64,000 bases of DNA. Origin: Kocuria turfanensis (lineage in GTDB: Bacteria > Actinomycetota > Actinomycetes > Actinomycetales > Micrococcaceae). The DNA is taken from contig NZ_CP014483.1 of the NCBI RefSeq assembly GCF_001580365.1, forward strand, positions 1 to 64,000, written 5' to 3'. The notes below the pieces were generated by a model, which was given only the letters and a program-made list of their open reading frames with translations, did not search any database and was not told where the DNA came from. Made by a program: the position numbers and the translations under genes. Position 1 is the stretch's first letter; each line of letters starts with the position of its first letter. Positions 1-64,000 of this stretch are shown here, in pieces.

Positions 1-1
1 G

Positions 2-1003
2 CAGGCATCGGCCGGCGGCTGCACCCCGTCCACGGTCGTCTCCGGTGAGGACTCCGCCGACGCGGTGATCAACGTCCCCAATGGCTGGGGCCCGCTCGTG
101 GAGGAGGCCGCCAAGACGGCAGGGCTGCCGGTGAGTGTCGCGGCCGCCCAGCTCAAGCAGGAATCCAATTGGGACCCCCGCGCCGGCAGCTCCGCCGGGG
201 CGCAGGGCATCGCTCAGTTCATGCCCGACACCTGGGCCGCCTATGGCGAGGGCGGGGACGTGACCGATCCCGAGGACGCGATCCCTGCCTATGGGCGCTA
301 CATGGCCGCGCTGCGCAATGAGGTGAAGCCCTTGGCCGGTGATGACGCTGACCAGCTGGTGCGCCTGACCCTCGCCGCCTACAACGCCGGCCCCGGCGCG
401 GTGGCCCAGCACAAGGGTGTGCCGCCGTTCGCGGAGACGCAGCGCTACGTGGCCACGATCCTCGACGGCGGTCAGATCGAGTTCTCCCCCGGCTGTGAGG
501 CCCCCACCGGGGGCAAAGCCTGGGACGGCGACCTGGGAGACGGGGAGTGGACCGCACCGCTACCCGGGGGCAAGTTCACCTCCGGCTACGGGCGGCGCAA
601 CGTACCCGGTGTGCCCGAGTGGGCGCAGAACCACATGGGCCTGGACTTCGCCACCCCCGGTGCCGGCTCCCGTCCCGGGGGGCCGGTGATCGCCCCGACC
701 GATCTGCGGATCACCGGGTTCAACGACACCGATGGATGCGTGATCGCCAAGGTCGACAACGACGACGATCCCGACTTCGGGTTCGCCTTCTGCCACCTGA
801 ACTCCTGGGGCGTGAAAAAGGGCCAGAAACTCACCCGCGGCGACGTGATCGGCACCGAGGGCAACCGGGGCCAGTTCGGCATGTCCACCCACCTGCACAT
901 CGAGATCTACCGGCCCGATGCCCCCGACGTCGTTTTCCCCTATCAGGGCTTCAACATCGACCCCCAGCCGATCCTGCGCGAGAAAGGAGCGTGGCCCGCA
1001 TGA
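2..1003 (+). CDS. Bifunctional cell-wall hydrolase of the conjugation system (SLT transglycosylase + M23 peptidase), 5' partial
   Basis: The reading frame is open to the first base of the window, so the start and any signal peptide lie upstream; the first in-frame GTG seen (65) need not be the real start. The N-terminal half is a soluble lytic transglycosylase domain: the catalytic glutamate is in KQESNWDP, followed by GAQGIAQFMPDTW and the LAAYNAGPGAV motif. The C-terminal half is an M23 (LytM) metallopeptidase with zinc ligands in NHMGLDF and HLHIE. Enzymes with this pair of domains locally open peptidoglycan for a Gram-positive type IV secretion channel. It is the first visible gene of an operon running to 13133, with its stop overlapping the next start. 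Domain calls are firm; the role in transfer is inferred from context. Confidence 0.9.
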   Translation, partial: QASAGGCTPSTVVSGEDSADAVINVPNGWGPLVEEAAKTAGLPVSVAAAQLKQESNWDPRAGSSAGAQGIAQFMPDTWAAYGEGGDVTDPEDAIPAYGRYMAALRNEVKPLAGDDADQLVRLTLAAYNAGPGAVAQHKGVPPFAETQRYVATILDGGQIEFSPGCEAPTGGKAWDGDLGDGEWTAPLPGGKFTSGYGRRNVPGVPEWAQNHMGLDFATPGAGSRPGGPVIAPTDLRITGFNDTDGCVIAKVDNDDDPDFGFAFCHLNSWGVKKGQKLTRGDVIGTEGNRGQFGMSTHLHIEIYRPDAPDVVFPYQGFNIDPQPILREKGAWPA

Positions 1004-1635
1004 GCCGCCACCCCCACCTGATCACTGCCCTGGCCCTGTGCGCCGTACCCCTGACGGCGTGCTCGACCAGCCCGGCCCAGGAGACGTCCGCCTCCTCCAG
1101 TGCAGCGGCCCCGGCCAGCTCGGCCCCGGCCGCCTGGCCTACGTCGAGCAGCTTCCCCACCCCGGAGGTGCCCGGCGATGGGACGTTCCCGCGTGTTCAG
1201 GACGTGGACCGCACCGATGTGGACTCCACCGCCCGGGCGGCCGCGCTCCTGCTGCACTCCTGGGACACCGCCAGCGATCGCACCGAAACGGCGGCTGCGA
1301 TCCGCACCAAGCCGCTTATGTCGGACGAGTGGGCAGCCCACCAGGTGGAGCCTGAGCGCAACTCCTCCCAGGGGGCGTGGTTGGACCCCGCCTCGCACGG
1401 GGCCTACAGCCGGGCCCAGGCAGTGCCGGCGATCGGGGATACGACCCGCGACGTCGCCGAGGACAAGGCGGTGAGGGCGTACAAGGTGACCTGGCGGTGG
1501 GCCAGCCGCGACGGGGAACCGGCCGAGGGTACCGGCACCCGGCACGTGACGATCTACCTGGAACGCCACTCTGGGACCTGGGAGGTCGTGGGCCACCAGT
1601 CCCACGACCTGCCCGCCGGGGAGGCCACCTCGTGA
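1000..1635 (+). CDS. Conjugation-operon lipoprotein
   Basis: A 211-residue lipoprotein. The N-terminus has basic residues, a hydrophobic stretch and the lipobox LTAC (Cys about residue 21), followed by a Ser/Ala/Pro-rich linker of about 40 residues and a compact domain ending in YLERHSGTWEVVGHQ, reminiscent of the small alpha/beta (NTF2-like) domains found in VirB8-type transfer proteins. ATG 1000 overlaps the previous stop as ATGA and follows an AAAGGAG ribosome site. It probably sits on the outer face of the membrane next to the transfer channel. No specific family was recognised. Confidence 0.85.
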   Translation: MSRHPHLITALALCAVPLTACSTSPAQETSASSSAAAPASSAPAAWPTSSSFPTPEVPGDGTFPRVQDVDRTDVDSTARAAALLLHSWDTASDRTETAAAIRTKPLMSDEWAAHQVEPERNSSQGAWLDPASHGAYSRAQAVPAIGDTTRDVAEDKAVRAYKVTWRWASRDGEPAEGTGTRHVTIYLERHSGTWEVVGHQSHDLPAGEATS

Positions 1636-3200
1636 GCCCGCCCGTGCACACCTGGCCGGTGATCACCCTGACCTTCGGGGCGGAGCAGATCGTGGCCGAT
1701 GCCAACGGGGAGGTGTTGACCTACCCGGTGCTCGATGCCGGTGCTACTCACGAGGTCGCCGCGGACGCGGCTACCGAGGCGTGCCGGCGACTCGGATTGA
1801 AGGCGTGCCGGGTGCAGGGCCACACCGAGGACGGGTCCGTATTCGAGATGGTCGTGGACGCCGAACTGGGCACCCTGGAGGAGTACGAGTTTCCGGCTGG
1901 TCCCGGGCCGGCTGGCCCCGGGCCTGCTGACCGCAGCGCAGCCCGGCGGGGCGGGAGCACCGCCCGGACCCGCAAGGCGGTTGCCCGGTCCGGGAACCAG
2001 CGCCGTCGCGCCCTGGCGATCTGGGGCAGCGTCGGGGTCTTGGGATTGACGGCCGGGGCCTCGGTGGCGATGACCCTCACCGAGAGCGACCGGGAGCCGG
2101 TCGCGGTGGTGCACACCCCGCCCCCAGCCCAGCTGCCGGTGCCGGCCCCGGCCGGATGGGACACCTACGGTGCGTGGGCCACGCCCATGTCCGGGTCCCA
2201 GGTGAGAGCGGTCCTGGACTGGGAGGGCCGCCCGGTCAGTGTGGACGGGAGCAAGCTCATCGGCCACGACCCGGACACGGGTGTGGAGCAGTGGAGCAGG
2301 TCCGCGCCGTTCACCGTGACGCAGCTGGCGGTGTTCACCGTGGACGGGCAGACCCGGCTGGCGGCCGCCACGGCCAAGGAGCTGGTGCTGTTCACCCCGG
2401 ACTCCACCGAGCCGATCCGGGTCCAGGTGCCGCAGGAGGCCAGTGTGGTCCTGGACGGCGGCACCGTGCCCCGGCTGGATCTGCCCAATCAGAAGTCCCT
2501 GCTGGTTGGTGCGGACGGGTCCACCGCCTCCCGGGTGGTGCCGGCGGCCGCCAAACCTCTGGAAGCCCAGGGGACGGACCTGATCGCTGCCGATGCGAAG
2601 GCGGGGAAGGTGTGGCGGGTCGGCACCGACTCGGCGGCCCTGCCCAAGCCCGCGACCCTGCCGGCCCCGGCCAAGGGCGCGGAACTCACCGGCATCCTCG
2701 GCAGCGTGGAGGGCCGGGTGGTGGCGGCCTGGAAGGACGGGAAGCAGACGGTCGTCGGGTTCTACGACGTGGATGAGGCCACGGAGGCGACTGCGGTGAA
2801 GCAGGTCGCGGTGCGCGAGCTCGACGGGAACCAGATCACCACCTCCACGGTGCAGGCCGATCGGGTCCACGGGCTGCTGCTGGCCTCGACGGTGCTGGTC
2901 GATGTGGAAGCCACCAGCGCCCACCGCCTCGAGGGCCAGGCCACGCTGGCCGCCGGCTACGCCTGGGTCACCGATGACGGTGAGCAGACCCAGGTCACCC
3001 GGGACGGGCAGACCGAGGCCACCACCCGGGCTGATCAGGCGGCGGTGCCTGACGTCATCACCGACAACGGGATGGCGATGACCCGGGTGGACGGGTCCAC
3101 CGATGGCTCCCTTTATGCCCTGGTCGAGACCGGCCCCACCCCCACTGCCAGCCCGTCACCGACTGCGAGTACTACCCCTACTGCCAAGGAGACCCCCTGA
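1632..3200 (+). CDS. Single-pass membrane protein with a large extracytoplasmic domain
   Basis: Starts at GTG 1632, overlapping the previous stop (GTGA); 522 residues. The cytoplasmic N-terminal 90 residues are a small folded domain, then comes a basic, Pro/Gly-rich linker, one transmembrane helix at about residues 127-148, and about 350 extracytoplasmic residues made of repeated short beta-strand blocks (for example VDGSKLIGHDPDTGVEQW and AADAKAGKVWRVG), which look like PQQ or beta-propeller blades. The tail is a Thr/Ser/Pro linker. Given its place in the operon it is probably a structural or adhesive part of the transfer apparatus. Function is unknown; the propeller reading is tentative. 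Confidence 0.8.
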   Translation: MSPPVHTWPVITLTFGAEQIVADANGEVLTYPVLDAGATHEVAADAATEACRRLGLKACRVQGHTEDGSVFEMVVDAELGTLEEYEFPAGPGPAGPGPADRSAARRGGSTARTRKAVARSGNQRRRALAIWGSVGVLGLTAGASVAMTLTESDREPVAVVHTPPPAQLPVPAPAGWDTYGAWATPMSGSQVRAVLDWEGRPVSVDGSKLIGHDPDTGVEQWSRSAPFTVTQLAVFTVDGQTRLAAATAKELVLFTPDSTEPIRVQVPQEASVVLDGGTVPRLDLPNQKSLLVGADGSTASRVVPAAAKPLEAQGTDLIAADAKAGKVWRVGTDSAALPKPATLPAPAKGAELTGILGSVEGRVVAAWKDGKQTVVGFYDVDEATEATAVKQVAVRELDGNQITTSTVQADRVHGLLLASTVLVDVEATSAHRLEGQATLAAGYAWVTDDGEQTQVTRDGQTEATTRADQAAVPDVITDNGMAMTRVDGSTDGSLYALVETGPTPTASPSPTASTTPTAKETP

Positions 3201-4654
3201 TGAGAATGACCGCCACGATCGACTCCACCGGTGCTGTGGAGCTGGACACCGCCGGGCAAATCACCCGTGAGAACCACTCCACCGTGGGCGATGCCCGCCG
3301 GGCCGTGATGGCCACGGCAAAGAGCCTGGCGGAGCAGACCAGCCAGGACATGCAGCTGCACATCGAGGACCCCGCCGGGTCCCGCACCTTCCTGGTCGGC
3401 GCCGATGGCACGTCCCGGCAGGAGAGCGTAGCTCCGGCGGCTGGGTCCGTGGCCACGGTGGAGCCGGTGGCATCGGCCTCCGTCGAGCGTCCGACCCCGG
3501 TCGAGTCCCCGGCGTCGATTGAGTCAGTCGATTCCACTGAGCCCGAGCCGGTGCCTGCGGTGGAGCCGGTGGCGTCGGCCGCTGTTGAGTCCCCGGCGCC
3601 GGTGGCTGCTGCGGTTGAGGAGGACCAGGCTGTGGCCCCGGTGGCTGCGACTTCCACGGCCCCTAATCCGTTCCTCGGCGGCCGCCCCTCCACGGCCCGC
3701 ACGACGGAGCCCGTGGCGGCTGGTAGTCGGCGGGAGTCGCTGCCGTCCTTCGTGGACCGCCCCGAGGTGGACGCCCCGGCCCAGTACGGGTGGCGTGGGG
3801 CGCTGAACCAGTTAGGCCTGCGCCTGGCGCCCTCGGCGGCGGAGCTGAGCCAGCGCCAGGACGAGGCCGCGGTTTCCGCCCACTGGCCGGGCCCGCGCAC
3901 GATCGCGGTCCTGAACCCCAAGGGCGGGGCCGGGAAGACCCCTACGGTCATCTGCCTATCGGCCGTGTTCGCCCGCCTCTCCGGGGGCGGGGTGCTGGCC
4001 TGGGACAACAACAACTCCCTGGGCTCCCTGGGGTGGCGCACCTTTGATGCCGGGCATGAGGCCACCGTGGTCGATCTGCTGGGGCGCACCGAGCACTTCA
4101 TGACCTCCGATGCCCGGGTGGGGGATTTGTCCGAGTACGTCCACCACCAGCCGGCGGACCGGTACGACGTGCTGCGCTCCGATGACCGTTCCGGGGACCA
4201 GGAGCGGCACATGGTCACCGGCGATGAGGTGGACCGGTTGCACGCGGTGGCCGCGAAGTATTACCGGGCGATCGTGATGGATTCGGGCAACACCGAACGC
4301 GGAGCAAACTGGCAGGCAATGATCGGCCACGCCGATCAGGTCGTGATCCCGGTGAAGTCCGTTGATGACGCCGCCGAGGGCGCCTCCCGGGTGCTGGCCG
4401 CCCTGCACGCCGGGGACGCCCACGCCCAGGGCCTCGCCCGGAATGCGGTGGTGGTGGTGCTGTGCTGCGAGCCCGGTCACCAGAAGACCAAGGCCAAAGA
4501 ACTGGCGGAGGAGTTCTCCCCCTACGTGCGGGCGGTGGTCACGATCCCGTATGACCGGGCGCTGGTGGAGGGTCGGGTGCGGTTCACGGCGATGACCCCG
4601 GCCACCCGCCGGGCCTGGCTGCGCGCCGGGGCAGCGGTGCGGGAGGGACTGTGA
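3200..4654 (+). CDS. ParA/MinD-like ATPase of the transfer operon
   Basis: A 484-residue protein beginning at ATG 3200 (TGATG overlap). Residues 1-65 form a small domain, residues about 75-180 are a low-complexity Pro/Val/Ala/Glu linker, and the C-terminal 250 residues are a deviant Walker ATPase with NPKGGAGKTPT at about 239-249, the signature lysine (KGG) and downstream VMDSGN and DQVVIPVKSVDDA strands typical of the MinD/ParA fold. Such ATPases are common in actinobacterial conjugation operons and probably position the secretion apparatus or the DNA. There is no ParB partner beside it, so it is more likely a transfer protein than the replicon partition ATPase. Confidence 0.85.
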   Translation: MRMTATIDSTGAVELDTAGQITRENHSTVGDARRAVMATAKSLAEQTSQDMQLHIEDPAGSRTFLVGADGTSRQESVAPAAGSVATVEPVASASVERPTPVESPASIESVDSTEPEPVPAVEPVASAAVESPAPVAAAVEEDQAVAPVAATSTAPNPFLGGRPSTARTTEPVAAGSRRESLPSFVDRPEVDAPAQYGWRGALNQLGLRLAPSAAELSQRQDEAAVSAHWPGPRTIAVLNPKGGAGKTPTVICLSAVFARLSGGGVLAWDNNNSLGSLGWRTFDAGHEATVVDLLGRTEHFMTSDARVGDLSEYVHHQPADRYDVLRSDDRSGDQERHMVTGDEVDRLHAVAAKYYRAIVMDSGNTERGANWQAMIGHADQVVIPVKSVDDAAEGASRVLAALHAGDAHAQGLARNAVVVVLCCEPGHQKTKAKELAEEFSPYVRAVVTIPYDRALVEGRVRFTAMTPATRRAWLRAGAAVREGL

Positions 4655-5259
4655 TCGTGGACAGTCCCCGCAACCCCTTCGTGGCCGCACCCGAGGTGGT
4701 GGAGGAGGAGGACCCGATGGAGGAGGACCCGATCCTCGGTTCCCGAGACTCCATCCGCGGCCCGCAGAACCTCCAGCAGAGGCTGGCCGAGGAACCAGTG
4801 CCCGCCGAGGAGCCGGCCGCCCAGGTGGACGTCTCCCAGGCCACGTTGTGGCTGGTCGGCGCTTCCGGTGGGGTGGGCACCTCCACCCTGGCCGGGCTGT
4901 GCTCGGAGTCCATCGTGGACGCCGGCGTGCAGGAACCGGAGTGGGCGGGACGGGCGCTGCTGGTGTGCTCCACCAGCGCGACCTCCCTGGAGGCGGCCGC
5001 CCAGCTGGCCCGCAAGTCCGCCACCGGACAGCTGCCCTATGAGCTGGTCGGGCTGGTCATCGTCCACGACCGGCCCAAGAACCGGATCACCAAACCCACC
5101 CTGACCTACGCCCGCAGTGTGGCGCGCATGTTCCCGGTGGCCATGACCGTCCCCTACGAACCGTCCTGGCGCGAGGTCGGCGTCACCCCCTCCCCTTCCA
5201 GCACCCGGCTGAAAACCGTGCTGCGGAAGATCCACAAAATCGCCCAGACCGGGCACTGA
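4651..5259 (+). CDS. P-loop protein, DUF6668-like
   Basis: A 202-residue protein with GTG start 4651 overlapping the previous stop. After a 60-residue acidic N-terminus it has the loop GASGGVGTSTLA at about residues 70-80, which resembles the P-loop of MinD-type proteins but has GT in place of GKT. Later strands (ALLVCSTSATSLEAA, LVGLVIVHDRP, VPYEPSWREVG) fit the same fold. The catalytic lysine of a normal Walker A is missing, so it may bind nucleotide weakly or act as a pseudo-ATPase partner of the ATPase encoded just upstream. I assign DUF6668 from memory of the motif and could not check it. Confidence 0.75.
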   Translation: MIVDSPRNPFVAAPEVVEEEDPMEEDPILGSRDSIRGPQNLQQRLAEEPVPAEEPAAQVDVSQATLWLVGASGGVGTSTLAGLCSESIVDAGVQEPEWAGRALLVCSTSATSLEAAAQLARKSATGQLPYELVGLVIVHDRPKNRITKPTLTYARSVARMFPVAMTVPYEPSWREVGVTPSPSSTRLKTVLRKIHKIAQTGH

Positions 5260-5274
5260 GAAAGGAACCCCCCA

Positions 5275-5544
5275 ATGCTCATCAACACCCTCAACGCCCT
5301 GATGATCCCGGCCATCAACGCCACCCCCACCCAGCCCCCGGGCATGGAGAACGTGACCATGATCCTCGGCTGGATTCTCTGGGCCGCCGGGCTGGTGCTG
5401 TTCGTCTACTTCATCTTCGGGCTCGTCACCGCCGGGCGGAACCGCCGCCGTGGTGACGAGGTCGAGGCCCCCGTGTGGCCGCTGGTCGCGGCCGCTCTGC
5501 TCGGGGCGGCCGGGGCGATCTGGAACATGATCACCGGCGGCTGA
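5275..5544 (+). CDS. Small two-helix membrane protein
   Basis: An 89-residue protein preceded by an AAAGGAA ribosome site. It has two hydrophobic helices, about residues 26-50 (ILGWILWAAGLVLFVYFIFG) and 65-85 (VWPLVAAALLGAAGAIWNMI), separated by a basic loop (RNRRRGDE). Size, topology and location just before the VirB8- and VirB6-like genes match the TrbC/VirB2-type or DUF6112-type small membrane subunits of actinobacterial transfer systems. A pilin-like or channel role is an inference. Confidence 0.75.
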   Translation: MLINTLNALMIPAINATPTQPPGMENVTMILGWILWAAGLVLFVYFIFGLVTAGRNRRRGDEVEAPVWPLVAAALLGAAGAIWNMITGG

Positions 5545-5593
5545 GCCGGCCCCCCGTTCCTCAACCGGCACCGCAACGACAGGGAGACCCCCG

Positions 5594-6403
5594 ATGGACA
5601 CGAACAACAACAACGACACGAACAAGGGCCGTCCCCGCTGGTTCGGCCCGGCGGTCATCGCCCTGGTGCTGCTGCTGGTCGCGGTAGCCGGATGGACCAT
5701 CCGCAACCTCACTACCCCCGATGAGGCCCAGGCTCCCACCTCGCCTGCTGCCCCTGCTACCTCGGCTGCCCCCACCCAGGGGGCGGCCGAGGCGGCTGCT
5801 CCTGCCTCGGGGGAGGACTTCGCCTGGGACTGCCAAGCCCAGCTGAACCAGGACGCGGTATCGGTGGCCGATGAGGCCCCTGAGGTCCTGGACTGGGTGG
5901 CTGCCGGCTATAACGTGGTGCCCTCCTCTGACGAGTTCGGCGGCTGTGAGCGACGCGACTCCGGGCTGCGGGTGGGCTACGCCCATTCGGAGGCCGGGGC
6001 TCTGATGGCCGCGGCGACTTACGCGATGGCCTTGGACCCGTCCGTGAGCGAGGAAGCGGCTAAGAACGTCGAGGTGGGCATTGCCGAGGGACCCAACCGA
6101 GACCGGTTGAAGGAGAAGGCCCAGCGCATCCGTGACGGTGTGGAGGAAGGCGACGACGGGTCAGCGTCGGCGTCCACGACGCTGATCGGTTACTCCCAAG
6201 ACCACTACACCGACGAAGCGGCGTCCTATCAGCTGATCTACTCCCTGCCCTCGGACAACGGTCTGATGACCAAGGTGGCTGTGCAGGCCGATGTGGTGTG
6301 GGAGGACGGGGACTGGAAACTCGACCCGGCCTCGGGCACTGAGCTGATGACCTCGGACCAGTACCAGGGTCAGTACTACGTGGAGTGGGGGCCCAAGAGC
6401 TGA
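5594..6403 (+). CDS. VirB8-like membrane-anchored transfer protein
   Basis: A 269-residue protein with an Asn-rich N-terminus, one transmembrane helix at about residues 17-36, an Ala/Pro/Thr linker to about residue 75 and a C-terminal domain of about 190 residues. The domain (starting FAWDCQAQLN and ending YVEWGPKS, with a strand VQADVVWEDGDWKL) resembles the NTF2-like folds of VirB8/TcpC-type scaffold proteins. The closest described family I recall is DUF8175, but this is unverified. A GGGAGA ribosome site precedes ATG 5594. It probably tethers the channel to the membrane. Confidence 0.75.
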   Translation: MDTNNNNDTNKGRPRWFGPAVIALVLLLVAVAGWTIRNLTTPDEAQAPTSPAAPATSAAPTQGAAEAAAPASGEDFAWDCQAQLNQDAVSVADEAPEVLDWVAAGYNVVPSSDEFGGCERRDSGLRVGYAHSEAGALMAAATYAMALDPSVSEEAAKNVEVGIAEGPNRDRLKEKAQRIRDGVEEGDDGSASASTTLIGYSQDHYTDEAASYQLIYSLPSDNGLMTKVAVQADVVWEDGDWKLDPASGTELMTSDQYQGQYYVEWGPKS

Positions 6404-8037
6404 TGGACGTCATCAAGGATGTTGCTGGCAGCATCGCCGGGGACACGGTGGAGAAGCTGATCCTGTTCATGGCCGGTTGGCTGATCGAGGTGTTCACCAC
6501 GATGCTCGATCTGGTCGGCACCTGGTGGCTGAACATTGGTGCCCCGGAAATGGGCGCCGGCTCGGCCACGGAGCGGGTGCAGACCGCCACCACGACCTTC
6601 GTGGGGGTCGCCGGCATCATCGGTACGGCTTTCGCTGTGCTGCGCATTGCCCGGGATCACAACCGGGAGTCGGCCGAGAATCTGGTGATGGGGCTGATCC
6701 GCACCGTGGTGGTCTCCGGCCTGGCGGTGTCGATGGTGTCCCTGTCGCTGGCGGTCACTGATGAGGTGGCCCCGTGGCTGGTGGACACCATTGCCGGCAA
6801 CGCGGCCCGGGACGGGCTGGGCCAGTCGATGGGCCTGAGCGGGATGGTGGGTGCTGGGATGGCGTTGCCGACCGCTGGGATTCTGCTGTTCCTGACTCCG
6901 TTCGCGCTGCTGGGGGCGATCCTCAACGCGGCCCTGGTGATCTTCTCCTACGGGGTGGCCGGGGCCCTGTGCGGGCTGCTGCCGATCTTCGCTGCGGCTT
7001 CCACCACGCAGAAGGGGCAAAAGTCCTTCGATAAGGCGGTGGGCTGGTTGCTGGCGATGATCCTTTTCAAGCCTGGGGCCGCGGTGATCTACGGCTTCGG
7101 CTTGGCCTTGATGAACGGGATCGACGGCACCGGCGGCGATGAGGTCGCCAACAAGATCATCTCCTTGCTCACCGGCACCGTGGTCATTTTCTCGGCCTGC
7201 TTCGCGATGCCCGCTCTGGTCCGTGTCCTGGTCCCGGCCGTCAGCGCCGGGCCCCGCGGTATGGGCGCTGGTGGACTGGCGATGGTCGGCGGGGCACTGG
7301 CCATCGGTGCGGTGACCGCTGGTGTCGGCACCCTGGCCGCCGGAGCCGGGGCCGCTGGCGCTGGTGCCGGAGCTGCTGGGGCTGGTGCTGCCGGTGGCGC
7401 TGCCGGTGCTGCCGGTGGCGCTGCCGGAGCTGCTGGGGCTGGTGCCGGCGGAGCTGGTGCCGGCGGAGCTGGTGCTGCTGGTGCTGGAGTTGGTGGTGTC
7501 TCGGGTGGCGGTGCCGGTGCATCCGGGGCCAGCGCGACGGATGCTGGTGCCGGCGCTGGGGGCGGTGCCTCCAGTACGACCGGAGCCCCGGGATCGTCTG
7601 GTGCTGGTGGGTCTGCCCCGGCCGGTGGACCGGCCGGCGCCGAGAACGTGGAGAGCACCACGGCTGGTGCAGCTGCTACCTCCGCGCCGGGGACCACGAC
7701 TGGTGGGGCCTCGGGTGCGGAGAACGTGCAGAGCCCCAGCACGGGTGCTGCCCCGAGCAGTGCCCCCGGCACGGGCGGGGCCTCGGGGGCGGAGCAGGTG
7801 CAGACCTCGAGCTCGTCCCCGGCAGCGGCCGGAGGGTCCGCCGAGGCGTCCGGGCCGGCCGGTGCCGAGCCGGTGGCTGCGACCAATGGTGCCGCGCCGA
7901 CCGGGCATCCGGGCGGGGAAGGGTCCTCGGCCACAGGGGCCAAGAATCCGTTGATCAACGGCCAACGACTGGAATTCGGGCTGCGGGAAGCCGTCCGGGA
8001 CGCTGAACAATCCATCGAAAGTGGTGAGGACCTGTGA
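6403..8037 (+). CDS. VirB6/TrbL-like polytopic membrane channel protein
   Basis: A 544-residue protein starting at ATG 6403 (TGATG overlap; an upstream in-frame GTG at 6385 would overlap the previous gene and looks less likely). The first 300 residues hold several hydrophobic helices in the pattern of TrbL/VirB6 channel proteins. Residues about 300-370 are almost pure Gly/Ala, followed by Gly/Ser/Ala-rich sequence in which AGAENVES, GAENVQS and GAEQVQTS recur at about 40-residue spacing up to about 490, then a short conserved end. The Gly/Ala tract is encoded by repetitive DNA at 7330-7500. It probably forms the inner-membrane part of the DNA channel. Confidence 0.8.
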   Translation: MDVIKDVAGSIAGDTVEKLILFMAGWLIEVFTTMLDLVGTWWLNIGAPEMGAGSATERVQTATTTFVGVAGIIGTAFAVLRIARDHNRESAENLVMGLIRTVVVSGLAVSMVSLSLAVTDEVAPWLVDTIAGNAARDGLGQSMGLSGMVGAGMALPTAGILLFLTPFALLGAILNAALVIFSYGVAGALCGLLPIFAAASTTQKGQKSFDKAVGWLLAMILFKPGAAVIYGFGLALMNGIDGTGGDEVANKIISLLTGTVVIFSACFAMPALVRVLVPAVSAGPRGMGAGGLAMVGGALAIGAVTAGVGTLAAGAGAAGAGAGAAGAGAAGGAAGAAGGAAGAAGAGAGGAGAGGAGAAGAGVGGVSGGGAGASGASATDAGAGAGGGASSTTGAPGSSGAGGSAPAGGPAGAENVESTTAGAAATSAPGTTTGGASGAENVQSPSTGAAPSSAPGTGGASGAEQVQTSSSSPAAAGGSAEASGPAGAEPVAATNGAAPTGHPGGEGSSATGAKNPLINGQRLEFGLREAVRDAEQSIESGEDL

Positions 8038-9566
8038 GTAGCAACCAGGTGATCGTGCGGCAGTACGGCAACATTGCCGAGGACAAGACGGCCGGGCTGT
8101 TGGGGTTCTCGATGGCCTCCACCGTGGTGCTCGGCGTGGGGTCGGTGCTCGTCTTCCTGTTCATCATGGCCTCCCAGATTTGGGTGGCCGCCGGCATCGC
8201 GGTGGCGGCGTTCATCGTGGCCACCGTGCTCGGGTCCAAGGACCGCAACGGCCGCTCCAAGCCCGAGCGCTGGATCGCCCGGTCCATGTTCTCCCGGGCG
8301 GAGAAGAAGCAGCGCACCACGTACAAGGCCGGGCCGACCTCACAACTCCCCGATGGGTCCTTCCGGGCCCCCGGGGTGCTGGCTGCGACCGAGCCGGTGA
8401 CCTTCACGGACCTGTTCGGCCACCAGGGCGTGATGCTGTGGCACCCGAAATTGAAGACCGGAACCGTGTTCGTCATCGCCAACTCTTCCGGGCTGGGGCT
8501 GCTGGATCAGGACCGGGTGGACCGGATGGTGGGCAGCTGGGCCGCGTTCCAGCGTGACGCCGGCTCCAACACGGAGCTGGTGCAGGTGTCGGTCACCACC
8601 CAGTCCACCACTGACCCGGGGGAGCGGCTGCCCGATGCGGTGGCCGTGGGTCGGGCTCAGGCTGGGTCCCAGTCGGTGCCGGCGTTCGCCCGCGCCACGA
8701 TGGATGAGGTGGTGGCCAACCTCAACCAGGACGTGCCCAAGCTGGAGCAGTGGATCGCCCTCACGTTCAGCGCCAAGGCCAATGAGGGCGAGGGGGTGCC
8801 CGAGCGCACCGCCGAGGAGCTGGCCACAGACGTGTCCTCCTTGCTGAGCGGGTTCTTGGAGCAGCTGGAGCAGGCCGGGGCCGGGTCGGTGTCCCTGATG
8901 CAGGAACACGACCTGATTGACCAGACCTATGTGGCCTATAACCCCCTGGCGGCCGCGGCCGTGGAGAAGGCCCGGCTGTCGGAGGCCGGCACCGGTTTGC
9001 GCTGGGAGGAGGTCGGGCCCTCGGCGGCCCGGGTGGTCGGTTCCCCGGGCCGGTATGAGCACGGTGGGGTGGTGTCGAAGTCCTGGCAGATGTGGCGCCC
9101 GCCGGCCGGCACGTTCCGGGAGAACGCGCTGGTGGCCCTCCTGGCCCCGAACTCCGAAATGCTCCAGAAGCGCGTCACGGTGTTCTATCGGCCGCAGTCC
9201 CCGGACAAGTCCGCTACCCAGGTGCAGCAGTCGTTGACCAATGCGCAGTTCGCGGCGAACCAGAAGAACCGCCGGCCCACCAGCTCTCAGATCATCGCCC
9301 TGGAGAAGGCGCGGAAGGCCGAGCGGGAGCAGGCCGAGGGCGCGTCGCTGGTGCGGTTCTCCATCGTGGTCACCGCCACCGTGGAACGGCCTGAGCAGCT
9401 GCCGCGGGTGGCGGCCACGCTGCGGCGCAACGCCTCCCAGGGGGTGCAGCTGGGGCTGCGGGAGTGCGACTACAACGACGATGCGGCGTTCGCGTTCAAC
9501 CTCGGCCTGGGCGTGGTCCCGGATGCCGTGGCCACGATTCCGGCTGACGTGCGAAAGGCGCTGTGA
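8034..9566 (+). CDS. SCO6880-like transfer protein (PrgI/VirB3-type membrane domain plus cytoplasmic domain)
   Basis: A 510-residue protein with GTG start 8034 overlapping the preceding stop. Two adjacent transmembrane helices lie at about residues 20-68 and are followed by a large soluble region with DAVAVGRAQAGSQSVPAFARA and a long amphipathic middle. The arrangement matches the actinobacterial SCO6880 family, where a VirB3/PrgI-like membrane part is fused to a domain resembling the N-terminus of VirB4. It directly precedes the VirB4-like ATPase gene, as expected if the two proteins act together at the channel base. Confidence 0.85.
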   Translation: MSSNQVIVRQYGNIAEDKTAGLLGFSMASTVVLGVGSVLVFLFIMASQIWVAAGIAVAAFIVATVLGSKDRNGRSKPERWIARSMFSRAEKKQRTTYKAGPTSQLPDGSFRAPGVLAATEPVTFTDLFGHQGVMLWHPKLKTGTVFVIANSSGLGLLDQDRVDRMVGSWAAFQRDAGSNTELVQVSVTTQSTTDPGERLPDAVAVGRAQAGSQSVPAFARATMDEVVANLNQDVPKLEQWIALTFSAKANEGEGVPERTAEELATDVSSLLSGFLEQLEQAGAGSVSLMQEHDLIDQTYVAYNPLAAAAVEKARLSEAGTGLRWEEVGPSAARVVGSPGRYEHGGVVSKSWQMWRPPAGTFRENALVALLAPNSEMLQKRVTVFYRPQSPDKSATQVQQSLTNAQFAANQKNRRPTSSQIIALEKARKAEREQAEGASLVRFSIVVTATVERPEQLPRVAATLRRNASQGVQLGLRECDYNDDAAFAFNLGLGVVPDAVATIPADVRKAL

Positions 9567-11098
9567 TGTCTGTTTTCGACCAGCTCACCGACAAGGTCCT
9601 CAACAAGTTCTTCGGCCGCTCCACCGCCGCCGGCACCGGGGCGTTCCGGGAGCTCACCGAGAAGGGTGTGGACGTGGCCCACGGTGGGATGACCTCCTGG
9701 GTGGAGGCACCCCCGGAGTTCACCGCCACCTCCAACCAGACCGCCGGGCTGTGGCCCTTCGCGGTGGGCACCTCCTCCCCGCTGGTGGGGGCGGTGCTGG
9801 GGCGCAATCAGCTCAACGGGTCGGTGGTGTGCGGGGACCCGATCAACCTGTTCCTGCGCGGGATCATTTCCTCCCCCTCCTGCTTCATCCTCGGGCTCCA
9901 GGCCCGAGGGAAGTCCTCGGTGGCGGTGCGCATGGCCCTGGCTCTGGTGGACCAGGGGTTCCTGTTCGTCGGCGCCAGTGACGTCAAACCGGACCTGGCT
10001 GGGCTCACCGTCGAAGTCGGCGGGCAGGTCATCCGGGTCGCCCCCGGGGTGGGGTCGATCAACCCGCTGGATGCCGGGCCGTTGTGGCGCCGGCTGGGTG
10101 AGCTGCCCGAGGCGTTGCAGCGGCAGATGCGCGCGGAGATCCACAGCCGCCGCCTCAACGCCCTGACCGGGCTGCTGGAGCTGGTGTTCAAAGCACCGTT
10201 GGATGCCCGCCAGCAGGAGCCCACGGTGCTCTCAATGGCGATCACCGAGGCCGCCGAGCACGCCGAGGCCCAGGGCCGGCAACCGATCATCCAAGACGTG
10301 GTGGACGTGATCACGGCCGCGCGGCCGGCGATCATGGCCGCGATCCTGGTCGATGACGAGACCTCCTATCGGGGGCAAGTGCGCAACCTGCTGGCCGGCC
10401 TCAACGCCCTGGGCGCGCACGGGCCGTTCGGGGACGTGTTCTGCCGGCAGACCAGTGAGGAAATGCAGATTGACCAATCGGTGGACTTCGACCTCTCCGC
10501 CATTGATGAGACGTTGTTGGACCTGCGGGCCGCAGTGCAGATCGTGTGCTGGTCCTACGCCCAGGCCGGGATCTCGGCGGCCAAGACGTTGGCCGAGGCC
10601 GGGCTGATGGAAGAACGCCACCACCTGATGATCATGGACGAGCTGTGGCAGGCCCTGCGTGCCTCGGAGCTGCTGGTGCACCAGATCGACGGCATCACCC
10701 GCCTGAACCGCACTAAGGGCCTCGGGCAGCTGCTGATCACCCACTCCATGAAAGACCTCCAACTGAGCACCGAGGAGCTGACCAAGATCGCCACCGGGTT
10801 CATGGAACGCTCCTCCATGAAGGTCCTCGGTGGGTTGGCGCAGAACGAGATGGGGATGCTGGAGACGGTCTTCCCGCTGGCCGAGCAGGAGAAGGCGTTG
10901 CTGGTGGCGTGGTCGGCTGAGGGCTCGGTGAACCCCAAGACCGGGCGCACCTCCCCGCCGCCGGGGCGGGGCCGGTTCATGCTCAAGACCGGCGAGGCAC
11001 CCGGGGTGCCGTTCCAGACCAACCTCACCGCCGGGGAGCTGCGGGTCCACGACACCAATGCCGCTTGGGCAGCTGCACAGGCGAGGGTGAACGCATGA
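9563..11098 (+). CDS. VirB4-like conjugation ATPase
   Basis: A 511-residue protein; GTG 9563 overlaps the previous stop, and ATG 9566 is an equally good start one codon later. The Walker A region is GLQARGKSSVA (about residues 111-121) and Walker B is LMIMDELWQAL (about 354-364), with the downstream helix HSMKDL resembling the VirB4/TraC family. The N-terminal domain usual in VirB4 is missing here and appears to be supplied by the preceding gene. It should energise assembly of the type IV secretion channel at the membrane. The P-loop has RGKSS where GKT/S with a preceding Gly is more usual. Confidence 0.88.
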   Translation: MMSVFDQLTDKVLNKFFGRSTAAGTGAFRELTEKGVDVAHGGMTSWVEAPPEFTATSNQTAGLWPFAVGTSSPLVGAVLGRNQLNGSVVCGDPINLFLRGIISSPSCFILGLQARGKSSVAVRMALALVDQGFLFVGASDVKPDLAGLTVEVGGQVIRVAPGVGSINPLDAGPLWRRLGELPEALQRQMRAEIHSRRLNALTGLLELVFKAPLDARQQEPTVLSMAITEAAEHAEAQGRQPIIQDVVDVITAARPAIMAAILVDDETSYRGQVRNLLAGLNALGAHGPFGDVFCRQTSEEMQIDQSVDFDLSAIDETLLDLRAAVQIVCWSYAQAGISAAKTLAEAGLMEERHHLMIMDELWQALRASELLVHQIDGITRLNRTKGLGQLLITHSMKDLQLSTEELTKIATGFMERSSMKVLGGLAQNEMGMLETVFPLAEQEKALLVAWSAEGSVNPKTGRTSPPPGRGRFMLKTGEAPGVPFQTNLTAGELRVHDTNAAWAAAQARVNA

Positions 11099-12771
11099 AC
11101 AACGACCAGAACCGCAGCTTCATCGGCATCCTGATCCTGTTCACCGCCGTGATGGGCGCGGTGGGCCTGGTGCACCTGGGGAACGTGCTGACCCCGGTGA
11201 CCGGGGACCTGCCGTGGAACCCGTTCACGCTGGGGATCGAGCTGGCCGCCGGGGCGGTGGACTGGCCGATGGCCGCGACCTTCCTCGTGGGCCTGGAGGT
11301 GGTGGTCGGTGTGGCCGCGCTGATGATCTGGGGCACCCGCACCCCGTCGAAGACCCAGGAGGCCGCCCGGCGGATGAGTCCTCCGGGGCGGATCAACCCG
11401 GCGATGGCTGCGGCGCGCACCACGGAGGCCCACCGGCTCCACCCCGAGGCCGAGAACATCGGCCCCGGGCTGACGATCGGGCTGGTGGGCAAGAACCCGG
11501 TCTATCAGGGCTGGCGGGAGTGCTCGGCGCATGTGTGGGGCACCGGGCGCGGGAAGACCACCTCCCAGGTCATCCGGCACGCCGTCGAGGCCCCGGGGGC
11601 GTTCGTGATGACGTCGAACAAGGTGGACGGGGTGGCCGAGGTCCTGGCCGCCCGCACCACCACGGGCAGCACCGTGTGGCTGTTCGACCCGCAACGCATC
11701 TGGCGCGACAGCACCCGCCCGGCGATGATCTTCAACCTGCTGGCCACCGTCACCGATACGGTCTCCGCCGGGGAGGTCGCCTCGATCTTTGAGACAGCCT
11801 CAGCCGGGGCGGCCGCCGGCGGGAAGGGCGATCCGCAGTTCGACTCCCAAGGCCGGGACTACCTCTCCTGGTGCCTGCTGGCGGCCGCTAAGAGCGATAA
11901 GGCGCTCTCCGACGTGCTGCGCTGGGTCTCCGCGGCCAACTTCCTAGAACCGGCTGAGGACCTGGAACAGGCCGGCCACACCGGCCCGGCCTCGGCGTTG
12001 AAGGGGATGGGGCGCCAGCCCGAGGACACCCGCGGGTCGGTGGCCGCCAGTGCCCAGCGCATGTCCTCGGCGCTGGTGCACGATGAGTTGCTGGCCTGGA
12101 CTACCCCCACCCCGGGGGTGCCGGTGTTCAATCCGCACCGCTTCGTCACCAGCCGGGACACTCTCATCCTGCTGACTCAGGACGCGGCCGGCTCCGGGGC
12201 CGCCTTCGTCTCGACCCTGGTCTATGCGGTGGTCACTGCCGCCCAGCAGGCGGCCCGCCGGGCGGGGGGCCGGCTGCCGGTGCCGCTGGTGGCCGACCTC
12301 GATGAGGTGGGCAACGTGGTCAAGCTCAAGCAGCTGCCCGAGTGGTATTCGTTCTTCGGGTCGATGGGCATCGTCGTCTCGGCCTACTTCCAGACCAAGG
12401 GACAGGGCGTGGACATGCTCGCCCGCACCGGGTGGGACACCCTGTGGTCGGCGGCCGCGGTGAAGGTCTACGGCGGTGGCTCCGATGATGCGGAGTTCCT
12501 GGAGTCGCTGCGCAAGCTCATCGGCACCTATGACGCGAAGGTGCGCAGCACCTCTACCTCCCGGGGTGTGGCGTCGCGGTCGGTGCAGACCCAGCAGCGC
12601 GACATTATGCCCGTCTCCAAGCTCTCCGAGCTGCCGGCTGGGCACGCCTGGGTGAAGACCTCCACTGGCGGCGGCACGATCGTGCGCACCGTGCGGTGGT
12701 TTGAGGACAAGGACCTGACAGCCCGGATCACCCCGGTGCTGGAGCGGATCACGGAAGGACAGCACCGATGA
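11095..12771 (+). CDS. VirD4/TraG-like coupling protein
   Basis: A 558-residue protein starting at ATG 11095 (ATGA overlap). Two N-terminal transmembrane helices (about residues 7-30 and 55-80) precede a RecA-like motor with Walker A GTGRGKTTS (about 149-157) and Walker B VADLDEVGNV; SAYFQTKGQ follows as in TraG/TraD proteins. Coupling proteins bring the relaxase-bound DNA strand to the secretion channel and pump it, so the partner is expected to be the relaxase encoded at 14202-18716. Length and order are normal for the family. Confidence 0.92.
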   Translation: MNNDQNRSFIGILILFTAVMGAVGLVHLGNVLTPVTGDLPWNPFTLGIELAAGAVDWPMAATFLVGLEVVVGVAALMIWGTRTPSKTQEAARRMSPPGRINPAMAAARTTEAHRLHPEAENIGPGLTIGLVGKNPVYQGWRECSAHVWGTGRGKTTSQVIRHAVEAPGAFVMTSNKVDGVAEVLAARTTTGSTVWLFDPQRIWRDSTRPAMIFNLLATVTDTVSAGEVASIFETASAGAAAGGKGDPQFDSQGRDYLSWCLLAAAKSDKALSDVLRWVSAANFLEPAEDLEQAGHTGPASALKGMGRQPEDTRGSVAASAQRMSSALVHDELLAWTTPTPGVPVFNPHRFVTSRDTLILLTQDAAGSGAAFVSTLVYAVVTAAQQAARRAGGRLPVPLVADLDEVGNVVKLKQLPEWYSFFGSMGIVVSAYFQTKGQGVDMLARTGWDTLWSAAAVKVYGGGSDDAEFLESLRKLIGTYDAKVRSTSTSRGVASRSVQTQQRDIMPVSKLSELPAGHAWVKTSTGGGTIVRTVRWFEDKDLTARITPVLERITEGQHR

Positions 12772-13133
12772 GTGAAGTAGTTGAGCAGGACACCGAGACG
12801 GTGGACGGCCCGACCCAAGAGGAGTTCGTGACCTGGGTCGAGGGCCTGGTCTCGCGGCTGGAGTCCGTAGACCGCTCCGCCAATATGCACTGGTGTGCCC
12901 AGTGGTGGGCCCACACCGAGGCGGTGGAGCGGCTGAGCGCTCTGCACGCTCAGTGGTTGGTGGCGAAAGAGGAGAACAGCATGTCCACCTGGTGGGTGAG
13001 TCACTTCGATGCCCACGCCAAGGTGCTCTTCGCCATGCACGGGCCCTTCGGGGAGTGCGGCACCAAGCACATCGAAAAGGGTGTGCGCCGCACGCTGGCC
13101 TGCGAACAGCCTCCCGCCGACTGGACGTGGTGA
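12768..13133 (+). CDS. DUF4913 family protein
   Basis: A 121-residue protein starting at ATG 12768, overlapping the coupling-protein stop (ATGA). It has the pattern W-WVEGL-YR-like, then NMHWCAQWWAHTEAVERLSALHAQW and SMSTWWVSHFDAHAKVLF, which I recognise as DUF4913, a family that accompanies coupling-protein genes on actinobacterial plasmids. Function is unknown; location suggests an accessory factor of DNA delivery. It is the last gene of the transfer operon and is followed by a terminator-like hairpin. Confidence 0.85.
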   Translation: MSEVVEQDTETVDGPTQEEFVTWVEGLVSRLESVDRSANMHWCAQWWAHTEAVERLSALHAQWLVAKEENSMSTWWVSHFDAHAKVLFAMHGPFGECGTKHIEKGVRRTLACEQPPADWTW

Positions 13134-13219
13134 GCACATAGACCTGGGGCAGGTCGCCGTCCCTTCCCAGTAGGCGTCCTGCCCCTTCGACGGGACAGGC
13201 ACTCGTGCGCTGTCCCGCT

Positions 13220-13256
13220 GTGGCCGGGGTCCCTCCTTCCCAGGGGCCCCGGCCAC
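13220..13256 (+). terminator. Probable terminator of the transfer operon
   Basis: GTGGCCGGGG at 13220-13229 pairs perfectly with CCCCGGCCAC at 13247-13256 across a 17-base loop. No T tract follows, as is common in high-GC actinobacteria. It lies about 90 bases after the last operon gene. Confidence 0.6.
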
Positions 13257-13337
13257 TGGCATGTCCACATCTAGGTTGGAGCTGTCACACATTTCCTCAG
13301 ACTCGGCGGACCCCCGCTCCAAGGAGCATGGCTGATT

Positions 13338-14150
13338 TCAGTTTTTTCCTCGTTTACGGAGACGCCGCATTGCCTTTTCTGATGGAGGAAGCTCTCTGGG
13401 GCATCCCAGACGTGCGGCGACCTCATCGAGATATGTCCGTCTTTCATGGGTTGCATCCAGGCAGTCGATGGCTGACTCCGCCCAAAGGAGCGAGACTGTT
13501 ACAAGGGCAAGCCACTCATCCCTCTCTGTGGGGCGTAGTTGCATGCGAATCCCAGCCTCAGGTTCAGATGAATTGATCCATTGGCTACTGACGGATAACC
13601 CAGCATGAGATTCACTGCTTTGAAATCGATATTGCAGATAGTAATCTGCGGCGTCCTCCAGGTCCTCGCATAATTGCTTGAAGTTTTTAGCCGAACCAGC
13701 ACTTGTGGTGGGCAACTTTTCAAGGTTTTTCTCGGAAAAGCTATCAGCAAGCATATCCGCAAAGGGATGAAAAACGGGATCTTCAGCGGCTCTCAAATCC
13801 TTTTCTAAGGTTGCTTGATTTTGCAAGTGTCTGTTAGCTACTGCCGCATAAGCGTCAGGAATCTGAGAAATCCACTGAGCAGTCATCCCCAACTCAAAGC
13901 AAAACCTTGCCAAAGGTGTAGCCGCCGCTGGAGCCTCGGCAAGAGCTGACAGGTATCCTCTGGCGGCATCATGGGCTTGGCAAGCGAGGCCAAAAACAAT
14001 AGAAAAACGCGCATATGCACTCGGGTCCGTTTCATGCTCCTTGACGTGAAACGGATTCTGTTCAAAGCGCCAGGCTGACCACTCGCTCAGTAGCTCTTCG
14101 GTGAATGTGCGGAAATACTGGGATGCCGCGTCCTGAGTAGTGGAGTCCAT
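13338..14150 (-). CDS. Unknown cargo protein of foreign base composition
   Basis: A 270-residue protein; ATG 14150 is chosen over the TTG at 14177. The gene is visibly richer in A and T (tracts such as the T-rich stretch at 13680-13730) than any neighbour, suggesting recent transfer. The protein is mainly helical and soluble, with no signal peptide or membrane segment. It contains FELGMTAQWISQIPDAYAAVANRHL and a C-terminal EWLALVTVSLLWAESAIDCL, a layout loosely like DUF5677-type proteins, but I am not confident of the family. It sits alone, convergent with the transfer operon and followed on the same strand by nothing, between two conserved transfer blocks, a typical spot for exclusion or defence cargo. 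Confidence 0.75.
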   Translation of the reverse strand: MDSTTQDAASQYFRTFTEELLSEWSAWRFEQNPFHVKEHETDPSAYARFSIVFGLACQAHDAARGYLSALAEAPAAATPLARFCFELGMTAQWISQIPDAYAAVANRHLQNQATLEKDLRAAEDPVFHPFADMLADSFSEKNLEKLPTTSAGSAKNFKQLCEDLEDAADYYLQYRFQSSESHAGLSVSSQWINSSEPEAGIRMQLRPTERDEWLALVTVSLLWAESAIDCLDATHERRTYLDEVAARLGCPRELPPSEKAMRRLRKRGKN

Positions 14151-14201
14151 TCCCACATTGTGGCTCAGACGTTTCAACCAGTGTGGGATCAGGCCCCGTT
14201 T

Positions 14202-17200
14202 CTAGAGGCTGCGACCGCTGTCGCGGCGGGCGCTGTCGGCGGCCCGGCGGGTTGCAGTGGCCTGGTCCTCCTGGCGGTTGGCCTTCTGCTCGGTGCGGTT
14301 GGCGGCCTTGATGCGCTTGGCCACCTGAGCGTGCTGAGCGTGCCAGGCGGGGCCCGAGGTCTGCTTGCGGGGCTGCTCGGAGTTCTCGGACACGGGGCTC
14401 TCCTTCTTCTGCGGCTCCGGAGTGGGGGTCGCCGGCTCGTGGGGGGCAGCTGCCTCGGTGGTCGCGGTGGCCTGCTGGGTCTGGGCCCGGTGCTGGGCCA
14501 CGACGTGAGCGATCAGCTCCTCCCTGGTCAGCACCCGCCGGGTCTCCTCGGCTATCGGAGTCGTAGCGGCCGCGGTGACGGCGGCATCCCTCGCCTGCGG
14601 TGCCGGCAACGGATCGCCAGCCTCGGCCCGGGTGGCGCGCAGCGCCTCCACGACCTCCTGAGCCGGTGCCGGGGTGGTGCGCACCCACTCGGCCACGTGC
14701 GCCTCATCGACGGCCTGGCGGACCTGCTCCGGGGTCCGCGGGGCGGCGGTCGTGAGCGCGGAGTGCTTGTGCAGCGCGGTGGCCCGTGCCACCAGTGCGG
14801 CCGCCACAGGGTCCTGTTGGTGGGCCTGGGGGATCAGCGCCGTCTCATGGGCGGGAACGTTGTACCGGTTCCGGTACGCCTCGACCTCGGCGGCCACCTG
14901 GTGCCATTCGGCCGCCTTGGCCGGTTTCGCCGGCACCGGGCCCAGTGCCTCGGTCCACTCCGGGCGGGCTTCGGCCAGCTCGGCGCCGCGCACCATGACG
15001 CGCTCCTCCAAGCGGGTGCGCAGCCGCTCCAGCTGCTCCCGGTACTGGGCCGGCACCTGCTGGTCGGTGATCAGCGCCGTTGGCGCCAGGTCCTCGCTCA
15101 CCCGCCGCCCGTCCGCCACCGGGGCCGGCGCGGGGGTCTTGGCGGCCACCGCGCGCACCTGTTGCTCGGCGGTGATCGCCTCCCCGATCGACACGTTCGT
15201 GTCGGTGCGGGGGCGTTCTCCCCGGGCGATCTGCTCCACCGCCGCCTGGGCGGGGGACAGCCCGGCGCGGCGCTCTTGCTCAGCACCCATCGTGCGGGCC
15301 ACCCAGTCCAGGTGCAGTGAGGTGGTGGAGTCCCACATATCTGGGGGCAGAGCCAGGTTCTCGGCCTCGGCACTGGCCTTCGCCTCGGCCAGCTGGGCTG
15401 AGGGCACAAGCGCGTAGGGGTGGGAGGTCCATCCCGGGTCCTCGACCGTGGGCTGTGCCTGGGCGGCCCCAGCGCGCTCGGCCAGCCGTTCCAGGTGCTC
15501 GTCGGTGAGGTTGCCCAGGGGCCGGCGGTCGGCGTTATCCAGGACGCGCTGTGCGGCCTCGATCTGGTGCTCCAGCCGCCAGGCGAGCACCGCGGCCGGG
15601 TCCTCGGCCCCGCCAAAGCCGCGCTGGTGCACTGCCCGGTTCAGGAGTTCGGCCGGGTCCATGCCGGCCTCTTGGGCCGTGTGCAGGTGGGTGGCCACCG
15701 CGCCCCATGCCTCGGTGCCGGTGAAGTCCGCGGCCTTGTCCGCACCCATGACCTCCACGGCCATCGCACGGGTCTTGGCGGTCCAGGCAGCCTCAGCGGT
15801 CTCGCAGTAGACCTCGCTCAGGGTGGCGACGTCGCCGTTGCGCATGGCCTCGGCGGCCACGGTCTCGTGGGCGGAGAGGTTCCGGTCGTAGGCCCCGGCG
15901 ATGGTCTCCAGCACCTCATCCCGGGACTGTCCCTCGGCCAGGGCGACATAGAGCTGATTGGCCTCCCGTCCTCGGGTGGCGGCCACATAGGCGGCGGCCC
16001 GGTCGGTGGCGGAGTCCACGATGGCGTGGGCGGTGTCCACCGTGGCGCCCTGGGCCCGGTGCACCGTCGCCGCGTAACCCAGCTGGGTGTGCTTGCTCAG
16101 ATAGTCGGCGTCCAGGGTGATCTTGCCGCCGTGGCCGGTGTGCCGCAGCGTCGCGGTGTCCGCCCCGACCTTCTCCACGGTCCACACGTCGTTGTTCTTC
16201 ACGAAGTCCTTACCGCCGTTGAGCTGCAAGGCCCGATCGTTGCGGCGGGTCACCACCACGTCCCCCGCGTGGGCGGTGAGCCCGTCGCGCAGCACCACCG
16301 ATTCGCCGGTGGCCACCAGGTCCCCGGTGGCGATCCGGGCAGCCTGGGCGCGGGCGTTCAAGTCGGTGACAGTGGCGTTGTCGGTGGCGATCAACAGGGA
16401 CCGCTTACCCGCCTGGGTGTCAGTGATCCACGCGCGCAGCGCGGTGTCGGTCATGGCCTCGGTGTCTCCGGCGACCACCCGGCGGTTCTCCAGATACCAG
16501 GCCCACGGGACGTCAGCGCCGGCCGCCGGCGGCTCACGCAGCGCCAAAGACGCGGCCGCCTCACCCTCGGTGCGGAAGCGGTGCACGGCCTCCAGGCGGG
16601 TCGCCCCCACCTCGTGATCGAGCAGCCGCAGCGCACCACCGGAGCCGATCGCACCCAGCTGGCGGTCATCCCCGATCGCGCGCACCACGGCCCCATGCCG
16701 GGCCGCCACGCTCACGAGCTCGGCCAGTTTCGGGGTGGTGACCATGCCCACCTCGTCCAAAATCAGCACGTCCCCGGAGTGCAGCTGGGCGGCTCCGGTG
16801 CGCCCGGTGCGGTGAGCGATCAGGAAAGCATCAATGGTCGTCGCCTGCGCCCCAATGTCCTCCGACATGACGGCAGCCGCGGCCGCCGTGGGCGCCAGCC
16901 CGACGACGTTACCGCCAGTGGCGCGCACGGCATCGGCGGCCAGGGACAGGCTGGTGGTCTTACCGGCACCGGCTGGTCCGATCCCCAGACTGAGCAGCTT
17001 CTCGTCCGTGGCGAAGGCCCGTGCGAGGGCCACCTGCCCCTCACTGAGCGGGCCGGTGTGGGCGGCCAACACCTCCTCGAACCGCTCCGCCGACACGGCC
17101 GGGATGACGGTGCGCTGGGCGGCGGCGAGCACCTGGTGCTCGGTCTCCAGGACCTCCCGGGAGGTGAACACCTGGGCGTCGGAACGGATGAACTGGCTGG

Positions 17201-18716
17201 TGCCATCGGCGCGGGTGAACTCGGCCAGGTGCGGCACATCAGCCTGCGGGGTGACCGACAGGCTGTGCGTGGTGGTGGCCTCCTTGACGACTGCGGCCAC
17301 CAGCTCATCGGGCACGGTGCGCCCAATCATGGTCTCTTTCAGGTGCCGGCGGGTCTGGGCCTGTACGTGGTTCACACTCCAGGTGGAGCGCTTCTGGGAC
17401 AGCTCATGGACGACCAGGCGGGCGTGCTCGGCCACGTCGATCTGTGCAGCATCCGGGCCTGCCGGCAACCCAGTGGCGGCCGCGCGCACGTGGGCCAGCA
17501 GGTCCTCTCCCACCGGCATCTGCACCTGCTGCCCGTACTCCTGCCCCCACGCCTCGACCAGCTCCGACAGGCGCCGGGCGGACTTCTTGACGGGCCGGGA
17601 TTCCAGGGTGGCTTGCTGGGCCAGCGCGATCTTCTGCTTGGCATTGGGGGCGTAACCGTGGCGATCGGTGAACTCCGTGTGCAGCCGTTCCACGGTCCCG
17701 GCGATGTCGGCCCGTCGGGAGGAAGCGTGGTGGATGGCGTCCAGGTCCACCCCCGCAATCTCAAAGATCGGCTCGTCCCCACCGGCCATGCGCGGCACCG
17801 CGGCGACCCCCAGGGCGGCAGTGACCTTCTCCATCACCTTGGCGTTGTAGGTCTCCGAGGCGGACACACCCATGCGGTACAGGGTGCGTCCGTCCAAGGC
17901 CGACCACTGGCCGTCCGCGCCGAAGACCTTGTTGGAAATGACCACGTGATCGTGCAGCTGGGGGTCCCCATTGCGGGAGTCGTAGTGGCGGAACTGGGTG
18001 GCCACCAACCCACCCTCGACGTCGATCTGGCGCACCCCGTTGTACCCGCGACGGGTAAAGGTGGCCTCCTGCTCCAGGTAGCTCAGTGTCTCCGCGATGG
18101 CCTCGTTGTGCGCCGCATCCACAGCCTTGCGGGCCTCCTCCCCGCCCAGGGCCCACAGCAGGGAGACCGACTTGGCCGGGGAGAACACCAGGTCATACCC
18201 GGCCACCGTCTGCTGCTTCGCGGTCGTCTGAGCGGTGATGAACCGGCCCAGCTCCTCCTTGTTCCGCACGTCGCGCCCGTGCGTTTCCCGGAACAGCTGC
18301 CCCGCGACGCGACCGCGGATCGCCTGTCGTTCCTCCCTACTCGGGGCGGCACCAGTGGTGCGTTCGTGCCGGGCAGTCTCCTCGTCCAGGCGGCGGGTCA
18401 GCTCCGTGTTGGCCGTGGCATAACGGCGATAGGGCCGCCCCAAAGCCACATCTTTCGTGGTGCCACCATCGGCCAGGATGCGGTCCGCGTCCGGGTGGAT
18501 ACCCTCCCCGAACAGAGCGGCCATCTGCGCCTCGGTGACCTCACCGGACACCCCCAGCAGCGCCTTGGAGTGGGCGACCCATTGACCCGGGGGCATGCCC
18601 TCGACGGTGTAGTAATCGCCCAGCTCGCGCCCCTCAGCGCGCAGCTCATCAGCCGAGGCGACCTCGGACGTGTAGTAGGCATAGCCGTCCCCAGCGCTGA
18701 GCTTATGGACGGTCAT
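14202..18716 (-). CDS. MobF-family conjugative relaxase-helicase (TrwC/TraA-like)
   Basis: A 1504-residue protein. ATG 18716 is chosen because MobF relaxases begin MTVHKLSAGDGYAYY; a TTG 14 codons upstream is less likely. The relaxase domain (about residues 1-330) has the histidine triad HYDSRNGDPQLHDHVVISNK, and the FSPAKSVSLLWAL motif. The RecD-like helicase domain has Walker A GPAGAGKTTS and Walker B VLILDEVGMV, with late motif LGYAATVHRAQGATVD. The last 400 residues are helical, with a basic tail. The enzyme nicks oriT, binds the 5' end covalently and unwinds the plasmid. It is transcribed away from the inverted-repeat region at 18872-19098, the expected oriT. Confidence 0.95.
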   Translation of the reverse strand: MTVHKLSAGDGYAYYTSEVASADELRAEGRELGDYYTVEGMPPGQWVAHSKALLGVSGEVTEAQMAALFGEGIHPDADRILADGGTTKDVALGRPYRRYATANTELTRRLDEETARHERTTGAAPSREERQAIRGRVAGQLFRETHGRDVRNKEELGRFITAQTTAKQQTVAGYDLVFSPAKSVSLLWALGGEEARKAVDAAHNEAIAETLSYLEQEATFTRRGYNGVRQIDVEGGLVATQFRHYDSRNGDPQLHDHVVISNKVFGADGQWSALDGRTLYRMGVSASETYNAKVMEKVTAALGVAAVPRMAGGDEPIFEIAGVDLDAIHHASSRRADIAGTVERLHTEFTDRHGYAPNAKQKIALAQQATLESRPVKKSARRLSELVEAWGQEYGQQVQMPVGEDLLAHVRAAATGLPAGPDAAQIDVAEHARLVVHELSQKRSTWSVNHVQAQTRRHLKETMIGRTVPDELVAAVVKEATTTHSLSVTPQADVPHLAEFTRADGTSQFIRSDAQVFTSREVLETEHQVLAAAQRTVIPAVSAERFEEVLAAHTGPLSEGQVALARAFATDEKLLSLGIGPAGAGKTTSLSLAADAVRATGGNVVGLAPTAAAAAVMSEDIGAQATTIDAFLIAHRTGRTGAAQLHSGDVLILDEVGMVTTPKLAELVSVAARHGAVVRAIGDDRQLGAIGSGGALRLLDHEVGATRLEAVHRFRTEGEAAASLALREPPAAGADVPWAWYLENRRVVAGDTEAMTDTALRAWITDTQAGKRSLLIATDNATVTDLNARAQAARIATGDLVATGESVVLRDGLTAHAGDVVVTRRNDRALQLNGGKDFVKNNDVWTVEKVGADTATLRHTGHGGKITLDADYLSKHTQLGYAATVHRAQGATVDTAHAIVDSATDRAAAYVAATRGREANQLYVALAEGQSRDEVLETIAGAYDRNLSAHETVAAEAMRNGDVATLSEVYCETAEAAWTAKTRAMAVEVMGADKAADFTGTEAWGAVATHLHTAQEAGMDPAELLNRAVHQRGFGGAEDPAAVLAWRLEHQIEAAQRVLDNADRRPLGNLTDEHLERLAERAGAAQAQPTVEDPGWTSHPYALVPSAQLAEAKASAEAENLALPPDMWDSTTSLHLDWVARTMGAEQERRAGLSPAQAAVEQIARGERPRTDTNVSIGEAITAEQQVRAVAAKTPAPAPVADGRRVSEDLAPTALITDQQVPAQYREQLERLRTRLEERVMVRGAELAEARPEWTEALGPVPAKPAKAAEWHQVAAEVEAYRNRYNVPAHETALIPQAHQQDPVAAALVARATALHKHSALTTAAPRTPEQVRQAVDEAHVAEWVRTTPAPAQEVVEALRATRAEAGDPLPAPQARDAAVTAAATTPIAEETRRVLTREELIAHVVAQHRAQTQQATATTEAAAPHEPATPTPEPQKKESPVSENSEQPRKQTSGPAWHAQHAQVAKRIKAANRTEQKANRQEDQATATRRAADSARRDSGRSL

Positions 18717-18871
18717 CACAGGGCTGATTCTCGCGTGTTCGGCCTCGGTTATCAACAATGCAAGAGGTGTGACGTTCTGATAGGGCGTGGAAGGCCGATG
18801 CGAGCTTGCGAGTCATTGGGCTGGAGCGACCCAGAAAGTCCGTCACGACAGTGACGCGGTTGTGCCCACGA

Positions 18872-18958
18872 GACCTGAAGTGTGGGCAGGTGATGCCATT
18901 GAGTAGGACGAGGTACGAGGACACGAAAGTCCGGCATCAGCTGCCCACACTTCAGGTC
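18872..18958. repeat. 18-bp perfect inverted repeat, part of the oriT candidate
   Basis: GACCTGAAGTGTGGGCAG at 18872-18889 is repeated in perfect inverse at 18941-18958, separated by 51 bases. It lies between the divergent relaxase gene and the accessory gene at 19246. Inverted repeats of this size next to a MobF relaxase are typical of oriT or of operators for the divergent promoters. Confidence 0.85.
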
Positions 18959-18979
18959 GATTGGGTGCAAGCGAACCCA

Positions 18980-19012
18980 GGTTGTCCACATGTGGTGTTT
19001 GTGTGGACAACC
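18980..19012. repeat. 11-bp perfect inverted repeat, part of the oriT candidate
   Basis: GGTTGTCCACA at 18980-18990 pairs with TGTGGACAACC at 19002-19012 around an 11-base loop. Its compact size makes it the best relaxase hairpin candidate among the three repeats here. The nick site cannot be placed from sequence alone. Confidence 0.8.
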
Positions 19013-19017
19013 TGCAC

Positions 19018-19098
19018 GAGCTGGGGTGGGGGCTGTGGGTCCGGTGGAGAGACCGGAGGATGAATCTCGGAAGCGGTCCACAGCCCCCACCCCAGCTC
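19018..19098. repeat. 21-bp perfect inverted repeat with a nested inner repeat
   Basis: A 21-base arm at 19018-19038 (core GCTGGGGTGGGGGCTGT) is matched exactly in inverse at 19078-19098. Inside the 39-base spacer TCCGGT (19040-19045) pairs with ACCGGA (19052-19057). The structure is far longer than a terminator needs and lies upstream of the gene at 19246, so it is probably part of oriT or an operator. The rest of 18717-19245 shows no gene. Confidence 0.85.
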
Positions 19099-19245
19099 AC
19101 AGCACTGCCGCCGGACAGGCGCCCTCTCGCGCGCCGCCGGCTCGGCTGGCGGCGCGGGTCGGGGTGGAGAAGTTGGTCTATGACCGTTAGGGCGCATTTG
19201 GTGTTCAATGGGATGGAATGGTGTTGCTGATGCGAAGGAGGAACG

Positions 19246-19677
19246 ATGGCGCAGCGTAAGAGTGCGACCAAGACCGAGGCGCGGGAGCGGGCCCGCCGGG
19301 CGGCTGCGGAGTCGATGGCTCGGGAGCAGCGGTTGCTGGAACTGGGTGAGGAGTTCTTCGTCGCTCAGGGTGAGGCCGAGCAGATCATGGAGGCGGCCGA
19401 GCAGCGCATCGCGGAGATTCGCGCCAAGGCCGAGCAGGAAGCCGCGCGCGCCAAGGAAGCACAGTCGCGGGTGGTGGCCGGCATGAAGGGTGAGCGGGTC
19501 ACGGTGCCGGAGATTGCGCAGCGTTTGGAGCTGCCGGCCGCTGAGGTGCGCGCCATGTTGAAGGCGTCCTCGGCTCACGCGCCCACAGAGGCCGCAGACA
19601 TGTCCCACGACAAAGAAGATGTAGCGCTGACCCAGGACGATGCTGAGGCGTCCCAGCGTGAAACCGTCAGCGTGTAG
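19246..19677 (+). CDS. Coiled-coil accessory protein encoded beside oriT
   Basis: A 143-residue protein with a very strong ribosome site (GAAGGAGGAACG) before ATG 19246. Residues about 10-80 form a charged Ala/Glu/Arg-rich coiled coil, and VTVPEIAQRLELPAAEVRAMLKAS (about 86-109) looks like a helix-turn-helix. The tail is acidic. A small DNA-binding coiled-coil protein divergent from the relaxase gene fits a relaxosome accessory factor (MobC/TraK-like role) or an autoregulator of the region. No family was recognised; role is inference from position. Confidence 0.75.
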   Translation: MAQRKSATKTEARERARRAAAESMAREQRLLELGEEFFVAQGEAEQIMEAAEQRIAEIRAKAEQEAARAKEAQSRVVAGMKGERVTVPEIAQRLELPAAEVRAMLKASSAHAPTEAADMSHDKEDVALTQDDAEASQRETVSV

Positions 19678-19707
19678 CCCGTTCATTCTCGACGCGCAGG
19701 AGCAACG

Positions 19708-20019
19708 ATGATCGCCAAACCAACATCTCCGACTTCGACCTGGGCCCGCGTATCGGTGGCCGGGATGGTCACCGCAGCAGCACTGACCGGCTGCGCCCCC
19801 TCCTCCATGCCCACCAGCGGGGCGTCTACGGACCTCGAAACGGTAGGGGCGGACCTGACCTCATGCCTCACCGATCAGGGGTGGGAGGTGTCGCACGTGA
19901 GCGCGGACGGCTTCCATGTGGAGGCCGTCCTTCCCGTGGACCAGCAAGACGATGTTCAGCTGGCCTGGAGCGAGTGTATGGGAACTCCCGCGACGTATTC
20001 GGTTCCGCTTCCGGGATAG
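19708..20019 (+). CDS. Small lipoprotein
   Basis: A 103-residue lipoprotein with hydrophobic signal region and lipobox LTGC (Cys about residue 29), a Ser/Thr linker and a small domain with CLTDQGWEVSHVSADGFHVE. GCAGGAG precedes the ATG. It probably belongs with the accessory gene just upstream (30-base gap). An entry-exclusion or surface role is possible but unsupported. It converges with the next minus-strand gene. Confidence 0.75.
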   Translation: MIAKPTSPTSTWARVSVAGMVTAAALTGCAPSSMPTSGASTDLETVGADLTSCLTDQGWEVSHVSADGFHVEAVLPVDQQDDVQLAWSECMGTPATYSVPLPG

Positions 20020-20027
20020 ACCTGTCG

Positions 20028-20510
20028 TCAGAACAGGGTGGGGTGGTCGGGGTCGATGCCGTGCACGAGCTCGCGCACCACGTCCTCGTCCCACCCGCGG
20101 GTTTTCAACTCCTCGCGCAACTGCCGAGACCGGGCCGATCGTTCGGCCCTGGACAGCCGGCGCCACCGGGCGGCCGTGGCCGAGGGCATCCGGCCCTTCA
20201 TCGCCCGATCGGCCATGTTTTCCGACCGGCTGCCCAACAGCAGGTGCGTGGACGGCTCCAAGGAGGCATGTACGCACAGCGGGACGTCGCACCAGTGCAG
20301 CGCGGTCAGACCTTCGATCGCGCCCAGGCCACCGTGGACGGTGGCCAAGGAGAAGCGGTGGGCAGCAACGGCTCTCTGACCGTTAGCGGTGGGTAGCCAG
20401 AAGCGGCCGTAGCCGTCATCACTGATCGCCCCGAGCCACAACCAACACGAGTCGGGCTCGGGTCCTTTCAGGACATGGGAGTAGAAGCGCTCAACGTCGC
20501 TGGCCTGCAT
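20028..20510 (-). CDS. HNH-like endonuclease-related protein
   Basis: A 160-residue protein starting at ATG 20510. It has the layout of phage-type HNH proteins: CWLWLGAISDDGYGRF, AAHRFSLATVHGG, then ALHWCDVPLCVHASLEPSTHLLLGSRSENMADRAMKGR, where the usual H-CDNPxCvNPxHL-GT--eN--D motif is degenerate (VHASLEPSTHL in place of the normal NPxHL). The C-terminus is helical and basic. It may be a homing-type nuclease or a DNA-binding derivative. The start overlaps the 3' end of the next gene by about 20 bases. Confidence 0.7.
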   Translation of the reverse strand: MQASDVERFYSHVLKGPEPDSCWLWLGAISDDGYGRFWLPTANGQRAVAAHRFSLATVHGGLGAIEGLTALHWCDVPLCVHASLEPSTHLLLGSRSENMADRAMKGRMPSATAARWRRLSRAERSARSRQLREELKTRGWDEDVVRELVHGIDPDHPTLF

Positions 20511-20775
20511 GGGCCACCTCCACACGGTGCATAAGCAACAGCATCGGTGCCGTGAGTGCTGCGGCGATCGCGTAAGCCGGCCACGGGGGCCCCACACCAA
20601 TAGCGGTGAGCCACACGGGCAACAGGTAGGGAACCAGCGCCACGGTCCCTGCCAGGTGGTGACGCAGTGAGGCCGGCATAGGCAGGATGCGCAGAAACCA
20701 ATGGGTGATCCCGTGGAAGATGCGATACCAGATGCGGACCCACCACAAGGTGTAGGGAATCAGAACGCGCAGCAT
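20491..20775 (-). CDS. Small membrane protein
   Basis: A 94-residue protein with aromatic-rich N-terminus (YTLWWVRIWYRIFHGITHWF), a hydrophobic helix (about 44-62) and another (about 66-83). ATG 20775 overlaps the stop of the resolvase gene upstream, so it is translationally coupled to it. Function unknown. Confidence 0.65.
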   Translation of the reverse strand: MLRVLIPYTLWWVRIWYRIFHGITHWFLRILPMPASLRHHLAGTVALVPYLLPVWLTAIGVGPPWPAYAIAAALTAPMLLLMHRVEVAHAGQRR

Positions 20776-21485
20776 CAGTGGTCACTCTCTGGTGTGGGGA
20801 CTTCGCGGGTGGCCGCCAGTGCCTCGGCGTCCCAGACGTCAATCTCATCGGCCGGCAGCTCGATACTCACGTGCGCCAGGGACTTAATCTCTCCCCGCAG
20901 CACCCGGCCCACTGCGCCCTTGGATACTCCGACGCGGCGGTGGATCTTGTAGTGGGACAGCCCGGCCCGGTGCAGCCGGTGGATGGCGCGCACCTGCTCG
21001 GGGGTAATCGGGGACTTCCGGCCCAGCTGCACCCCGCGGGCCCGGGCGGCCTCCAGCCCGTCCTGGACGCGCTCCACGATCAGTGCGCGTTGGTATTCGG
21101 CCATCGCCACGAACACGTTGAGCTGGAAGCGCCCGGCCGGGGTGGTGGTGTCGATGGTGTCGGTAAGACTGCGCAGCGCGACGCCGCGGCGGATCAGCTC
21201 GTCAATCGTGGTGACCATGTGCACCAGGGACCGGCCCAGCCGGTCCAGGGAGTACAGCACCAAGGTGTCTCCCTCCCGAGCCTCGGCCATGAGCGCGGCC
21301 AGGCCGGGGCGCTCTGCCTGGGTGCTGCTGATCTTGTCGGTGAAGACCAGCTCCGCCGACACCCCGGCCTCGGTGAGCGCGCGTAGCTGCACATCGAGGT
21401 TCTGGGAGGTGGTAGACACTCGGGCGTAGCCGAGCAGCCGGCCGGGGTGACTCGATTCTGGGCTGTTGTGAGCTTTTTGAGTCAT
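20775..21485 (-). CDS. Serine resolvase/invertase-type recombinase
   Basis: A 236-residue protein with start ATG 21485. The catalytic domain carries GYARVSTTSQNLDVQL (nucleophile Ser in ARVST), YSLDRLGRSLVHM and the AEYQRALIVERVQDGLEAARARG helix; a helix-turn-helix (LSHYKIHRRVGVSKGAVGRVL) follows. An extra 45-residue tail (ELPADEIDVWDAEAL) goes beyond normal Tn3-type resolvases. It probably resolves plasmid multimers. It heads a small minus-strand operon with the two genes downstream. A different serine recombinase lies at 44877. Confidence 0.9.
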   Translation of the reverse strand: MTQKAHNSPESSHPGRLLGYARVSTTSQNLDVQLRALTEAGVSAELVFTDKISSTQAERPGLAALMAEAREGDTLVLYSLDRLGRSLVHMVTTIDELIRRGVALRSLTDTIDTTTPAGRFQLNVFVAMAEYQRALIVERVQDGLEAARARGVQLGRKSPITPEQVRAIHRLHRAGLSHYKIHRRVGVSKGAVGRVLRGEIKSLAHVSIELPADEIDVWDAEALAATREVPTPESDH

Positions 21486-21527
21486 CGCGTATCGAGTCCT
21501 GGATTTCGAGTCGGGATTTCGGAAGCT

Positions 21528-21557
21528 GTGGCCGGCCCTCGTCGGCGGGCCGGCCAC
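21528..21557 (-). terminator. Terminator after the beta-helix gene
   Basis: GTGGCCGGCCC (21528-21538) pairs perfectly with GGGCCGGCCAC (21547-21557), 8-base loop, 20 bases beyond the stop of the minus-strand gene at 21578-22039. Confidence 0.65.
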
Positions 21558-21577
21558 TATGGTCACCGAGTCAGTGA

Positions 21578-22039
21578 TCAACCCCTGTAGACGACTGTGC
21601 CATCCGGCCATGTCTCATCCGGCTGCCGCACCGTAGAGCCCGGGCGGTCCTCAACAGTGCCGGTGCCATGCACCTGCACGCCTCGAACTCCTTCGTTGAC
21701 CAACTCGCCGTCAATGTTCATCGTCCCGAGGGCAACGCATGTCTCCGTGAGGCGCACGCGCCCACCCTGGCTGATGTTGAGCGTGCCCGACGCTTGCTGA
21801 TGGAACGTCGCCTCACCATGAGCGGCAACATTGACGGTTCCCATGACATGCCCCTTGGCATCGAGGGACGCCCCGCTCTCCACATTGACAGATCCGGTGA
21901 GCTCCGCCAGAGACACCACATGGGCCCCTGCCTTGATGACCACCGTGACAGTGATCGACTCGGAGAGCTCACAAGACTCCGTGATGACGACGTCGGGGAT
22001 TTCCACCAGTTCACCGTCTTTGTAGGTGTAGCTGGGCAT
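21578..22039 (-). CDS. Beta-helix (bactofilin-like) repeat protein
   Basis: A 153-residue protein behind a strong GGAGGAG ribosome site. From about residue 48 it shows a recurring 18-20 residue unit beginning with G-x-hydrophobic-N-V/I: GSVNVESGASLDAKGHV, GTVNVAAHGEATFHQQAS, GTLNISQGGRVRLTET, GTMNIDGELVNEGV, GTGTVEDRP. This is the spacing of a right-handed beta-helix as in bactofilins (polymer-forming scaffolds). There is no signal peptide or membrane segment. A 20-residue lead (YTYKDGELVEIPDVVI) precedes the repeats. The protein may self-assemble in the cytoplasm; what it does on this element is unknown. Confidence 0.75.
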   Translation of the reverse strand: MPSYTYKDGELVEIPDVVITESCELSESITVTVVIKAGAHVVSLAELTGSVNVESGASLDAKGHVMGTVNVAAHGEATFHQQASGTLNISQGGRVRLTETCVALGTMNIDGELVNEGVRGVQVHGTGTVEDRPGSTVRQPDETWPDGTVVYRG

Positions 22040-22088
22040 GGCAACTCCTCCATTTGTATTCGTGCAGTGCTGAGGACTTCGGCCTCAC

Positions 22089-22141
22089 TGTGCCTATGTG
22101 CCTATGTGCCTATGTACTTTTATGGCACATAGGCACATAGG
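22089..22141. repeat. Iteron-like palindromic repeat
   Basis: The 8-base unit TGTGCCTA is repeated three times in tandem at 22089-22112. CCTATGTGCCTATGTGCC at 22093-22110 is matched exactly in inverse at 22124-22141 with a 13-base AT-rich spacer. It lies between the beta-helix gene and the antitoxin gene. The same 8-mer occurs once at 63647 beside a possible DNA-binding gene. Candidate protein-binding array (partition site or operator). Confidence 0.8.
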
Positions 22142-22216
22142 CGGCTAGTGGTGAGTGCGCTTGGGGTGGCGGCTCCGCTGATCCGGTCCGGTTATGCGGC
22201 GCCGTGGCCGGCGTTG

Positions 22217-22564
22217 TCACTGATCGACTGTGGCTGATGCCCCCTCACCGAGACGGATGTAGGCGATCAGTGCCTCACGCACGATCTCGGACTCATTGCG
22301 GTGCTGCTCCTGCGCAATCTGGTGCAGCCGGTCTTTGAGTGCTTGTGGGACGCGGGCGCGGACCACTGGGGACTTTCCTTCCTGGCCCAACGCGGGCCGG
22401 CCCACCGCGATACGGGTAGCCTCCTCAGCTGTCGTCGTGCCGGTAGCAGCCATCAAGGCGGTCCGGGCGGCCTCGGCCGCCTCCGGTCCGCGCCGGACGG
22501 TGCCCGGCTTCACGGCCAGACCGCCGTGCTCGGCGTGCCGGGCCAGCTCGTCGTAATCACCCAT
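22217..22564 (-). CDS. Antitoxin with ribbon-helix-helix domain
   Basis: A 115-residue protein starting at ATG 22564, 9 bases after AAGGAGA (an upstream in-frame GTG at 22573 is too close to that site). The C-terminal segment SPVVRARVPQALKDRLHQIAQEQHRNESEIVREALIAYIRLG is a ribbon-helix-helix (CopG/Arc-type) DNA-binding domain; the N-terminal part (YDELARHAEHGG, GRRGPEAAEAARTAL-like) probably wraps the toxin. It follows the putative toxin gene and should repress the operator at 22835-22872 together with it. Confidence 0.85.
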   Translation of the reverse strand: MGDYDELARHAEHGGLAVKPGTVRRGPEAAEAARTALMAATGTTTAEEATRIAVGRPALGQEGKSPVVRARVPQALKDRLHQIAQEQHRNESEIVREALIAYIRLGEGASATVDQ

Positions 22565-22569
22565 GAGGG

Positions 22570-22833
22570 TCACTCTCCTTCGTAGAGCAGATGCCGGTAC
22601 AGGTCGGTGAGCTCCATCGCGTGGAAGATCACCAGGTCACGTGGTGGACGGTGGGCGGCGATGACTTCGAGGTATTTCTCCGTCTGCCCGTGCGGGTGCC
22701 CCACATAGACGACCGTCACCTCACCAGGGCGCCCCTCCACCTCAGCGCTGACTTCGGCGTGCGTCATCGCGTACAGGGCATCTTGCCTAGTAATGCCATG
22801 TCGGCCTGCGCTGTGCGTCCACTCAACTCCCAT
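22570..22833 (-). CDS. Toxin of a toxin-antitoxin pair, BrnT-like
   Basis: An 87-residue protein starting at ATG 22833. The opening VEWTHSAGRHGITRQDALYAM and the ending RDLVIFHAMELTDLYRHLL match a small RNase-like toxin family related in layout to BrnT (RelE-like fold), in which a His/Arg-rich motif near the N-terminus and a C-terminal histidine strand are conserved. It is the first gene, with the RHH antitoxin second, as in BrnTA. The short distance from the predicted -10 box suggests a leaderless transcript. Function as an mRNA endonuclease is by family analogy only. Confidence 0.8.
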   Translation of the reverse strand: MGVEWTHSAGRHGITRQDALYAMTHAEVSAEVEGRPGEVTVVYVGHPHGQTEKYLEVIAAHRPPRDLVIFHAMELTDLYRHLLYEGE

Positions 22834-22834
22834 A

Positions 22835-22872
22835 CCCAATAGTGTAGCACAAAATGCGGCTACACTATTGGG
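22835..22872 (-). promoter_or_regulatory. Operator/promoter of the toxin-antitoxin operon
   Basis: CCCAATAGTGTAGC (22835-22848) and GCTACACTATTGGG (22859-22872) form a perfect 14-bp inverted repeat with a 10-base spacer, one base upstream of the toxin start. On the minus strand TACACT within the proximal arm sits 7 bases before the ATG and would serve as the -10 box, giving a leaderless message. Overlap of a palindrome with the promoter is the usual arrangement for autorepression by a toxin-antitoxin complex. Confidence 0.75.
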
Positions 22873-23084
22873 CGCCGTGAAAGGTGAGGAGTTGCACCTG
22901 CCGGGGTGCTCCAGAGGCCTCACACTCTCCAGCGACTGTTTCACAGGGACTGATAGAGCTTCGCGTACTCATCGATGGCAGTGGAGGCCCATTTTTTGCT
23001 ACCGGCAGAGAGCCCAACTCCTACTGCGGCAGCCATGGCTTCACATCGTCGCGTGCCCTTTAACCAGTCATGGCACTGTGATTG

Positions 23085-23570
23085 TTATGGGCTCCAAGCC
23101 ATGACGCCATCGGCTTCGCGGCCGGGGACGTCCACGAAACCCTCAGCCAGGTAAAGATTCTTGGCGTAGTTGTCAGCCTCCACAGAAAGACTGATCCGAG
23201 GCACCTGCCGAGTCCGCGCATCGTCCTGAGCCCGACGCAGAAGTGCTCTGCCCAGTCCGCGGCCACGCCAGTCCTCCCGCACCCAGAGACTCACCTCCGG
23301 GGTGTCCTCGTCGAGGAAGCCGTAGCCGGGGTCATCCGGGGGCAAGTGCTGGGCCCATACGACGCCGATGGCTTCATTGCCGGCCTCCGCCACCCACCCG
23401 AAGTCCCCGCGGTACGGATCAAGGATCGTGTAGTGGACGAACTCCGATCGCGTGCTCACATCGATCGCCGAGAACCGCTCCCCGCACCAGTTGAGGTTTT
23501 CGAGCGTGGCGGTTGTCAGCAAAGCGCTCTCCGCTGCCGTCAGTTCTCGGAAGAAGACGTCATCGAGCAT
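23085..23570 (-). CDS. GNAT acetyltransferase
   Basis: A GNAT-fold protein of 161 residues from ATG 23570 (an in-frame GTG at 23648 would add 26 residues; neither has a strong ribosome site). Acetyl-CoA binding motif A is VREDWRGRGLGRALLRRAQ, followed by the conserved ISLSVEADNYAKNLYLAEGF. The substrate is unknown. It is the first of five GNAT genes within 9 kb. Confidence 0.85.
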   Translation of the reverse strand: MLDDVFFRELTAAESALLTTATLENLNWCGERFSAIDVSTRSEFVHYTILDPYRGDFGWVAEAGNEAIGVVWAQHLPPDDPGYGFLDEDTPEVSLWVREDWRGRGLGRALLRRAQDDARTRQVPRISLSVEADNYAKNLYLAEGFVDVPGREADGVMAWSP

Positions 23571-23686
23571 GCATTCATCGTAGACAGAGGTGGCCAGCTG
23601 ATGAGCGACAGGAGGAACTGAACGGATCGGCCGGAGAAGACTGAACACTGGGCTGTCGGGGAACCCCTACTGCAGAGCTGTGGTGT

Positions 23687-25090
23687 TCAGGCCAGGCCGG
23701 CCGGTGGGGTGTCAGTGGCCCGGTGTCCTGAGCGGGCGGCCTGCACGGTGGCGACCAGGGCGTACATGCCGGCCTCCCGGGCCGGGGTGTCCAGGGAGTA
23801 GGGCAGGCGCAGGTGGCGTTCGAAGGCCCCGCCCACCCCGAAGCGGGGCCCGGCGGCCAGGCGCAGACCGTGCTGCGGGGCCAGCGCAGCGAGGGCGGAG
23901 CTGATCGGGTCCGGCATCGTGGCCCACACCGACAGCCCGCCTACCCCGGGGGTGACGGTCCAGTCCGGGAAGTGCGCACCGAGCAGGCCCAGCAGGTGGG
24001 CGCGACCCTGCCGCAGCTCCTCCAGCCGGGTGGGGAGGATCGTGTCGATCTGTCCCAGCAGCGCCACGCAGGCCAGTTGTTCCAGCACCGGGGTGCCCAG
24101 GTCGGTGCCGGCCCGTGCCTGGGCCAGGCGCTGGATCAAGGCGGGGTCGGCCCGGATCCAGCCGATGCGCAGCCCGCCCCAGAAGGTCTTGGACACCGAT
24201 CCGACACTGATCACCCCTGGGTGGTAGGCGGCCAGGGGCACGGGCGGCTCCACGTCGAGGGCGAGCTCGGCCATGGTCTCGTCCACCACGGTGGGGCACC
24301 CCAGCCGGAGCCGTTCCCGCTCGGCGGGGGCCAGGCAGAGCCCGGTGGGGTTGTGGAAGTCCGGCAGCAGATACGCCAGATCCGCCCCGTGCGTGGCGGT
24401 AGCGAGGGCGGGCAGGTCCCAGCCGGTGTCGGTCAGGGCCACCGGGGTGATCCGCGCCCGGGTGCTGCGCAGCAGGTGCAGGGCGTGCGGATAGGTGGGG
24501 TGATCCACCACCACCCGGGACCGGGGGCGCAGCAGGGTGCGCACCAGCAGATGCACCCCGTGCTGGGCCCCGGTGGTGATCAGGATCTGCTCCGGGGTCG
24601 TGGCCAGCCCTCGGGCCCGATACCGGGCCGCCACCGCCTCCCGCAGCTCAGGTAACCCGATCTGGGCGTAGCCGTGACGGGGCAGGTGCCGCGGCAGCTG
24701 CTCCAGTGCCCAGGTGTAGGCCCGGTGCAGGGCCGCCCCCGGGGCCGGCGGGGAGGCGTGGGAGAAGTCGATCAGCTGCCCGTCCACGAGCTCGGTGGCG
24801 TGGTGGCCGGCACTCGTCCGGCCGGGCGGGACGGTGGTGGTGCTGCGGGTTCGCTGCCGGGTGGTGAGGTAACCGGTCTCGCGCAGGGTCGTGTAGGCGG
24901 TGGCCACCGTGGTGCGGCTGATCCCCAGGGTCGCGGCCAGGTCCCGCTCCCCCGGCACCGTGACCCCCAACGGCAGGCGCCCGTCGAGAATCAACAGGCG
25001 GATCCGTTCGGTGAGCTTCCGGTGCGCCGGGCCGGTGCCCGCCGCCCAGTCCCCCAGCAGCCGGTCCAGGGTCGGGGCGGTGGTGTGCAT
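23687..25090 (-). CDS. MocR-type transcription factor (GntR helix-turn-helix + aminotransferase-like domain)
   Basis: A 467-residue protein from ATG 25090. Residues 1-85 are a GntR winged helix (PGERDLAATLGISRTTVATAYTTLRETGYL); the remainder is a fold-type I aminotransferase domain with the PLP lysine in SVGSVSKTFWGG and the DFHNPTG motif, so it binds pyridoxal phosphate. It is divergent from the YczE-like membrane gene with 107 bases between, an arrangement repeatedly seen for MocR proteins that control the neighbouring yczE gene. The shared promoter region holds TCTGG and CCAGA half-sites at about 25111-25135. Confidence 0.9.
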   Translation of the reverse strand: MHTTAPTLDRLLGDWAAGTGPAHRKLTERIRLLILDGRLPLGVTVPGERDLAATLGISRTTVATAYTTLRETGYLTTRQRTRSTTTVPPGRTSAGHHATELVDGQLIDFSHASPPAPGAALHRAYTWALEQLPRHLPRHGYAQIGLPELREAVAARYRARGLATTPEQILITTGAQHGVHLLVRTLLRPRSRVVVDHPTYPHALHLLRSTRARITPVALTDTGWDLPALATATHGADLAYLLPDFHNPTGLCLAPAERERLRLGCPTVVDETMAELALDVEPPVPLAAYHPGVISVGSVSKTFWGGLRIGWIRADPALIQRLAQARAGTDLGTPVLEQLACVALLGQIDTILPTRLEELRQGRAHLLGLLGAHFPDWTVTPGVGGLSVWATMPDPISSALAALAPQHGLRLAAGPRFGVGGAFERHLRLPYSLDTPAREAGMYALVATVQAARSGHRATDTPPAGLA

Positions 25091-25197
25091 CAGGCCAGGA
25101 TCCGGGCTCTGGCCCTTTTTCTCAACTCCAGATACCCCCGAGGATGAACACCGTGCCCGGACCGCCCGGGCACCACCGCCCCCACCGAAGGACCCCC

Positions 25198-25893
25198 ATG
25201 CCCGCATCCTCGTCCCCTCCACTCACCGACCAGCCACTGGTGGCGCGGCGGATGAGCGCCGGCGAGCAGCTGCGGGCCGAGCACAAGCCCCGCCGGCTGC
25301 TCCAGCTGCTGGCCGGGCTGATCGGGTACGGCACCGCCCTGGCCCTGCTGGTCGGCTCCGGGCTGGGGGCCTCGAGCTGGAACGTGCTGGCCGAAGGCCT
25401 CGCCCACCGCACCGGGCTGTCCTTCGGGATGGCCACGAACCTGATCGCGCTGGCCGTGCTGGTGTTCTGGATCCCGTTGCGCGAGCTGCCCGGGCTGGGC
25501 ACCGTGCTGAACGTGCTGCTGGTGGGGGCCGCCGCCGATGTCGCCGCCCACCTCCTGCCCGCCCCGGGCACACTGGCCGAGCAGCTGGCCCACTACAGCC
25601 TGGGGCTTCTCCTGTTCGCCTTCTGCGACGCCCTCTACCTCGGGGCCCGCTTCGGCGCCGGACCCCGCGACGGGCTGATGACCGGGGCTGTGCGGGTCAC
25701 CGGCCGGCCTCTGTGGACGGTGCGCACCGGCATCGAAGTCCTCGTCGTGGCCGTCGGCTGGGCCCTCGGCGGGACCGTGGGGGCGGGCACCGTGGTCCTG
25801 GCCGTGGCCGCCGGACCCCTGGTGCAGACCTTCCTGCGCCACACCACCGTGCCGCTGCGGGCCGACGGCTCGGCCGGGTCAACGGCCCGTTGA
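25198..25893 (+). CDS. YczE/YitT-type integral membrane protein
   Basis: A 231-residue protein from ATG 25198 with GAAGGA upstream. About five hydrophobic helices, including LLQLLAGLIGYGTALALLVGSGLGASSWNVLAEGLAHRTG, a signature of the YczE/YyaS/YitT family. The function of the family is unclear (a Bacillus member affects lipopeptide synthesis). It is probably controlled by the divergent MocR protein. The 3' end overlaps the convergent GNAT gene by 15 bases. Confidence 0.85.
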   Translation: MPASSSPPLTDQPLVARRMSAGEQLRAEHKPRRLLQLLAGLIGYGTALALLVGSGLGASSWNVLAEGLAHRTGLSFGMATNLIALAVLVFWIPLRELPGLGTVLNVLLVGAAADVAAHLLPAPGTLAEQLAHYSLGLLLFAFCDALYLGARFGAGPRDGLMTGAVRVTGRPLWTVRTGIEVLVVAVGWALGGTVGAGTVVLAVAAGPLVQTFLRHTTVPLRADGSAGSTAR

Positions 25894-26469
25894 GCGTCCC
25901 TCGTGCCCATGGACGATGGGGCGCCCTGCTGGGGATGCCGGCGGTGGTCCTGGCGGCAAGGTTTTCTCCAGCAGGGTGGCGCTGTACCAGGGCCCGTTGA
26001 AGTCCCGTCGGCCTACTTCCTGGAATCCCTGCCGCTGGTAGAAGGTGCGCAGAGCTGTGTTCGACTCCACGCAGTCCAGCCGGATGACCGCTGCTCCTTC
26101 AGCCCGGCCACGCTCCGCGGCCCAGTTCAGGAGAAACGCCCCCAGGCCACGGCCGGTCACACCGCGGTGGACCATCAGTCCGTGGACGTAGACCGCCAAG
26201 GTGTCATCGGCACCCCAGACCTCGGGATCGGCCCACAGCAGCCGTACGGCCGCGGCAACTCCCAGGGCGGGATCTCGGACCAGATACCACTGGCCAGCCT
26301 GGATCTGCTCGGTGATCTCCTGCCGGCTCACATGGCCGTGGCCCCACTGCTCGATGCCCTGCTCACCCAGCCAGTCCTCGATCTGGCACCGAAGCTCGTG
26401 CACGGCCCTCGCATCCTCAAGGACAGCTTGTTCGATCGGGGCGGGCCGGGAACTGATCATGCTCACCAC
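25879..26469 (-). CDS. GNAT acetyltransferase
   Basis: A GNAT protein of 196 residues if the GTG at 26469 is used, 193 if ATG 26460 is used. It has VHGLMVHRGVTGRGLGAFLLNWAAE (acetyl-CoA loop) and IRLDCVESNTALRTFYQRQGFQEVG. Close in pattern to aminoglycoside-like or small-molecule N-acetyltransferases, but the substrate cannot be told. It converges on the YczE-like gene. Confidence 0.85.
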   Translation of the reverse strand: MVSMISSRPAPIEQAVLEDARAVHELRCQIEDWLGEQGIEQWGHGHVSRQEITEQIQAGQWYLVRDPALGVAAAVRLLWADPEVWGADDTLAVYVHGLMVHRGVTGRGLGAFLLNWAAERGRAEGAAVIRLDCVESNTALRTFYQRQGFQEVGRRDFNGPWYSATLLEKTLPPGPPPASPAGRPIVHGHEGRSTGR

Positions 26470-26601
26470 GTTAGGGCAGCATCACTGCCCACCACGGTCA
26501 TCGCACACGGACTGCCACCTTCACGCCACGGGGTGACCATGGATCACCCGGTGCCGGATACGGTGACAGGGGCCCCGCTCCTACTTCAAAGGTCTTGCCC
26601 C

Positions 26602-27087
26602 ATGCCCACCCGCCCTTCGATCACTCTGCGCCCGTTCCACGAGGCGGACACTGCTTTCTTCACCGGCCTGGCCACCGACGAGCGAGTGACCCGCTTCGTC
26701 GGTGACGGTCGCCCCTGGGCGCCGCAGGCCATCCAGGACCGTCTTCGTGCCGCGCTGCAGCAGCAGCCGGTCGAGCAGGGTGGGGCGGTCCGGTGGTTCA
26801 TCGCTGAAGAAGAGGGCGAGGCGGTCGGCCTCGTGGTCACCACCCGGTGCGATGCGGGCGTGGAGATTGGCTACTGGGTGTCCCCACAGCACTGGGGGCG
26901 CGGGGTGGCCGGAGCCATGGTCGACCTGGCCGTGGCCACGGTCCCGGACGTCTACGGTCGGGTCCGGTTGATCGCCTGGGCCGCTCCGGCCAACACCGCC
27001 TCGACCCGGCTGCTCACCCGCCGCGGCTTCGAGCTCGAGGCCAGCCAGGACGGCCTGGACCGCTACGTGCTGGCGCACACGCAGTAG
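26602..27087 (+). CDS. GNAT acetyltransferase (RimJ/RimL-like)
   Basis: A 161-residue GNAT protein with start ATG 26602 and an AAAGGT site just upstream; the open frame runs much further 5' but without coding character. Motifs SITLRPFHEAD, GVEIGYWVSPQHWGRGVAGAMVDLA and WAAPANTASTRLLTRRGFELE are those of ribosomal-protein-type acetyltransferases. Substrate unknown. Confidence 0.87.
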   Translation: MPTRPSITLRPFHEADTAFFTGLATDERVTRFVGDGRPWAPQAIQDRLRAALQQQPVEQGGAVRWFIAEEEGEAVGLVVTTRCDAGVEIGYWVSPQHWGRGVAGAMVDLAVATVPDVYGRVRLIAWAAPANTASTRLLTRRGFELEASQDGLDRYVLAHTQ

Positions 27088-27276
27088 CACGCACCGGCCA
27101 CCGCGAAGCACCGCCTGCACCGGAGCGGCCATGGGGCCATGCTGCGTTCCGGACGGGCGCTGCACGCTATCTGAGCCCCGCTGGGGCCCTCCAGAGCACG
27201 CCCGGACCCATCGATTCACCACACCGAAGGCCGGCAAGGCGCCCAGTGGCTACCGCGGTGTGGGAGGCTGGCCGGC

Positions 27277-27915
27277 GTGGGAACCCAACCCGGCTACGAC
27301 GAACTGGCCGAACAGTACGAGCTCACCTTCCCGGACCCGTTCCAGACACCTTTGGAACGGCATGCGGTCGCCGCCTTCACGGACATGGTCCTGGTCCACC
27401 ACGGCGAGGGCACCGTGGTGGACATCGGGTGCGGGACCGGACACGTCACCGCCGACCTCGCCCACCGCGGTCTGGAGGTCGTGGGGATCGATCCGTCAGA
27501 AGCCATGCTGGGCATCGCCCGCAGGTCCCACCCCGAGGTGGCGTTCCGGCGCGGTGAGGCCAATCTAAACGAATCCCCGGAGTTGACCGATCGGCTGGTT
27601 CCGCTGTGGGGTGTGCTGGCCCGGTTCAGCCTGATCCACGTCGATCCCCACCGGATCGGTGGCGTGCTTGATTCCTGGGCCCAGCGCATGCCGGTCGGCG
27701 GCGTGGTGCTCCTGGCCTTCCAGAGCACCGATGGCGAAGGGCAACCGGCGGTGCCGTTCGATCACGCGGTGGCACCAGCCTGGCGCTGGCACCCCGACGA
27801 GATGAGCGCACGGCTTGCCCGGGCCGGGTTCGACGAGGCCTGGCGCACGGTGAGCCGGCCGGACCCGCTGCACCGCTTTCCCGAGTGCCACCTGGCCGCC
27901 ACACGTCGCCGCTGA
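27277..27915 (+). CDS. Class I SAM-dependent methyltransferase
   Basis: A 212-residue protein from GTG 27277. Motif I VVDIGCGTGHVTADLA and the following VVGIDPSEAMLGIARR identify a Rossmann methyltransferase of the small-molecule type, with the late GGVVLLAFQS strand. Substrate cannot be inferred. It stands alone between GNAT and hydrolase genes. Confidence 0.87.
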   Translation: MGTQPGYDELAEQYELTFPDPFQTPLERHAVAAFTDMVLVHHGEGTVVDIGCGTGHVTADLAHRGLEVVGIDPSEAMLGIARRSHPEVAFRRGEANLNESPELTDRLVPLWGVLARFSLIHVDPHRIGGVLDSWAQRMPVGGVVLLAFQSTDGEGQPAVPFDHAVAPAWRWHPDEMSARLARAGFDEAWRTVSRPDPLHRFPECHLAATRRR

Positions 27916-28070
27916 CAGCACTCCCTCCTGCCACCGGTGGTGCAGGAAACGAAGGGTGCTTTGCTGCCCGACCGGTGCACCCGCTGTCAGGACATGGCGC
28001 GCAGGGCCTCGCGCAGCTCGACGGTCCACTCCTCGACGGGGTCCAGGTGAGCATCATGGGTCCCACTAGA

Positions 28071-29187
28071 TGTTGTGGGTCATGACGTTCTTGGCGCGGG
28101 TGCGTCGATGAGATGAGGAACGGGCTCCTCGTCACAGGATGGAAGTTCCTACACCGTCCATCCGCGCGAGAGAGCCCGTTCATGACCCACGTTAATGCAC
28201 CCCTGACCCCGACCGGCCGGCTGCGCATGGTGTTGCGCCACCTCGAGGACGGGATCCCGATGGCCCACGTGGCCGCGGAGTTCCGGGTCTCTCGCCCGAC
28301 CGTGGCCACCTGGGTGGCCCGCTACCTCGAGTCCGGCGAAGCCGGACTCACCGACCGGCCCTCGACCCCGCGACGCAGCAGCACCCGCACCCCGGCTGCG
28401 GTCGTCGAGCTCATCGAGGCGCTCCGCCGGGGCCGCAAGTGGTCGGCGCGGCGCATCCACCGCCACCTGGTCGACCTTGCCGTGACGATCAGTCTGCGCA
28501 CCGTCGGCCGCTGGTTGCACCGACTCGGGATCTCCCGGCTGCGCGACCTCACCCCTGAGGGCGAGAACTCCCGCAGGACCCCGGGACGGATTCGCGCCGC
28601 CTGGCCCGGGCACATGGTCCACCTGGATGTGAAGAAGGTCGGCAAGATCCCCGACGGCGGCGGCTGGCACGCCCACGGCCGTGGCAGCGCTCAGGCGAAG
28701 AAGTCCAAGCGTGGGCCCGGAGCGAAGGTCGGCTACACCTACCTGCACTCGGCCGTGGACGGCTTCTCTAGGCTGGCCTACACCGAGGCCCTCGCCGACG
28801 AGAAAGCGGTGACCACGATCGGGTTCTTCTGCCGGGCCAGGGCCTTCTTCGCCGCCCACGGCATCTCCCGGCTGCACCGGGTCGTGACCGACAACGGCGC
28901 CAACTACCGGGCCAAGGACTTCACCCGCTGCGTGGAAGCCCTGGCCGGCCGGCACCAGCGCATCAAGCCCTACACGCCGCGGCACAACGGCAAGGTGGAG
29001 CGATACAACCGCCTGCTGGCCGACGAGGTGCTCTACGCCCGTCCCTACGCCAGCGAGCAGGCCCGCCGGGACGCGATTGGGGTGTGGGTGAACCACTTCA
29101 ATTACCATCGGCCGCATACCGCCTGTGGTGATCAGCCTCCGGCCTCACGCGTCCCGGCCCGTGCCAATAACGTCATGCCCTCTTACA
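28071..29187 (+). mobile_element. IS481-family insertion sequence, complete
   Basis: A 1117-bp element. Ends are related inverted repeats: TGTTGTGGGTCATGACGTT on the left and TGTAAGAGGGCATGACGTT read inward from the right, followed by the common TTGGC.CGGG. Both sides are flanked by ACTAGA (28065-28070 and 29188-29193), a 6-bp target duplication. It encodes one transposase and lies inside a hydrolase gene. The element looks intact and recently inserted. Confidence 0.9.
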
Positions 29188-29192
29188 ACTAG
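28182..29192 (+). CDS. IS481-family transposase
   Basis: A 336-residue DDE transposase starting at ATG 28182. An N-terminal helix-turn-helix (MAHVAAEFRVSRPTVATWVARY) precedes the rve core: HLDVKKVG (first Asp), VVTDNGANY (second Asp) and HNGKVERYNRLL (Glu). NHFNYHRPHTACGDQPP is the typical end. The coding frame runs past the right IS end, and its stop codon TAG (29190-29192) is supplied by the duplicated target site. Confidence 0.95.
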   Translation: MTHVNAPLTPTGRLRMVLRHLEDGIPMAHVAAEFRVSRPTVATWVARYLESGEAGLTDRPSTPRRSSTRTPAAVVELIEALRRGRKWSARRIHRHLVDLAVTISLRTVGRWLHRLGISRLRDLTPEGENSRRTPGRIRAAWPGHMVHLDVKKVGKIPDGGGWHAHGRGSAQAKKSKRGPGAKVGYTYLHSAVDGFSRLAYTEALADEKAVTTIGFFCRARAFFAAHGISRLHRVVTDNGANYRAKDFTRCVEALAGRHQRIKPYTPRHNGKVERYNRLLADEVLYARPYASEQARRDAIGVWVNHFNYHRPHTACGDQPPASRVPARANNVMPSYN

Positions 29193-30032
29193 ACAGATCG
29201 ACCCGTCGGGTGCCCGCACGGGCTGCGACGAAGGCGTCCTGCCGGGCGGAGGTGAACATCGACTCCGCGGCGAAGACGACCGTGGTCGGGGCTCTCACCG
29301 CCGCCCAATCCGCCCACCGCGGGACGTGCACCGCCTGGAGAACGGCTTCCATGACGGCTGGGTCGAACCGGGGCCGATACCCCTCAGCTGTGGGTTCCAG
29401 ATCCGCCGCCCAGGCCCGGGCCAGAGCAGTCGCTCCGAGAAAAGCGGTGGCCTCGGCCCGGGAGGCGAAGGGCGCGGGCCAGGAGCCGAAGAACTCCCCC
29501 ACCGCGGCTGCTTCGCCCGGGTCCCCGCCGTGCACATCGGCTTCCAGCAGCACCAGACCGGACACCCGATGCGGGTGGCCGGCGGCGGTGAGCACCGCGG
29601 TGTGCGCCCCCATGGACTGGCCTACCAGCACCACCGATTGAGCGGGGGCCACCACATCGAGCACCGCGACGACGTCGTCCACGAAGGCCTGTCGCCCGGT
29701 GTCGTCCGGCACCCGGGTGCTGTGCCCGTGTCCGCGCTGGTCCACTAGCACGCACCGGTGCTCGGGCCACAGCTCTCGGGCCGAGGGCACGAGTTCTTGG
29801 GCGCTGCCGGCCAGTCCGTGCAGGAACACCACCACCGGGGCCGCACCACCGGTGTCCAGATAGCTGATCCGCGCCCCGGGCCGTTCCACCACCGAGCGTA
29901 CGAGCTCCACTGCCTCGCCCTTCCTTCCGCAACCCTTGTGGTCCAGCACGCTCACGGTAGTACCGCTTGCCCTGTCGTCCACCGGCGTTGTCACCGTCCC
30001 GGGATCATGCTCCCGGCACGACACCGGGGCGT

Positions 30033-30629
30033 TCAGCCCGGGAGGCGGGTGCGCAGCTTCTCGGTCAGGGACAACCGCACGGTGGGCCACTCGCTGTTGA
30101 TGATGGAGAACACCACCACATCGCGCATGGTCCCGTCACGCCACAGGTCGTGATTGCGCAGCACCCCGTCCTGCTTCGCGCCCAGGGCGGCGATCGCCCG
30201 CCTCGACCGGTGGTTGTGCCAGTGCGTGCGGAGCTCCACCGCGATGCACTCCAGGGTCTCGAAGGCGTGGGTGAGCTGGAGCAGTTTCACCTCGGTGTTG
30301 ACCCCGGTGCCCTGGACACTGGGGGCGATCCAGGTGGAGCCGATTTCCAGGCGCCGGTGATCGGCACGGATGTTGAGGAACGTCGTCATCCCCACCGCCC
30401 GCCCGTCGCCGGCCCGGATCGTCCACGGCACGATGTGACCGGTCCTGTGCTTGGCCAGCCGCTTCTCGATCTCCGCGCCCATCGCTTCCGGGGCAGGCAG
30501 GCGAGTGTACCAGAGCTGGTAGAGGTTCTCCTCCGCGACCGCTTTCGCCAGTTCCGCGGCGTGCTCCGGCGCAAGTGGCTCGAGGGTGGCCACAGTGCCG
30601 GTGAGCGTGGGGATCGCCAGGAAGTCCAT
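30033..30629 (-). CDS. GNAT acetyltransferase (RimJ/RimL family)
   Basis: A 198-residue protein from ATG 30629. LEIGSTWIAPSVQGTGVNTEVKLLQLTHAFE and the following HNHRSRRAIAALGAKQDGVLR match the RimJ/RimL branch of GNAT enzymes, where motif A has GTGVN in place of GxGxG/A. It probably acts on a protein N-terminus or small amine; the target is unknown. Confidence 0.88.
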   Translation of the reverse strand: MDFLAIPTLTGTVATLEPLAPEHAAELAKAVAEENLYQLWYTRLPAPEAMGAEIEKRLAKHRTGHIVPWTIRAGDGRAVGMTTFLNIRADHRRLEIGSTWIAPSVQGTGVNTEVKLLQLTHAFETLECIAVELRTHWHNHRSRRAIAALGAKQDGVLRNHDLWRDGTMRDVVVFSIINSEWPTVRLSLTEKLRTRLPG

Positions 30630-30845
30630 GCCGCCAGGCTACTGAACGTCAGAACAGCCCCACACGCACCACCACGCTGCTCACGAAGTCGGGCCGGAAT
30701 CAGGAAACCCTGATGCAGGGTGTCGCGGTGCCCGTAGCCGCCCTCACAAGTGGCCGGTAGTGGGCCACATGTAAACCAAAAGGCCTTGTGCTGGTGGTGC
30801 GCTGGAGTGGTGTCGGCGGCACACCGCAGAGCCGGATCGATGGGA

Positions 30846-31268
30846 TCACTTCACCGGGTCCGGGAGGAGCCGGAAGCGTTCCAGCACCACAAGCGTGTCG
30901 TCGTCCACGTCGCGCCCCGGGACCTCGGCGCACGCCTCCGGCGGCGCGGCCGTCCAGAACTCCTCGTGGGCCTCCCGCCACTGGGCCACGCTGCGGTGCC
31001 CCTCGCCCTCGGCCAGCACGTGCTCCCATGGCACCTCGGCCAACCGCATCGTGGCCACCTCGGTGATCTCCAAGGTGGCGACCACCCGCCCGGTGGAGTC
31101 GATGAGGGCCTGACATTCGCCGAGACGCGGCAGGGGCTGGCCCTCGGCGTCGTAGTCACCCAGCAGCGACGATGTGCCGGTCTTCGCGCCGGACCGGATC
31201 AGCTGGACGAGGCGGTCCCGCAACGGTCCGGGGGTCGCGAACTCGGCCACCGGCATCGATTCATCCAT
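30846..31268 (-). CDS. ASCH-domain protein
   Basis: A 140-residue protein from ATG 31268. The pattern RDRLVQLIRSGAKTGTSSLLGDYD, GECQALIDSTGRVVATLEITEV and HEEFW is the ASCH domain, a PUA-like beta-barrel thought to bind RNA or act as a nuclease/hydrolase on modified nucleosides. The lysine in the GxKxxTSS motif and the Glu/Trp segment are present. Stand-alone accessory gene. Confidence 0.85.
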   Translation of the reverse strand: MDESMPVAEFATPGPLRDRLVQLIRSGAKTGTSSLLGDYDAEGQPLPRLGECQALIDSTGRVVATLEITEVATMRLAEVPWEHVLAEGEGHRSVAQWREAHEEFWTAAPPEACAEVPGRDVDDDTLVVLERFRLLPDPVK

Positions 31269-31419
31269 GGCTCGAGTATGCCGCCCGACGACCTCAGAAG
31301 AGCGCACTCGACCTCACGGGCAACTCGCTCACACAGGATTCGAGCGCCCATCAGCGGACCCCTACCGGAACGCGGGACGAGCCAACCGTGGTGTGGTCTC
31401 CATCCCTCAGCGGTCGTCG

Positions 31420-31926
31420 TTAGGCCGACGCGGATGTGTCCACCCAAAAACGGAGTTCGCCCTCGTGGTTGATTCCGTCGGCGACTCCGCCGTTACGGCG
31501 CACGACCGTCAAGGACGCCTGATTGTCCGGGGCGACGGTCAGCAGGGCGCGGGCGATACCGAGTGCCGTGCACTTGCCCAAGGCGGACCGAAGCATCTGG
31601 GTGGCGTGCCCCTGGCGCTGCCACGGATAAACGACGTGATAGCCGATGTGCCCACCGCCCTCGTCCTCGGTCAGTTGGTGGCGAATGACCACCGAGCCGA
31701 TGTAGTACTCGGCGGAGGCGAACCAGAGCAGTTCCGTGGGAACGCCCCATCGCTGTCTGACGCCGACACGATCGTCCACGAACCGATCGAAATCAAGGCT
31801 GGCCTCACGAAGCCATGCCGTGTCGGATCCGCGGCGCATCATGTCGGCCTGTTCTCCCACGAGATACGAGGTCCTGACCCGAACGCACGGCGTGGTCAGT
31901 ATCGGCGGTTCCTGCAACGTGATCAT
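31420..31926 (-). CDS. GNAT acetyltransferase
   Basis: A 168-residue protein from ATG 31926. GGHIGYHVVYPWQRQGHATQMLRSALGKC is the acetyl-CoA motif, and VAPDNQASLTVVRRNGGVADG follows as in GNATs of the YjcK-like type. Fifth GNAT gene between 23 and 32 kb. Confidence 0.87.
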   Translation of the reverse strand: MITLQEPPILTTPCVRVRTSYLVGEQADMMRRGSDTAWLREASLDFDRFVDDRVGVRQRWGVPTELLWFASAEYYIGSVVIRHQLTEDEGGGHIGYHVVYPWQRQGHATQMLRSALGKCTALGIARALLTVAPDNQASLTVVRRNGGVADGINHEGELRFWVDTSASA

Positions 31927-32049
31927 CCAGCAAGGGTAGAGGGGTGGTCCGGATCACCGTCCGCAGGGACAACCCCTAATGCACCAGGGGATCACGGTGG
32001 GCGTGGCTGGGCTCGACCGTGGCCCTCGGGTGCCCGCCCGGTCCGGGGC

Positions 32050-33660
32050 TCAGTGTTTCCGGTCGGTGCTGATCGCCAGGGCCACGGCGGTGGCCGTCAG
32101 GGCGAGGGCGGCGACCAGGGCGATCGGCCAGACGGTGGGGTGGAGCAGTACGGTGGCGGGTGCCGTCAGCAGGGCGGGCACCAGGATGAGCCCCCGGCTG
32201 TAGCCGATCAGTTGGGTGACGGGCACCGGCCCCAGCGGGGTGTCAATCGGGGGTTGAGTGTGGTCCGGTGTCGGGGCCAGGGCGCGGTAGAGGCCGGCCG
32301 CGCCGATTCCGGCCCCGGCCACGGCACCGAGAAGCAGCAGCACCCCCCAGCTGGTGCCGGCCGCGAGCCCGCTCAGCAGGGCCACGGCGGCCAGGATCGC
32401 GGTGTTGAGCGCGCACGGGATGACCAGGTGCACCAGCGCCGCTGCGGTGGGTCCGATCGGCAGGTTCCGTTCGGCGGCGGCCCCGGCGCGCAGATCACCC
32501 AGATAGGCCGTGCCGCGGTTCAGCCCTCGGTATCCCACCACCAGCAGCGCAGTCCAGCCGGCGAGCACCGCGGTGTGGGCGAAGGAGGCCAGCAGCACCA
32601 TGGTGAGCCCGAGGTCCACGATCAGGCTGGCCCGCCACCGGGTGGTGCGCAGGGCGGTGAGCGAGGCGAACAGCACCACCGTGTGCGGCCCGGTCACCCA
32701 GCCCGGTGTGCTCCCGGGCAGTCCCCGTACCCCGGTCACCGTGGTGGGGGCCAGCGCGGCGGTCAGGTCGTGGGTCGACAGCAGGGCCACGGCGTTGCTC
32801 AGGTGCCGGGTCCGCGCCCCGGTCTCCCGCAGCTGAACCCCGTTCAGGGTCCGGGCCCACCGCAGCGCCCAGACCCAGAACAATCCGGCCAGCACCGCCA
32901 ATGCTCCTGCGACTGCCACGAACCACGGAGGCGGCGGGACATCCCACCGGGCCATGGCCCACTCCTGGGTGCCGGCCAGCACGACCAGCACAGCACCCAG
33001 GGCCAGGAACCACCCCGCCCAAGGGCGAGACCGCAGCGAGGCCGGCACCTCGCGGGCGGTCTGGGCCCAGACGGCGACCCCGACCGCACTGATCCCCAGG
33101 CCGGCCCAGCACACCAGCTGTGCGGGTACCTGCCACCACGGCGCACCCCACCCGGCCGCCGGCCCGGCGCCTGCCAGTAGCAACAGGCCGGTGCCGCCGA
33201 CCAACGCCCCGGCCACAGCCGCCACCCACAGCGTCCGGCGCACGGCCCGGATCGGTTCCTGTGCTCCGGCCCCGGGCAGCGGCCACACCCACAGCATTCG
33301 CTCCGGGGACACCCCGACCGGTCCCAGTCCGCGCAACAGGTCCACGGCCCCGACCCAGGCCGCCCCGAGCAGCACGGCGGCTCCGAGCACCGGTACCCCG
33401 GCCCCCACCCAGGCGCCCGCCGGGCGGTGCAGCGTTCCGCCGGGGGAACCGGCGTCCACCAGGTCCGCCAAGGAGGCCCCGAGACCGACGATTCCGGCGA
33501 CCGCCCAGGCCACCAGCACCACCGTGACGAACAGCCCGGTGTACGCATCGACGAACCGATCCGCACCTCGAGCCCGCCCGCGAGTCCGTGCCCGGGCGCC
33601 TCGCAGGAACACCTCGATCTCGGCGGGCCCGGCAGGCTCCACACCGGCACCGGCCGTCAC
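32050..33660 (-). CDS. Polytopic membrane protein, DUF6297-like ABC partner
   Basis: A 536-residue protein with GTG start 33660 overlapping the ATPase stop (GTGA). It has about a dozen hydrophobic helices with a Trp- and Gly-rich core and conserved ASLIVDLGLTMVLLASF and GYRGLNRGTAYLGDL segments. Coupling to an ABC ATPase gene fits DUF6297-type export permeases of actinobacteria. Substrate unknown. Confidence 0.8.
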   Translation of the reverse strand: MTAGAGVEPAGPAEIEVFLRGARARTRGRARGADRFVDAYTGLFVTVVLVAWAVAGIVGLGASLADLVDAGSPGGTLHRPAGAWVGAGVPVLGAAVLLGAAWVGAVDLLRGLGPVGVSPERMLWVWPLPGAGAQEPIRAVRRTLWVAAVAGALVGGTGLLLLAGAGPAAGWGAPWWQVPAQLVCWAGLGISAVGVAVWAQTAREVPASLRSRPWAGWFLALGAVLVVLAGTQEWAMARWDVPPPPWFVAVAGALAVLAGLFWVWALRWARTLNGVQLRETGARTRHLSNAVALLSTHDLTAALAPTTVTGVRGLPGSTPGWVTGPHTVVLFASLTALRTTRWRASLIVDLGLTMVLLASFAHTAVLAGWTALLVVGYRGLNRGTAYLGDLRAGAAAERNLPIGPTAAALVHLVIPCALNTAILAAVALLSGLAAGTSWGVLLLLGAVAGAGIGAAGLYRALAPTPDHTQPPIDTPLGPVPVTQLIGYSRGLILVPALLTAPATVLLHPTVWPIALVAALALTATAVALAISTDRKH

Positions 33661-34340
33661 GACCGGCCCTCCCGTTGCGGAGCAGGCACGACCGGTGCCA
33701 GGGCATCGTCGGAGTCGATGGTCAGCACGGTGGTGCCCACCGTGGCCGCCAGCGACGCGTCGTGGGTGGCGATCAGCAACCCCGCCCCCGCCTGCCGGGC
33801 AGCGACCAGACGATCGGCCAACCGGGACCGCATCATCGCGTCCAGGCGCTGTTCGGGCTCATCGAGCACCAGCAGCTCGAACGGGCGGATCAGTGCCGCA
33901 GCCAGCAGCGCCCGCCGGCGCTGACCCGAGGACAGAGCGAACGGCGAGACGTCCACCCGGTCCTGTAGCCCGAACTCGGCCACCGCAGCGGCGGCCACCA
34001 CCGGCGCATCGGCCACCCCGTGACCGCGCAGCACCAGTTCCAGGTGATGACCCACCGACACCCCGGGCAGAAACGCGTCCTCGTCGAACAGACAGCTCAC
34101 CGCCCGGCGGTAGACCAGCGAGTTCTCCACCACCGGCCCACCCTTCAGCCATCGATCCCCGCTCACCGGAGCCTGCTGGCCCACCGCCGTGCGCAGCACC
34201 GTGGACTTGCCCGCCCCATTGGCCCCGCGCAGCACCACCGCCTCCCCCGCACCCACCTCGAAGCTGACCCCGGCGGTCACCGGCACCCCGGCATAACCAC
34301 ACACCAGCTCACGAACGGACAAAACAGGGGCGCAACTCAC
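33657..34340 (-). CDS. ABC transporter ATPase subunit
   Basis: A 227-residue ATPase; GTG 34340 is preferred, with GAAAGG upstream, over distant upstream starts. Walker A is RGANGAGKST, the signature is altered to ALSSGQRRRALLAAAL (LSSGQ), Walker B is LLVLDEPEQRLD, and the switch histidine is in LLIATHD. It energises the membrane partner encoded just downstream. Specificity is unknown. Confidence 0.9.
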   Translation of the reverse strand: MSCAPVLSVRELVCGYAGVPVTAGVSFEVGAGEAVVLRGANGAGKSTVLRTAVGQQAPVSGDRWLKGGPVVENSLVYRRAVSCLFDEDAFLPGVSVGHHLELVLRGHGVADAPVVAAAAVAEFGLQDRVDVSPFALSSGQRRRALLAAALIRPFELLVLDEPEQRLDAMMRSRLADRLVAARQAGAGLLIATHDASLAATVGTTVLTIDSDDALAPVVPAPQREGRS

Positions 34341-34569
34341 GGACAAGAGCCTTTCAACGGCAACACGGCCACCCCATTCTTCCCCGATGCCATCGCCTGC
34401 AGCTCCCCCGCCGGCCGGATATCCACCACCGTCACGACCGAGCATCACCCCCAGCTGCACACTCAGGAGCCCGGGACCGTCCTGCGACAGGCCGGGCGGG
34501 GCAGGGTGCCTTGGACGAACCGCGCTTCTCGTAGTGTGGATAAGACCAACCGCCTGGAGGTTTTTCGCG

Positions 34570-34944
34570 ATGACCGACGAGATCGCCGGCCTCGTCCCGC
34601 TGCTCTTCGCCCTGATGGTCCTCCCCGCGATGAGCATCCCGGTGGTGCGCTGGGCTGCCGAGGATGCACTCGGGCGCAACGGATCGGCGGGCATCCGTAC
34701 CCGCCACACCAAGGTCTCCGATGAGGCCTGGGCTGCCGGCCATGCCGCAGCCCTGCCCGTGGTGCGGAAGATGTGGCCGGTAGCCGCGATAGGGCTACCG
34801 ACCGCACTGGTCGTTCAGGTTCTTGGTGGCGGGTATACCGGCACCGCGGTGGCCGCCGTCGCGCTGATCTGCGAGGTCGTGGTGCTGTTGCGCTCTGCCG
34901 GTGCCGCCAACTGCGCCGCACGCGCGGTCACCGCCAGCAGGTGA
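34570..34944 (+). CDS. SdpI/YhfL-type small membrane protein
   Basis: A 124-residue protein from ATG 34570 behind a CTGGAGG ribosome site. It has three hydrophobic helices and the conserved cytoplasmic motif GIRTRHTKVSDEAWAAGHAAALP, characteristic of the SdpI family (first known as an immunity protein to the SdpC toxin). Divergent from the ABC genes. Function here unknown. Confidence 0.8.
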   Translation: MTDEIAGLVPLLFALMVLPAMSIPVVRWAAEDALGRNGSAGIRTRHTKVSDEAWAAGHAAALPVVRKMWPVAAIGLPTALVVQVLGGGYTGTAVAAVALICEVVVLLRSAGAANCAARAVTASR

Positions 34945-35492
34945 GCGTCTGTGGCCAGCTCCGTTTCTAACCCTCATCGCAACGCGAGTGTCCGGTAGCC
35001 GGCCATATGTAAAGCAACGACGAGGTCGAGTTTCTGTGCTCGGGCGCCTTCGTTGAGCGACGAACCACCGAAAGGCGCACGCTCAAAGAGCGTTCGCCGC
35101 TGCCTGAAGCGATACCTCGCCCGCCAGGTCTATCGCCACCTCAACACCGTTGCCCCAACCGACCCCGCCAGGGCTGGACATGCAGAGGAGATCCTGCGAC
35201 ATGGGCCAGCTCACCCACGAGCGGGCCGACCTACGGCGGGCTTGGAAGGCCAACTTCACCACGTTGCGTTCGGGGACGCCAGGACATGTGGAAGCTATCG
35301 ACCCCGCGGGAGCACCCCTGAGCAGGCGTTAGTGTGTGGGAGAAACAAAATGCACTTGCATGCGGTGTGCCCGGGCTTCTCCGCCTTCCGCCCCCTGCGG
35401 GACCGGCAGCCTTTCACAGCGCTCCAGTGCGTCAACGAACCCTCTTCAGGGCAGAGCAGAGGCCTGGCCCTGAACCGATCAGAAAGGCCGGA
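34945..35492. other. Intergenic stretch with transposon relics
   Basis: No intact gene. CCGGTAGCCGGCCATATGTAAA at 34992-35013 resembles a motif at 30755-30775 (CCGGTAGTGGGCCACATGTAAA), perhaps a shared element end. An IS110-like tail follows (separate entry). The remainder, up to the carbonic anhydrase, shows only short frames without coding character. Confidence 0.5.
35053..35160 (+). pseudogene. Remnant of an IS110-family transposase C-terminus
   Basis: The frame reads GARSKSVRRCLKRYLARQVYRHLNT, the pattern that ends many IS110-family transposases (xKxEAIRCLKRxLAR-Y). No upstream portion of the transposase is present, and the frame then runs on without similarity. A decayed fragment only. 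Confidence 0.6.
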
Positions 35493-36317
35493 ATGCGTAG
35501 CCCTTCGACGGACACCCGGAAGACAGTCATCGCAAGCTCCAGCGCGGTACTGCTGGCGATGATCACCGGATGCGCCGACGACGCCACCCCTGATGCTTCG
35601 TCCCCGGACGCGACTGCGCAGACCGCGCCGGGAGAGGTCCCCGCGCAGTGGTCCTATGAAGGGGCTACCGGCCCGCAGCACTGGGGTGAACTCGAGGACG
35701 AGTTCACGACCTGCAGCACCGGAGCGGCTCAGTCACCCATCGATGTCCCCAGCGACCCGGTGCTGTCCTCCGCACCGATCGAACTCGACTACACGAACTC
35801 GGACTTCCAAGCCCGCGACACCGGGCACACGGTCGAGCTCGAAGCGACCTCGCCCCAGAACATCACGGTCGACGGGACCGAATACACCTTCCAGCAGATG
35901 CACTACCACGCCCCGTCCGAGCACACGCTCGACGGCGCCGACTATGCGGCCGAGTTCCACTTCGTGCACCGGTCGAACGATGGTGATCTCGCCGTCATCG
36001 GGGTGCTGGCCGCAGAGGGAGAGAACAACCCCGCCTGGTCACCCGTCATCGAGGCAGTACCCGCTGCACAGGACGAGGACTCGGCTGAGGTGACGGGGTT
36101 GACGCTGTCGTCCCTGCTCCCCGAGTCCTTGGATCACTACGAGTACGACGGCAGCCTGACCACTCCACCGTGCAGCGAGAGCGTGCGCTGGCTCCTGCTG
36201 CAGAGCCCGATCGAGCTGGGCGCGACCCAGATCAGCGAGCTCCGCTCCGCGCACTCGGACAACAACCGTCCGACACAACCGCTGAACGATCGAGAAGTTG
36301 CCCAGATCGATCAGTGA
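35493..36317 (+). CDS. Alpha-type carbonic anhydrase, lipoprotein
   Basis: A 274-residue protein from ATG 35493 with AGAAAGG upstream. The signal carries lipobox ITGC (Cys about residue 27), so the enzyme is anchored outside the membrane. The catalytic domain begins WSYEGATGPQHWGEL; zinc ligands are the histidines of QQMHYHAPSEH and EFHFVH; TTPPCSE and the final PLNDREV are further family landmarks. It interconverts CO2 and bicarbonate at the cell surface. The gene is whole even though flanked by IS remnants, and is an unusual accessory-element cargo. Confidence 0.93.
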   Translation: MRSPSTDTRKTVIASSSAVLLAMITGCADDATPDASSPDATAQTAPGEVPAQWSYEGATGPQHWGELEDEFTTCSTGAAQSPIDVPSDPVLSSAPIELDYTNSDFQARDTGHTVELEATSPQNITVDGTEYTFQQMHYHAPSEHTLDGADYAAEFHFVHRSNDGDLAVIGVLAAEGENNPAWSPVIEAVPAAQDEDSAEVTGLTLSSLLPESLDHYEYDGSLTTPPCSESVRWLLLQSPIELGATQISELRSAHSDNNRPTQPLNDREVAQIDQ

Positions 36318-36507
36318 GTCACCCTCGAGTGAGTCCCGCCCAGCGTAATCCAGCGGCGGAGGCCCCCGGTGGTGAGGCGGCTGCACCTGCGCAGACGGCT
36401 CCGGCGGTCGTCGACGAAGGGATCACCCGCAGGTCACCGTAGCCGCAGAATCCGTCCCCCACCGGGGTGTTCCACTCGTTTTAGGAACGCGGGCCTAAAA
36501 CCTGGTC

Positions 36508-36755
36508 TCATAACTTCGTTGCCTGGCGCAGTCGCCGGAGGTTGATGAGCGTGACGGCGAGCATGAGCAACGGCAGCAGCGTGGCTTAGCTGCGGTCGTA
36601 GCGCAGTCTAAAATGCTTGAACCGAGGGACCCAGGAGATGGTGCGCTTCACGACCCAGCGGTGCCGGCCGAGATGGGTCTCGGGCTTGATCCCGCGTCGA
36701 GCGATCCGAACCTTGATCCCTCTCCGCTGCAGGTAAGGGACTGCCGCACCGACAG
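36508..36755 (-). pseudogene. IS5-family transposase remnant
   Basis: Minus-strand frame reads RRGIKVRIARRGIKPETHLGRHRWVVKRTISWVPRFKHFRLRYDRS, then an in-frame stop at about 36586, then ATLLPLLMLAVTLINLRRLRQATKL. This is the C-terminus of an IS5-type (IS1647/IS427-like) transposase with a nonsense mutation. No N-terminal half is left. Confidence 0.8.
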
Positions 36756-36882
36756 GTGACAGCAGATGATGCGGCAGTCCCCTCGTAGAGGTCGAGGTGA
36801 TCGCGATCCGTTGAACCAATTCGTCGTGTTCCGTGGTGAATTGATCCCGCTGCTGTCGGATCCGGAAGAAAGGAACCCCTAC

Positions 36883-37260
36883 ATGACCGCCCTTACTCTC
36901 CTCGTTGGAGCAGTCCTCACACTCGCCGGGGTCGCCGGCTACGCGCTTTCGGGCGCTGCCAGCCTCACCGCACTCATCCCCAGTGCGATTGGAGTGCTCC
37001 TGCTGATCTGCGGGCTCCTGGCAAGGAACGCGAAAATGCACCGGCACGCCATCCACGCGGGCCTGCTGATCGCTCTGCTGGGCGTGCTCGGATCTTTGCG
37101 GAACGTGGCGGGAATCGGCGAGGTGCTCGCCGGAACCGCTGAGCGTCCCGCGGCTGTCATCCTGAGCACCGTCATGTTCCTGGTGCTTGCGCTCTACCTC
37201 GCCCTCGGCATCGGCTCCTTCATCAAGGCCCGGCGCCCGAAGGCCGCACCAGGCCGGTAG
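36883..37260 (+). CDS. Four-helix small membrane protein
   Basis: A 125-residue protein from ATG 36883 with GAAAGGAAC upstream. Four hydrophobic helices spaced evenly (about residues 4-24, 28-47, 56-76, 88-112), with a His-containing loop RNAKMHRHAIHAG and a basic C-terminus. It is intact between two dead transposase genes. Function unknown. Confidence 0.75.
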   Translation: MTALTLLVGAVLTLAGVAGYALSGAASLTALIPSAIGVLLLICGLLARNAKMHRHAIHAGLLIALLGVLGSLRNVAGIGEVLAGTAERPAAVILSTVMFLVLALYLALGIGSFIKARRPKAAPGR

Positions 37261-37377
37261 TCCGCACGCGGGTGGACAGGCGGAGAAATGATCGGCCGTC
37301 TCTTGTTTGTGTCGACGGCAGGTGACCACTGACCCCGTGGCGGCAGACGAACTCAACGGTGGGTTCCAATGGCCTGT

Positions 37378-38442
37378 CTATGAAGTCGTTGAGCGGTTGG
37401 CCTTCTTCAGGCTCTCGGTGCCGGTTTCGGTCCATATGAAGGGGGTGGCAGCAGTCGTTCCAGCCGGTGACGAAGGCGCTGATCTTGGCGTTGAGCTCGG
37501 GCACGGAGACGACGTCGGCCCGGTGCAGGGCCTGGCGTTCGATGATCCCGAGCCAGACCTCCACGAGGTTCAGTCACGACGCCGAAATGGGTGTGCAGTG
37601 CACTCGGAACCGGGGGTTCTCCGCCATGCCAGGCCTTCACCTCGGGGGTCTTGTGCACCGCGTAATTGTCCATCACCAGGTGCAGCCCCTGGCCCGGGTA
37701 GGCCCGGGCGACCTGCTTGAGGAAGGCCAGGAACTCCTGGCGCCGGTGCCGGGGCTTGCACGCGGCCGTGACATGACCGGTGGCGATCTCCAGCGCGGCG
37801 AACAAGGTCGAGGTCCCGTGCCGGATGTAGTCGTGGGTACGGGCTGCAGGCTTGCCCGGCTGCATCGGCATCCCCGTTGCCGTGCGTTCCAGCGCTTCAA
37901 TCTGGGACCTCTCATCCACGCACAGCACCACCGCGTTCTCCGGCGGGGCCAGATAGAGCCGCACCACGTCGACGACCTTGGCCACCAGCTGAAGGGTCTG
38001 TGGAGAACTTGAAAGTGCCCTCCCGCCACGGCGCCATCCCGTACTCCCGCCAGGCTTTCGCCACCGTGGTGTGGTCAATCCCCAACCGGGACGCCAGCAG
38101 GCGGGAGGATCAGTGCGTGATCCCGAGGTTCTTCGGCGGCGGTCTCAGCGTGGCAGCCACGATCACCCGGTGGTCGATCCGCCGCGGCCGCCCTGATCGG
38201 TCGTGGTCGGCCAGCCCGGCCATGCCTGCCTCGGTGTAGCGGGCCCGCCAGGCGATCACCGTGTTGCGGGCCGTGCCCACCTTCTGCGCGATCTCGGTGT
38301 TGGAGACCCCGTCGGCAGCCAGCAGCACGAACCTCGCCCGCTGCGCCAGCCCCGCCCGCACCGAGGTGGAGCGCACGAGCCTCTGCAGCGTCTCCCGGTC
38401 GCCCTGGCGCAACAGCAGCGGGGCCACAGGATGGTTTCCCAC
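37378..38442 (-). pseudogene. IS630-family transposase, frameshifted
   Basis: The N-terminal helix-turn-helix is in frame at 38442-38110 (QRARFVLLAADGVSNTEIAQKVG, RNTVIAWRARY). It stops early at PKNLGITH; the catalytic core resumes in another frame at about 38000-37570 with VVLCVDERSQIEALERT (Asp) and LHLVMDNYAVHKTPEV (Asp). A further shift leads to LNAKISAFVTGWND and then to FIWTETGTESLKKANRSTTS and a stop at 37378. At least three frame changes, so the transposase is dead. Confidence 0.88.
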
Positions 38443-38492
38443 AACTCATGATCCCACCGCACCAACCGCTGAGGAACTTCGACCCCTTGGCA

Positions 38493-39635
38493 CTAGGACG
38501 AGCTCGGGGTTCCTCCGAGGCTCTGGCGCCTCCTGCGCAGCCCGAGCTCATAGGAGGTGAAGGCGATCAGGGTGACGACCACCAGCGGCAGCACGAACCA
38601 CGCCATGACGGCCGTGAACCCCTCCAAGGCGTCGTGGGCGGTGGCGGCGAGAACGACGTAGCCGGTGTACGCCAGGTACAGAGCCACGAACAGGGCGCCC
38701 TCCCACCGGGCGACCGCGAAGCCGGTGAACGCCACGGGCAGCAGCGCCAGGGCGGCGGCCAGCATCACCGGGATGTCGAAGGCCACCGCGGCACTTGCAA
38801 CGGGAATGCCTTCGGGGGAGATCAGGGCGGGCAACCCGAGCACCACCCCGATGTTGAAGATGTTGCTGCCCACCACGTTGCCCACCGCCAGGTCGCGTTC
38901 CCCGCGGCGCACGGCGATGATCGAGGTTGCCAGCTCGGGCAGCGATGTCCCCACGGCCACCACTGTCAGCCCCACCACGAGGCTGCTCACGCCCAGGGTG
39001 GTGGCGATGTTCACCGCGCCCTCGACGAGCAGCGTGGCCCCGCCCACCAACAGGGCGACTCCGAGCACCACGAGCAGAACCGACCTGGGAGTCGAGGCGG
39101 GAGGCGGCTCCTCGCGCTCACCGATGACGTCAGGCACCGACGAACCCATGGCCGACCCGGCAGCGTGGGCTGAGATTTTGGTGTCGCGCCGGCTGATGAC
39201 GACGGTCAGCACCGTGTGCGCGACCACCGCGCAGAAGAGGATCAGCCCATCCACCGCACTGATCACCCCGTCCAGGGACACGAGCAGCACCCCAACGGAC
39301 AAGACGACCATCAAGGGCACGTCGAAGCGCAGCAGTCTTTGCCTGACTACCAAGGGGAGAACCAGGGCGGAGAGCCCGAGAATGAACAGGACGTTGACGA
39401 TGTTGCTGCCCACCACGTTGCCCACAGCCAGCCCCGGCTCATCACTCAGCACGGCGCCCACGGTCACGGCCAGCTCCGGGGCCGAGGTGGCGGCCGAGAC
39501 CACGGTGAGCCCGACCACCAGCGAGGAGATCCCCACCCGCCGGGCCAGGGCCGAGGCTCCCCGCACCAAAAATTCTCCACCAAGGACCAGCAACACCAGC
39601 CCGGCAACGATCCGTCCCACATCGACAACATCCAT
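38493..39635 (-). CDS. CaCA-family calcium/sodium antiporter (YrbG-like), copy 1
   Basis: A 380-residue protein from ATG 39635 (GTG 39656 would add 7 residues). Ten or so helices in two alpha-repeats: GGEFLVRGAS, TSAPELAVT and VGNVVGSNIVN in the first half; TLLVEGAVNIA, VGTSLPELATSIIA and VGNVVGSNIFN in the second. These repeats coordinate the cation in YrbG-type exchangers. The linker (about residues 160-190) is hydrophilic. A closely similar second copy lies at 43633-44775. Confidence 0.93.
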   Translation of the reverse strand: MDVVDVGRIVAGLVLLVLGGEFLVRGASALARRVGISSLVVGLTVVSAATSAPELAVTVGAVLSDEPGLAVGNVVGSNIVNVLFILGLSALVLPLVVRQRLLRFDVPLMVVLSVGVLLVSLDGVISAVDGLILFCAVVAHTVLTVVISRRDTKISAHAAGSAMGSSVPDVIGEREEPPPASTPRSVLLVVLGVALLVGGATLLVEGAVNIATTLGVSSLVVGLTVVAVGTSLPELATSIIAVRRGERDLAVGNVVGSNIFNIGVVLGLPALISPEGIPVASAAVAFDIPVMLAAALALLPVAFTGFAVARWEGALFVALYLAYTGYVVLAATAHDALEGFTAVMAWFVLPLVVVTLIAFTSYELGLRRRRQSLGGTPSSS

Positions 39636-39723
39636 GGGCAGGATTGTACGGACCACACCCCGGCTCCGAAGTCCCTGCCCAGAGGCGCCGTCCCGGCGGT
39701 GACCGCACCGGCCACGCCCGCGG

Positions 39724-39800
39724 CAGCGTCAGCGTCAGCGTCAGCGTCAGCGTCAGCGTCAGCGTCAGCGTCAGCGTCAGCGTCAGCGTCAGCGTCAGCG
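39724..39800. repeat. Hexanucleotide tandem repeat (CAGCGT)n
   Basis: About 12.8 uninterrupted copies of CAGCGT fill 39724-39800, some 90 bases upstream of the antiporter start on the minus strand. Copy number is likely to vary by slippage. The rest of 39636-40069 shows no gene. Confidence 0.92.
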
Positions 39801-40069
39801 ATAAGATACCCGGGACGGTGGAGCCCCGTGCCGGCGACCGTCTCCATGTCGGACCGCAACGGCTGGAGACGGGTCAGGGCTTCAGTCGCTCTCGGGGCCG
39901 TTGCCTCCGGGCCGCGCAGGGGTGCCGACGTGTCGCTGAAGCGTCATCGTGGTCCTGGGGGTGCGATCGGGGCGGAAGTGACCCTCGGCGCCGCCGACGT
40001 GGGCCGGCGGGGCTTATTGGTCGCCTCGGAATCGCTGGAACAGGCCCAGCCAGAGCGTGTCATGCGTCC

Positions 40070-40663
40070 TCAGCCGACTCGGAGCATCGGCTGGCCCGCA
40101 CCCCTGTCGGCGCCGGCCGGCAGCTCACCGATCACGGCGCGCCAGGAGGCGTTCATCGCCTCGAAGTGCTCCCGCTCGAACCCGTGGCGACCGGTCAGAT
40201 CGGCGAAGCCGGCGGCCAGAAACGGTGGGGTGATCGCGTCGGGGTCCTCCAGACGGAGCCGCTGGAAGGAGTTCCGGACCCGGGCCATGGTCCAGCCCCA
40301 CATCTCGGCTCGCCCGCTCAGCGCCACGGCCCGTGACAGGGCGTGGACGGCCTCTGAGTCGATGTCCCCGTCCGGGCGCATCCGGGCGGCCACCGCCCTC
40401 GCGCTGGTGGACCCGGCCTCGTGGAGGGCGTCGATCATCTGGCTCACCACCGTGCGGGTTCTGGTTCGTGCGGCCAGCCCGGTGCGGTGCAGCACGGTCT
40501 CCTGGTTGTGCGTGTCCAGCAGGGTCAAGGCGTCGAGGGAGGCGAGCGGGTCATCGACGGCGATCACGAGCTCCTCACCCACCAGGTCCAGGCGCACGGT
40601 GAGCCCGTCCAGGTTCAGCGTTGCTTCAAGACGTCGCTCTGCGCGGGGCGGGACGTCAGACAC
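40070..40663 (-). CDS. Unknown soluble protein, coupled to a winged-helix regulator
   Basis: A 197-residue protein from GTG 40663, with AAGGAG six bases upstream. It has no membrane segment. The first half is beta-rich (RRLEATLNLDGLTVRLDLVGEELVIAVDD) and the second is helical with many Arg and Ala. The start overlaps the end of the regulator gene by 8 bases, so the two are translated together. No family was recognised. Confidence 0.75.
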   Translation of the reverse strand: MSDVPPRAERRLEATLNLDGLTVRLDLVGEELVIAVDDPLASLDALTLLDTHNQETVLHRTGLAARTRTRTVVSQMIDALHEAGSTSARAVAARMRPDGDIDSEAVHALSRAVALSGRAEMWGWTMARVRNSFQRLRLEDPDAITPPFLAAGFADLTGRHGFEREHFEAMNASWRAVIGELPAGADRGAGQPMLRVG

Positions 40664-41114
40664 AGGAGGCTCCTTCTCGTGCTGGGGGTGTGTTCGCGGC
40701 AGGTGGGGTGGTGGCGTCGCCGGCGATGGTGGGCCCCGGTGGGGAGGCCGGGCCCAGGACGGCCAGCAGCTCTCCGATCTCGTGGGCGGAGAGTGTGGGG
40801 TGGCGGAAGTGCTGATGCTCATCGATGGTGTAGTGAGTGCGGCGACCTTGCTTGCGCCGGGTGATGAAGCCGGCTTCCTCGAGGTCTTTGAGGATCATCA
40901 GGGCCGCCCGTTCAGTGATCCCCACCAGGGCCGCGATGTCGCTGACCCGCACGTCCCCACCCCGGGCCACGACGAGCAGAACGTGGCCGTGGTTGGACAG
41001 CAACGTCCAGGACGGGCGCCGGGACGGACCGGGGTGCACCGCCCCTGGTCCGGTGGACCGGTCCCGGGGCTGGGACGAAGTTCCGGGGGCACCGGGGTGG
41101 GAGCTGGAGAGCAA
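40656..41114 (-). CDS. Winged helix-turn-helix regulator (MarR/ArsR-like)
   Basis: A 152-residue protein from ATG 41114. Residues about 35-105 form a winged helix: NHGHVLLVVARGGDVRVSDIAALVGITERAALMILKDLEEAGFITRRKQGRRTHYTI. The N- and C-termini are Pro/Ser-rich. It probably regulates its own operon with the unknown gene downstream, or the nearby transport genes. Confidence 0.82.
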   Translation of the reverse strand: MLSSSHPGAPGTSSQPRDRSTGPGAVHPGPSRRPSWTLLSNHGHVLLVVARGGDVRVSDIAALVGITERAALMILKDLEEAGFITRRKQGRRTHYTIDEHQHFRHPTLSAHEIGELLAVLGPASPPGPTIAGDATTPPAANTPPAREGASCV

Positions 41115-41207
41115 TGTCGGGGTCCTTCCCCTCGAAAATGGTGGGAGCGCGCTGGGTGGCGCCCACGGGTCCGGGTGCTGATCGCACCCGCGTGCACCCC
41201 GGGACGA

Positions 41208-41354
41208 CTACTGCAGCGACGGGACGAGGCCCAGGGAGATGAGGCCGACGGCAACCACTGACGCGGCGGCAGCCAGGAATCCGGTCGAGACGGCGATCAG
41301 GCCCCAGGGGCGTGACCGCCTGGAGTGCCGGGGTTCGGGGGTCTGAGCGTTCAT
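41208..41354 (-). CDS. 48-residue single-helix membrane protein
   Basis: A short frame from ATG 41354 to TAG 41208, with GAAAGGCC upstream. It reads MNAQTPEPRHSRRSRPWGL, then a hydrophobic helix (LIAVSTGFLAAAASVVAVGL) and ends LVPSLQ. Basic residues before one helix indicate cytoplasmic N-terminus. A good ribosome site and correct composition support translation; function unknown. Confidence 0.6.
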   Translation of the reverse strand: MNAQTPEPRHSRRSRPWGLIAVSTGFLAAAASVVAVGLISLGLVPSLQ

Positions 41355-41536
41355 GACAGGCCTTTCAATGGTGCGGCCGGTAGTCGTTGCCGGTCCGCGG
41401 AGCTGGTGGTGTCCGTTCCTGGGTTGCGGTCACTGCACGTCCTGCCCGGGGCGCCTCGTCGAGTCGCCGGGGTGCCGGAGCGCGTCCGACAGGGGAGGTG
41501 CCGCTGCCGGCCCGGGGCGCTTCGTCGGGGACGGTC

Positions 41537-42025
41537 TCACAGCTGGGCCAGTCTGCGAGAGCGCGCCGGGCGGTGCACGCGAAACATGGAGCCGCCGGCC
41601 TCGGCCACGAGCACGACCTCGGTTCCGTGCCGCACCGTGGGCACCGGAACCTCCGCCGGGGTGACGACCACGGCCGCCCCGATCGTGTGGGCGGCATGGG
41701 CCACAGCGATGGCTCGCACCTGGTGGGCCCGGTGGAAGGAACAGCGCCGGTGCCACACCACCTCCACCCGGGCGGGGATCCCCGCACTCTCCGGCGCCGG
41801 GGTCGTGCGGGCGGCGACGGCCTCGGCCTCACGCAGCGCTTCCCGGCGGACCCGGGCAGCGATCACGGCGTCGGAGGTGAAGGCCGAGCGCAGCACCGGC
41901 ACCAACAACACCAGCGGACGGTCCTCTTCGGCGGCGAGCCGTACCGCGTAGCAGGCCACGGTGACGGCCTCAGGGCCGTCGGTGATCACCGCAGCCACGC
42001 AACGACGGGGGGCGAGGGCAGTCAT
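41537..42025 (-). CDS. Universal stress protein (UspA)-like
   Basis: A 162-residue protein whose ATG 42025 overlaps the TerC stop (ATGA). Opening CVAAVITDGPEAVTVACYAVRLAAEEDRPLVLLV matches a Usp alpha/beta fold, followed by VRAIAVAHAAHTIGAAVVVTPAE. The GxxGS ATP-binding motif is not clearly present, so it may not bind ATP. Likely transcribed with the TerC gene. Confidence 0.7.
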   Translation of the reverse strand: MTALAPRRCVAAVITDGPEAVTVACYAVRLAAEEDRPLVLLVPVLRSAFTSDAVIAARVRREALREAEAVAARTTPAPESAGIPARVEVVWHRRCSFHRAHQVRAIAVAHAAHTIGAAVVVTPAEVPVPTVRHGTEVVLVAEAGGSMFRVHRPARSRRLAQL

Positions 42026-43125
42026 CGGAGGTCCCTGTCGTGGTGGTGGGCGGACTCGGCGTCGCGGGCGGACTCCTCCGTCTCCTCCAGCTGCTGCGGG
42101 ACAGGGGAGCGGGAGGGCCGGCGGCGACCCCAGACGGGCTCCAGGGCGGCGTCCTCGGCCTCGGTCGCGACGTGGAAGGGCGGGTTCGCCGGCGCGGGCA
42201 GCGCCTGACGACCCTGGCCACGGGTGGCGCGCAGACTCAGGATGATCGAGACGGTGATGATCGTGGCCACCACGGCCAGGGAGATCGGCGTGGGGATGTA
42301 GAAGAGGTCAATCTTCAGCAGCATCTTGAGGCCCACCCAGATCAGCACCAGGGCCAGCCCGGTCTTGAGGTAGATGAAGCGGTGGATCAGATCCGCCAGC
42401 AGGAAGTACATGGCCCGCAGCCCCAGGATCGCGAACGCGTTGGCGGTGAAGACCAGGAACACCTCGTCGGTGACGGCGAAGATCGCCGGGATGGAGTCCA
42501 CGGCGAAGACGACGTCGGTGACCTCGATGAGCACCAGCACCGCCAGCAGCGGGGTGGCCAGCAGCACCCCGTTCTTCCGGACGAGCAGCTTCTGCCCGTG
42601 GTAGGCATCCGTCATGGGCACCCAGCGGCGGAAGGCGCGCAGCACCGCGGAGCTCTCCGGGTCCAGGTGCTCTTCGCGCTGGCGGATCATCTTCCACCCG
42701 GTGAAGAGCAGGAACGCGGCGAAGACGTAGAGGATCCAGGAGAAGTTCTGGATCAGCACGGCACCGGCGGCGATGAAGATCCCGCGGAACACCAGCGCGC
42801 CCAGCACGCCCAAAAACAGCACCCGGTGCTGGAACGCCCGGGGCACGGCGAAGTAGCTGAAGATGATCGCCCACACGAAGACGTTGTCCACGGCCAGCGA
42901 CTTCTCGATCAGGTAGCCGGCGAAGTACTGCTGGCCGAATTCGGCACCCCAGACCCTCCAGACGAGGACTCCGAAGGCGACGCCGAAGGCCACCCACACC
43001 CCCGACCAGGCCGCGGCCTCGCGCACACCGATGACGTGGGCACGGCGGTGGGCGAACAAGTCGATGGCCAACATCACCACGATGAAGCCGAGCACCGCGG
43101 CCCATACCCAGAACGGGACATCCAT
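42022..43125 (-). CDS. TerC-family membrane protein, probable manganese exporter
   Basis: A 367-residue protein from ATG 43125, with GGAAGG upstream. Hallmarks are MLAIDLFAHRRAHVIGVREAAAWSGVWV, EKSLAVDNVFVWAIIFSYF and IEVTDVVFAVDSIPAIFAV, with acidic residues inside helices (the metal path in TerC/Alx proteins), and about nine helices. A long hydrophilic tail ends with HHHDRD. The upstream yybP-ykoY-type riboswitch indicates induction by manganese. TerC proteins export Mn2+, sometimes during envelope metalation. Confidence 0.93.
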   Translation of the reverse strand: MDVPFWVWAAVLGFIVVMLAIDLFAHRRAHVIGVREAAAWSGVWVAFGVAFGVLVWRVWGAEFGQQYFAGYLIEKSLAVDNVFVWAIIFSYFAVPRAFQHRVLFLGVLGALVFRGIFIAAGAVLIQNFSWILYVFAAFLLFTGWKMIRQREEHLDPESSAVLRAFRRWVPMTDAYHGQKLLVRKNGVLLATPLLAVLVLIEVTDVVFAVDSIPAIFAVTDEVFLVFTANAFAILGLRAMYFLLADLIHRFIYLKTGLALVLIWVGLKMLLKIDLFYIPTPISLAVVATIITVSIILSLRATRGQGRQALPAPANPPFHVATEAEDAALEPVWGRRRPSRSPVPQQLEETEESARDAESAHHHDRDLR

Positions 43126-43154
43126 GAGAAAAACCTTCCGGTTGTCAGCAACAA

Positions 43155-43250
43155 ACCGGAGGTCTCTCCCGGCCCTCACGGGCCCGCCTGCCGGGCCCTC
43201 ACGGACCGCAATGACGACAGGACGTCGGCGGGATACTCCCCTCCCCAGTC
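43155..43250 (-). ncRNA. yybP-ykoY-type manganese riboswitch
   Basis: In the 5' leader of the TerC gene the minus strand reads GGGGAGTATCC (about 43229-43239), CGTCATTGCGG in the middle and GCCGGGAGAGACCTCCGG (about 43157-43174), the conserved blocks of the yybP-ykoY class with a GC-rich P-stem between them. The element ends about 30 bases before the ATG, so it likely controls translation or termination in response to Mn2+. Identification is by eye, with the known association of this riboswitch with terC genes. Confidence 0.82.
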
Positions 43251-43272
43251 CGACAAGTGAAGCATATTTCGC

Positions 43273-43404
43273 CTATCCGGGCAAGACCCGCCTCTGCCGC
43301 TTATCCGGAGGGCAGTCGACGTTAGCCCACGGCGTGAAACATGGTCGATGCTGATTCCACAACTGGAGGTCCCCCGGACCGACCGTGGGGTCGTGGCTGG
43401 ACAT
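43273..43404 (-). other. Short reading frame with its own leader, possible gene relic
   Basis: GAGGAGTCACCC precedes ATG 43404, and the 43-codon frame (MSSHDPTVGPGDLQLWNQHR onward) ends at TAG 43273. Upstream, the minus strand at 43425-43495 carries a compact block with GTGAGCCGGGAAGTCTGGTC and flanking complementary stretches that looks like a structured actinobacterial leader. The frame shows no family. It may be a truncated gene whose leader survived, or a leader peptide. Confidence 0.4.
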
Positions 43405-43632
43405 GGGTGACTCCTCGGTTTCGGGGCTCGCGAGCGTGCTTACACCGACCAGACTTCCCGGCTCACCAGATCGTCAGTCCACGGAGACGGTAGGCCGACC
43501 GACAGCCACCACCCGCCGGACCGCCTCTGGATTACCCACCGCATGGGGCCCTTTCGAGCAGTCGAACGTGGGCGACGGCGGATGCATCCAGGCTTGGTCA
43601 CCGCCTCGTCGAGCAGTACGAAGGCCCTGTGA

Positions 43633-44775
43633 TCAGGGTGAGTTCGTGGTTCCTACGCGGCGCTGGCGCCCCTTGCGCAACCCGATTTCATAGGAAGTGA
43701 ACGCAAGCAGGGTTACTGCGATCAATGGCAGGACGAACCACGCCATGGTCGCGGTAAAGCCCTCCAGCGCATCGTGCTCGGTGGCGGCGAGAACGACGTA
43801 GCCGGTGTACGCCAGATACAGGGCCACGAACAGGGCACCCTCCCACCGGGCTACCGCGAAGCCGGTGAACGCCACGGGCAACAGGGCCAGGGCGGCGGCC
43901 AGCATCACCGGCATGTCGAAGGCCACCGCAGCACTTGCGACGGGAATGCCCTCGAGGGAGATCAGGGCGGGCAACCCGAGCACCACCCCGATGTTGAAGA
44001 TGTTGCTGCCCACCACGTTGCCCACGGCCAGATCGCGTTCGCCTCGGCGTACCGCGATGATCGCGGTTGCCAGCTCGGGCAGTGCAGTCCCCACGGCCAC
44101 CACGGTCAGACCGACCACGAGGCTGCTCACGCCCAGCGTGGTGGCGATGTTCACCGCGCCTTCGACGAGCAGCGTGGCCCCGCCCACCAACAGGGCGACC
44201 CCCAGCACCACGAGCAGGACCGACCTGCCGGCTGAGGTGGCAGGCGGCTCCTCGTCCTCTCCGGCGACATCGGCAGCAGGTGAGCTCCCGGCCGACCCCA
44301 CGGGACGGACCGGGGACTTCGCCTCCCGCCGGCCGAGAACAACGGTCAGCACACCATGCACCACCACCGCGGAGAACAGGACCAGCCCATCCACCGCGCT
44401 GACCAGCCCATCCAGGGACACGAGCAGCAATCCGACCGACAGGGCCACCATCAGGGGCAGGTCGAAGCGCACCAGCCGCTGCTTCACGACCAAGGGGATG
44501 ACCAGTGCGGAGAGCCCGAGAATGAGCAGGACGTTGACGATGTTACTGCCCACCACGTTGCCCACAGCCAGCCCCGGCTCATCACTCAGCACGGCGCCCA
44601 CGGTCACGGCCAGCTCCGGGGCCGAGGTGGCGGCCGAGACCACGGTGAGCCCGACCACCAGCGAGGAGATCCCCACCCGCCGGGCCAGGGCCGAGGCTCC
44701 CCGCACCAAAAATTCTCCACCGAGGACCAGCAGCAGCAGCCCGGCAACGATCCGCCCTATGTCAAGAAGGTCCAT
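43633..44775 (-). CDS. CaCA-family calcium/sodium antiporter (YrbG-like), copy 2
   Basis: A 380-residue protein from ATG 44775. The same alpha-repeats as the copy at 38493 (GGEFLVRGAS, VGNVVGSNIVN, VGNVVGSNIFN); the two proteins differ mainly in the central linker and in scattered conservative positions. Long DNA stretches are near identical, for example around 38690-38800 and 43830-43940. It may provide a second exchanger with altered expression, since this copy lacks the hexanucleotide repeat upstream. Confidence 0.93.
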   Translation of the reverse strand: MDLLDIGRIVAGLLLLVLGGEFLVRGASALARRVGISSLVVGLTVVSAATSAPELAVTVGAVLSDEPGLAVGNVVGSNIVNVLLILGLSALVIPLVVKQRLVRFDLPLMVALSVGLLLVSLDGLVSAVDGLVLFSAVVVHGVLTVVLGRREAKSPVRPVGSAGSSPAADVAGEDEEPPATSAGRSVLLVVLGVALLVGGATLLVEGAVNIATTLGVSSLVVGLTVVAVGTALPELATAIIAVRRGERDLAVGNVVGSNIFNIGVVLGLPALISLEGIPVASAAVAFDMPVMLAAALALLPVAFTGFAVARWEGALFVALYLAYTGYVVLAATEHDALEGFTATMAWFVLPLIAVTLLAFTSYEIGLRKGRQRRVGTTNSP

Positions 44776-44876
44776 GGGCAGGAGTGTACGGATCACGTCC
44801 GGACCCGAAGGTCCCGCCCTGATCCACCGTTCCGGCTACGACATACGCATCACGACCTCCACAGGAGAAGACAGAC

Positions 44877-45506
44877 TCAGATCGTCGTCGCTTGCGGCAG
44901 CTCCCGGATCCTCCGGTAGAGCGTGGCCCGGGACATGCCAAGATCGCGGGCAACCTGGGTGGCCGGCTCCCCACCATCGATCAGCCGCAGAGCGTTGCGG
45001 ATCTGGGAGTCCGTGAAGGTTTGCCGGCGCCCACCGAGAGCCTTGCCGGCCGCCCGGCGCTTGGCTACCGAGTCGCTGATCCGCTCCCGCTTGATCTCCA
45101 GCTCCATCTGGGCCAAGGCGGCCATCACAGTGAACACCATCGACCCCATCGGGGTGGCGGTGTCCACGTCTCCCCCACCGAGGTTCAGCACCCGCAACCC
45201 GGCACCTCTCCCCCGCAGTGCCTCGGCGAAGATGAGCATGTTCTGCGTCGACCGGCCCAATCGGTCCAGGGTGGTGATGACCAACGTGTCACCCTCCTCG
45301 AGCGCGGCCACGGCCTTGTCGAACTGCGGACGCGACGCACGGCCTCCAGACACTCCACTGTCCACGTAGATGTCATCGCGCCGCAGATCTGCAGCCATGA
45401 GGTCAGCCACTTGGCGGTCAGCGTCCTGCTGCCGCGTCGACACACGTGCGTACCCGATCAGCTTCCCCACGTCCACCCCATCTGTCTCGCAACTAACGTT
45501 GAGCAT
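44877..45506 (-). CDS. Tn3-type serine resolvase
   Basis: Up to 209 residues from ATG 45506; GTG 45470 gives the family-like start GKLIGYARVSTRQQD with GGGGTGG upstream and may be the true one. Landmarks are YARVST (catalytic Ser), TLDRLGRSTQNML, ALAQMELEIKRERISDSV and the C-terminal helix-turn-helix EPATQVARDLGMSRATLYRRI. It is distinct from the resolvase at 20775. It may belong to a transposon or serve multimer resolution. Confidence 0.9.
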   Translation of the reverse strand: MLNVSCETDGVDVGKLIGYARVSTRQQDADRQVADLMAADLRRDDIYVDSGVSGGRASRPQFDKAVAALEEGDTLVITTLDRLGRSTQNMLIFAEALRGRGAGLRVLNLGGGDVDTATPMGSMVFTVMAALAQMELEIKRERISDSVAKRRAAGKALGGRRQTFTDSQIRNALRLIDGGEPATQVARDLGMSRATLYRRIRELPQATTI

Positions 45507-45710
45507 CCAATTCTAAAGGCATGGATAAAGCACAAGGATGCGAGACGGGCCGAACCGCGGAAACATGCGGGCGCAAATTTTCCGGACGAGACGTCTCGCA
45601 TCCCTTGCCTTCGGAGACACACCCGATGAGTCGCGCCTGACTCGCGGGTGAATTCATGCAATGGTTACGATGAAGCTCACCGTTGTTAGTCATGTGCCAT
45701 AGGAGGACCG

Positions 45711-46190
45711 ATGCCGTTCGAGGTGTTCGACAAGAGGATGACTCCGCTGGCCAAGGCGCCGAGCGTGACAATCCAGAAGCGCGGAGTGATCTCGCTGAAC
45801 AAGGCCGCCCACGATCTCGTCGGCAACGCCGAGACGGTGGAGCTGCTCTACGACCGTGACCGCCAAGTCATAGCACTGCGCGCCACTGATGACTCCTCTC
45901 CACATGCCTATGCGGTGCGCAACGGGTCCAGGCGTGGGCCGGGGCAGGCGATCGTCTCGGCCACGGCCTTCACTGCCCACTACGGCATCGACACCACCGC
46001 CACCAGGCGATGGAAGCCCTTTGTGGAGGACGGCATGCTCTGCGTGGACCTCACGACCGAGGGAACCATCATCACGGGCAACCGCATCAAGACCACAGCT
46101 CCAGCAGATGCCGTGGAACCGGCAGAGGCCTCGACCGATGACGAGGTTTCCCCTGAAGTGATCACCGACGAGGGCCCCAACCACAACTAA
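45711..46190 (+). CDS. Conserved actinobacterial protein of unknown function, AbrB-like opening
   Basis: A 159-residue protein with ATAGGAGG before ATG 45711. It begins FEVFDKRMTPLAKAPSVTIQKRGVISLNKAAHDLVGNAETVELLYDRDRQVIALRAT, a widespread unnamed family of actinobacteria whose N-terminus resembles a SpoVT/AbrB swapped hairpin. The middle SATAFTAHYGIDTTATRRW is also conserved, and the tail is acidic. A DNA-binding role is possible. Its neighbour is an Lsr2-like fragment. Confidence 0.7.
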   Translation: MPFEVFDKRMTPLAKAPSVTIQKRGVISLNKAAHDLVGNAETVELLYDRDRQVIALRATDDSSPHAYAVRNGSRRGPGQAIVSATAFTAHYGIDTTATRRWKPFVEDGMLCVDLTTEGTIITGNRIKTTAPADAVEPAEASTDDEVSPEVITDEGPNHN

Positions 46191-46229
46191 GCGCACTTTC
46201 CCACTCAGGCACCGCGAGGAACACCACCC

Positions 46230-46322
46230 ATGGCTCAGAAAGCCAAAGTGCACCTCAAGGACGACCTTGACGGCGGTGCCGCCGAGGAACCCATTCCGTT
46301 CAGCCGCGCCGGCAAGAATTAG
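46230..46322 (+). CDS. Lsr2 N-terminal fragment (30 residues)
   Basis: A 30-codon frame with GAGGAAC upstream of ATG 46230. It reads MAQKAKVHLKDDLDGGAAEE, then PIPFSRAGKN and a stop. The opening matches the dimerisation domain of Lsr2 (compare MAQSVQIILEDDLEGGPADE in the full protein at 52129). The rest of Lsr2 is absent, so this is a truncated copy or a natural domain-only micro-protein. Confidence 0.6.
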   Translation: MAQKAKVHLKDDLDGGAAEEPIPFSRAGKN

Positions 46323-46669
46323 GTGACGAGAAGGTCAGAACCGCCGATTTTTCGGTGACTGAGCATGATCCCTCGCCGGTTTCTCCCAGCACTTCAGTGC
46401 CCTGGGCAGAGTCTGAGGATGGTCAGGTCACGCGTGCCACATCCAGGACTTCGGTGATCAGCAGGATTGCCGCTGCACCCCTGCCCGCATTAGAATTTGC
46501 CAATGTAACCACCGTTCGTTTCAGGTGGCGACGTCCCCCCACGTCACCGCGAACCACCCCTCCCCCTCACCCTTCTCGGCCGCGTCAGGCCTATCGCTCC
46601 GTGCCCTGGTTCGGGCCGGGGTTTCTGAGGTCGAACGGCGGGCGAGCAGATCCCCCCGGAAGGTGCCCC
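46323..46669. other. Non-coding upstream region of the subtilase gene
   Basis: No gene with coding character. A long in-frame extension of the protease runs through it, but lacks a ribosome site and a signal peptide. A relatively AT-rich patch at 46487-46515 is the most likely promoter zone. Confidence 0.45.
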
Positions 46670-48016
46670 GTGTCCTTTTCTGCCCGTGTGCTCTCGGCCA
46701 CGCTCTTGTCCGCTCTGACCCTGTCCGCCGTAGCACCGACGGCCACCGCCGCCCCCACACCCCCCACTCAGCTGCGGGCAGATGAACAGGACACCCGCTA
46801 CCTCGTCCGCTTCGCCCCGGGCACCGACGTCGCCGCCCAGGCGCGAACGTTGCGCGCTCAGGGCAAGGCCGTGGGACGGACCTTCTCCACCGCGGTACGC
46901 GCCGCTGTCGTGACCACCACCCCGGCCCAGGCCGCAGCACTGGCACGGTCCCCGCGAGTCGAAGCCGTTGAGCGGGACCTGCCGGTGGAGCTGTTCGACA
47001 CCCAGCAGTCGGCCCCCTGGGGACTGGACCGCATCGACCAGCGCGCCCTACCGCTGTCCACCACCTACACCGCCCCGGCCGTGGGCACCGGAGTGAACGC
47101 CTACGTCGTGGACACCGGTGTCCTCACCGCGCACACCGACTTCGGCACTCGGGTCGCCTCGGGCTGGAGTGCCGTGGCCGATGGCCGCGGCACCTCCGAC
47201 TGCAACGGGCACGGCACCCACGTGGCCGGCACGATCGCCGGCGCGGTCCACGGTGTGGCCAAGGCCGCCACCGTGGTGCCCGTGCGCGTGCTCGACTGCG
47301 ACGGCGCCGGCTACATGTCCGACGTCGTGGCCGGGCTGGACTGGGTGGCCGCCCACCACACCGCCGGCACCCCGGCGGTAGCAAACCTGAGCCTGGGCGG
47401 CGGGGCCAACACCACGGTCGACGCCGCCGTACAAGGAATCATCAACGACGGCGTCACCGCCGTGGTAGCTGCCGGCAACTCCGCCGCCGACGCCTGCAGC
47501 ACCTCTCCCGCCCGGGTACCAGCCGCGGTCACCATCGCCGCGACCGACACCAATGACCGCCAGGCCTCGTTCTCCAACCACGGCAGCTGCGTGGATCTCT
47601 ACGCCCCCGGCGTGAACATCGCCTCGGCCGGGCACACCTCCACCACCGCGGTCGCGACCATGTCAGGGACCTCCATGGCCGCCCCCCACGCGGCCGGCGC
47701 GGCCACGCTCGTCCTGGCCCAGAACCCGGCCTACACCCCCGCCCAGGTCGCCTCGGCCATCAACGACGGCGCGACCACCGGCCTCGTCACCAACACTGCG
47801 ACAGGAACCCCCAATCGGTTGCTGCACATCACCCCGGGGGCTGCTACCGCCCCCACGGCCACCAAGCCCGCGGCCCCGACCAGCGTCAAGGCCACCGCCG
47901 GCAGCCAGTCCGCCACCGTCTCCTGGACCAAGGGCAGCGACGGCGGTTCTCCCCTAACCGGGCAGATCGTCCACGTCTACTCCGGCGCCCAGAAGATCTT
48001 CAGCGGGTCGATCTGA
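46670..48016 (+). CDS. Secreted subtilisin-like serine protease (S8), C-terminally truncated
   Basis: 448 residues from GTG 46670 with GGAAGG upstream. Signal peptide about residues 1-28 ([24 protein letters not shown]), an inhibitor-type propeptide ([18 protein letters not shown]), and the S8 domain with catalytic Asp in [10 protein letters not shown], His in [11 protein letters not shown] and Ser in [13 protein letters not shown], plus [10 protein letters not shown]. Two cysteines pair near the His loop. A fibronectin type III domain begins at [21 protein letters not shown] and is cut short when the IS3 element starts at 48012; the last residues before the stop are from the junction. The protease domain is complete and might still work. 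Confidence 0.9.
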
Positions 48017-48062
48017 ACCGTCACGGGTTTGATGCCGCTTCCTTTCGATGAAGGATGAGGAC

Positions 48063-48374
48063 ATGCCCAAGAAGTACGACGCCGAGTTCAAGGCCCGAGC
48101 GGTGCGCATGGTGCGCGAGCACCAGCAGGACTATCCGTCGCTGACGGTGGCCTGTCAGCAGATCGGTCAGCAGCTGGATCTGGGGCGGGAGACGCTGCGC
48201 AACTGGGTCCGTCAGGCCGAGATCGACTCCGGGGACCGGGATGGAGTCACCACGGCCGAGGCCGAAGAGATCAAGCGGCTCAAGGCCGAGAACAAACGGT
48301 TGCGCGAGGCCAACGAGATCCTGCGCAAGGCCTCGATTTTCTTCGCGGGGGAGCTCGACCCCCGCAATCGTTGA
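48063..48374 (+). CDS. IS3-family transposase OrfA
   Basis: A 103-residue protein (ATG 48063; ATG 48048 upstream adds 5 residues). Helix-turn-helix with YDAEFKARAVRMVREHQ and ETLRNWVRQAEID, then a leucine-zipper-like AEEIKRLKAENKRLREANEILRKAS. It ends just inside orfB, and the ATTTTCTT slippery-like run at about 48336 suggests the usual -1 frameshift to make an OrfAB fusion. Confidence 0.93.
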   Translation: MPKKYDAEFKARAVRMVREHQQDYPSLTVACQQIGQQLDLGRETLRNWVRQAEIDSGDRDGVTTAEAEEIKRLKAENKRLREANEILRKASIFFAGELDPRNR

Positions 48375-49318
48375 TCGCCGGGTTCATCGACCAGATGAGG
48401 TCCGAAGGCTACGCGGTCGAGTCGATCTGCGCGGCCCTGCGCGAGCAGGGCGTGCCGATCGCCGCGAGAACCTACCGCTCCTGGAAGCAACCCGGTCGGC
48501 AGCCTGCCGCGCGCACGGTCAGCGACGCGATCGTCATGGATGTGCTGCTGGCCACCGTGGGCACCCCGGAGGGCCTCTACGGCCGGCGGAAGATGACCGC
48601 CTACCTGCGCCGGTGTGGGCTGGCGGTGGCCCACTGCACGGTGGATCGACTGATGCGCTCCCTCGGGCTGGCCGGGGTGGTCCGAGGCCGGCGGGTGCGC
48701 ACCACGATCCCGGCCAAGGATGGGACGCGGGCGTCGGATCTGCTCAACCGCAACTTCACCGCCGCGGCCCCGAACACCGTGTGGGTCGCCGACTTCACCT
48801 ACGTGCGCACCTGGGCCGGATTCGTCTACGTCGCCTTCATCGTCGATGTCTTCGCCCAGCGCATCGTGTCCTGGAACGCCGCCACCACCCGCACGACGGA
48901 TCTGGTGCTCACCTGCCTGCGAATGGGCCGGTGGGACCGCACCCGTCAGGGCCTGGTGCTGCCGGAGGGGCTGATCCATCACCACGACGCCGGGTCCCAG
49001 TACACGGCGCTGCGCTTCACCGAGCATCTGGCCCTGGAGGGGATGGCCCCGTCGATCGGTTCGGTCGGGGACGCCTACGACAACTGCCTCATGGAGTCGA
49101 TCATCGGCCTCTACAAGACCGAGTGCATCCGCCCGGGCCCGTTCGTGAAGGCACCACTGAAAACTGTCAGCGACGTCGAGTACTCCACGCTGGCCTGGGT
49201 GGACTGGTACAACACCCGCAGGCTGCACTCCAGCCTCGGCAACGTCCCGCCTGCCGAGTTCGAGGCCGCCCACTACGATCAGATCACTGCGCCCCAGCCG
49301 GCGGCGCAGCCCGTATAA
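48371..49318 (+). CDS. IS3-family transposase OrfB
   Basis: A 315-residue integrase-fold protein read from TTG 48371 (TTGA overlap with OrfA stop). The DDE triad is visible in VWVADFTYVRTWAG (Asp), HHDAGSQYTALRF (Asp) and NCLMESIIGLYKTE (Glu), with WYNTRRLHSSLGNVPPAEFE near the end. Appears intact. Confidence 0.94.
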   Translation: MIAGFIDQMRSEGYAVESICAALREQGVPIAARTYRSWKQPGRQPAARTVSDAIVMDVLLATVGTPEGLYGRRKMTAYLRRCGLAVAHCTVDRLMRSLGLAGVVRGRRVRTTIPAKDGTRASDLLNRNFTAAAPNTVWVADFTYVRTWAGFVYVAFIVDVFAQRIVSWNAATTRTTDLVLTCLRMGRWDRTRQGLVLPEGLIHHHDAGSQYTALRFTEHLALEGMAPSIGSVGDAYDNCLMESIIGLYKTECIRPGPFVKAPLKTVSDVEYSTLAWVDWYNTRRLHSSLGNVPPAEFEAAHYDQITAPQPAAQPV

Positions 49319-49347
49319 AGACGGCAGAGAAGCCGTGACGGTTCAGA

Positions 49348-51840
49348 GAGCCGAACCAGCAGGCCCTCGCTGCCGTCGCCCGTGCCATGGATGGGGCGGA
49401 GCCCGGCGCACAGTTCATCGCTAACCTGGCCACTGGCGTGGGCAAGACCTACATCGCCGGCGGGTTGTTGGACTACCTGTGGCAGGCCGGCGTCCGGAAC
49501 GTAGTGCTTATTACCCCCGGGTCCACGATCCTGCGCAAGACGGTGGACAACCTCACCCCTGGGCATCCGAAGTACTTGCGTGGGTTGCAGTGCAATCCGC
49601 TGGTGGTCACTCTGGACACCCTCGAACGCGGCGAAGTAGGACAGGCTCTGGAGGACGAGTCGCGGTTCAAGGTGTTCGTCTTTACTGTTCAGTCCTTGCT
49701 GCGCCCGAATAAGGAAGACAGACGCCGTGCACATTCTCCGCACGAGACTGTTGGGCAGGGTCTCTACGAGTACTTGCAGGGCCGCGAGGATCTGGTGGTG
49801 ATCGCTGACGAGCACCACGTCTACTACTCCGGATCCGCCAAAAAATTTGAGAGCGCTATCCACGACCTTCAGCCGCTGGCTTTGGTGGGGCTGACAGCTA
49901 CACCTCACGAGGCGACTAAGTCCGCCGTCGTTTACCGTTACCCATTGTCCGAGGCCATTGCCGACGGATGGGTGAAAATTCCAGTGCTGGTCTCCAGGCA
50001 GGACGGTGTTTTTGACACAAGGACCCAACTGGCCGATGGCCTCACCCTGCTCGACGCCAAGGCCGAGGCCATGCGGGCTTACTGCGCGAAGCATCGGAAC
50101 AAGAAGTACGTGGAGCCGGTGTTGTTCGTGGTGGCTCAGACAATTCAAGAGGCCACGGAATATCGGGATCTTCTGATCGGTAAGGACATGATTGGTGATC
50201 CCAATAAGGTCTTGCTGATTACTTCTGAGCAACCCGACGCGACCTTGGCTCAGCTCGACCAGCTGGAGAACCCATCCTCACAGGTGAGGGCTGTCGTCTC
50301 CGTGTCAATGCTTAAAGAAGGCTGGGACGTCAAGAACATTTATGTCATCGCTTCGGTGCGGTCGATGGAGTCTCAGCTGCTGACTGAACAAATCCTTGGC
50401 CGCGGGCTGCGGTTGCCTTTTGGCGAACGCACCGGTAATCCCATGTTGGATACCGTTGAGGTCCTTTCTCACCACTCGTTCGCTTCCCTGCTCAAGCGTG
50501 CCCGCGCGTTGTTGGAGGAGACTTTGGGTGATCGGGTGCAGGAAGCGGCTGTGGTCGCCGATCCGGTGCCGGGGGTCCGGCAAGAGCCCATGCCTTTGGG
50601 GCCGGGTGAGGGTAACCAGCTTGGCATGGACCTCTCCTGGGCGATAGATGTCGACGTGCTCCTCCCGGGACCAGCAGCCACCGATCCCCATCAGGATGCG
50701 TTGTTCACCTTCAACCCGACGGAGCGCCACGGTGGGGAGCAACAAGCCCATGTGGGCATGAAGCTGTCGACCATTGAGGCCCGTGTAGCCAGTGCCGGCA
50801 CTGCTACTGCTGTGCTTGAGCGGACTTACACCGCACGAGCAGCTGAAGGGGTCCGTCTGCCCCTGTTCCTGCCGAGAGTGGTCACTCGCTGGGAACGAGA
50901 TCCTTTCTCGCTGGCACGGGTCAACCTGATGAGCGTCGAAGCCTTGGGCCGTCGGTTCGCCGACGATGATGTTCCCTCTCTGATTCGCAAAGTCCTGGAC
51001 GCTGAACGCGATGACCAAGGACGGGCGCATACAGTGATCCGCGACGAGGACACGGTGGTAAAAGCCTCAACCCTTCCCATCCCATTCGAGTTGATCGAAA
51101 ACGACCTCGTCACTCGCCTGATGCGGACGAACGGCATCGAACAGACCATTGCCGAAGCCAACGCGGCCCTCGCCGTCGCCAAGGCGTTCTTGGTTGGTGC
51201 CGGCGTCACCGAAGACACCCCCTGGCGCGCTGAGCACGGGCGGTTGGCCACCACGAGACTGACCGAATGGATCACAGACCAACAAACCTCCTCGCCGGCC
51301 CGCGAAGTCCGCGAGGTTGAGCACGTTCGGTGGCCCGATCCCGCAGAGCGGACCTTCACGGCTCCACCGCAGGACCACCAGCTCATCACCTCCAGCCGCG
51401 ACTTTGTGCGCGGCTACCCCTACCGGGGATGGGAACGAGGCGTGTACGAAGTGAACACCTTCGACGCATACTCGACCGAGTTCTCTCTAGCCACCATCTT
51501 CGAAAATCCAGCTTCCCGTATCCGCGCATGGGTCCGCATTGATGCAACCGTGCCACTCCGCATCACTTACCTGATCGGAGCGGTCCAACGCAGCTACGAG
51601 CCCGACTTCATCGTCGTCGACGAGCACGGGGTCTACTGGATTGTGGAGGGCAAGAGCGACCGGGATATGGCCAGCCCCGAGGTGATCGCCAAGCGCTACG
51701 CGGCTCGGGACTGGGTTCACACGGTCAACGCCTCCGCCGATGTGCCCGAACACTGGGCATACCTCCTGGCCTCAGAATCCGTCATCACCAATGCCTCCAC
51801 GTGGGATGCCGCAAAGAACGGCGGTCAAGCGTTCTCCTGA
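49348..51840 (+). pseudogene. Type III restriction (Res-like) helicase-nuclease, 5' truncated by the IS3 element
   Basis: The frame is open from the IS3 edge (EPNQQALAAVARAMDGAE...) with the first ATG at 49387. Walker A NLATGVGKTYIA is close to this artificial start, so the normal N-terminus (Q-motif region and any upstream domain) is lost. DEAD-type motif II is VIADEHHVYY and LVGLTATPHE is motif III; the second RecA half has SMLKEGWDVKNIYVIASVRS and EQILGRGLRLPFG. The C-terminal nuclease shows YEPDFIVVDEHGVYWIVEGKSD, a PD-(D/E)xK site. No Mod methyltransferase gene is adjacent, and codon use is less GC-rich than around it. Probably a dead restriction gene, though translation from 49387 is possible. 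Confidence 0.85.
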
Positions 51841-52128
51841 CTGGTGAGTCGAAAGGCAGGGAATTCACTGAGTCGCCGCTGCGGGCCTGTGCCGAGATGC
51901 GCTGCACAGCCTAAGACGGTGGACAGCACATATGTGGTAGTCGCCCTGTCGGCGAGGAAAGCGATGGGGAATTTACCGATAGGATAACTGGTGTGCAGAA
52001 TCGCTCACAACAATCGGCGCCATCTCGACTTCTCCAAAAATGTGCAGGAAAGTAGATCGGTCCCGGCGTTCCGGACCGTGAACGAATATCGCTGAAAGCA
52101 ACGACGACATCAAGGGAAAGGTGCTGTA

Positions 52129-52458
52129 ATGGCCCAGAGCGTGCAGATCATCCTGGAGGACGACCTGGAGGGTGGTCCTGCTGATGAGACCGTCCAGTTC
52201 GGTCTGGACGGCCGGCAGTACGAAATCGACCTGTCCACCGCGAATGCGGAGAAGCTGCGGGAGGCCCTGCGCCCCTACGCCGCCGCTGGCCGGCGGGCGC
52301 AGGGCAAATCCGCCCGGACCACCGGGGCCCGATCTTCCTCCGGTGGTAACCCGGAGACGGCGAAGATCCGGGCCTGGGCGAAGGAGAACGGATACGAGGT
52401 CTCCGACCGCGGCCGCATCCACCGATCCGTCAAGGACGCCTACTACGCCGCCCAGTAG
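52129..52458 (+). CDS. lsr2: Lsr2 nucleoid-associated xenogeneic silencer
   Basis: A 109-residue protein with AAAGGTG before ATG 52129. The N-terminal dimerisation domain (VQIILEDDLEGGPADETVQF, YEIDLSTANAEKLREALRPY) and C-terminal DNA-binding domain with the AT-hook-like RGR (IRAWAKENGYEVSDRGRIHRSVKDAYYAAQ) are both complete. Lsr2 coats AT-rich horizontally acquired DNA and represses it. Plasmid-borne copies can reduce the cost of the element to the host. Confidence 0.96.
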   Translation: MAQSVQIILEDDLEGGPADETVQFGLDGRQYEIDLSTANAEKLREALRPYAAAGRRAQGKSARTTGARSSSGGNPETAKIRAWAKENGYEVSDRGRIHRSVKDAYYAAQ

Positions 52459-52754
52459 GCCCCCATTCCCCCACCCGGACGCCCCCGGCCTCCTGGGTGC
52501 TCCGAGACAGCAGCGCAGGTGCCGGCGGCCACGGCTGCGGCATCGCAGCGAAACGTCTCGGGACAGGACTCGAGCATGGAGGCCGTCACCGTGGTCTTAC
52601 CCATGAAAAGACATGTTGTCCAGGCGTAGCGTGGAGGCACCCGTCGCAGATGATCCGCGCCCAGTTCGCCGCACTTTCCGCGCTCGAAGGGTTCTGCGTT
52701 TCGGGCATTTTCTGGGGCGGCGGTGCCCGCATCGCCCGTGCGGATGACACCGGA

Positions 52755-52787
52755 CGGGCCCTGCCACCCACCCCCTGGCAGGGCCCG
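52755..52787. terminator. Hairpin downstream of lsr2
   Basis: CGGGCCCTGCCA (52755-52766) and TGGCAGGGCCCG (52776-52787) form a perfect 12-bp stem with a 9-base loop. The 491-base interval 52459-52949 shows no gene, only this hairpin and the next. Confidence 0.55.
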
Positions 52788-52915
52788 CCCCCGTCATCAC
52801 CGAGCACAGCTTCCCCACCGCCGACCATGCCTCCACCTGAGAACACGGGTTCTGCTAGCGTCGAGGCGCCCCTGGCCCGAGGGGTAGGTGCCCGATCTCC
52901 CCGATCGGTCACTGG

Positions 52916-52945
52916 AGCGTCCCCGCCCTGCAGGGTGGGGACGCT
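52916..52945. terminator. Strong palindromic terminator
   Basis: AGCGTCCCC (52916-52924) pairs with GGGGACGCT (52937-52945), and the inner CCCTGCAGGG extends the stem with one G-T wobble. TTTCCC follows on the plus strand. It lies just past the stop of the minus-strand gene at 52950-53357 and could serve both directions. Confidence 0.7.
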
Positions 52946-52949
52946 TTCC

Positions 52950-53357
52950 CTACTGCTGAGCTGTTCCCTTGCGCAGGTAGATCACACACTGTCGGCGGAT
53001 GTCGTTGAGCACCCGTAGGGCTGCCGGCAGGCTCAGTCCCAGTGCGCCGTGCTCGTGGGTGTGGACGTAGACGTAGGCGCTCAGGGTCACCGCGCCGTCG
53101 TGGGGCCCGTCCCAGTCCTCCACGATCCCGCACAGGGCGGCGGGGTGATGCTGCACCTGCCCAGGGTCGTGGACTTGCAGCAATTCTTCCTCGACGGTGA
53201 ATTCTCCGTAGAGCACGGCATCGTCGTCGATGACGGTGGTGACCACTCGCGACAAGCCGCCCAGGTCCATCTCGCTCCCCGTCAGCACCTGGCCGTCCAA
53301 AACGTTCGCGGTGGTGAGCACCGCGCTTTGATCATGCGGCAACTGATTTACGGACAT
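52950..53357 (-). CDS. Unknown acidic soluble protein
   Basis: A 135-residue protein with GGAAGGACACGG before ATG 53357. No signal or membrane segment. Beta-rich composition with LSRVVTTVIDDDAVLYGEFTVEEELLQVHDPGQV and SAYVYVHTHEHGALGLSLPAALRVLNDIRRQ; the RHH-like final helix is probably incidental. No family recognised. It stands alone, divergent from the surface protein gene. Confidence 0.7.
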   Translation of the reverse strand: MSVNQLPHDQSAVLTTANVLDGQVLTGSEMDLGGLSRVVTTVIDDDAVLYGEFTVEEELLQVHDPGQVQHHPAALCGIVEDWDGPHDGAVTLSAYVYVHTHEHGALGLSLPAALRVLNDIRRQCVIYLRKGTAQQ

Positions 53358-53740
53358 AGGCCCGTGTCCTTCCGCTCCACTTCTTCCAACGGTGGCAGTG
53401 GGGGGTGGGCATCACTCTAGTGCTCTGGGTCACCCGTGCCGGTCCGTGTGACGCTCCACGACCTGCCACGACTTGTGCGGCAAAGCCACTCGCGAAGGGG
53501 CATTCCGGCGATTAGGCGCTGCTCGGGGCCCAGCGGCAGACAATCGGAGCCCCCCGGAGAACTCATCGCCGGCAGGTCCCCCGGTCACGGGACGCCCGTC
53601 GTCCTGATGTACCACCCCGGGAGGACACGTGAGGCCGCACCCCCTGGGGAAGACTCGGCACAGCACCTGTTTGGCGTCTTATCGACGTCATCTGCCCCCT
53701 AAGTGACCCACAGCACGGTGACTTTTGTACAGTGGGCTAC

Positions 53741-53763
53741 ACGAAAGCAAAGTTTGCTTTCGT
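53741..53763. promoter_or_regulatory. 23-bp operator-like palindrome upstream of the surface protein
   Basis: ACGAAAGCAAA at 53741-53751 and TTTGCTTTCGT at 53753-53763 are perfect inverse copies around a single central G. It lies 63 bases before the surface protein start. The rest of 53358-53826 has no gene. Likely the binding site of a dimeric regulator. Confidence 0.75.
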
Positions 53764-53826
53764 TACCCCCCGTTGGTGGTGCGCTTCTCCCCCAGTAGCT
53801 GCGCCTCGTATCAGATAAGAGCGATC

Positions 53827-55836
53827 ATGAACCTTGGTAAGAAGCTTTTCGCCACCGGTACCGCGGCCGCACTGGCCTCTGGTGGTTTGTTCCTCACTGC
53901 TGGCCCGGCTTCGGCCGCGGTGGGTGACCCGGAGTGCCTGGCGGCGGAGGCGCAGCTGCGGGCGGGCCTGGAGCAGGCCGGGATCGAGGCTGAGCTCGTC
54001 GATGAGCTCGAGGCCGCAGTCGATGTCGTGGTGGCCGCCCAGGCCGAGCGCGACGCCCGGGCCCAGGCGGCCCTGGATGCCGCGACCGCCCTGGAGGTGG
54101 CGGTGGCAGAGCTGGAGGCTGCGGAGGATGCCGCCGCTGAGGTGGACATCGAGGCCGCTGAGGCGGCCCGAGACGCCGCCCAGGCCGAGCTGGATGAGGC
54201 TAACACGGCCCTGGCCGATGCCGAGGCCGTGCTGGAGGCCGAGGTGGCCGCCTACAACGAGGTCGTCGCCGCCGCCGAGGCCGACCTGGAGGCCGCTCTG
54301 GCCGCCCAGGCCGAGGCCGACGCCGAACTGGCCGCAGCCGATGAGGCGGTGCTGGAGGCCGAAGCCGATCTGGAGGCCGCGGTCGCCGCGCAGGAAGCCC
54401 TCGATGCCGCTCTGGACGCCCAGGTCGAGGCCGACGCGGCGGTCGGTCCGGCCCAGGACGCCCTGGACGCGGCCCTGGCCGCCCAGGTCGAGGCCGATGC
54501 CGCGGTCGACACCGCTCAGGACGCCCTGGATGCGGCGGCGGCGGTGCAGGCCGATGCGCAGGCCGCCCTGGAGGTGGAGCTGGCCGAGCTGCAGCTCGCC
54601 CTGGACGCCCAGGTGCAGGCTGATGCCGCGGTCACTGCCGCCGACGTCGCCGTAACTGCGGCGCTGGGGGTGCAGGCCGATGCCGAGGCGGCCCTGGCCG
54701 ATGCCACGGTGGCCCTGACCGCAGCCCTGGCCGACGGGGACGCCGATGCGATCGCCGCCGCCGAGCTGGCCGTGGAGGAGGCGACCGCGGCCGTGGAGGC
54801 CGCGATCGGCGCGGTGGTCACCGCCCAGGCCGAGGCGGATGCCGCGGTGGCCGCGGCCGCCGATGCGGCCCTGACCGTCGGGGTGGCCCAGGACGAGGCC
54901 GATGCCGCCCAGGCCGAGGTGGACGCAGCCGCCGATGTCACCGCCGACGCGCAGGCGCAGCTGGACGCCGCCGTCGCGGCCGCCGCCGACGCCGCAGCCG
55001 CCGTGGCCACCGCCCAGACGGAGCTGGCCGACGCCGAAGCTGCCGCCGATGCTGCTGCGGCCGCGGTGGTCGAGGCGACCGCGGCAGTGGAGGAGGCCGG
55101 GTCCGTCGCCGATGCCCAGGCCGCCCTGGAGGTGGCTGTGGCCGATCGGGACGCCGCCCAGGCCGAGGCCGAGGCGGCCGCTGCCGCGGTGGCCGAGGCG
55201 CAGGTGGCGCTGGAGGCCGCCCAGGTGGAGCCGCAGGCGCTGATCGACGCCCGGGCGGAGGTGGCCGCCGCGGCGGAGGTCCAGGCCGAGGCCCAGGCTG
55301 CGTTCGACGCCGCGCAGGCCGAGCTGGACGCCCAGCTGGGCCTGCTGGCTGCGGTCGAGGACGCCGAGACCGCCGTGGCCGATGCCGAGGTGGCCGTGGA
55401 GACGGCCGTGGCCGCCGCGATCGAGGCGCAGCTGGCCCTGGACGCCGCCGTCGAGAGCCTCGCTGAGGTCCGCCTGGCCCTGGGCGAGGTCGGGGTTGAC
55501 GTCGAGGAGCTGGAAGCTCTCTTCGACGCAGCCCTGGTTGCCTGCGCCGGCCCGGGTGCCGGCATCGACGTCGATGTGGACGAGGGCCTGGTCACCGGCC
55601 CCTCTACCTCCCCGGGTGCCCCGTGGTCCCCGGGTACCTCCCCGGTGCACTGGGTGCCCGGCTCCTCCATGGAGACCACCAACCAGGGCATGAACGTCCA
55701 GACCGCCGGCACCACCCCCAGCACGACCACCGGTGCCGGTTCCGAGAACCACCTGGGAGTGATCGCGCTGACCGGGGCCGGTCTGCTCGCCGCGACCGGG
55801 CTGGTGCTGCGCCGCCGGCACACCACCGGCAGCTAA
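53827..55836 (+). CDS. Large alanine-rich coiled-coil wall-anchored protein
   Basis: 669 residues from ATG 53827. A signal peptide (GKKLFATGTAAALASGGLFLTAGPASAA) is followed by about 550 residues composed largely of Ala, Glu, Asp, Val and Gln in a heptad-like pattern (QAALDAATALEVAVAELEAAEDAAAE), predicted as one long helix or coiled coil. Repeated blocks such as LDAALAAQVEADAAV recur. The C-terminus has a Pro/Thr/Ser linker, a sorting-signal-like VQTAG, then a hydrophobic helix (LGVIALTGAGLLAATGLVL) and RRR. It is probably covalently attached to the wall by the sortase of the next gene. A stalk or adhesin function is inference. Confidence 0.85.
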   Translation: MNLGKKLFATGTAAALASGGLFLTAGPASAAVGDPECLAAEAQLRAGLEQAGIEAELVDELEAAVDVVVAAQAERDARAQAALDAATALEVAVAELEAAEDAAAEVDIEAAEAARDAAQAELDEANTALADAEAVLEAEVAAYNEVVAAAEADLEAALAAQAEADAELAAADEAVLEAEADLEAAVAAQEALDAALDAQVEADAAVGPAQDALDAALAAQVEADAAVDTAQDALDAAAAVQADAQAALEVELAELQLALDAQVQADAAVTAADVAVTAALGVQADAEAALADATVALTAALADGDADAIAAAELAVEEATAAVEAAIGAVVTAQAEADAAVAAAADAALTVGVAQDEADAAQAEVDAAADVTADAQAQLDAAVAAAADAAAAVATAQTELADAEAAADAAAAAVVEATAAVEEAGSVADAQAALEVAVADRDAAQAEAEAAAAAVAEAQVALEAAQVEPQALIDARAEVAAAAEVQAEAQAAFDAAQAELDAQLGLLAAVEDAETAVADAEVAVETAVAAAIEAQLALDAAVESLAEVRLALGEVGVDVEELEALFDAALVACAGPGAGIDVDVDEGLVTGPSTSPGAPWSPGTSPVHWVPGSSMETTNQGMNVQTAGTTPSTTTGAGSENHLGVIALTGAGLLAATGLVLRRRHTTGS

Positions 55837-55843
55837 CCACCAC

Positions 55844-55875
55844 GGCGGGTGGGGCGCTTCCGCACCCCACCCGCC
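55844..55875 (+). terminator. Terminator hairpin 1 after the surface protein
   Basis: GGCGGGTGGGG (55844-55854) pairs with CCCCACCCGCC (55865-55875), 10-base loop, eight bases after the stop codon. Confidence 0.7.
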
Positions 55876-55889
55876 ACCGTCGTGACCCT

Positions 55890-55920
55890 CCGGGCGCCGG
55901 CCACCCTGGCCGGCGCCCGG
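55890..55920 (+). terminator. Hairpin 2 between surface protein and sortase
   Basis: CCGGGCGCCGGCC (55890-55902) pairs perfectly with GGCCGGCGCCCGG (55908-55920), 5-base loop. Two tandem hairpins suggest that only part of the transcripts reach the sortase gene, setting the ratio of substrate to enzyme. Confidence 0.65.
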
Positions 55921-55953
55921 AACCACACCACCAGCCCTCGGGGGGGGCACCAG

Positions 55954-56742
55954 ATGGGCCATCAGCACGATCTGCACCGCGACCAGGACGCCACCACCAC
56001 AGCACTTGGCCAGCGCCGGGGCACACGCACCCTGCCCGCGCTCACCGCCCTGGCCGCCGCCGTGCTGCTCGGGGTCGGCGGATACCTCGGCCTCGGGCCC
56101 GCCCCTGACACCGGGGCGACCGAGCCGGCACCAGCAGCCACCCACAGCACCACCCCCAGTCCGACCCGGAGCGATGACCACTCACCGGACGCGCCCACCA
56201 CAGCGCCCTCCTCCTCACCCAAGCCTTCCCCAGAGCGCTCCGCTACAACACCATCGCCGGTACCGCCCACATCGTCCCCCGCGCCGGGCCGGGCCCAGCC
56301 GGCGGCCTCAGCCCCGGTTCACCTCACCGTGCCTGCGGCCGGCATCGACCAGCCGATCCTGCCGCTGGCCCCGAGCACCGCCGAGCTGGCCAACCAGTCG
56401 ATCGTGCCCCCGATGACCATGGACGCCTACTGGCTGGCCACCTACGGCACCCCCGGAGCCGGGTCCACGAACACCACCTACATCACCGGGCACAGCTGGG
56501 AAGGCGCCGACGCCCCCTTCGACCGGCTCAGCACCCACCTGAACCCCGGAGACACCATCACCCTCAGCACCCAGACCGGGGCCATCGACTACACCGTGGA
56601 CACGGTCACCACCCACGACAAGAACACCCTCAAAAACAGCGACATCTGGCGCATCACCCCGCAACGACTGGTGATCATCAGCTGCTACACCAACGACCCC
56701 TGGGGCAAGAACGTCGTCATCACCGCCAGCCCCACCCCTTGA
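55954..56742 (+). CDS. Sortase (actinobacterial class E/F-like)
   Basis: A 262-residue protein from ATG 55954. One N-terminal transmembrane helix (about residues 25-45), a Pro/Thr/Ser linker to about 120, and the sortase barrel: AAGIDQPILPLAPS, TTYITGHSWEGADAPFDRLSTHLNPGD (catalytic His), LVIISCYTNDPWGKNVVI (catalytic Cys). The usual arginine after the cysteine is not evident; the equivalent segment reads WGKN. It lies just downstream of a matching substrate gene, so it is likely its dedicated sortase. Confidence 0.88.
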   Translation: MGHQHDLHRDQDATTTALGQRRGTRTLPALTALAAAVLLGVGGYLGLGPAPDTGATEPAPAATHSTTPSPTRSDDHSPDAPTTAPSSSPKPSPERSATTPSPVPPTSSPAPGRAQPAASAPVHLTVPAAGIDQPILPLAPSTAELANQSIVPPMTMDAYWLATYGTPGAGSTNTTYITGHSWEGADAPFDRLSTHLNPGDTITLSTQTGAIDYTVDTVTTHDKNTLKNSDIWRITPQRLVIISCYTNDPWGKNVVITASPTP

Positions 56743-56854
56743 CCCATACCTGACCAGTCCCCATACGAGCCCGGACGGGGCAAGCCGACCACCACACCTC
56801 TCACCCGTGACGAACACACGGTCACCACCGATCAGCGGTGAACAGGAACAGCCC

Positions 56855-57271
56855 ATGACCGCCTCTACCCCCGATCTTTTCGCCGTCGAGCTGCGCCCCC
56901 ACACCCCGGCGGAATGGATCGCGACCTACTACCCGCTGATCAAGACCACAGCAGGCAGCAGAGTCGACATCACCACGGTGCTGCACCAACACCGGCTACC
57001 CGGTCCGCCACCGAACCACGGAACAGCACGATGGCTAGAAGCACGCGCCGCCGACCCCGACGCACCCTGCTACGCGGACTACCCCACCTGGAAAACCGAA
57101 CTGGCCGCTGGCTACGCAGCCTCAGTGACCGCTTACCACACTGAGAACACCCAACAACCCTCCCGGCATCTCACCTCCCACACTGCCCTGGGCACGGCCG
57201 TCATCCTTCCCGGACAACTCCCGGAATGGATCAACAACGACACGGTGAGCACCGAAGACGAGAACACCTAA
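56855..57271 (+). CDS. Unknown soluble protein
   Basis: A 138-residue protein from ATG 56855 with CAGGAAC upstream. No membrane segment; helical, with PAEWIATYYPLIKTTAG and a C-terminal PGQLPEWINNDTVSTEDEN. No family recognised. Probably cotranscribed with the sortase (112-base gap) and followed by a terminator. Confidence 0.65.
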   Translation: MTASTPDLFAVELRPHTPAEWIATYYPLIKTTAGSRVDITTVLHQHRLPGPPPNHGTARWLEARAADPDAPCYADYPTWKTELAAGYAASVTAYHTENTQQPSRHLTSHTALGTAVILPGQLPEWINNDTVSTEDENT

Positions 57272-57363
57272 CCCGATGAAAACAGCAGGCTCGCACCCGA
57301 AACCTCTACCCCAGCCCCCTCATTTAAGCCATGCTGTTCCTGTGGCGAAAGGCATCTCCCACA

Positions 57364-57394
57364 CAGAAAGCCGGGCCCTGTGCCCGGCTTTCTG
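57364..57394 (+). terminator. Rho-independent terminator
   Basis: CAGAAAGCCGGGC (57364-57376) pairs exactly with GCCCGGCTTTCTG (57382-57394), 5-base loop. It lies 92 bases after the preceding gene. Nothing else is seen in 57272-57602. Confidence 0.75.
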
Positions 57395-57602
57395 CATGCC
57401 CAACATGCCATCATCGAGCCCGCATTGAGCGCCTTTGCTATCACCTTCACCAACCGGATGCCAGCGGCGGAGAGCCACAAACCAGGGAAACGCCCCTTAC
57501 ACCATTTGTGCGACAACCCCCCAGGGGCCGACAAGCACCGATTCCCCCTAGGTACAGGTAGCTGCGGGGCAGGTCAGCCAGCAAAAGTCGGGGCAGTCCC
57601 GT

Positions 57603-57809
57603 TCACGGAATGACGGTGACTTTTCTCGCTCGGAGACCGTGGGCGCAGGACTCGGTCTCGAACTCGACGCGATCGTTCTCGTGGAGCGTGCGGTAGCCCG
57701 TGGCGTTGATGGCCGTGAACTCCGTGAACACATCCGGGGAGCCGTCGTCAGGAGTGATGATGCCAAAACCTTTCTCCGGGTTAAACCACTTAACGACGCC
57801 CGTAGCCAT
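57603..57809 (-). CDS. Cold shock protein (CspA family) with altered RNP2
   Basis: A 68-residue protein from ATG 57809; a longer frame upstream is not coding. RNP1 is KGFGIITPDDG as normal, but the RNP2 equivalent reads DVFTEFTAIN where DVFVHFSAI is usual, so one aromatic/His contact for nucleic acid is altered. Cold shock proteins melt RNA structure. A long untranslated leader (57810 onward) is usual for the family. Confidence 0.93.
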   Translation of the reverse strand: MATGVVKWFNPEKGFGIITPDDGSPDVFTEFTAINATGYRTLHENDRVEFETESCAHGLRARKVTVIP

Positions 57810-58666
57810 ACCGGTACCTGACTTTCTGAAAGGCAGAGCATCCCCGGCCGGCGGAAACATCACGCGGGGGATTGCTAATGCACAGCAGTTTCTCAGAAAG
57901 CAGCGTCTGGGGCTAGAGCCGACGGGCACCATCCCCGCGCCGGGATGATCACCGTGAACCCGGAAGCCCACCGGGGGTAGAGGTGGCCTGCGCAGTGCGG
58001 TGCTGGCAAAGCCCGGGCACCGAGTCCTGACCCCGCCATTCGCACCCGGTGGCACGGGCACGATCAGAAGTGCACTTGTCGGTGAGAGCAATGCGGACGG
58101 GAAACTGCCAGCAACCGTGCGGCAGTCCCGCCGACGGCCTTGAGGCCCTCGCTTTGAACAACGGCGTGAGCGACCCGTCGTCAATACGTTCTCAGTGCAC
58201 GGGGAGAAGAGGAGGCGAGTCGGCCCCCCAGCCGGCCTCGCCTCCTCGTACTACTTCCTCCAGCGGCGAGCATCCCTGTGGATCCCCCCGGATCCGGATG
58301 CGCTGGGCCTGCTCGAAGGAAACCAGGGCGTCCGGGCGGAAGCACGAAACGTCCTGGCAGGGGCAGGATCACCCGCCAGCAGGAGCTACGGCAAAGCCGT
58401 ACGTCATGTCAGCACTCAAAATGCAAAGTCATGAGGCTCGGCCGCGAGCACATCGCCTGCGCACCACGCCCGGAGCCTGGATCGTGTGTGGAGTCCATGC
58501 TTGGCGGCAGGGGAAGAGCCGGACACTGTGCCCGGCTCTTCGCGTGGGAATGCCTTTCACCACGGGTCCAGTGTGGGGCACAAGGTAGGCCGTGGCTAGA
58601 GCTTCCGTGGGGTCCCAGATACGCGGACTGGGGAAGGAGCCGGGCGGCGGTCCAAATCCTCCTGAG
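57810..58666. other. 857-base non-coding interval with hairpins
   Basis: No gene with coding character on either strand. It probably contains the leader of the cold shock gene (minus strand). Two terminator-like structures: GAGGAGGCGAG (58209-58219) with CTCGCCTCCTC (58237-58247), and GAAGAGCCGG (58513-58522) with CCGGCTCTTC (58532-58541). The second resembles the stem at 57364. Confidence 0.6.
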
Positions 58667-59650
58667 TCAAGGCTTGGCGTCGGGGAGGGTGCCGGTGGTG
58701 GCCAGTTGCTCGGCCACCTCGCGCAGCTTGAAGTTGGTCCCTGAGCTGACGGTGGTGAGCACCACGAAAGCCTGTTGGGCGGTGATTTTGAACCGCTCCA
58801 TCAGGATGCCCTTGGCCTGACCGATCAAATCCCGGGTGGCCAACGCCTCGTTGAGGTGTTTGATCTGCTGGGCGTCGGCGAAGGCCACCGCCGCATGCGC
58901 GGCCACTAGTGACCCGATCTCTTCGGCCTCTGCGTCGAAGGTGTGGAAGTCGGCCCCGTAGACGTTCAGCGCCCCGAGGTCCTCACCGTTGGTGTAGAGC
59001 TGGAAGGCGAGCATCGACTTCGCCCCAGCTTTCAGGGCGGCCGGGGCGAAGGCCGGCCACCGGTCCTCGGCGCGGAAGTCCGGGACGCGGACGATCTTCT
59101 CCTCATAGGCCGCGTCCAGACACGGGCCCTGCCCGTACTTTTCCTGGAGCTGGTCCACGGTGGCCGGCAGATCGGAGGACGGGGCGTGGCAGCGGACCGT
59201 GCGCCGGGCCTGGGCCACGGAGATCGAGGCATCCACCGCCCCGGGAATCAACTGCAGGGCCGCATGGACCATGGTGGCCAAGGTAGCCTCGAAGTTGTTC
59301 TCGCCCTGCATGGTGCGGGCCAGTTCGCCCAGTTGCCCGGCCAGGTCACCGGCGCCCCTCGCGGTGCCTGCTTCGCGGGCAGGACCGTTCACGCCGCGGG
59401 AAGTCGTGTCCATCGCCTCAGTGTCCCCCACCGGCGCCCGGTGGTCGTCCTCCTTCTGGGTGCGGGGGTCGTTGTCTTCCAGGCCGGTGTCGGCCTCAGC
59501 GGCCTGGCGGGCTTTCCAGTCTCGTAGTTGGGACTGGCCTTCCTGCTTGAGCGCCTTCGCTTGGGCTTCCAGTTCTTTCTCGCGGGCCTGGGCCTGGAGC
59601 TGGTGCCGACGGGTGCGGTCCTCGGCGGATTCGGCCTCGTGGTGGCCCAT
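58667..59650 (-). CDS. GAF and ANTAR domain antiterminator/regulator
   Basis: A 327-residue protein with GGGAAGGACC before ATG 59650. Residues about 1-85 are a charged coiled coil. A GAF domain follows (ASISVAQARRTVRCHAPSSDL, EKYGQGPCLDAAYEEKIVRVPDF, LAFQLYTNGEDLGALNVYG), and the C-terminus is an ANTAR RNA-binding domain (RDLIGQAKGILMERFKITAQQAFVVLTTVS). Such proteins sense a signal and prevent transcription termination at paired hairpins. Promoter-proximal targets are unknown. It closes the minus-strand operon from 63187. Confidence 0.92.
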   Translation of the reverse strand: MGHHEAESAEDRTRRHQLQAQAREKELEAQAKALKQEGQSQLRDWKARQAAEADTGLEDNDPRTQKEDDHRAPVGDTEAMDTTSRGVNGPAREAGTARGAGDLAGQLGELARTMQGENNFEATLATMVHAALQLIPGAVDASISVAQARRTVRCHAPSSDLPATVDQLQEKYGQGPCLDAAYEEKIVRVPDFRAEDRWPAFAPAALKAGAKSMLAFQLYTNGEDLGALNVYGADFHTFDAEAEEIGSLVAAHAAVAFADAQQIKHLNEALATRDLIGQAKGILMERFKITAQQAFVVLTTVSSGTNFKLREVAEQLATTGTLPDAKP

Positions 59651-59889
59651 CTATTGGTCCTTCCCACCTTCGGGTTGGTTGATGATCGGCCTGAGGATGA
59701 ATGCGCTTCGGACCGATCCTGTAGCCAGGATGCCCCCCGCTCATGCCTCCGACCGCAGCAGCCTGCGAAAATGACGAGCAGCTCATCCGGGATGGCGGCC
59801 AGGAGTTTTTGGCGGGCGTCGTGGTAGTCCTCCCCCTCGGCCTTGATGTCTTGAGGGATGTCGGGGTGGATGGTGCCCACGATTTTCAT
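59389..59889 (-). CDS. Possible small protein overlapping the GAF-ANTAR gene
   Basis: ATG 59889 overlaps the previous stop (ATGA) with AGGAACC upstream, and the first 45 residues look real (MKIVGTIHPDIPQDIKAEGE, ARQKLLAAIPDELLVIFAG). The frame then turns Arg/Pro/Thr-rich and overlaps the next gene by about 260 bases in another phase. Probably a shorter real protein with a lost stop, or a frameshift near 59740. End uncertain. Confidence 0.5.
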   Translation of the reverse strand: MKIVGTIHPDIPQDIKAEGEDYHDARQKLLAAIPDELLVIFAGCCGRRHERGASWLQDRSEAHSSSGRSSTNPKVGRTNRWATTRPNPPRTAPVGTSSRPRPARKNWKPKRRRSSRKASPNYETGKPARPLRPTPAWKTTTPAPRRRTTTGRRWGTLRRWTRLPAA

Positions 59890-60263
59890 GCGGGGGTTCC
59901 TGCTTTGTTGAGTTGGATGGGGGCGGTGAGTCCGCACAGGTGGTCCTCGCCTTCGGGGCCGATCATGGTCCAGTCGCCGGTGCGGGTGTAGCCCTCCCGG
60001 TGCAGGAAGGCGTCCAGGGCGCGGTGGTCGGTCCACCGCCCGGCCTCGTCGAGGGGGCAGTCCGCGGGGTTCTGTGGGGGCAGCACGCTGTCGGCAACGA
60101 CGTTGAGCCCGGGGGTGTCCTTTTTCTGCGGTTGGACGCGCATGAGGATCAGCGCGCCTTTCCACAGGTCGGGGTTGGTGTCGTCATAGCCGCAGCGGTC
60201 ACAGCGCCACTGGATCTCCAGGCGGTTGTAGGGGAACAAGTCGGTCATCAGATCAAGGCTCAT
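59886..60263 (-). CDS. Unknown protein with a CxxC zinc motif
   Basis: A 125-residue protein with AAGGACCCCC before ATG 60263. The segment LEIQWRCDRCGYDDTNPDLW has a CxxC that could bind zinc with a distant Cys/His (VLPPQNPADCP). Later RWTDHRALDAFLHREGYTRTGDWTMIG is conserved-looking. Member of the small-gene operon; function unknown. Confidence 0.75.
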   Translation of the reverse strand: MSLDLMTDLFPYNRLEIQWRCDRCGYDDTNPDLWKGALILMRVQPQKKDTPGLNVVADSVLPPQNPADCPLDEAGRWTDHRALDAFLHREGYTRTGDWTMIGPEGEDHLCGLTAPIQLNKAGTPA

Positions 60264-60302
60264 GGGGGTCCTTAGGGGGAGTCGGTCAGCCGAGGCGGGG
60301 TG

Positions 60303-60722
60303 CTAGTCGTGGGGGGTGAGTTGGGTGGCTTCGATGGCCTGGAGGTGGAGGCGGTCTGCGGTGGCCGCGGCCTGGCGGGCCGGGTCCCCGTCTTCGGGGT
60401 CGTCGTGCTCGGCGGTGGCCTCTGCGGCCGCGTGCATTTGGTCGGCGTGGTAGGTGGCCAGGGCCTCGGTGAGCACCTGGTAGGTGCTGGGGTCCAGGGT
60501 GATGGTGACCTGGCCGGCGGCCGCGGCGGTTTCGATGGTGCGGCGCAGCTCGTCGGCGTGAAGGACCTTCAGCAGCAGGGTCGTGCGGTCCTCGGTGGTG
60601 GGGGTGAACTGGCGGTCGTGGGTGAGCAGTTCTTGGTGGGCGGCGTAGTGCTCCAAGGCGTCGGTGAGCACCTCAAAGGTGGTGGGGTCGAGGTCGTAGG
60701 TGAGGGTTGGGGTGGTGGTCAT
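60303..60722 (-). CDS. Internally duplicated small protein
   Basis: A 139-residue protein with AAGGAG upstream of ATG 60722. Two related halves: TYDLDPTTFEVLTDALEHYAAHQEL (about residues 8-32) and TITLDPSTYQVLTEALATYHADQMH (about 72-96). Soluble and acidic. The duplication suggests a pseudo-dimeric binding protein. No family recognised. Confidence 0.75.
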   Translation of the reverse strand: MTTTPTLTYDLDPTTFEVLTDALEHYAAHQELLTHDRQFTPTTEDRTTLLLKVLHADELRRTIETAAAAGQVTITLDPSTYQVLTEALATYHADQMHAAAEATAEHDDPEDGDPARQAAATADRLHLQAIEATQLTPHD

Positions 60723-60757
60723 GGGTGGCTCCTTCGATCGGTGCGGCCTGCCAGGAG

Positions 60758-60994
60758 TCAGTGGCGGGGCGTTCGGATGATGAGCTGGGAGACGCGTTGC
60801 TGTCCGATGCCCAGCAGGGCTGCGATGGCTTTCTGGCTCATGCCACTGCGGCTGAGGGCGGTGACGGCTTCACGCGCTTCGGTGGCCGCGTCCTCGGTGA
60901 GCTTTCGTGCTTGCTCGGCCTTGTCTTGGGACTGCTTCCAGTCGGTCACGGCTGCGCGCTGGTCGTCCGTAAGGTCGGGGCGGTCGGGGGTCAC
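60758..60994 (-). CDS. Small helix-turn-helix protein
   Basis: A 78-residue protein from GTG 60994, preceded by AAGGAGCCCC. The C-terminal segment REAVTALSRSGMSQKAIAALLGIGQQRVSQLI is a helix-turn-helix of the XRE/sigma-like kind; the N-terminus is helical (TDDQRAAVTDWKQSQDKAEQARKL). Likely a local regulator. Confidence 0.75.
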   Translation of the reverse strand: MTPDRPDLTDDQRAAVTDWKQSQDKAEQARKLTEDAATEAREAVTALSRSGMSQKAIAALLGIGQQRVSQLIIRTPRH

Positions 60995-61064
60995 GGGGCT
61001 CCTTGGTGGTAGGTCGCGGTCACGAGTGATCGTGTGGGGGTGGAGTTGGCCGGCGGCGCGGGGG

Positions 61065-61445
61065 TCAGGATTCCTCAGGGCTGTTGTAGCCCTGTGAACT
61101 GATGCGGGACTGGGCTTCCTCCAGCAGCGCTCCGATTTTCGCGGCGTGGCGGGCGGCCTCACGGATGAGCGCGGCCGCGGCCGCCGCGTTCTCGGTGGGG
61201 CTTCCGTTGTGGTCGTAGACGTCGTGGGTTTCCAGGGATCGCATGAGCCCACCAGCTACCTGGTTGAGGGCCTGGTGCATGCCGTAGCCGGCAGCAGTCT
61301 TGAGATTCCCGAGGACGTCGTAGACGACAGGTGCGGACAGGGAGGCCACGTTAATCGTGGCGTGGTTGATCGCGCGCACAGCCTCGTAGGCGGTATCGGC
61401 CTCACGGACGACGAGGGGCCGGTCATCGGTATCGTTGTCGTACAC
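61065..61445 (-). CDS. Unknown helical protein
   Basis: A 126-residue protein starting at ATG 61445 with CAAGGAG upstream. Helical, with AYEAVRAINHATINVASLSAPVVYDVLGNLKTAAGYGMHQALNQVAGGL and ALIREAARHAAKIGALLEEAQS; acidic start. It resembles small actinobacterial plasmid proteins without a known role. Operon member. Confidence 0.75.
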   Translation of the reverse strand: MYDNDTDDRPLVVREADTAYEAVRAINHATINVASLSAPVVYDVLGNLKTAAGYGMHQALNQVAGGLMRSLETHDVYDHNGSPTENAAAAAALIREAARHAAKIGALLEEAQSRISSQGYNSPEES

Positions 61446-61526
61446 GGGAACTCCTTGGGGTTGTGGGCCGATGGTGTCAGCGTAGGGCCCGGAGCGGATG
61501 GCCCCGGCGGGGCCGGCGTGGTGAGG

Positions 61527-61868
61527 TTAGGCCGGGGTGATGTAGAGAACCACGGCGGTGGGGGCGGTGTCGTCGGCGGCTACCAGCACGGTCCAGCGGG
61601 CGTGTTGGAGGCCGCCGGTGCGGATCGTCCAGGTGGTACCCATGCTCAGTGCCCGATCGCCCTCGGTGAGAGCGGTCAGAGCAGCTGTGAGGGCGTCCAC
61701 GACGGCGCGCACGCCCTTCTCGGTGTCGCTGTGCTGGGCGAGGGCGCAGGCGCGGTGGTGGGCGTCTGCGGCCATCACGACGCGAAAGCCGCCGGCCAGT
61801 CCGGCTTTCTGTGCGGTGGCAGTGACGTCCACGGGGGCGCTGGTGGCGGGTGTGTAGGTGATGGACAT
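61527..61868 (-). CDS. Unknown small protein
   Basis: A 113-residue protein with CAAGGAAGC upstream of ATG 61868. Alpha/beta composition with VRAVVDALTAALTALTEGDRAL and TWTIRTGGLQHARWTVLVAADDTAPTAVVLYI. No family recognised. Operon member. Confidence 0.72.
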   Translation of the reverse strand: MSITYTPATSAPVDVTATAQKAGLAGGFRVVMAADAHHRACALAQHSDTEKGVRAVVDALTAALTALTEGDRALSMGTTWTIRTGGLQHARWTVLVAADDTAPTAVVLYITPA

Positions 61869-61967
61869 GGCGGGGGCTTCCTTGTGTCCGTGGGGGTCTG
61901 CGGTGTCCGGGGTGGTGGGGACGTGTATCCCGGCAGGGATGCCGCTTCCCTGCCGGGTTGCGCCGGC

Positions 61968-62225
61968 TCAGCCGGTCAGCACGTGGGGCAGGGTCATGAG
62001 CTTGTCGGGGCGGTAGCCGGACCAGTGGTCCACTTCGGTGCCGTGCTCGTTGTGCACGACGGTCACCGGGGCGCGCTGGTGGCCCAGTGCGCGCACGTAG
62101 TCCAGGGCTCCGGGTTCGGCGGCGAGGTCGACGGCGCGGAAGTCGAGGCCCTTCTTGTCCATTGAGCGGGCGGCGGCCGCGCAGTCGGTGCAGCCGGGGG
62201 CGGTGTAGAGGGTGGCGGTACGCAT
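61968..62225 (-). CDS. Glutaredoxin-like (NrdH/Grx-type) redox protein
   Basis: An 85-residue protein from ATG 62225 with AGGAG upstream. The thioredoxin-fold opening TATLYTAPGCTDCAAAARSMDKKGLDF contains the CxxC active site as CTDC, followed by VDLAAEPGALDYVRALGHQRAPVTVV with the cis-Pro (APVTVV). A disulfide reductase on an accessory element; its reductant and target are unknown. Confidence 0.9.
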   Translation of the reverse strand: MRTATLYTAPGCTDCAAAARSMDKKGLDFRAVDLAAEPGALDYVRALGHQRAPVTVVHNEHGTEVDHWSGYRPDKLMTLPHVLTG

Positions 62226-62299
62226 CGGGGGGTCTCCTGGTGGATCGGGCGGGGGCACAGGGGGAGGGCTCGAGCCCTCCCCCCGGGGTGGTGGGTGGA

Positions 62300-63187
62300 T
62301 CAGGCGTCGGCCGCCTCGGGGTCCTCGGTGGGGTCCAGGGCCTCGGCCAGGGTGTGCGCGGTGGCCAGGACGTTGGCGGCGGTGGCCTTGATGGTCTCGG
62401 AGTCAGTCTTGCTCCATCCGGCGACGTAGCCCACGGAGTAGGCGGCGGTGTCCAGGCCGAAGATCCCGGCGACGATGTAGGCCACGGATTCGGCCTCGGT
62501 CTCTTTGATGCCGCGGTGGGCGATGTACTCGGCGTGATCCTGATCGGCGTGCAGGACGACGTGGGCGGCCTCGTGGATGGCGGTCTTGGCGGCCTGGGCG
62601 GGCGAGACGTTGGCTTCCACGACGACACGACGGGTGCCGTCGGTGGTGGTGTAGCCGTTGGCCTCCCCGGGGATGGCCTCGCGGGTGACGCTCCAGCCGA
62701 TGCCTTCCAGGTAGGCGGCAGTGCGGGCGAAGAGCCCGGCCTCGTCGGCGCCCTCCAGGCGGCGGGACGGGTGGGCCGGGGTCTCGACGCCTTCAATGGG
62801 GTCGGTCTGGGAAATGTCGAACACGGAGAGAATCGGGAAAATGGTGATCTTCTTTTCTTCCTCCACTCCGGTCTGCTCGTTTTTCTCAGTGATCTTCTTG
62901 GAGCTGTAGCCGAAAATTTTGATGGACTTCTCGCCCTTGCGGACCTGGCGGCCCTTGGCCTGCCACTGGCGGAAGCCGGCGACCTGGGTCGCGTGCGGGC
63001 ACTGGGCGGTGATCAGCAGGACGTTGTTGATGCTGAAATTGTGGAAGCTGGCGGCGTAGTCCAGGAACTTCTGCCACTCCCCCGAGGTCGCCAGCGCCTC
63101 GACCTGGTTGGCCAGCTTCTCATGCAGGGCCTTGGCCTCGACCTGACGCTGCTCGGCGGTCTTGCGGGTCTTGTTCTTGGTGGTCAT
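62300..63187 (-). CDS. ardC: ArdC-type antirestriction/ssDNA-binding protein
   Basis: A 295-residue protein with GAAAGGGAAAA before ATG 63187. The N-terminal ssDNA-binding (ArdC-N) region has FHNFSINNVLLITAQCPHATQVAGFRQWQAKGRQVRKGEKSIKIFG; the C-terminal zinc-peptidase-like part has KTAIHEAAHVVLHAD (HExxH) and ESVAYIVAGIFGLD. ArdC homologues protect incoming single-stranded plasmid DNA from restriction during conjugation. It is the first gene of the small-gene operon and has a good promoter. Confidence 0.9.
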   Translation of the reverse strand: MTTKNKTRKTAEQRQVEAKALHEKLANQVEALATSGEWQKFLDYAASFHNFSINNVLLITAQCPHATQVAGFRQWQAKGRQVRKGEKSIKIFGYSSKKITEKNEQTGVEEEKKITIFPILSVFDISQTDPIEGVETPAHPSRRLEGADEAGLFARTAAYLEGIGWSVTREAIPGEANGYTTTDGTRRVVVEANVSPAQAAKTAIHEAAHVVLHADQDHAEYIAHRGIKETEAESVAYIVAGIFGLDTAAYSVGYVAGWSKTDSETIKATAANVLATAHTLAEALDPTEDPEAADA

Positions 63188-63227
63188 TGGTTTTCCCTTT
63201 CTTGTTCCCGGCCTTTCTTATAGTTCT

Positions 63228-63256
63228 ATACTAGTTCCCCCGCGTAAATGTGGCAA
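63228..63256 (-). promoter_or_regulatory. Promoter of the ardC operon
   Basis: On the minus strand TTGCCA (63251-63256) and TAGTAT (63228-63233) are separated by exactly 17 bases, close to the housekeeping sigma consensus. The transcript would start about 35 bases before the ardC ATG. Confidence 0.75.
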
Positions 63257-63589
63257 GCTATTTTTCTGACTTTGTTGATTTCTTGGTGCGGCGCGTCCGG
63301 TATTTATTCAACCTATTGGCGCGAGGCGCCCCGCGCCTGCGGTCGCGCGCTGGGGGCCCCTTTGGCGCTCTGGGACGGGTGGGTGCTGGGGGTGGGCCCT
63401 GGGCCCTTTCGGGAGTCTCCACGCGCCGCCAGTAGCTCGGTGCGCGGCCCCGACCCGGCACCTCATCCCGTCGCCTGTCCTTGGAAGAAAGAACCCGACC
63501 CACTGCCGCTGATGCAGCCGGAGAACCGCAGTCCGACGACCATGGGAAACTCCCCCGTTGCCCTTTCCTGCGATGGCCAGGCATAGAGA
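63257..63589. other. Non-coding stretch upstream of the ardC promoter
   Basis: No gene visible. The part next to the promoter (63262-63312) is AT-rich, the remainder GC-rich with only short frames lacking ribosome sites. Confidence 0.5.
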
Positions 63590-63621
63590 AAGGCCGACCC
63601 GTGCTTACACGGGCCGGCCTT
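63590..63621. terminator. Terminator-like hairpin
   Basis: AAGGCCGACCCGTG (63590-63603) pairs with CACGGGCCGGCCTT (63608-63621) with one mismatch and a 4-base loop. It would isolate the ardC promoter from the gene at the window end. Confidence 0.7.
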
Positions 63622-63646
63622 CGCCCAGGTTCACCTCGTTGATCAA

Positions 63647-63735
63647 TGTGCCTATACGTCTATGTGTCATATAGGCACCATGCCATTTAGTCATTTAGAC
63701 ACGTAGGCATCTTGACACATGGGCACCATGACGCA
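63647..63735. repeat. Iteron-like repeat cluster beside a possible DNA-binding gene
   Basis: An AT-rich stretch with related units in both orientations: TGTGCCTAT (63647-63655), TATAGGCAC (63671-63679), GTAGGCAT and ACATGGGCACCAT. The first contains the TGTGCCTA of the array at 22089-22112. It lies just after the stop of the gene at 63742 and could be a centromere-like or origin-proximal binding array. Confidence 0.6.
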
Positions 63736-63741
63736 ATGTGT

Positions 63742-63999
63742 TTACTGACTGCGTGGGCGTCCCGGGCTGAGGACTCCGGGGCCCGTGAACTCCTCCACGC
63801 CGTACTTGGTGTGCAGATCATCGAGGGAGGTGGAGAGTAATCCGGTGATCCAGTCGGACCAGGAGACTCCGGGGCCGGCGTCGATGACGTAGGCCCTTTT
63901 CAGTTCGGTGAGCAGTGGCTTCGGCACCGTCACGCGAAGGCGGTCACGTTGCTCAGCGGTCGATGTACGCTGCGGCTGCGTTTCGGATTGGTGTGCTGG
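63742..63999 (-). CDS. Ribbon-helix-helix-like protein, 5' partial
   Basis: The frame is open to the window end, so the true start lies outside. The visible 85 residues read QRDRLRVTVPKPLLTELKRAY, resembling the beta-strand and first helix of a ribbon-helix-helix domain, then WSDWITGLLSTSLDDLHTKYG as a second helix. Small proteins of this type often act as partition adaptor (ParB-like) proteins, and iteron-like repeats follow the gene. A ParA gene would be expected beyond the window. Assignment is tentative. Confidence 0.6.
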   Translation of the reverse strand, partial: PAHQSETQPQRTSTAEQRDRLRVTVPKPLLTELKRAYVIDAGPGVSWSDWITGLLSTSLDDLHTKYGVEEFTGPGVLSPGRPRSQ

Positions 64000-64000
64000 C

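Follow-up and report, generated by a model that had tools for sequence, protein, structure and literature searches.

A secreted, alanine-rich rod protein and the sortase-fold protein encoded directly downstream of it appear to form a two-gene cell-wall anchoring module of the Micrococcaceae that uses a non-LPxTG sorting signal and lies here on a plasmid, a reading to which we give a probability of roughly 0.75. It draws on five computed lines of support, namely the pairing of the two genes, the conservation of the sorting motif, the co-occurrence of signal and enzyme across genomes, the fold of the sortase and the recurrence of hairpins between the genes. Within the window, the 64,000-nt stretch of Kocuria turfanensis DNA analysed here, positions 53741–56742 hold a palindrome, the secreted protein gene, two hairpins and the sortase-fold protein gene, in agreement with an initial annotation made from the letters alone. 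That annotation had also called the locus plasmid-borne, and the contig (C4) is indeed of plasmid size at 69,617 bp and encodes a TraG-type coupling protein as well as ParA-like and ArdC-like genes. Of its overall interpretation, what stands is a self-contained substrate–sortase unit whose substrate ends in a sorting-signal tail and whose contig is of plasmid size; the role in transfer is not supported.

The rod and its sorting signal

The substrate gene (53827..55836, plus strand, from ATG to stop) encodes 669 residues, with a signal peptide at about residues 1–30 as judged by eye. Residues 55–555 are 43% Ala and 23% Asp plus Glu, and beyond residue 30 the protein has a pI of 4.05 and contains no Lys. 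The periodicity of hydrophobic residues, and likewise of Ala, peaks at 3.46–3.54, above the 99% level of shuffled sequences, and the best self-match lags are 21, 7, 42 and 28. The heptads are real yet interrupted, such that the earlier description of about 669 residues that are nearly all Ala-rich heptads is right as to length, composition and period, and overstated as to continuity. Searches of the rod against Pfam (up to E 10) and NCBIfam (up to 0.001) gave no match, its linker piece alone (residues 573–617) gave no pointer to L068, and a structural model built from the single sequence reached a mean pLDDT of 62.5. Two cysteines, Cys37 (codon 53935..53937, plus strand) and Cys573 (codon 55543..55545, plus strand), mark the start and the end of the Ala-rich region, and exactly two cysteines bracket this region in 27 of 42 relatives, whose substrate starts were set by a rule of thumb that looks wrong for L053 and L089. 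This shared arrangement suggests that the rod is closed at its base by a Cys37–Cys573 disulphide and is adjustable in length.

The protein has the layout of a wall substrate, as its signal peptide is matched at the other end by the tail NQGMNVQTAG (residues 619–628), a hydrophobic stretch and the basic end RRRHTTGS (together 55774..55836, plus strand, borders approximate). The sorting-signal-like tail noted earlier is present, though with the motif NQGMNVQTA (residues 619–627; 55681..55707, plus strand; predicted cleavage after T626) in place of LPxTG. Family tails read N-x-G-L-N-V-Q-T-A with few variants. Among 42 sortase-adjacent substrates, the G and the following N of the motif, which the search pattern left free to vary, are each identical in 42, the N two positions before the G is present in 39, the V in 36 and the A after the T in 34, and the Q position is Q in 38 and D in 4. 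All 42 contain N-[VIML]-[QD]-T, of which the T was demanded by the pattern. The substrate of locus L048 deviates, with GVAVDT.

A divergent sortase

The downstream gene (55954..56742, plus strand, ATG start; a GTG at 55849 would give a longer reading) encodes 262 residues, comprising a membrane anchor that is placed by eye close to the N-terminus, a Pro/Ser/Thr-rich linker and a catalytic domain at about residues 116–262. His180 (in TGHS; codon 56491..56493, plus strand) and Cys244 (in SCYT, the expected nucleophile; codon 56683..56685, plus strand) are invariant in 43 of 43 aligned sequences, which include this protein (P0002) and the 42 of 44 relatives in which a start was found, L056 and L066 being excluded as short. 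Its AlphaFold model matches solved sortases, the best hit having a Foldseek probability of 1.00, an E of 1.5e-8 and a TM of 0.40/0.56 (query/target), and on this model P0002 has the sortase beta-barrel fold; pLDDT is mostly above 80 over residues 121–262, falling to 65 at 181–190 and 70 at 241–250, and is 69.2 for the whole protein. The fold match and the invariant His and Cys bear out the earlier call of a sortase gene beside the wall protein.

At the level of sequence profiles this enzyme is distant from curated sortases. PF04203, the Pfam sortase model, gave no sortase match to P0002 up to E 10, and across the same genome it found seven sortases, none of them among the three of this kind. 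The NCBIfam class F model NF033748 (cut-off 166 bits) scored P0002 at 37 bits, L069 at 28 and L088 at 30.8, and did not match L054 or the Arthrobacter sp. TMP15 homologue; none of the family members tested reaches a curated Pfam or NCBIfam cut-off, and PDB sequence searches returned 0 hits. In a midpoint-rooted tree, from which 7 rows duplicating genomes present among L069–L099 were omitted and in which the plasmid row was flagged as long, a long branch with good support divides the family from the seven sortases that Pfam detected. Sortases are described with a conserved His-Cys-Arg triad in an excerpt of PMC13257024. Here the catalytic Arg after Cys244 is not conserved, the residue before the conserved Asn being K in 34, T in 11 and R in 3 of 48 sequences. 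We did not retain this lack of an Arg as a feature peculiar to the family, because the seven Pfam-detected sortases likewise lack an Arg between Cys and Asn (by eye); its absence alone does not exclude sortase membership.

Pairing and distribution

Similar pairs occur in Kocuria, Arthrobacter and Pseudarthrobacter, and the 3.74-Mb chromosomal contig of the same genome has two (C1:1314424 and C1:866691). A substrate lies directly upstream of the sortase in 42 of 48 scanned loci, a figure that is descriptive because the tail pattern was chosen after the tails had been seen and required the T, a stricter first pattern having been dropped. The six remaining loci comprise two at contig ends (L078, L090), one immediately preceded by a stretch of N (L060), one with the motif and no proper tail in frame (L080) and two in which neither strand shows the motif (L072, L077). 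Across 295 Micrococcaceae genomes the sortase is present in 54 and the tail, at E<=1e-8, in 25, all of which fall within the 54 (hypergeometric 1.3e-21, uncorrected for kinship); 29 of the 54 show no tail at this threshold. The tail model was trained on sortase-adjacent substrates, and scoring covered a subset of the initial candidates in each genome. Among viral contigs 13 stretches fit a pattern, with no relative among them.

The cargo is variable, since the pair on an Arthrobacter plasmid has an ice-binding protein. The K. turfanensis genome has seven tails of this type but three of these sortases, so that the description of the sortase as dedicated is at most plausible. Four of the tails lie away from any sortase of the family, which counts against the proposed module.

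The palindrome and the intergenic hairpins

A 23-bp palindrome precedes the substrate gene, as first reported. It is perfect (53741..53763, unstranded), ACGAAAGCAAA-G-TTTGCTTTCGT with 11-bp arms around one base, lies 64–86 bases before the start codon and is a candidate operator. It is unique in the 4.16-Mb genome with up to 3 mismatches allowed, and its half-site is no more frequent in the window than expected by chance. The window contains 7 distinct perfect inverted repeats (arms of at least 11, loops of at most 8), this one included, and eight first-order random sequences of the same length gave 0–3 listed entries each; the number is above chance, and the palindrome is not singular. As a family trait it was rejected: the sequence is absent upstream of the C2 paralogue and of the 42 relatives examined, 7 of which have another inverted repeat with arms of at least 7, in a comparison where some start codons were wrongly guessed. 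The term "regulated" in the initial annotation had no basis other than this palindrome, which no examined relative shares. At the locus we found 0 consensus sigma-70 promoters and only three sub-threshold Rfam matches, with two tRNAs in 10 relatives, and the structure of the conserved leader is weak, at 10 pairs.

The two hairpins reported between the genes are strong. Hairpin 1 (55844..55875, plus strand) has an 11-bp outer stem with arms at 55844–55854 and 55865–55875, and hairpin 2 (55889..55921, plus strand) a perfect 15-bp stem with arms at 55889–55903 and 55907–55921, a 3-base loop and no T run. The 117-nt spacer folds at -79.9 kcal/mol (z -6.4), and no intrinsic terminator was found on the plus strand of the spacer. 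Such structure recurs: of the 32 relatives that could be measured, 27 have z<-2, with a median of -4.1, as compared with 3 of 80 control stretches, which were coding DNA of sortase genes rather than other spacers. The 32 derive from 40 of 42 relatives with a usable sortase start, less 8 whose spacer was under 10 bases, overlapped or masked.

Discussion

We propose that the first gene yields a long, acidic, secreted coiled-coil rod ending in the signal N-x-G-hydrophobic-N-V-Q-T-A, which would replace LPxTG. The second would yield a divergent membrane-bound sortase that cuts this signal after the Thr and attaches the rod to the wall itself or to a wall precursor, and the intergenic hairpins may hold the sortase below the level of its substrate. 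The sortase probably fastens the rod to the wall through a non-textbook tag, and the rod may coat the cell or act as a spacer at its surface rather than promote mating.

An unlikely alternative is that the tail merely anchors the rod in the membrane and that its partner is a non-catalytic, sortase-like chaperone or a dead enzyme. It would account for the unconserved Arg and for a motif without the Pro typical of most known ones, and the sole published NVQTG candidate was, in the part of the report available, not cut by C. difficile SrtB (PMC4155245). The invariant His and Cys are hard to square with a non-catalytic partner, and the identity of the motif G and N in every adjacent substrate speaks against a plain membrane anchor, which would not need them. 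We regard it as highly improbable that the sortase instead links rods into a pilus-like polymer, as class C enzymes do; the best Foldseek matches are class C pilus sortases, with class A entries scoring similarly among the 50 listed, and an unsystematic look at the open reading frames noticed no second pilin-like gene beside the pair.

The initial annotation had favoured a plasmid aggregation factor promoting cell contact for conjugation, which we now consider quite unlikely. The TraG-type and ArdC-like genes fit such a role, as do the aggregation proteins of enterococci, which are plasmid-borne and anchored through a sorting signal; the TraG gene lies about 41 kb from the pair (or about 24 kb in the opposite direction should C4 be circular). 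The chromosomal homologous pairs of K. turfanensis itself argue against such a role, as do the 8 of 48 loci on contigs longer than 1 Mb (the rest are on shorter contigs), and the rod has no recognised domain at the thresholds given above. A conserved neighbourhood on conjugative elements, which the annotation had suggested looking for, did not emerge: 72,556 plasmid records contain one other sortase homologue at E 1e-5, that of Arthrobacter sp. TMP15, typed non-mobilizable and lying beside the ice-binding protein, and no substrate homologue in a search weakened by the BLAST low-complexity filter. The pair largely resembles the common chromosomal locus unrelated to transfer that had been named as the counter-case, and we rejected the transfer role.

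The preferred reading, a wall-anchoring module, admits a tentative extension that we hold at somewhat less than even odds, in which these enzymes form a separate sortase class with a proline-free code, N-x-G-L-N-V-Q-T-A, upstream recognition and no canonical Arg, swapping cargo between chromosomes and plasmids. Its interchangeable cargo would include length-adjustable disulphide-closed rods, Pro-rich stalks and an ice-binding protein. Substrate searches in Gram-positives, in the portion of PMC13251363 available, use LPXTG-type motifs (LPXTG, NPXTG, SPXTG, PPXTG, LPXTA, LAXTG); since the curated models tried here also miss these sortases, a layer of Kocuria and Arthrobacter wall proteins may go unnoticed. 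Protein ligation could benefit from a sortase that has a strict proline-free tag, and the exchange of cargo would illustrate how ice binding and other surface traits can move as a unit.

Among known systems, the enterococcal aggregation substance of the PrgB type is a large, pheromone-controlled LPXTG adhesin anchored by the host sortase. It shares with this locus a plasmid-borne, secreted surface protein anchored through a sorting signal, whereas here a plain helical rod adjoins its own sortase and no link to transfer was found. Fibrillar adhesins, as outlined in an excerpt of PMC8286594, likewise place a long stalk on a surface protein, but no adhesive tip domain was recognised in the rod. 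The class F sortases of Actinomycetota (NF033748; Cutibacterium acnes SrtF) provide the nearest curated model, both being actinobacterial, and the homologue in TMP15 carries the annotation "class F sortase"; P0002 nevertheless scores 37 bits against the cut-off of 166, and the C. acnes enzyme is described with LPXTG in the excerpt of PMC13257024, whereas the adjacent tails here read N-V-Q-T-A. Class B sortases with NPQTN-type signals, and Clostridioides difficile SrtB with CbpA, have the N-x-Q-T pentapeptide in common with these tails, and the NVQTG of CbpA was proposed as a sorting signal yet was not cleaved in vitro by SrtB, according to the available part of PMC4155245. Here the nearest curated model is other than class B, and conservation reaches upstream of the pentapeptide into N-x-G-L.

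A putative proline-free sorting motif in a conserved substrate–sortase pair

The palindrome (53741–53763), the secreted, Ala-rich 669-residue protein (the rod; 53827–55836, + strand), the two hairpins and the sortase P0002 (262 aa; 55954–56742, + strand) are all present where the initial annotation had placed them, and the module is real and well conserved. The sorting-signal-like tail proposed for the rod is likewise present, but it is not an LPxTG signal and instead reads NQGMNVQTAG; a spacer comes next, then a run of hydrophobic residues, and RRRHTTGS ends the protein. Scanning 84,980 species genomes by pattern yielded 48 loci, all titled Arthrobacter, Pseudarthrobacter or Kocuria with the sole exception of a contig deposited as Vibrio cholerae strain 35D (WNZI01000068.1, locus L078), which encodes a Micrococcaceae-type sortase and is probably assembly contamination. 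A substrate gene ends ≤1.5 kb upstream of the sortase in 42 of the 48 loci, with six misses; 8 loci lie on contigs over 1 Mb, and the other 40 on shorter ones. Within Kocuria, the genus of the window's genome, 13 of 27 genomes have a match at E ≤ 0.001 and 8, including the window's own genome, at E ≤ 1e-40.

The tails of the 42 substrates follow the consensus N-x-G-[LFMI]-N-[VIML]-[QD]-T-[A, rarely G, R, S, L], in which the T was demanded by the search pattern, the G and the N after it are identical throughout, and the first N is N in 39 tails and G in 3. Between 34 and 47 residues lie downstream of the motif T. Beyond these 42, one Kocuria genome carries the tails GVAVDT (L048) and GWNVDT (L043). 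We ran a model of 20 tails, none of them Pseudarthrobacter-type, on 295 family genomes, scoring part of the candidates in each, and found a tail at E ≤ 1e-8 in 25 genomes, all within the 54 that have the sortase at E ≤ 1e-10 (0/241 among sortase-less genomes). In the other 29 of the 54 sortase-positive genomes, this scoring gave no tail at the threshold.

The window's own genome comprises contigs C1 (3.74 Mb), C2 (160,938 bp), C3 (134,899 bp) and C4 (69,617 bp), with the window spanning bases 1–64,000 of C4, and has seven tails at E ≤ 3.3e-8, one on C4, one on C2 and five on C1. Those on C4 and two on C1 stand beside a sortase of the P0002 kind, the two C1 homologues (57% and 41% identity) each having upstream a substrate gene with a tail of the same kind. 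The C2 tail belongs to a 670-aa near twin of the rod (6233–8245, L112), 73% identical over the first 75 residues and 65% over the last 125, on a contig that is also of plasmid size. Since neither genome search, for Pfam sortases or for P0002 homologues, matched a sortase on C2, the P0002-type enzyme may serve several substrates. Two ORFs upstream of the twin (3819–5812) look by eye like an IS21-type transposase pair.

A sortase clade missed by the curated models tried

No Pfam sortase model matches P0002, even at E 10, and the NCBIfam class F model, with a cut-off of 166 bits, gives it 37. Its structure model, made from 43 sequences in which His180 and Cys244 are invariant, has pLDDT mostly above 80 in the catalytic part (69.2 for the whole protein) and matches solved sortases with a Foldseek probability of 1.00 and moderate TM-scores. 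The 48 loci compared share no conserved Arg after the catalytic Cys: the conserved Asn is preceded by Lys at 34 of them, by Thr at 11 and by Arg at 3. This absence is not special to the family, because the own genome's seven Pfam-detected sortases (L001–L007, one of them on C3) likewise show, by eye, no Arg in the segment that separates the catalytic Cys from the Asn close to the C-terminus. What makes the locus interesting is its proline-free sorting code, together with a sortase clade missed by the curated models tried, and not the plasmid.

The rod and other cargo

AlphaFold, given the rod as a single sequence, predicts long helices at residues 55–104, 108–202, 207–303, 306–423 and 427–555 (mean pLDDT 62.5, best at about 250–360), a weak indication that the rod folds back on itself as a multi-pass bundle and is not a single helix of 75 nm. 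The Ala-rich region is flanked by Cys37 and Cys573. Exactly two cysteines past residue 30 occur in 27 of 42 relatives (for example 33/158, 37/202, 37/324 and 37/757), four in 8, three in 1, six in 1, one in 1 (start probably wrong) and none in 4 (one start wrong), and the inter-cysteine distance spans 125 to 720 residues. If the bracketing cysteines formed a disulphide, the rod would be closed at its base, and the variable distance might then act as a ruler that sets its length. None of our results supports the mating or transfer role suggested in the initial annotation; such a role is unlikely but conceivable, since any surface rod can alter cell contact.

Cargo differs among loci. A second Kocuria locus carries Pro/Ala-rich stalks, and Pseudarthrobacter-type substrates (L082, L085, L087, L088, L091–L095, L098) share a Cys-bearing stretch that includes ITICHATGS and in most of them occurs more than once; the L088 substrate, the one run, had no Pfam or NCBIfam match. 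On a plasmid of Arthrobacter sp. TMP15 (NZ_CP154263.1, 6540–8429, L050), an Ice_binding domain protein (PF11999, E 3.2e-62) with the tail NNGVNVDTAA adjoins a family sortase; this protein, from a meltwater pond, may be an ice binder anchored to the cell wall.

Probable origin and possible regulation of the pair

C4 looks like a plasmid because the window holds a TraG/VirD4-type coupling protein, a ParA-like gene and an ArdC-like gene; its 5.6 kb outside the window encode ParA and a UmuC-like protein (translations judged by eye). A tree of 63 sortases places P0002 apart from the two C1 enzymes and with Arthrobacter sequences in a group of 9 (support 96/97), its position inside the group being weak (84/54) and flagged by the program for a long branch. 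After the C2 twin, the top match for both rod ends is the substrate of Arthrobacter crusticola (L068), a member of this group, at 72.0 bits for one end, against 68.9 for the runner-up, and at 69.3 bits for the other, against 55.1; taken by itself, the linker does not point to L068. Together, tree and rod ends suggest that sortase and rod were probably acquired jointly from an Arthrobacter-like source.

The spacer between substrate and sortase was measurable in 32 relatives and folds more stably than its shuffles (z < −2) in 27 of them, with a median of −4.1, as against 3 of 80 control stretches, all of them coding DNA inside sortase genes. The window's spacer has a z of −5.8 in this comparison and −6.4 when folded separately. 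Its hairpins have no T run, which makes attenuation or stabilisation of the message a likelier role for them than classical termination. The palindrome sequence was not found in the relatives examined; it may be an operator recognised by a regulator specific to the plasmid or the strain. Upstream of the pair, at 52129–52458, is a gene for an Lsr2-type nucleoid protein, and one might speculate that this plasmid-coded silencer acts on the palindrome region. A second perfect palindrome of 24 bp, GGGGGAGGGCTCGAGCCCTCCCCC, occurs at 62260–62283, and the stretch 57326–57395 has a strong hairpin (57364–57394) and a sub-threshold Rfam SorX match (23.1 bits, gathering 46.6).

Some relatives (L054, L056, L061, L063, L064, L066, L069–L071, L073–L075, L081, L096, L097) have in common a conserved leader some 200 nt ahead of the start of the substrate gene, CACAGCGATC..TCCGGGC ... 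GACGATCAGCAGCACGA ... GGCCCGG ... CAGGAGACGC, which is absent from the window and C2 copies. Its predicted structure is weak, and Rfam matched nothing in the copies run (L054, L064, L069, L071, L074, L097) save a tRNA in L074.

Comparison with known sortases

Our literature searches, with most subscription journals outside their reach, turned up no description of this family and no paper that joins a sortase with NVQTA or with an Arthrobacter sorting signal; judged by title, those that mention NVQTG all deal with C. difficile. The C. acnes class F sortase is associated with LPXTG in a paper that also describes a conserved His-Cys-Arg triad for sortases (PMC13257024), and the roles of class F sortases are called unknown in a paper that also gives motif criteria for sortase substrates (PMC13251363). 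For C. difficile SrtB, two papers report that NVQTG is not cleaved or is poorly placed in the enzyme (PMC4155245, PMC5118464); the rod's tail carries NVQTA.
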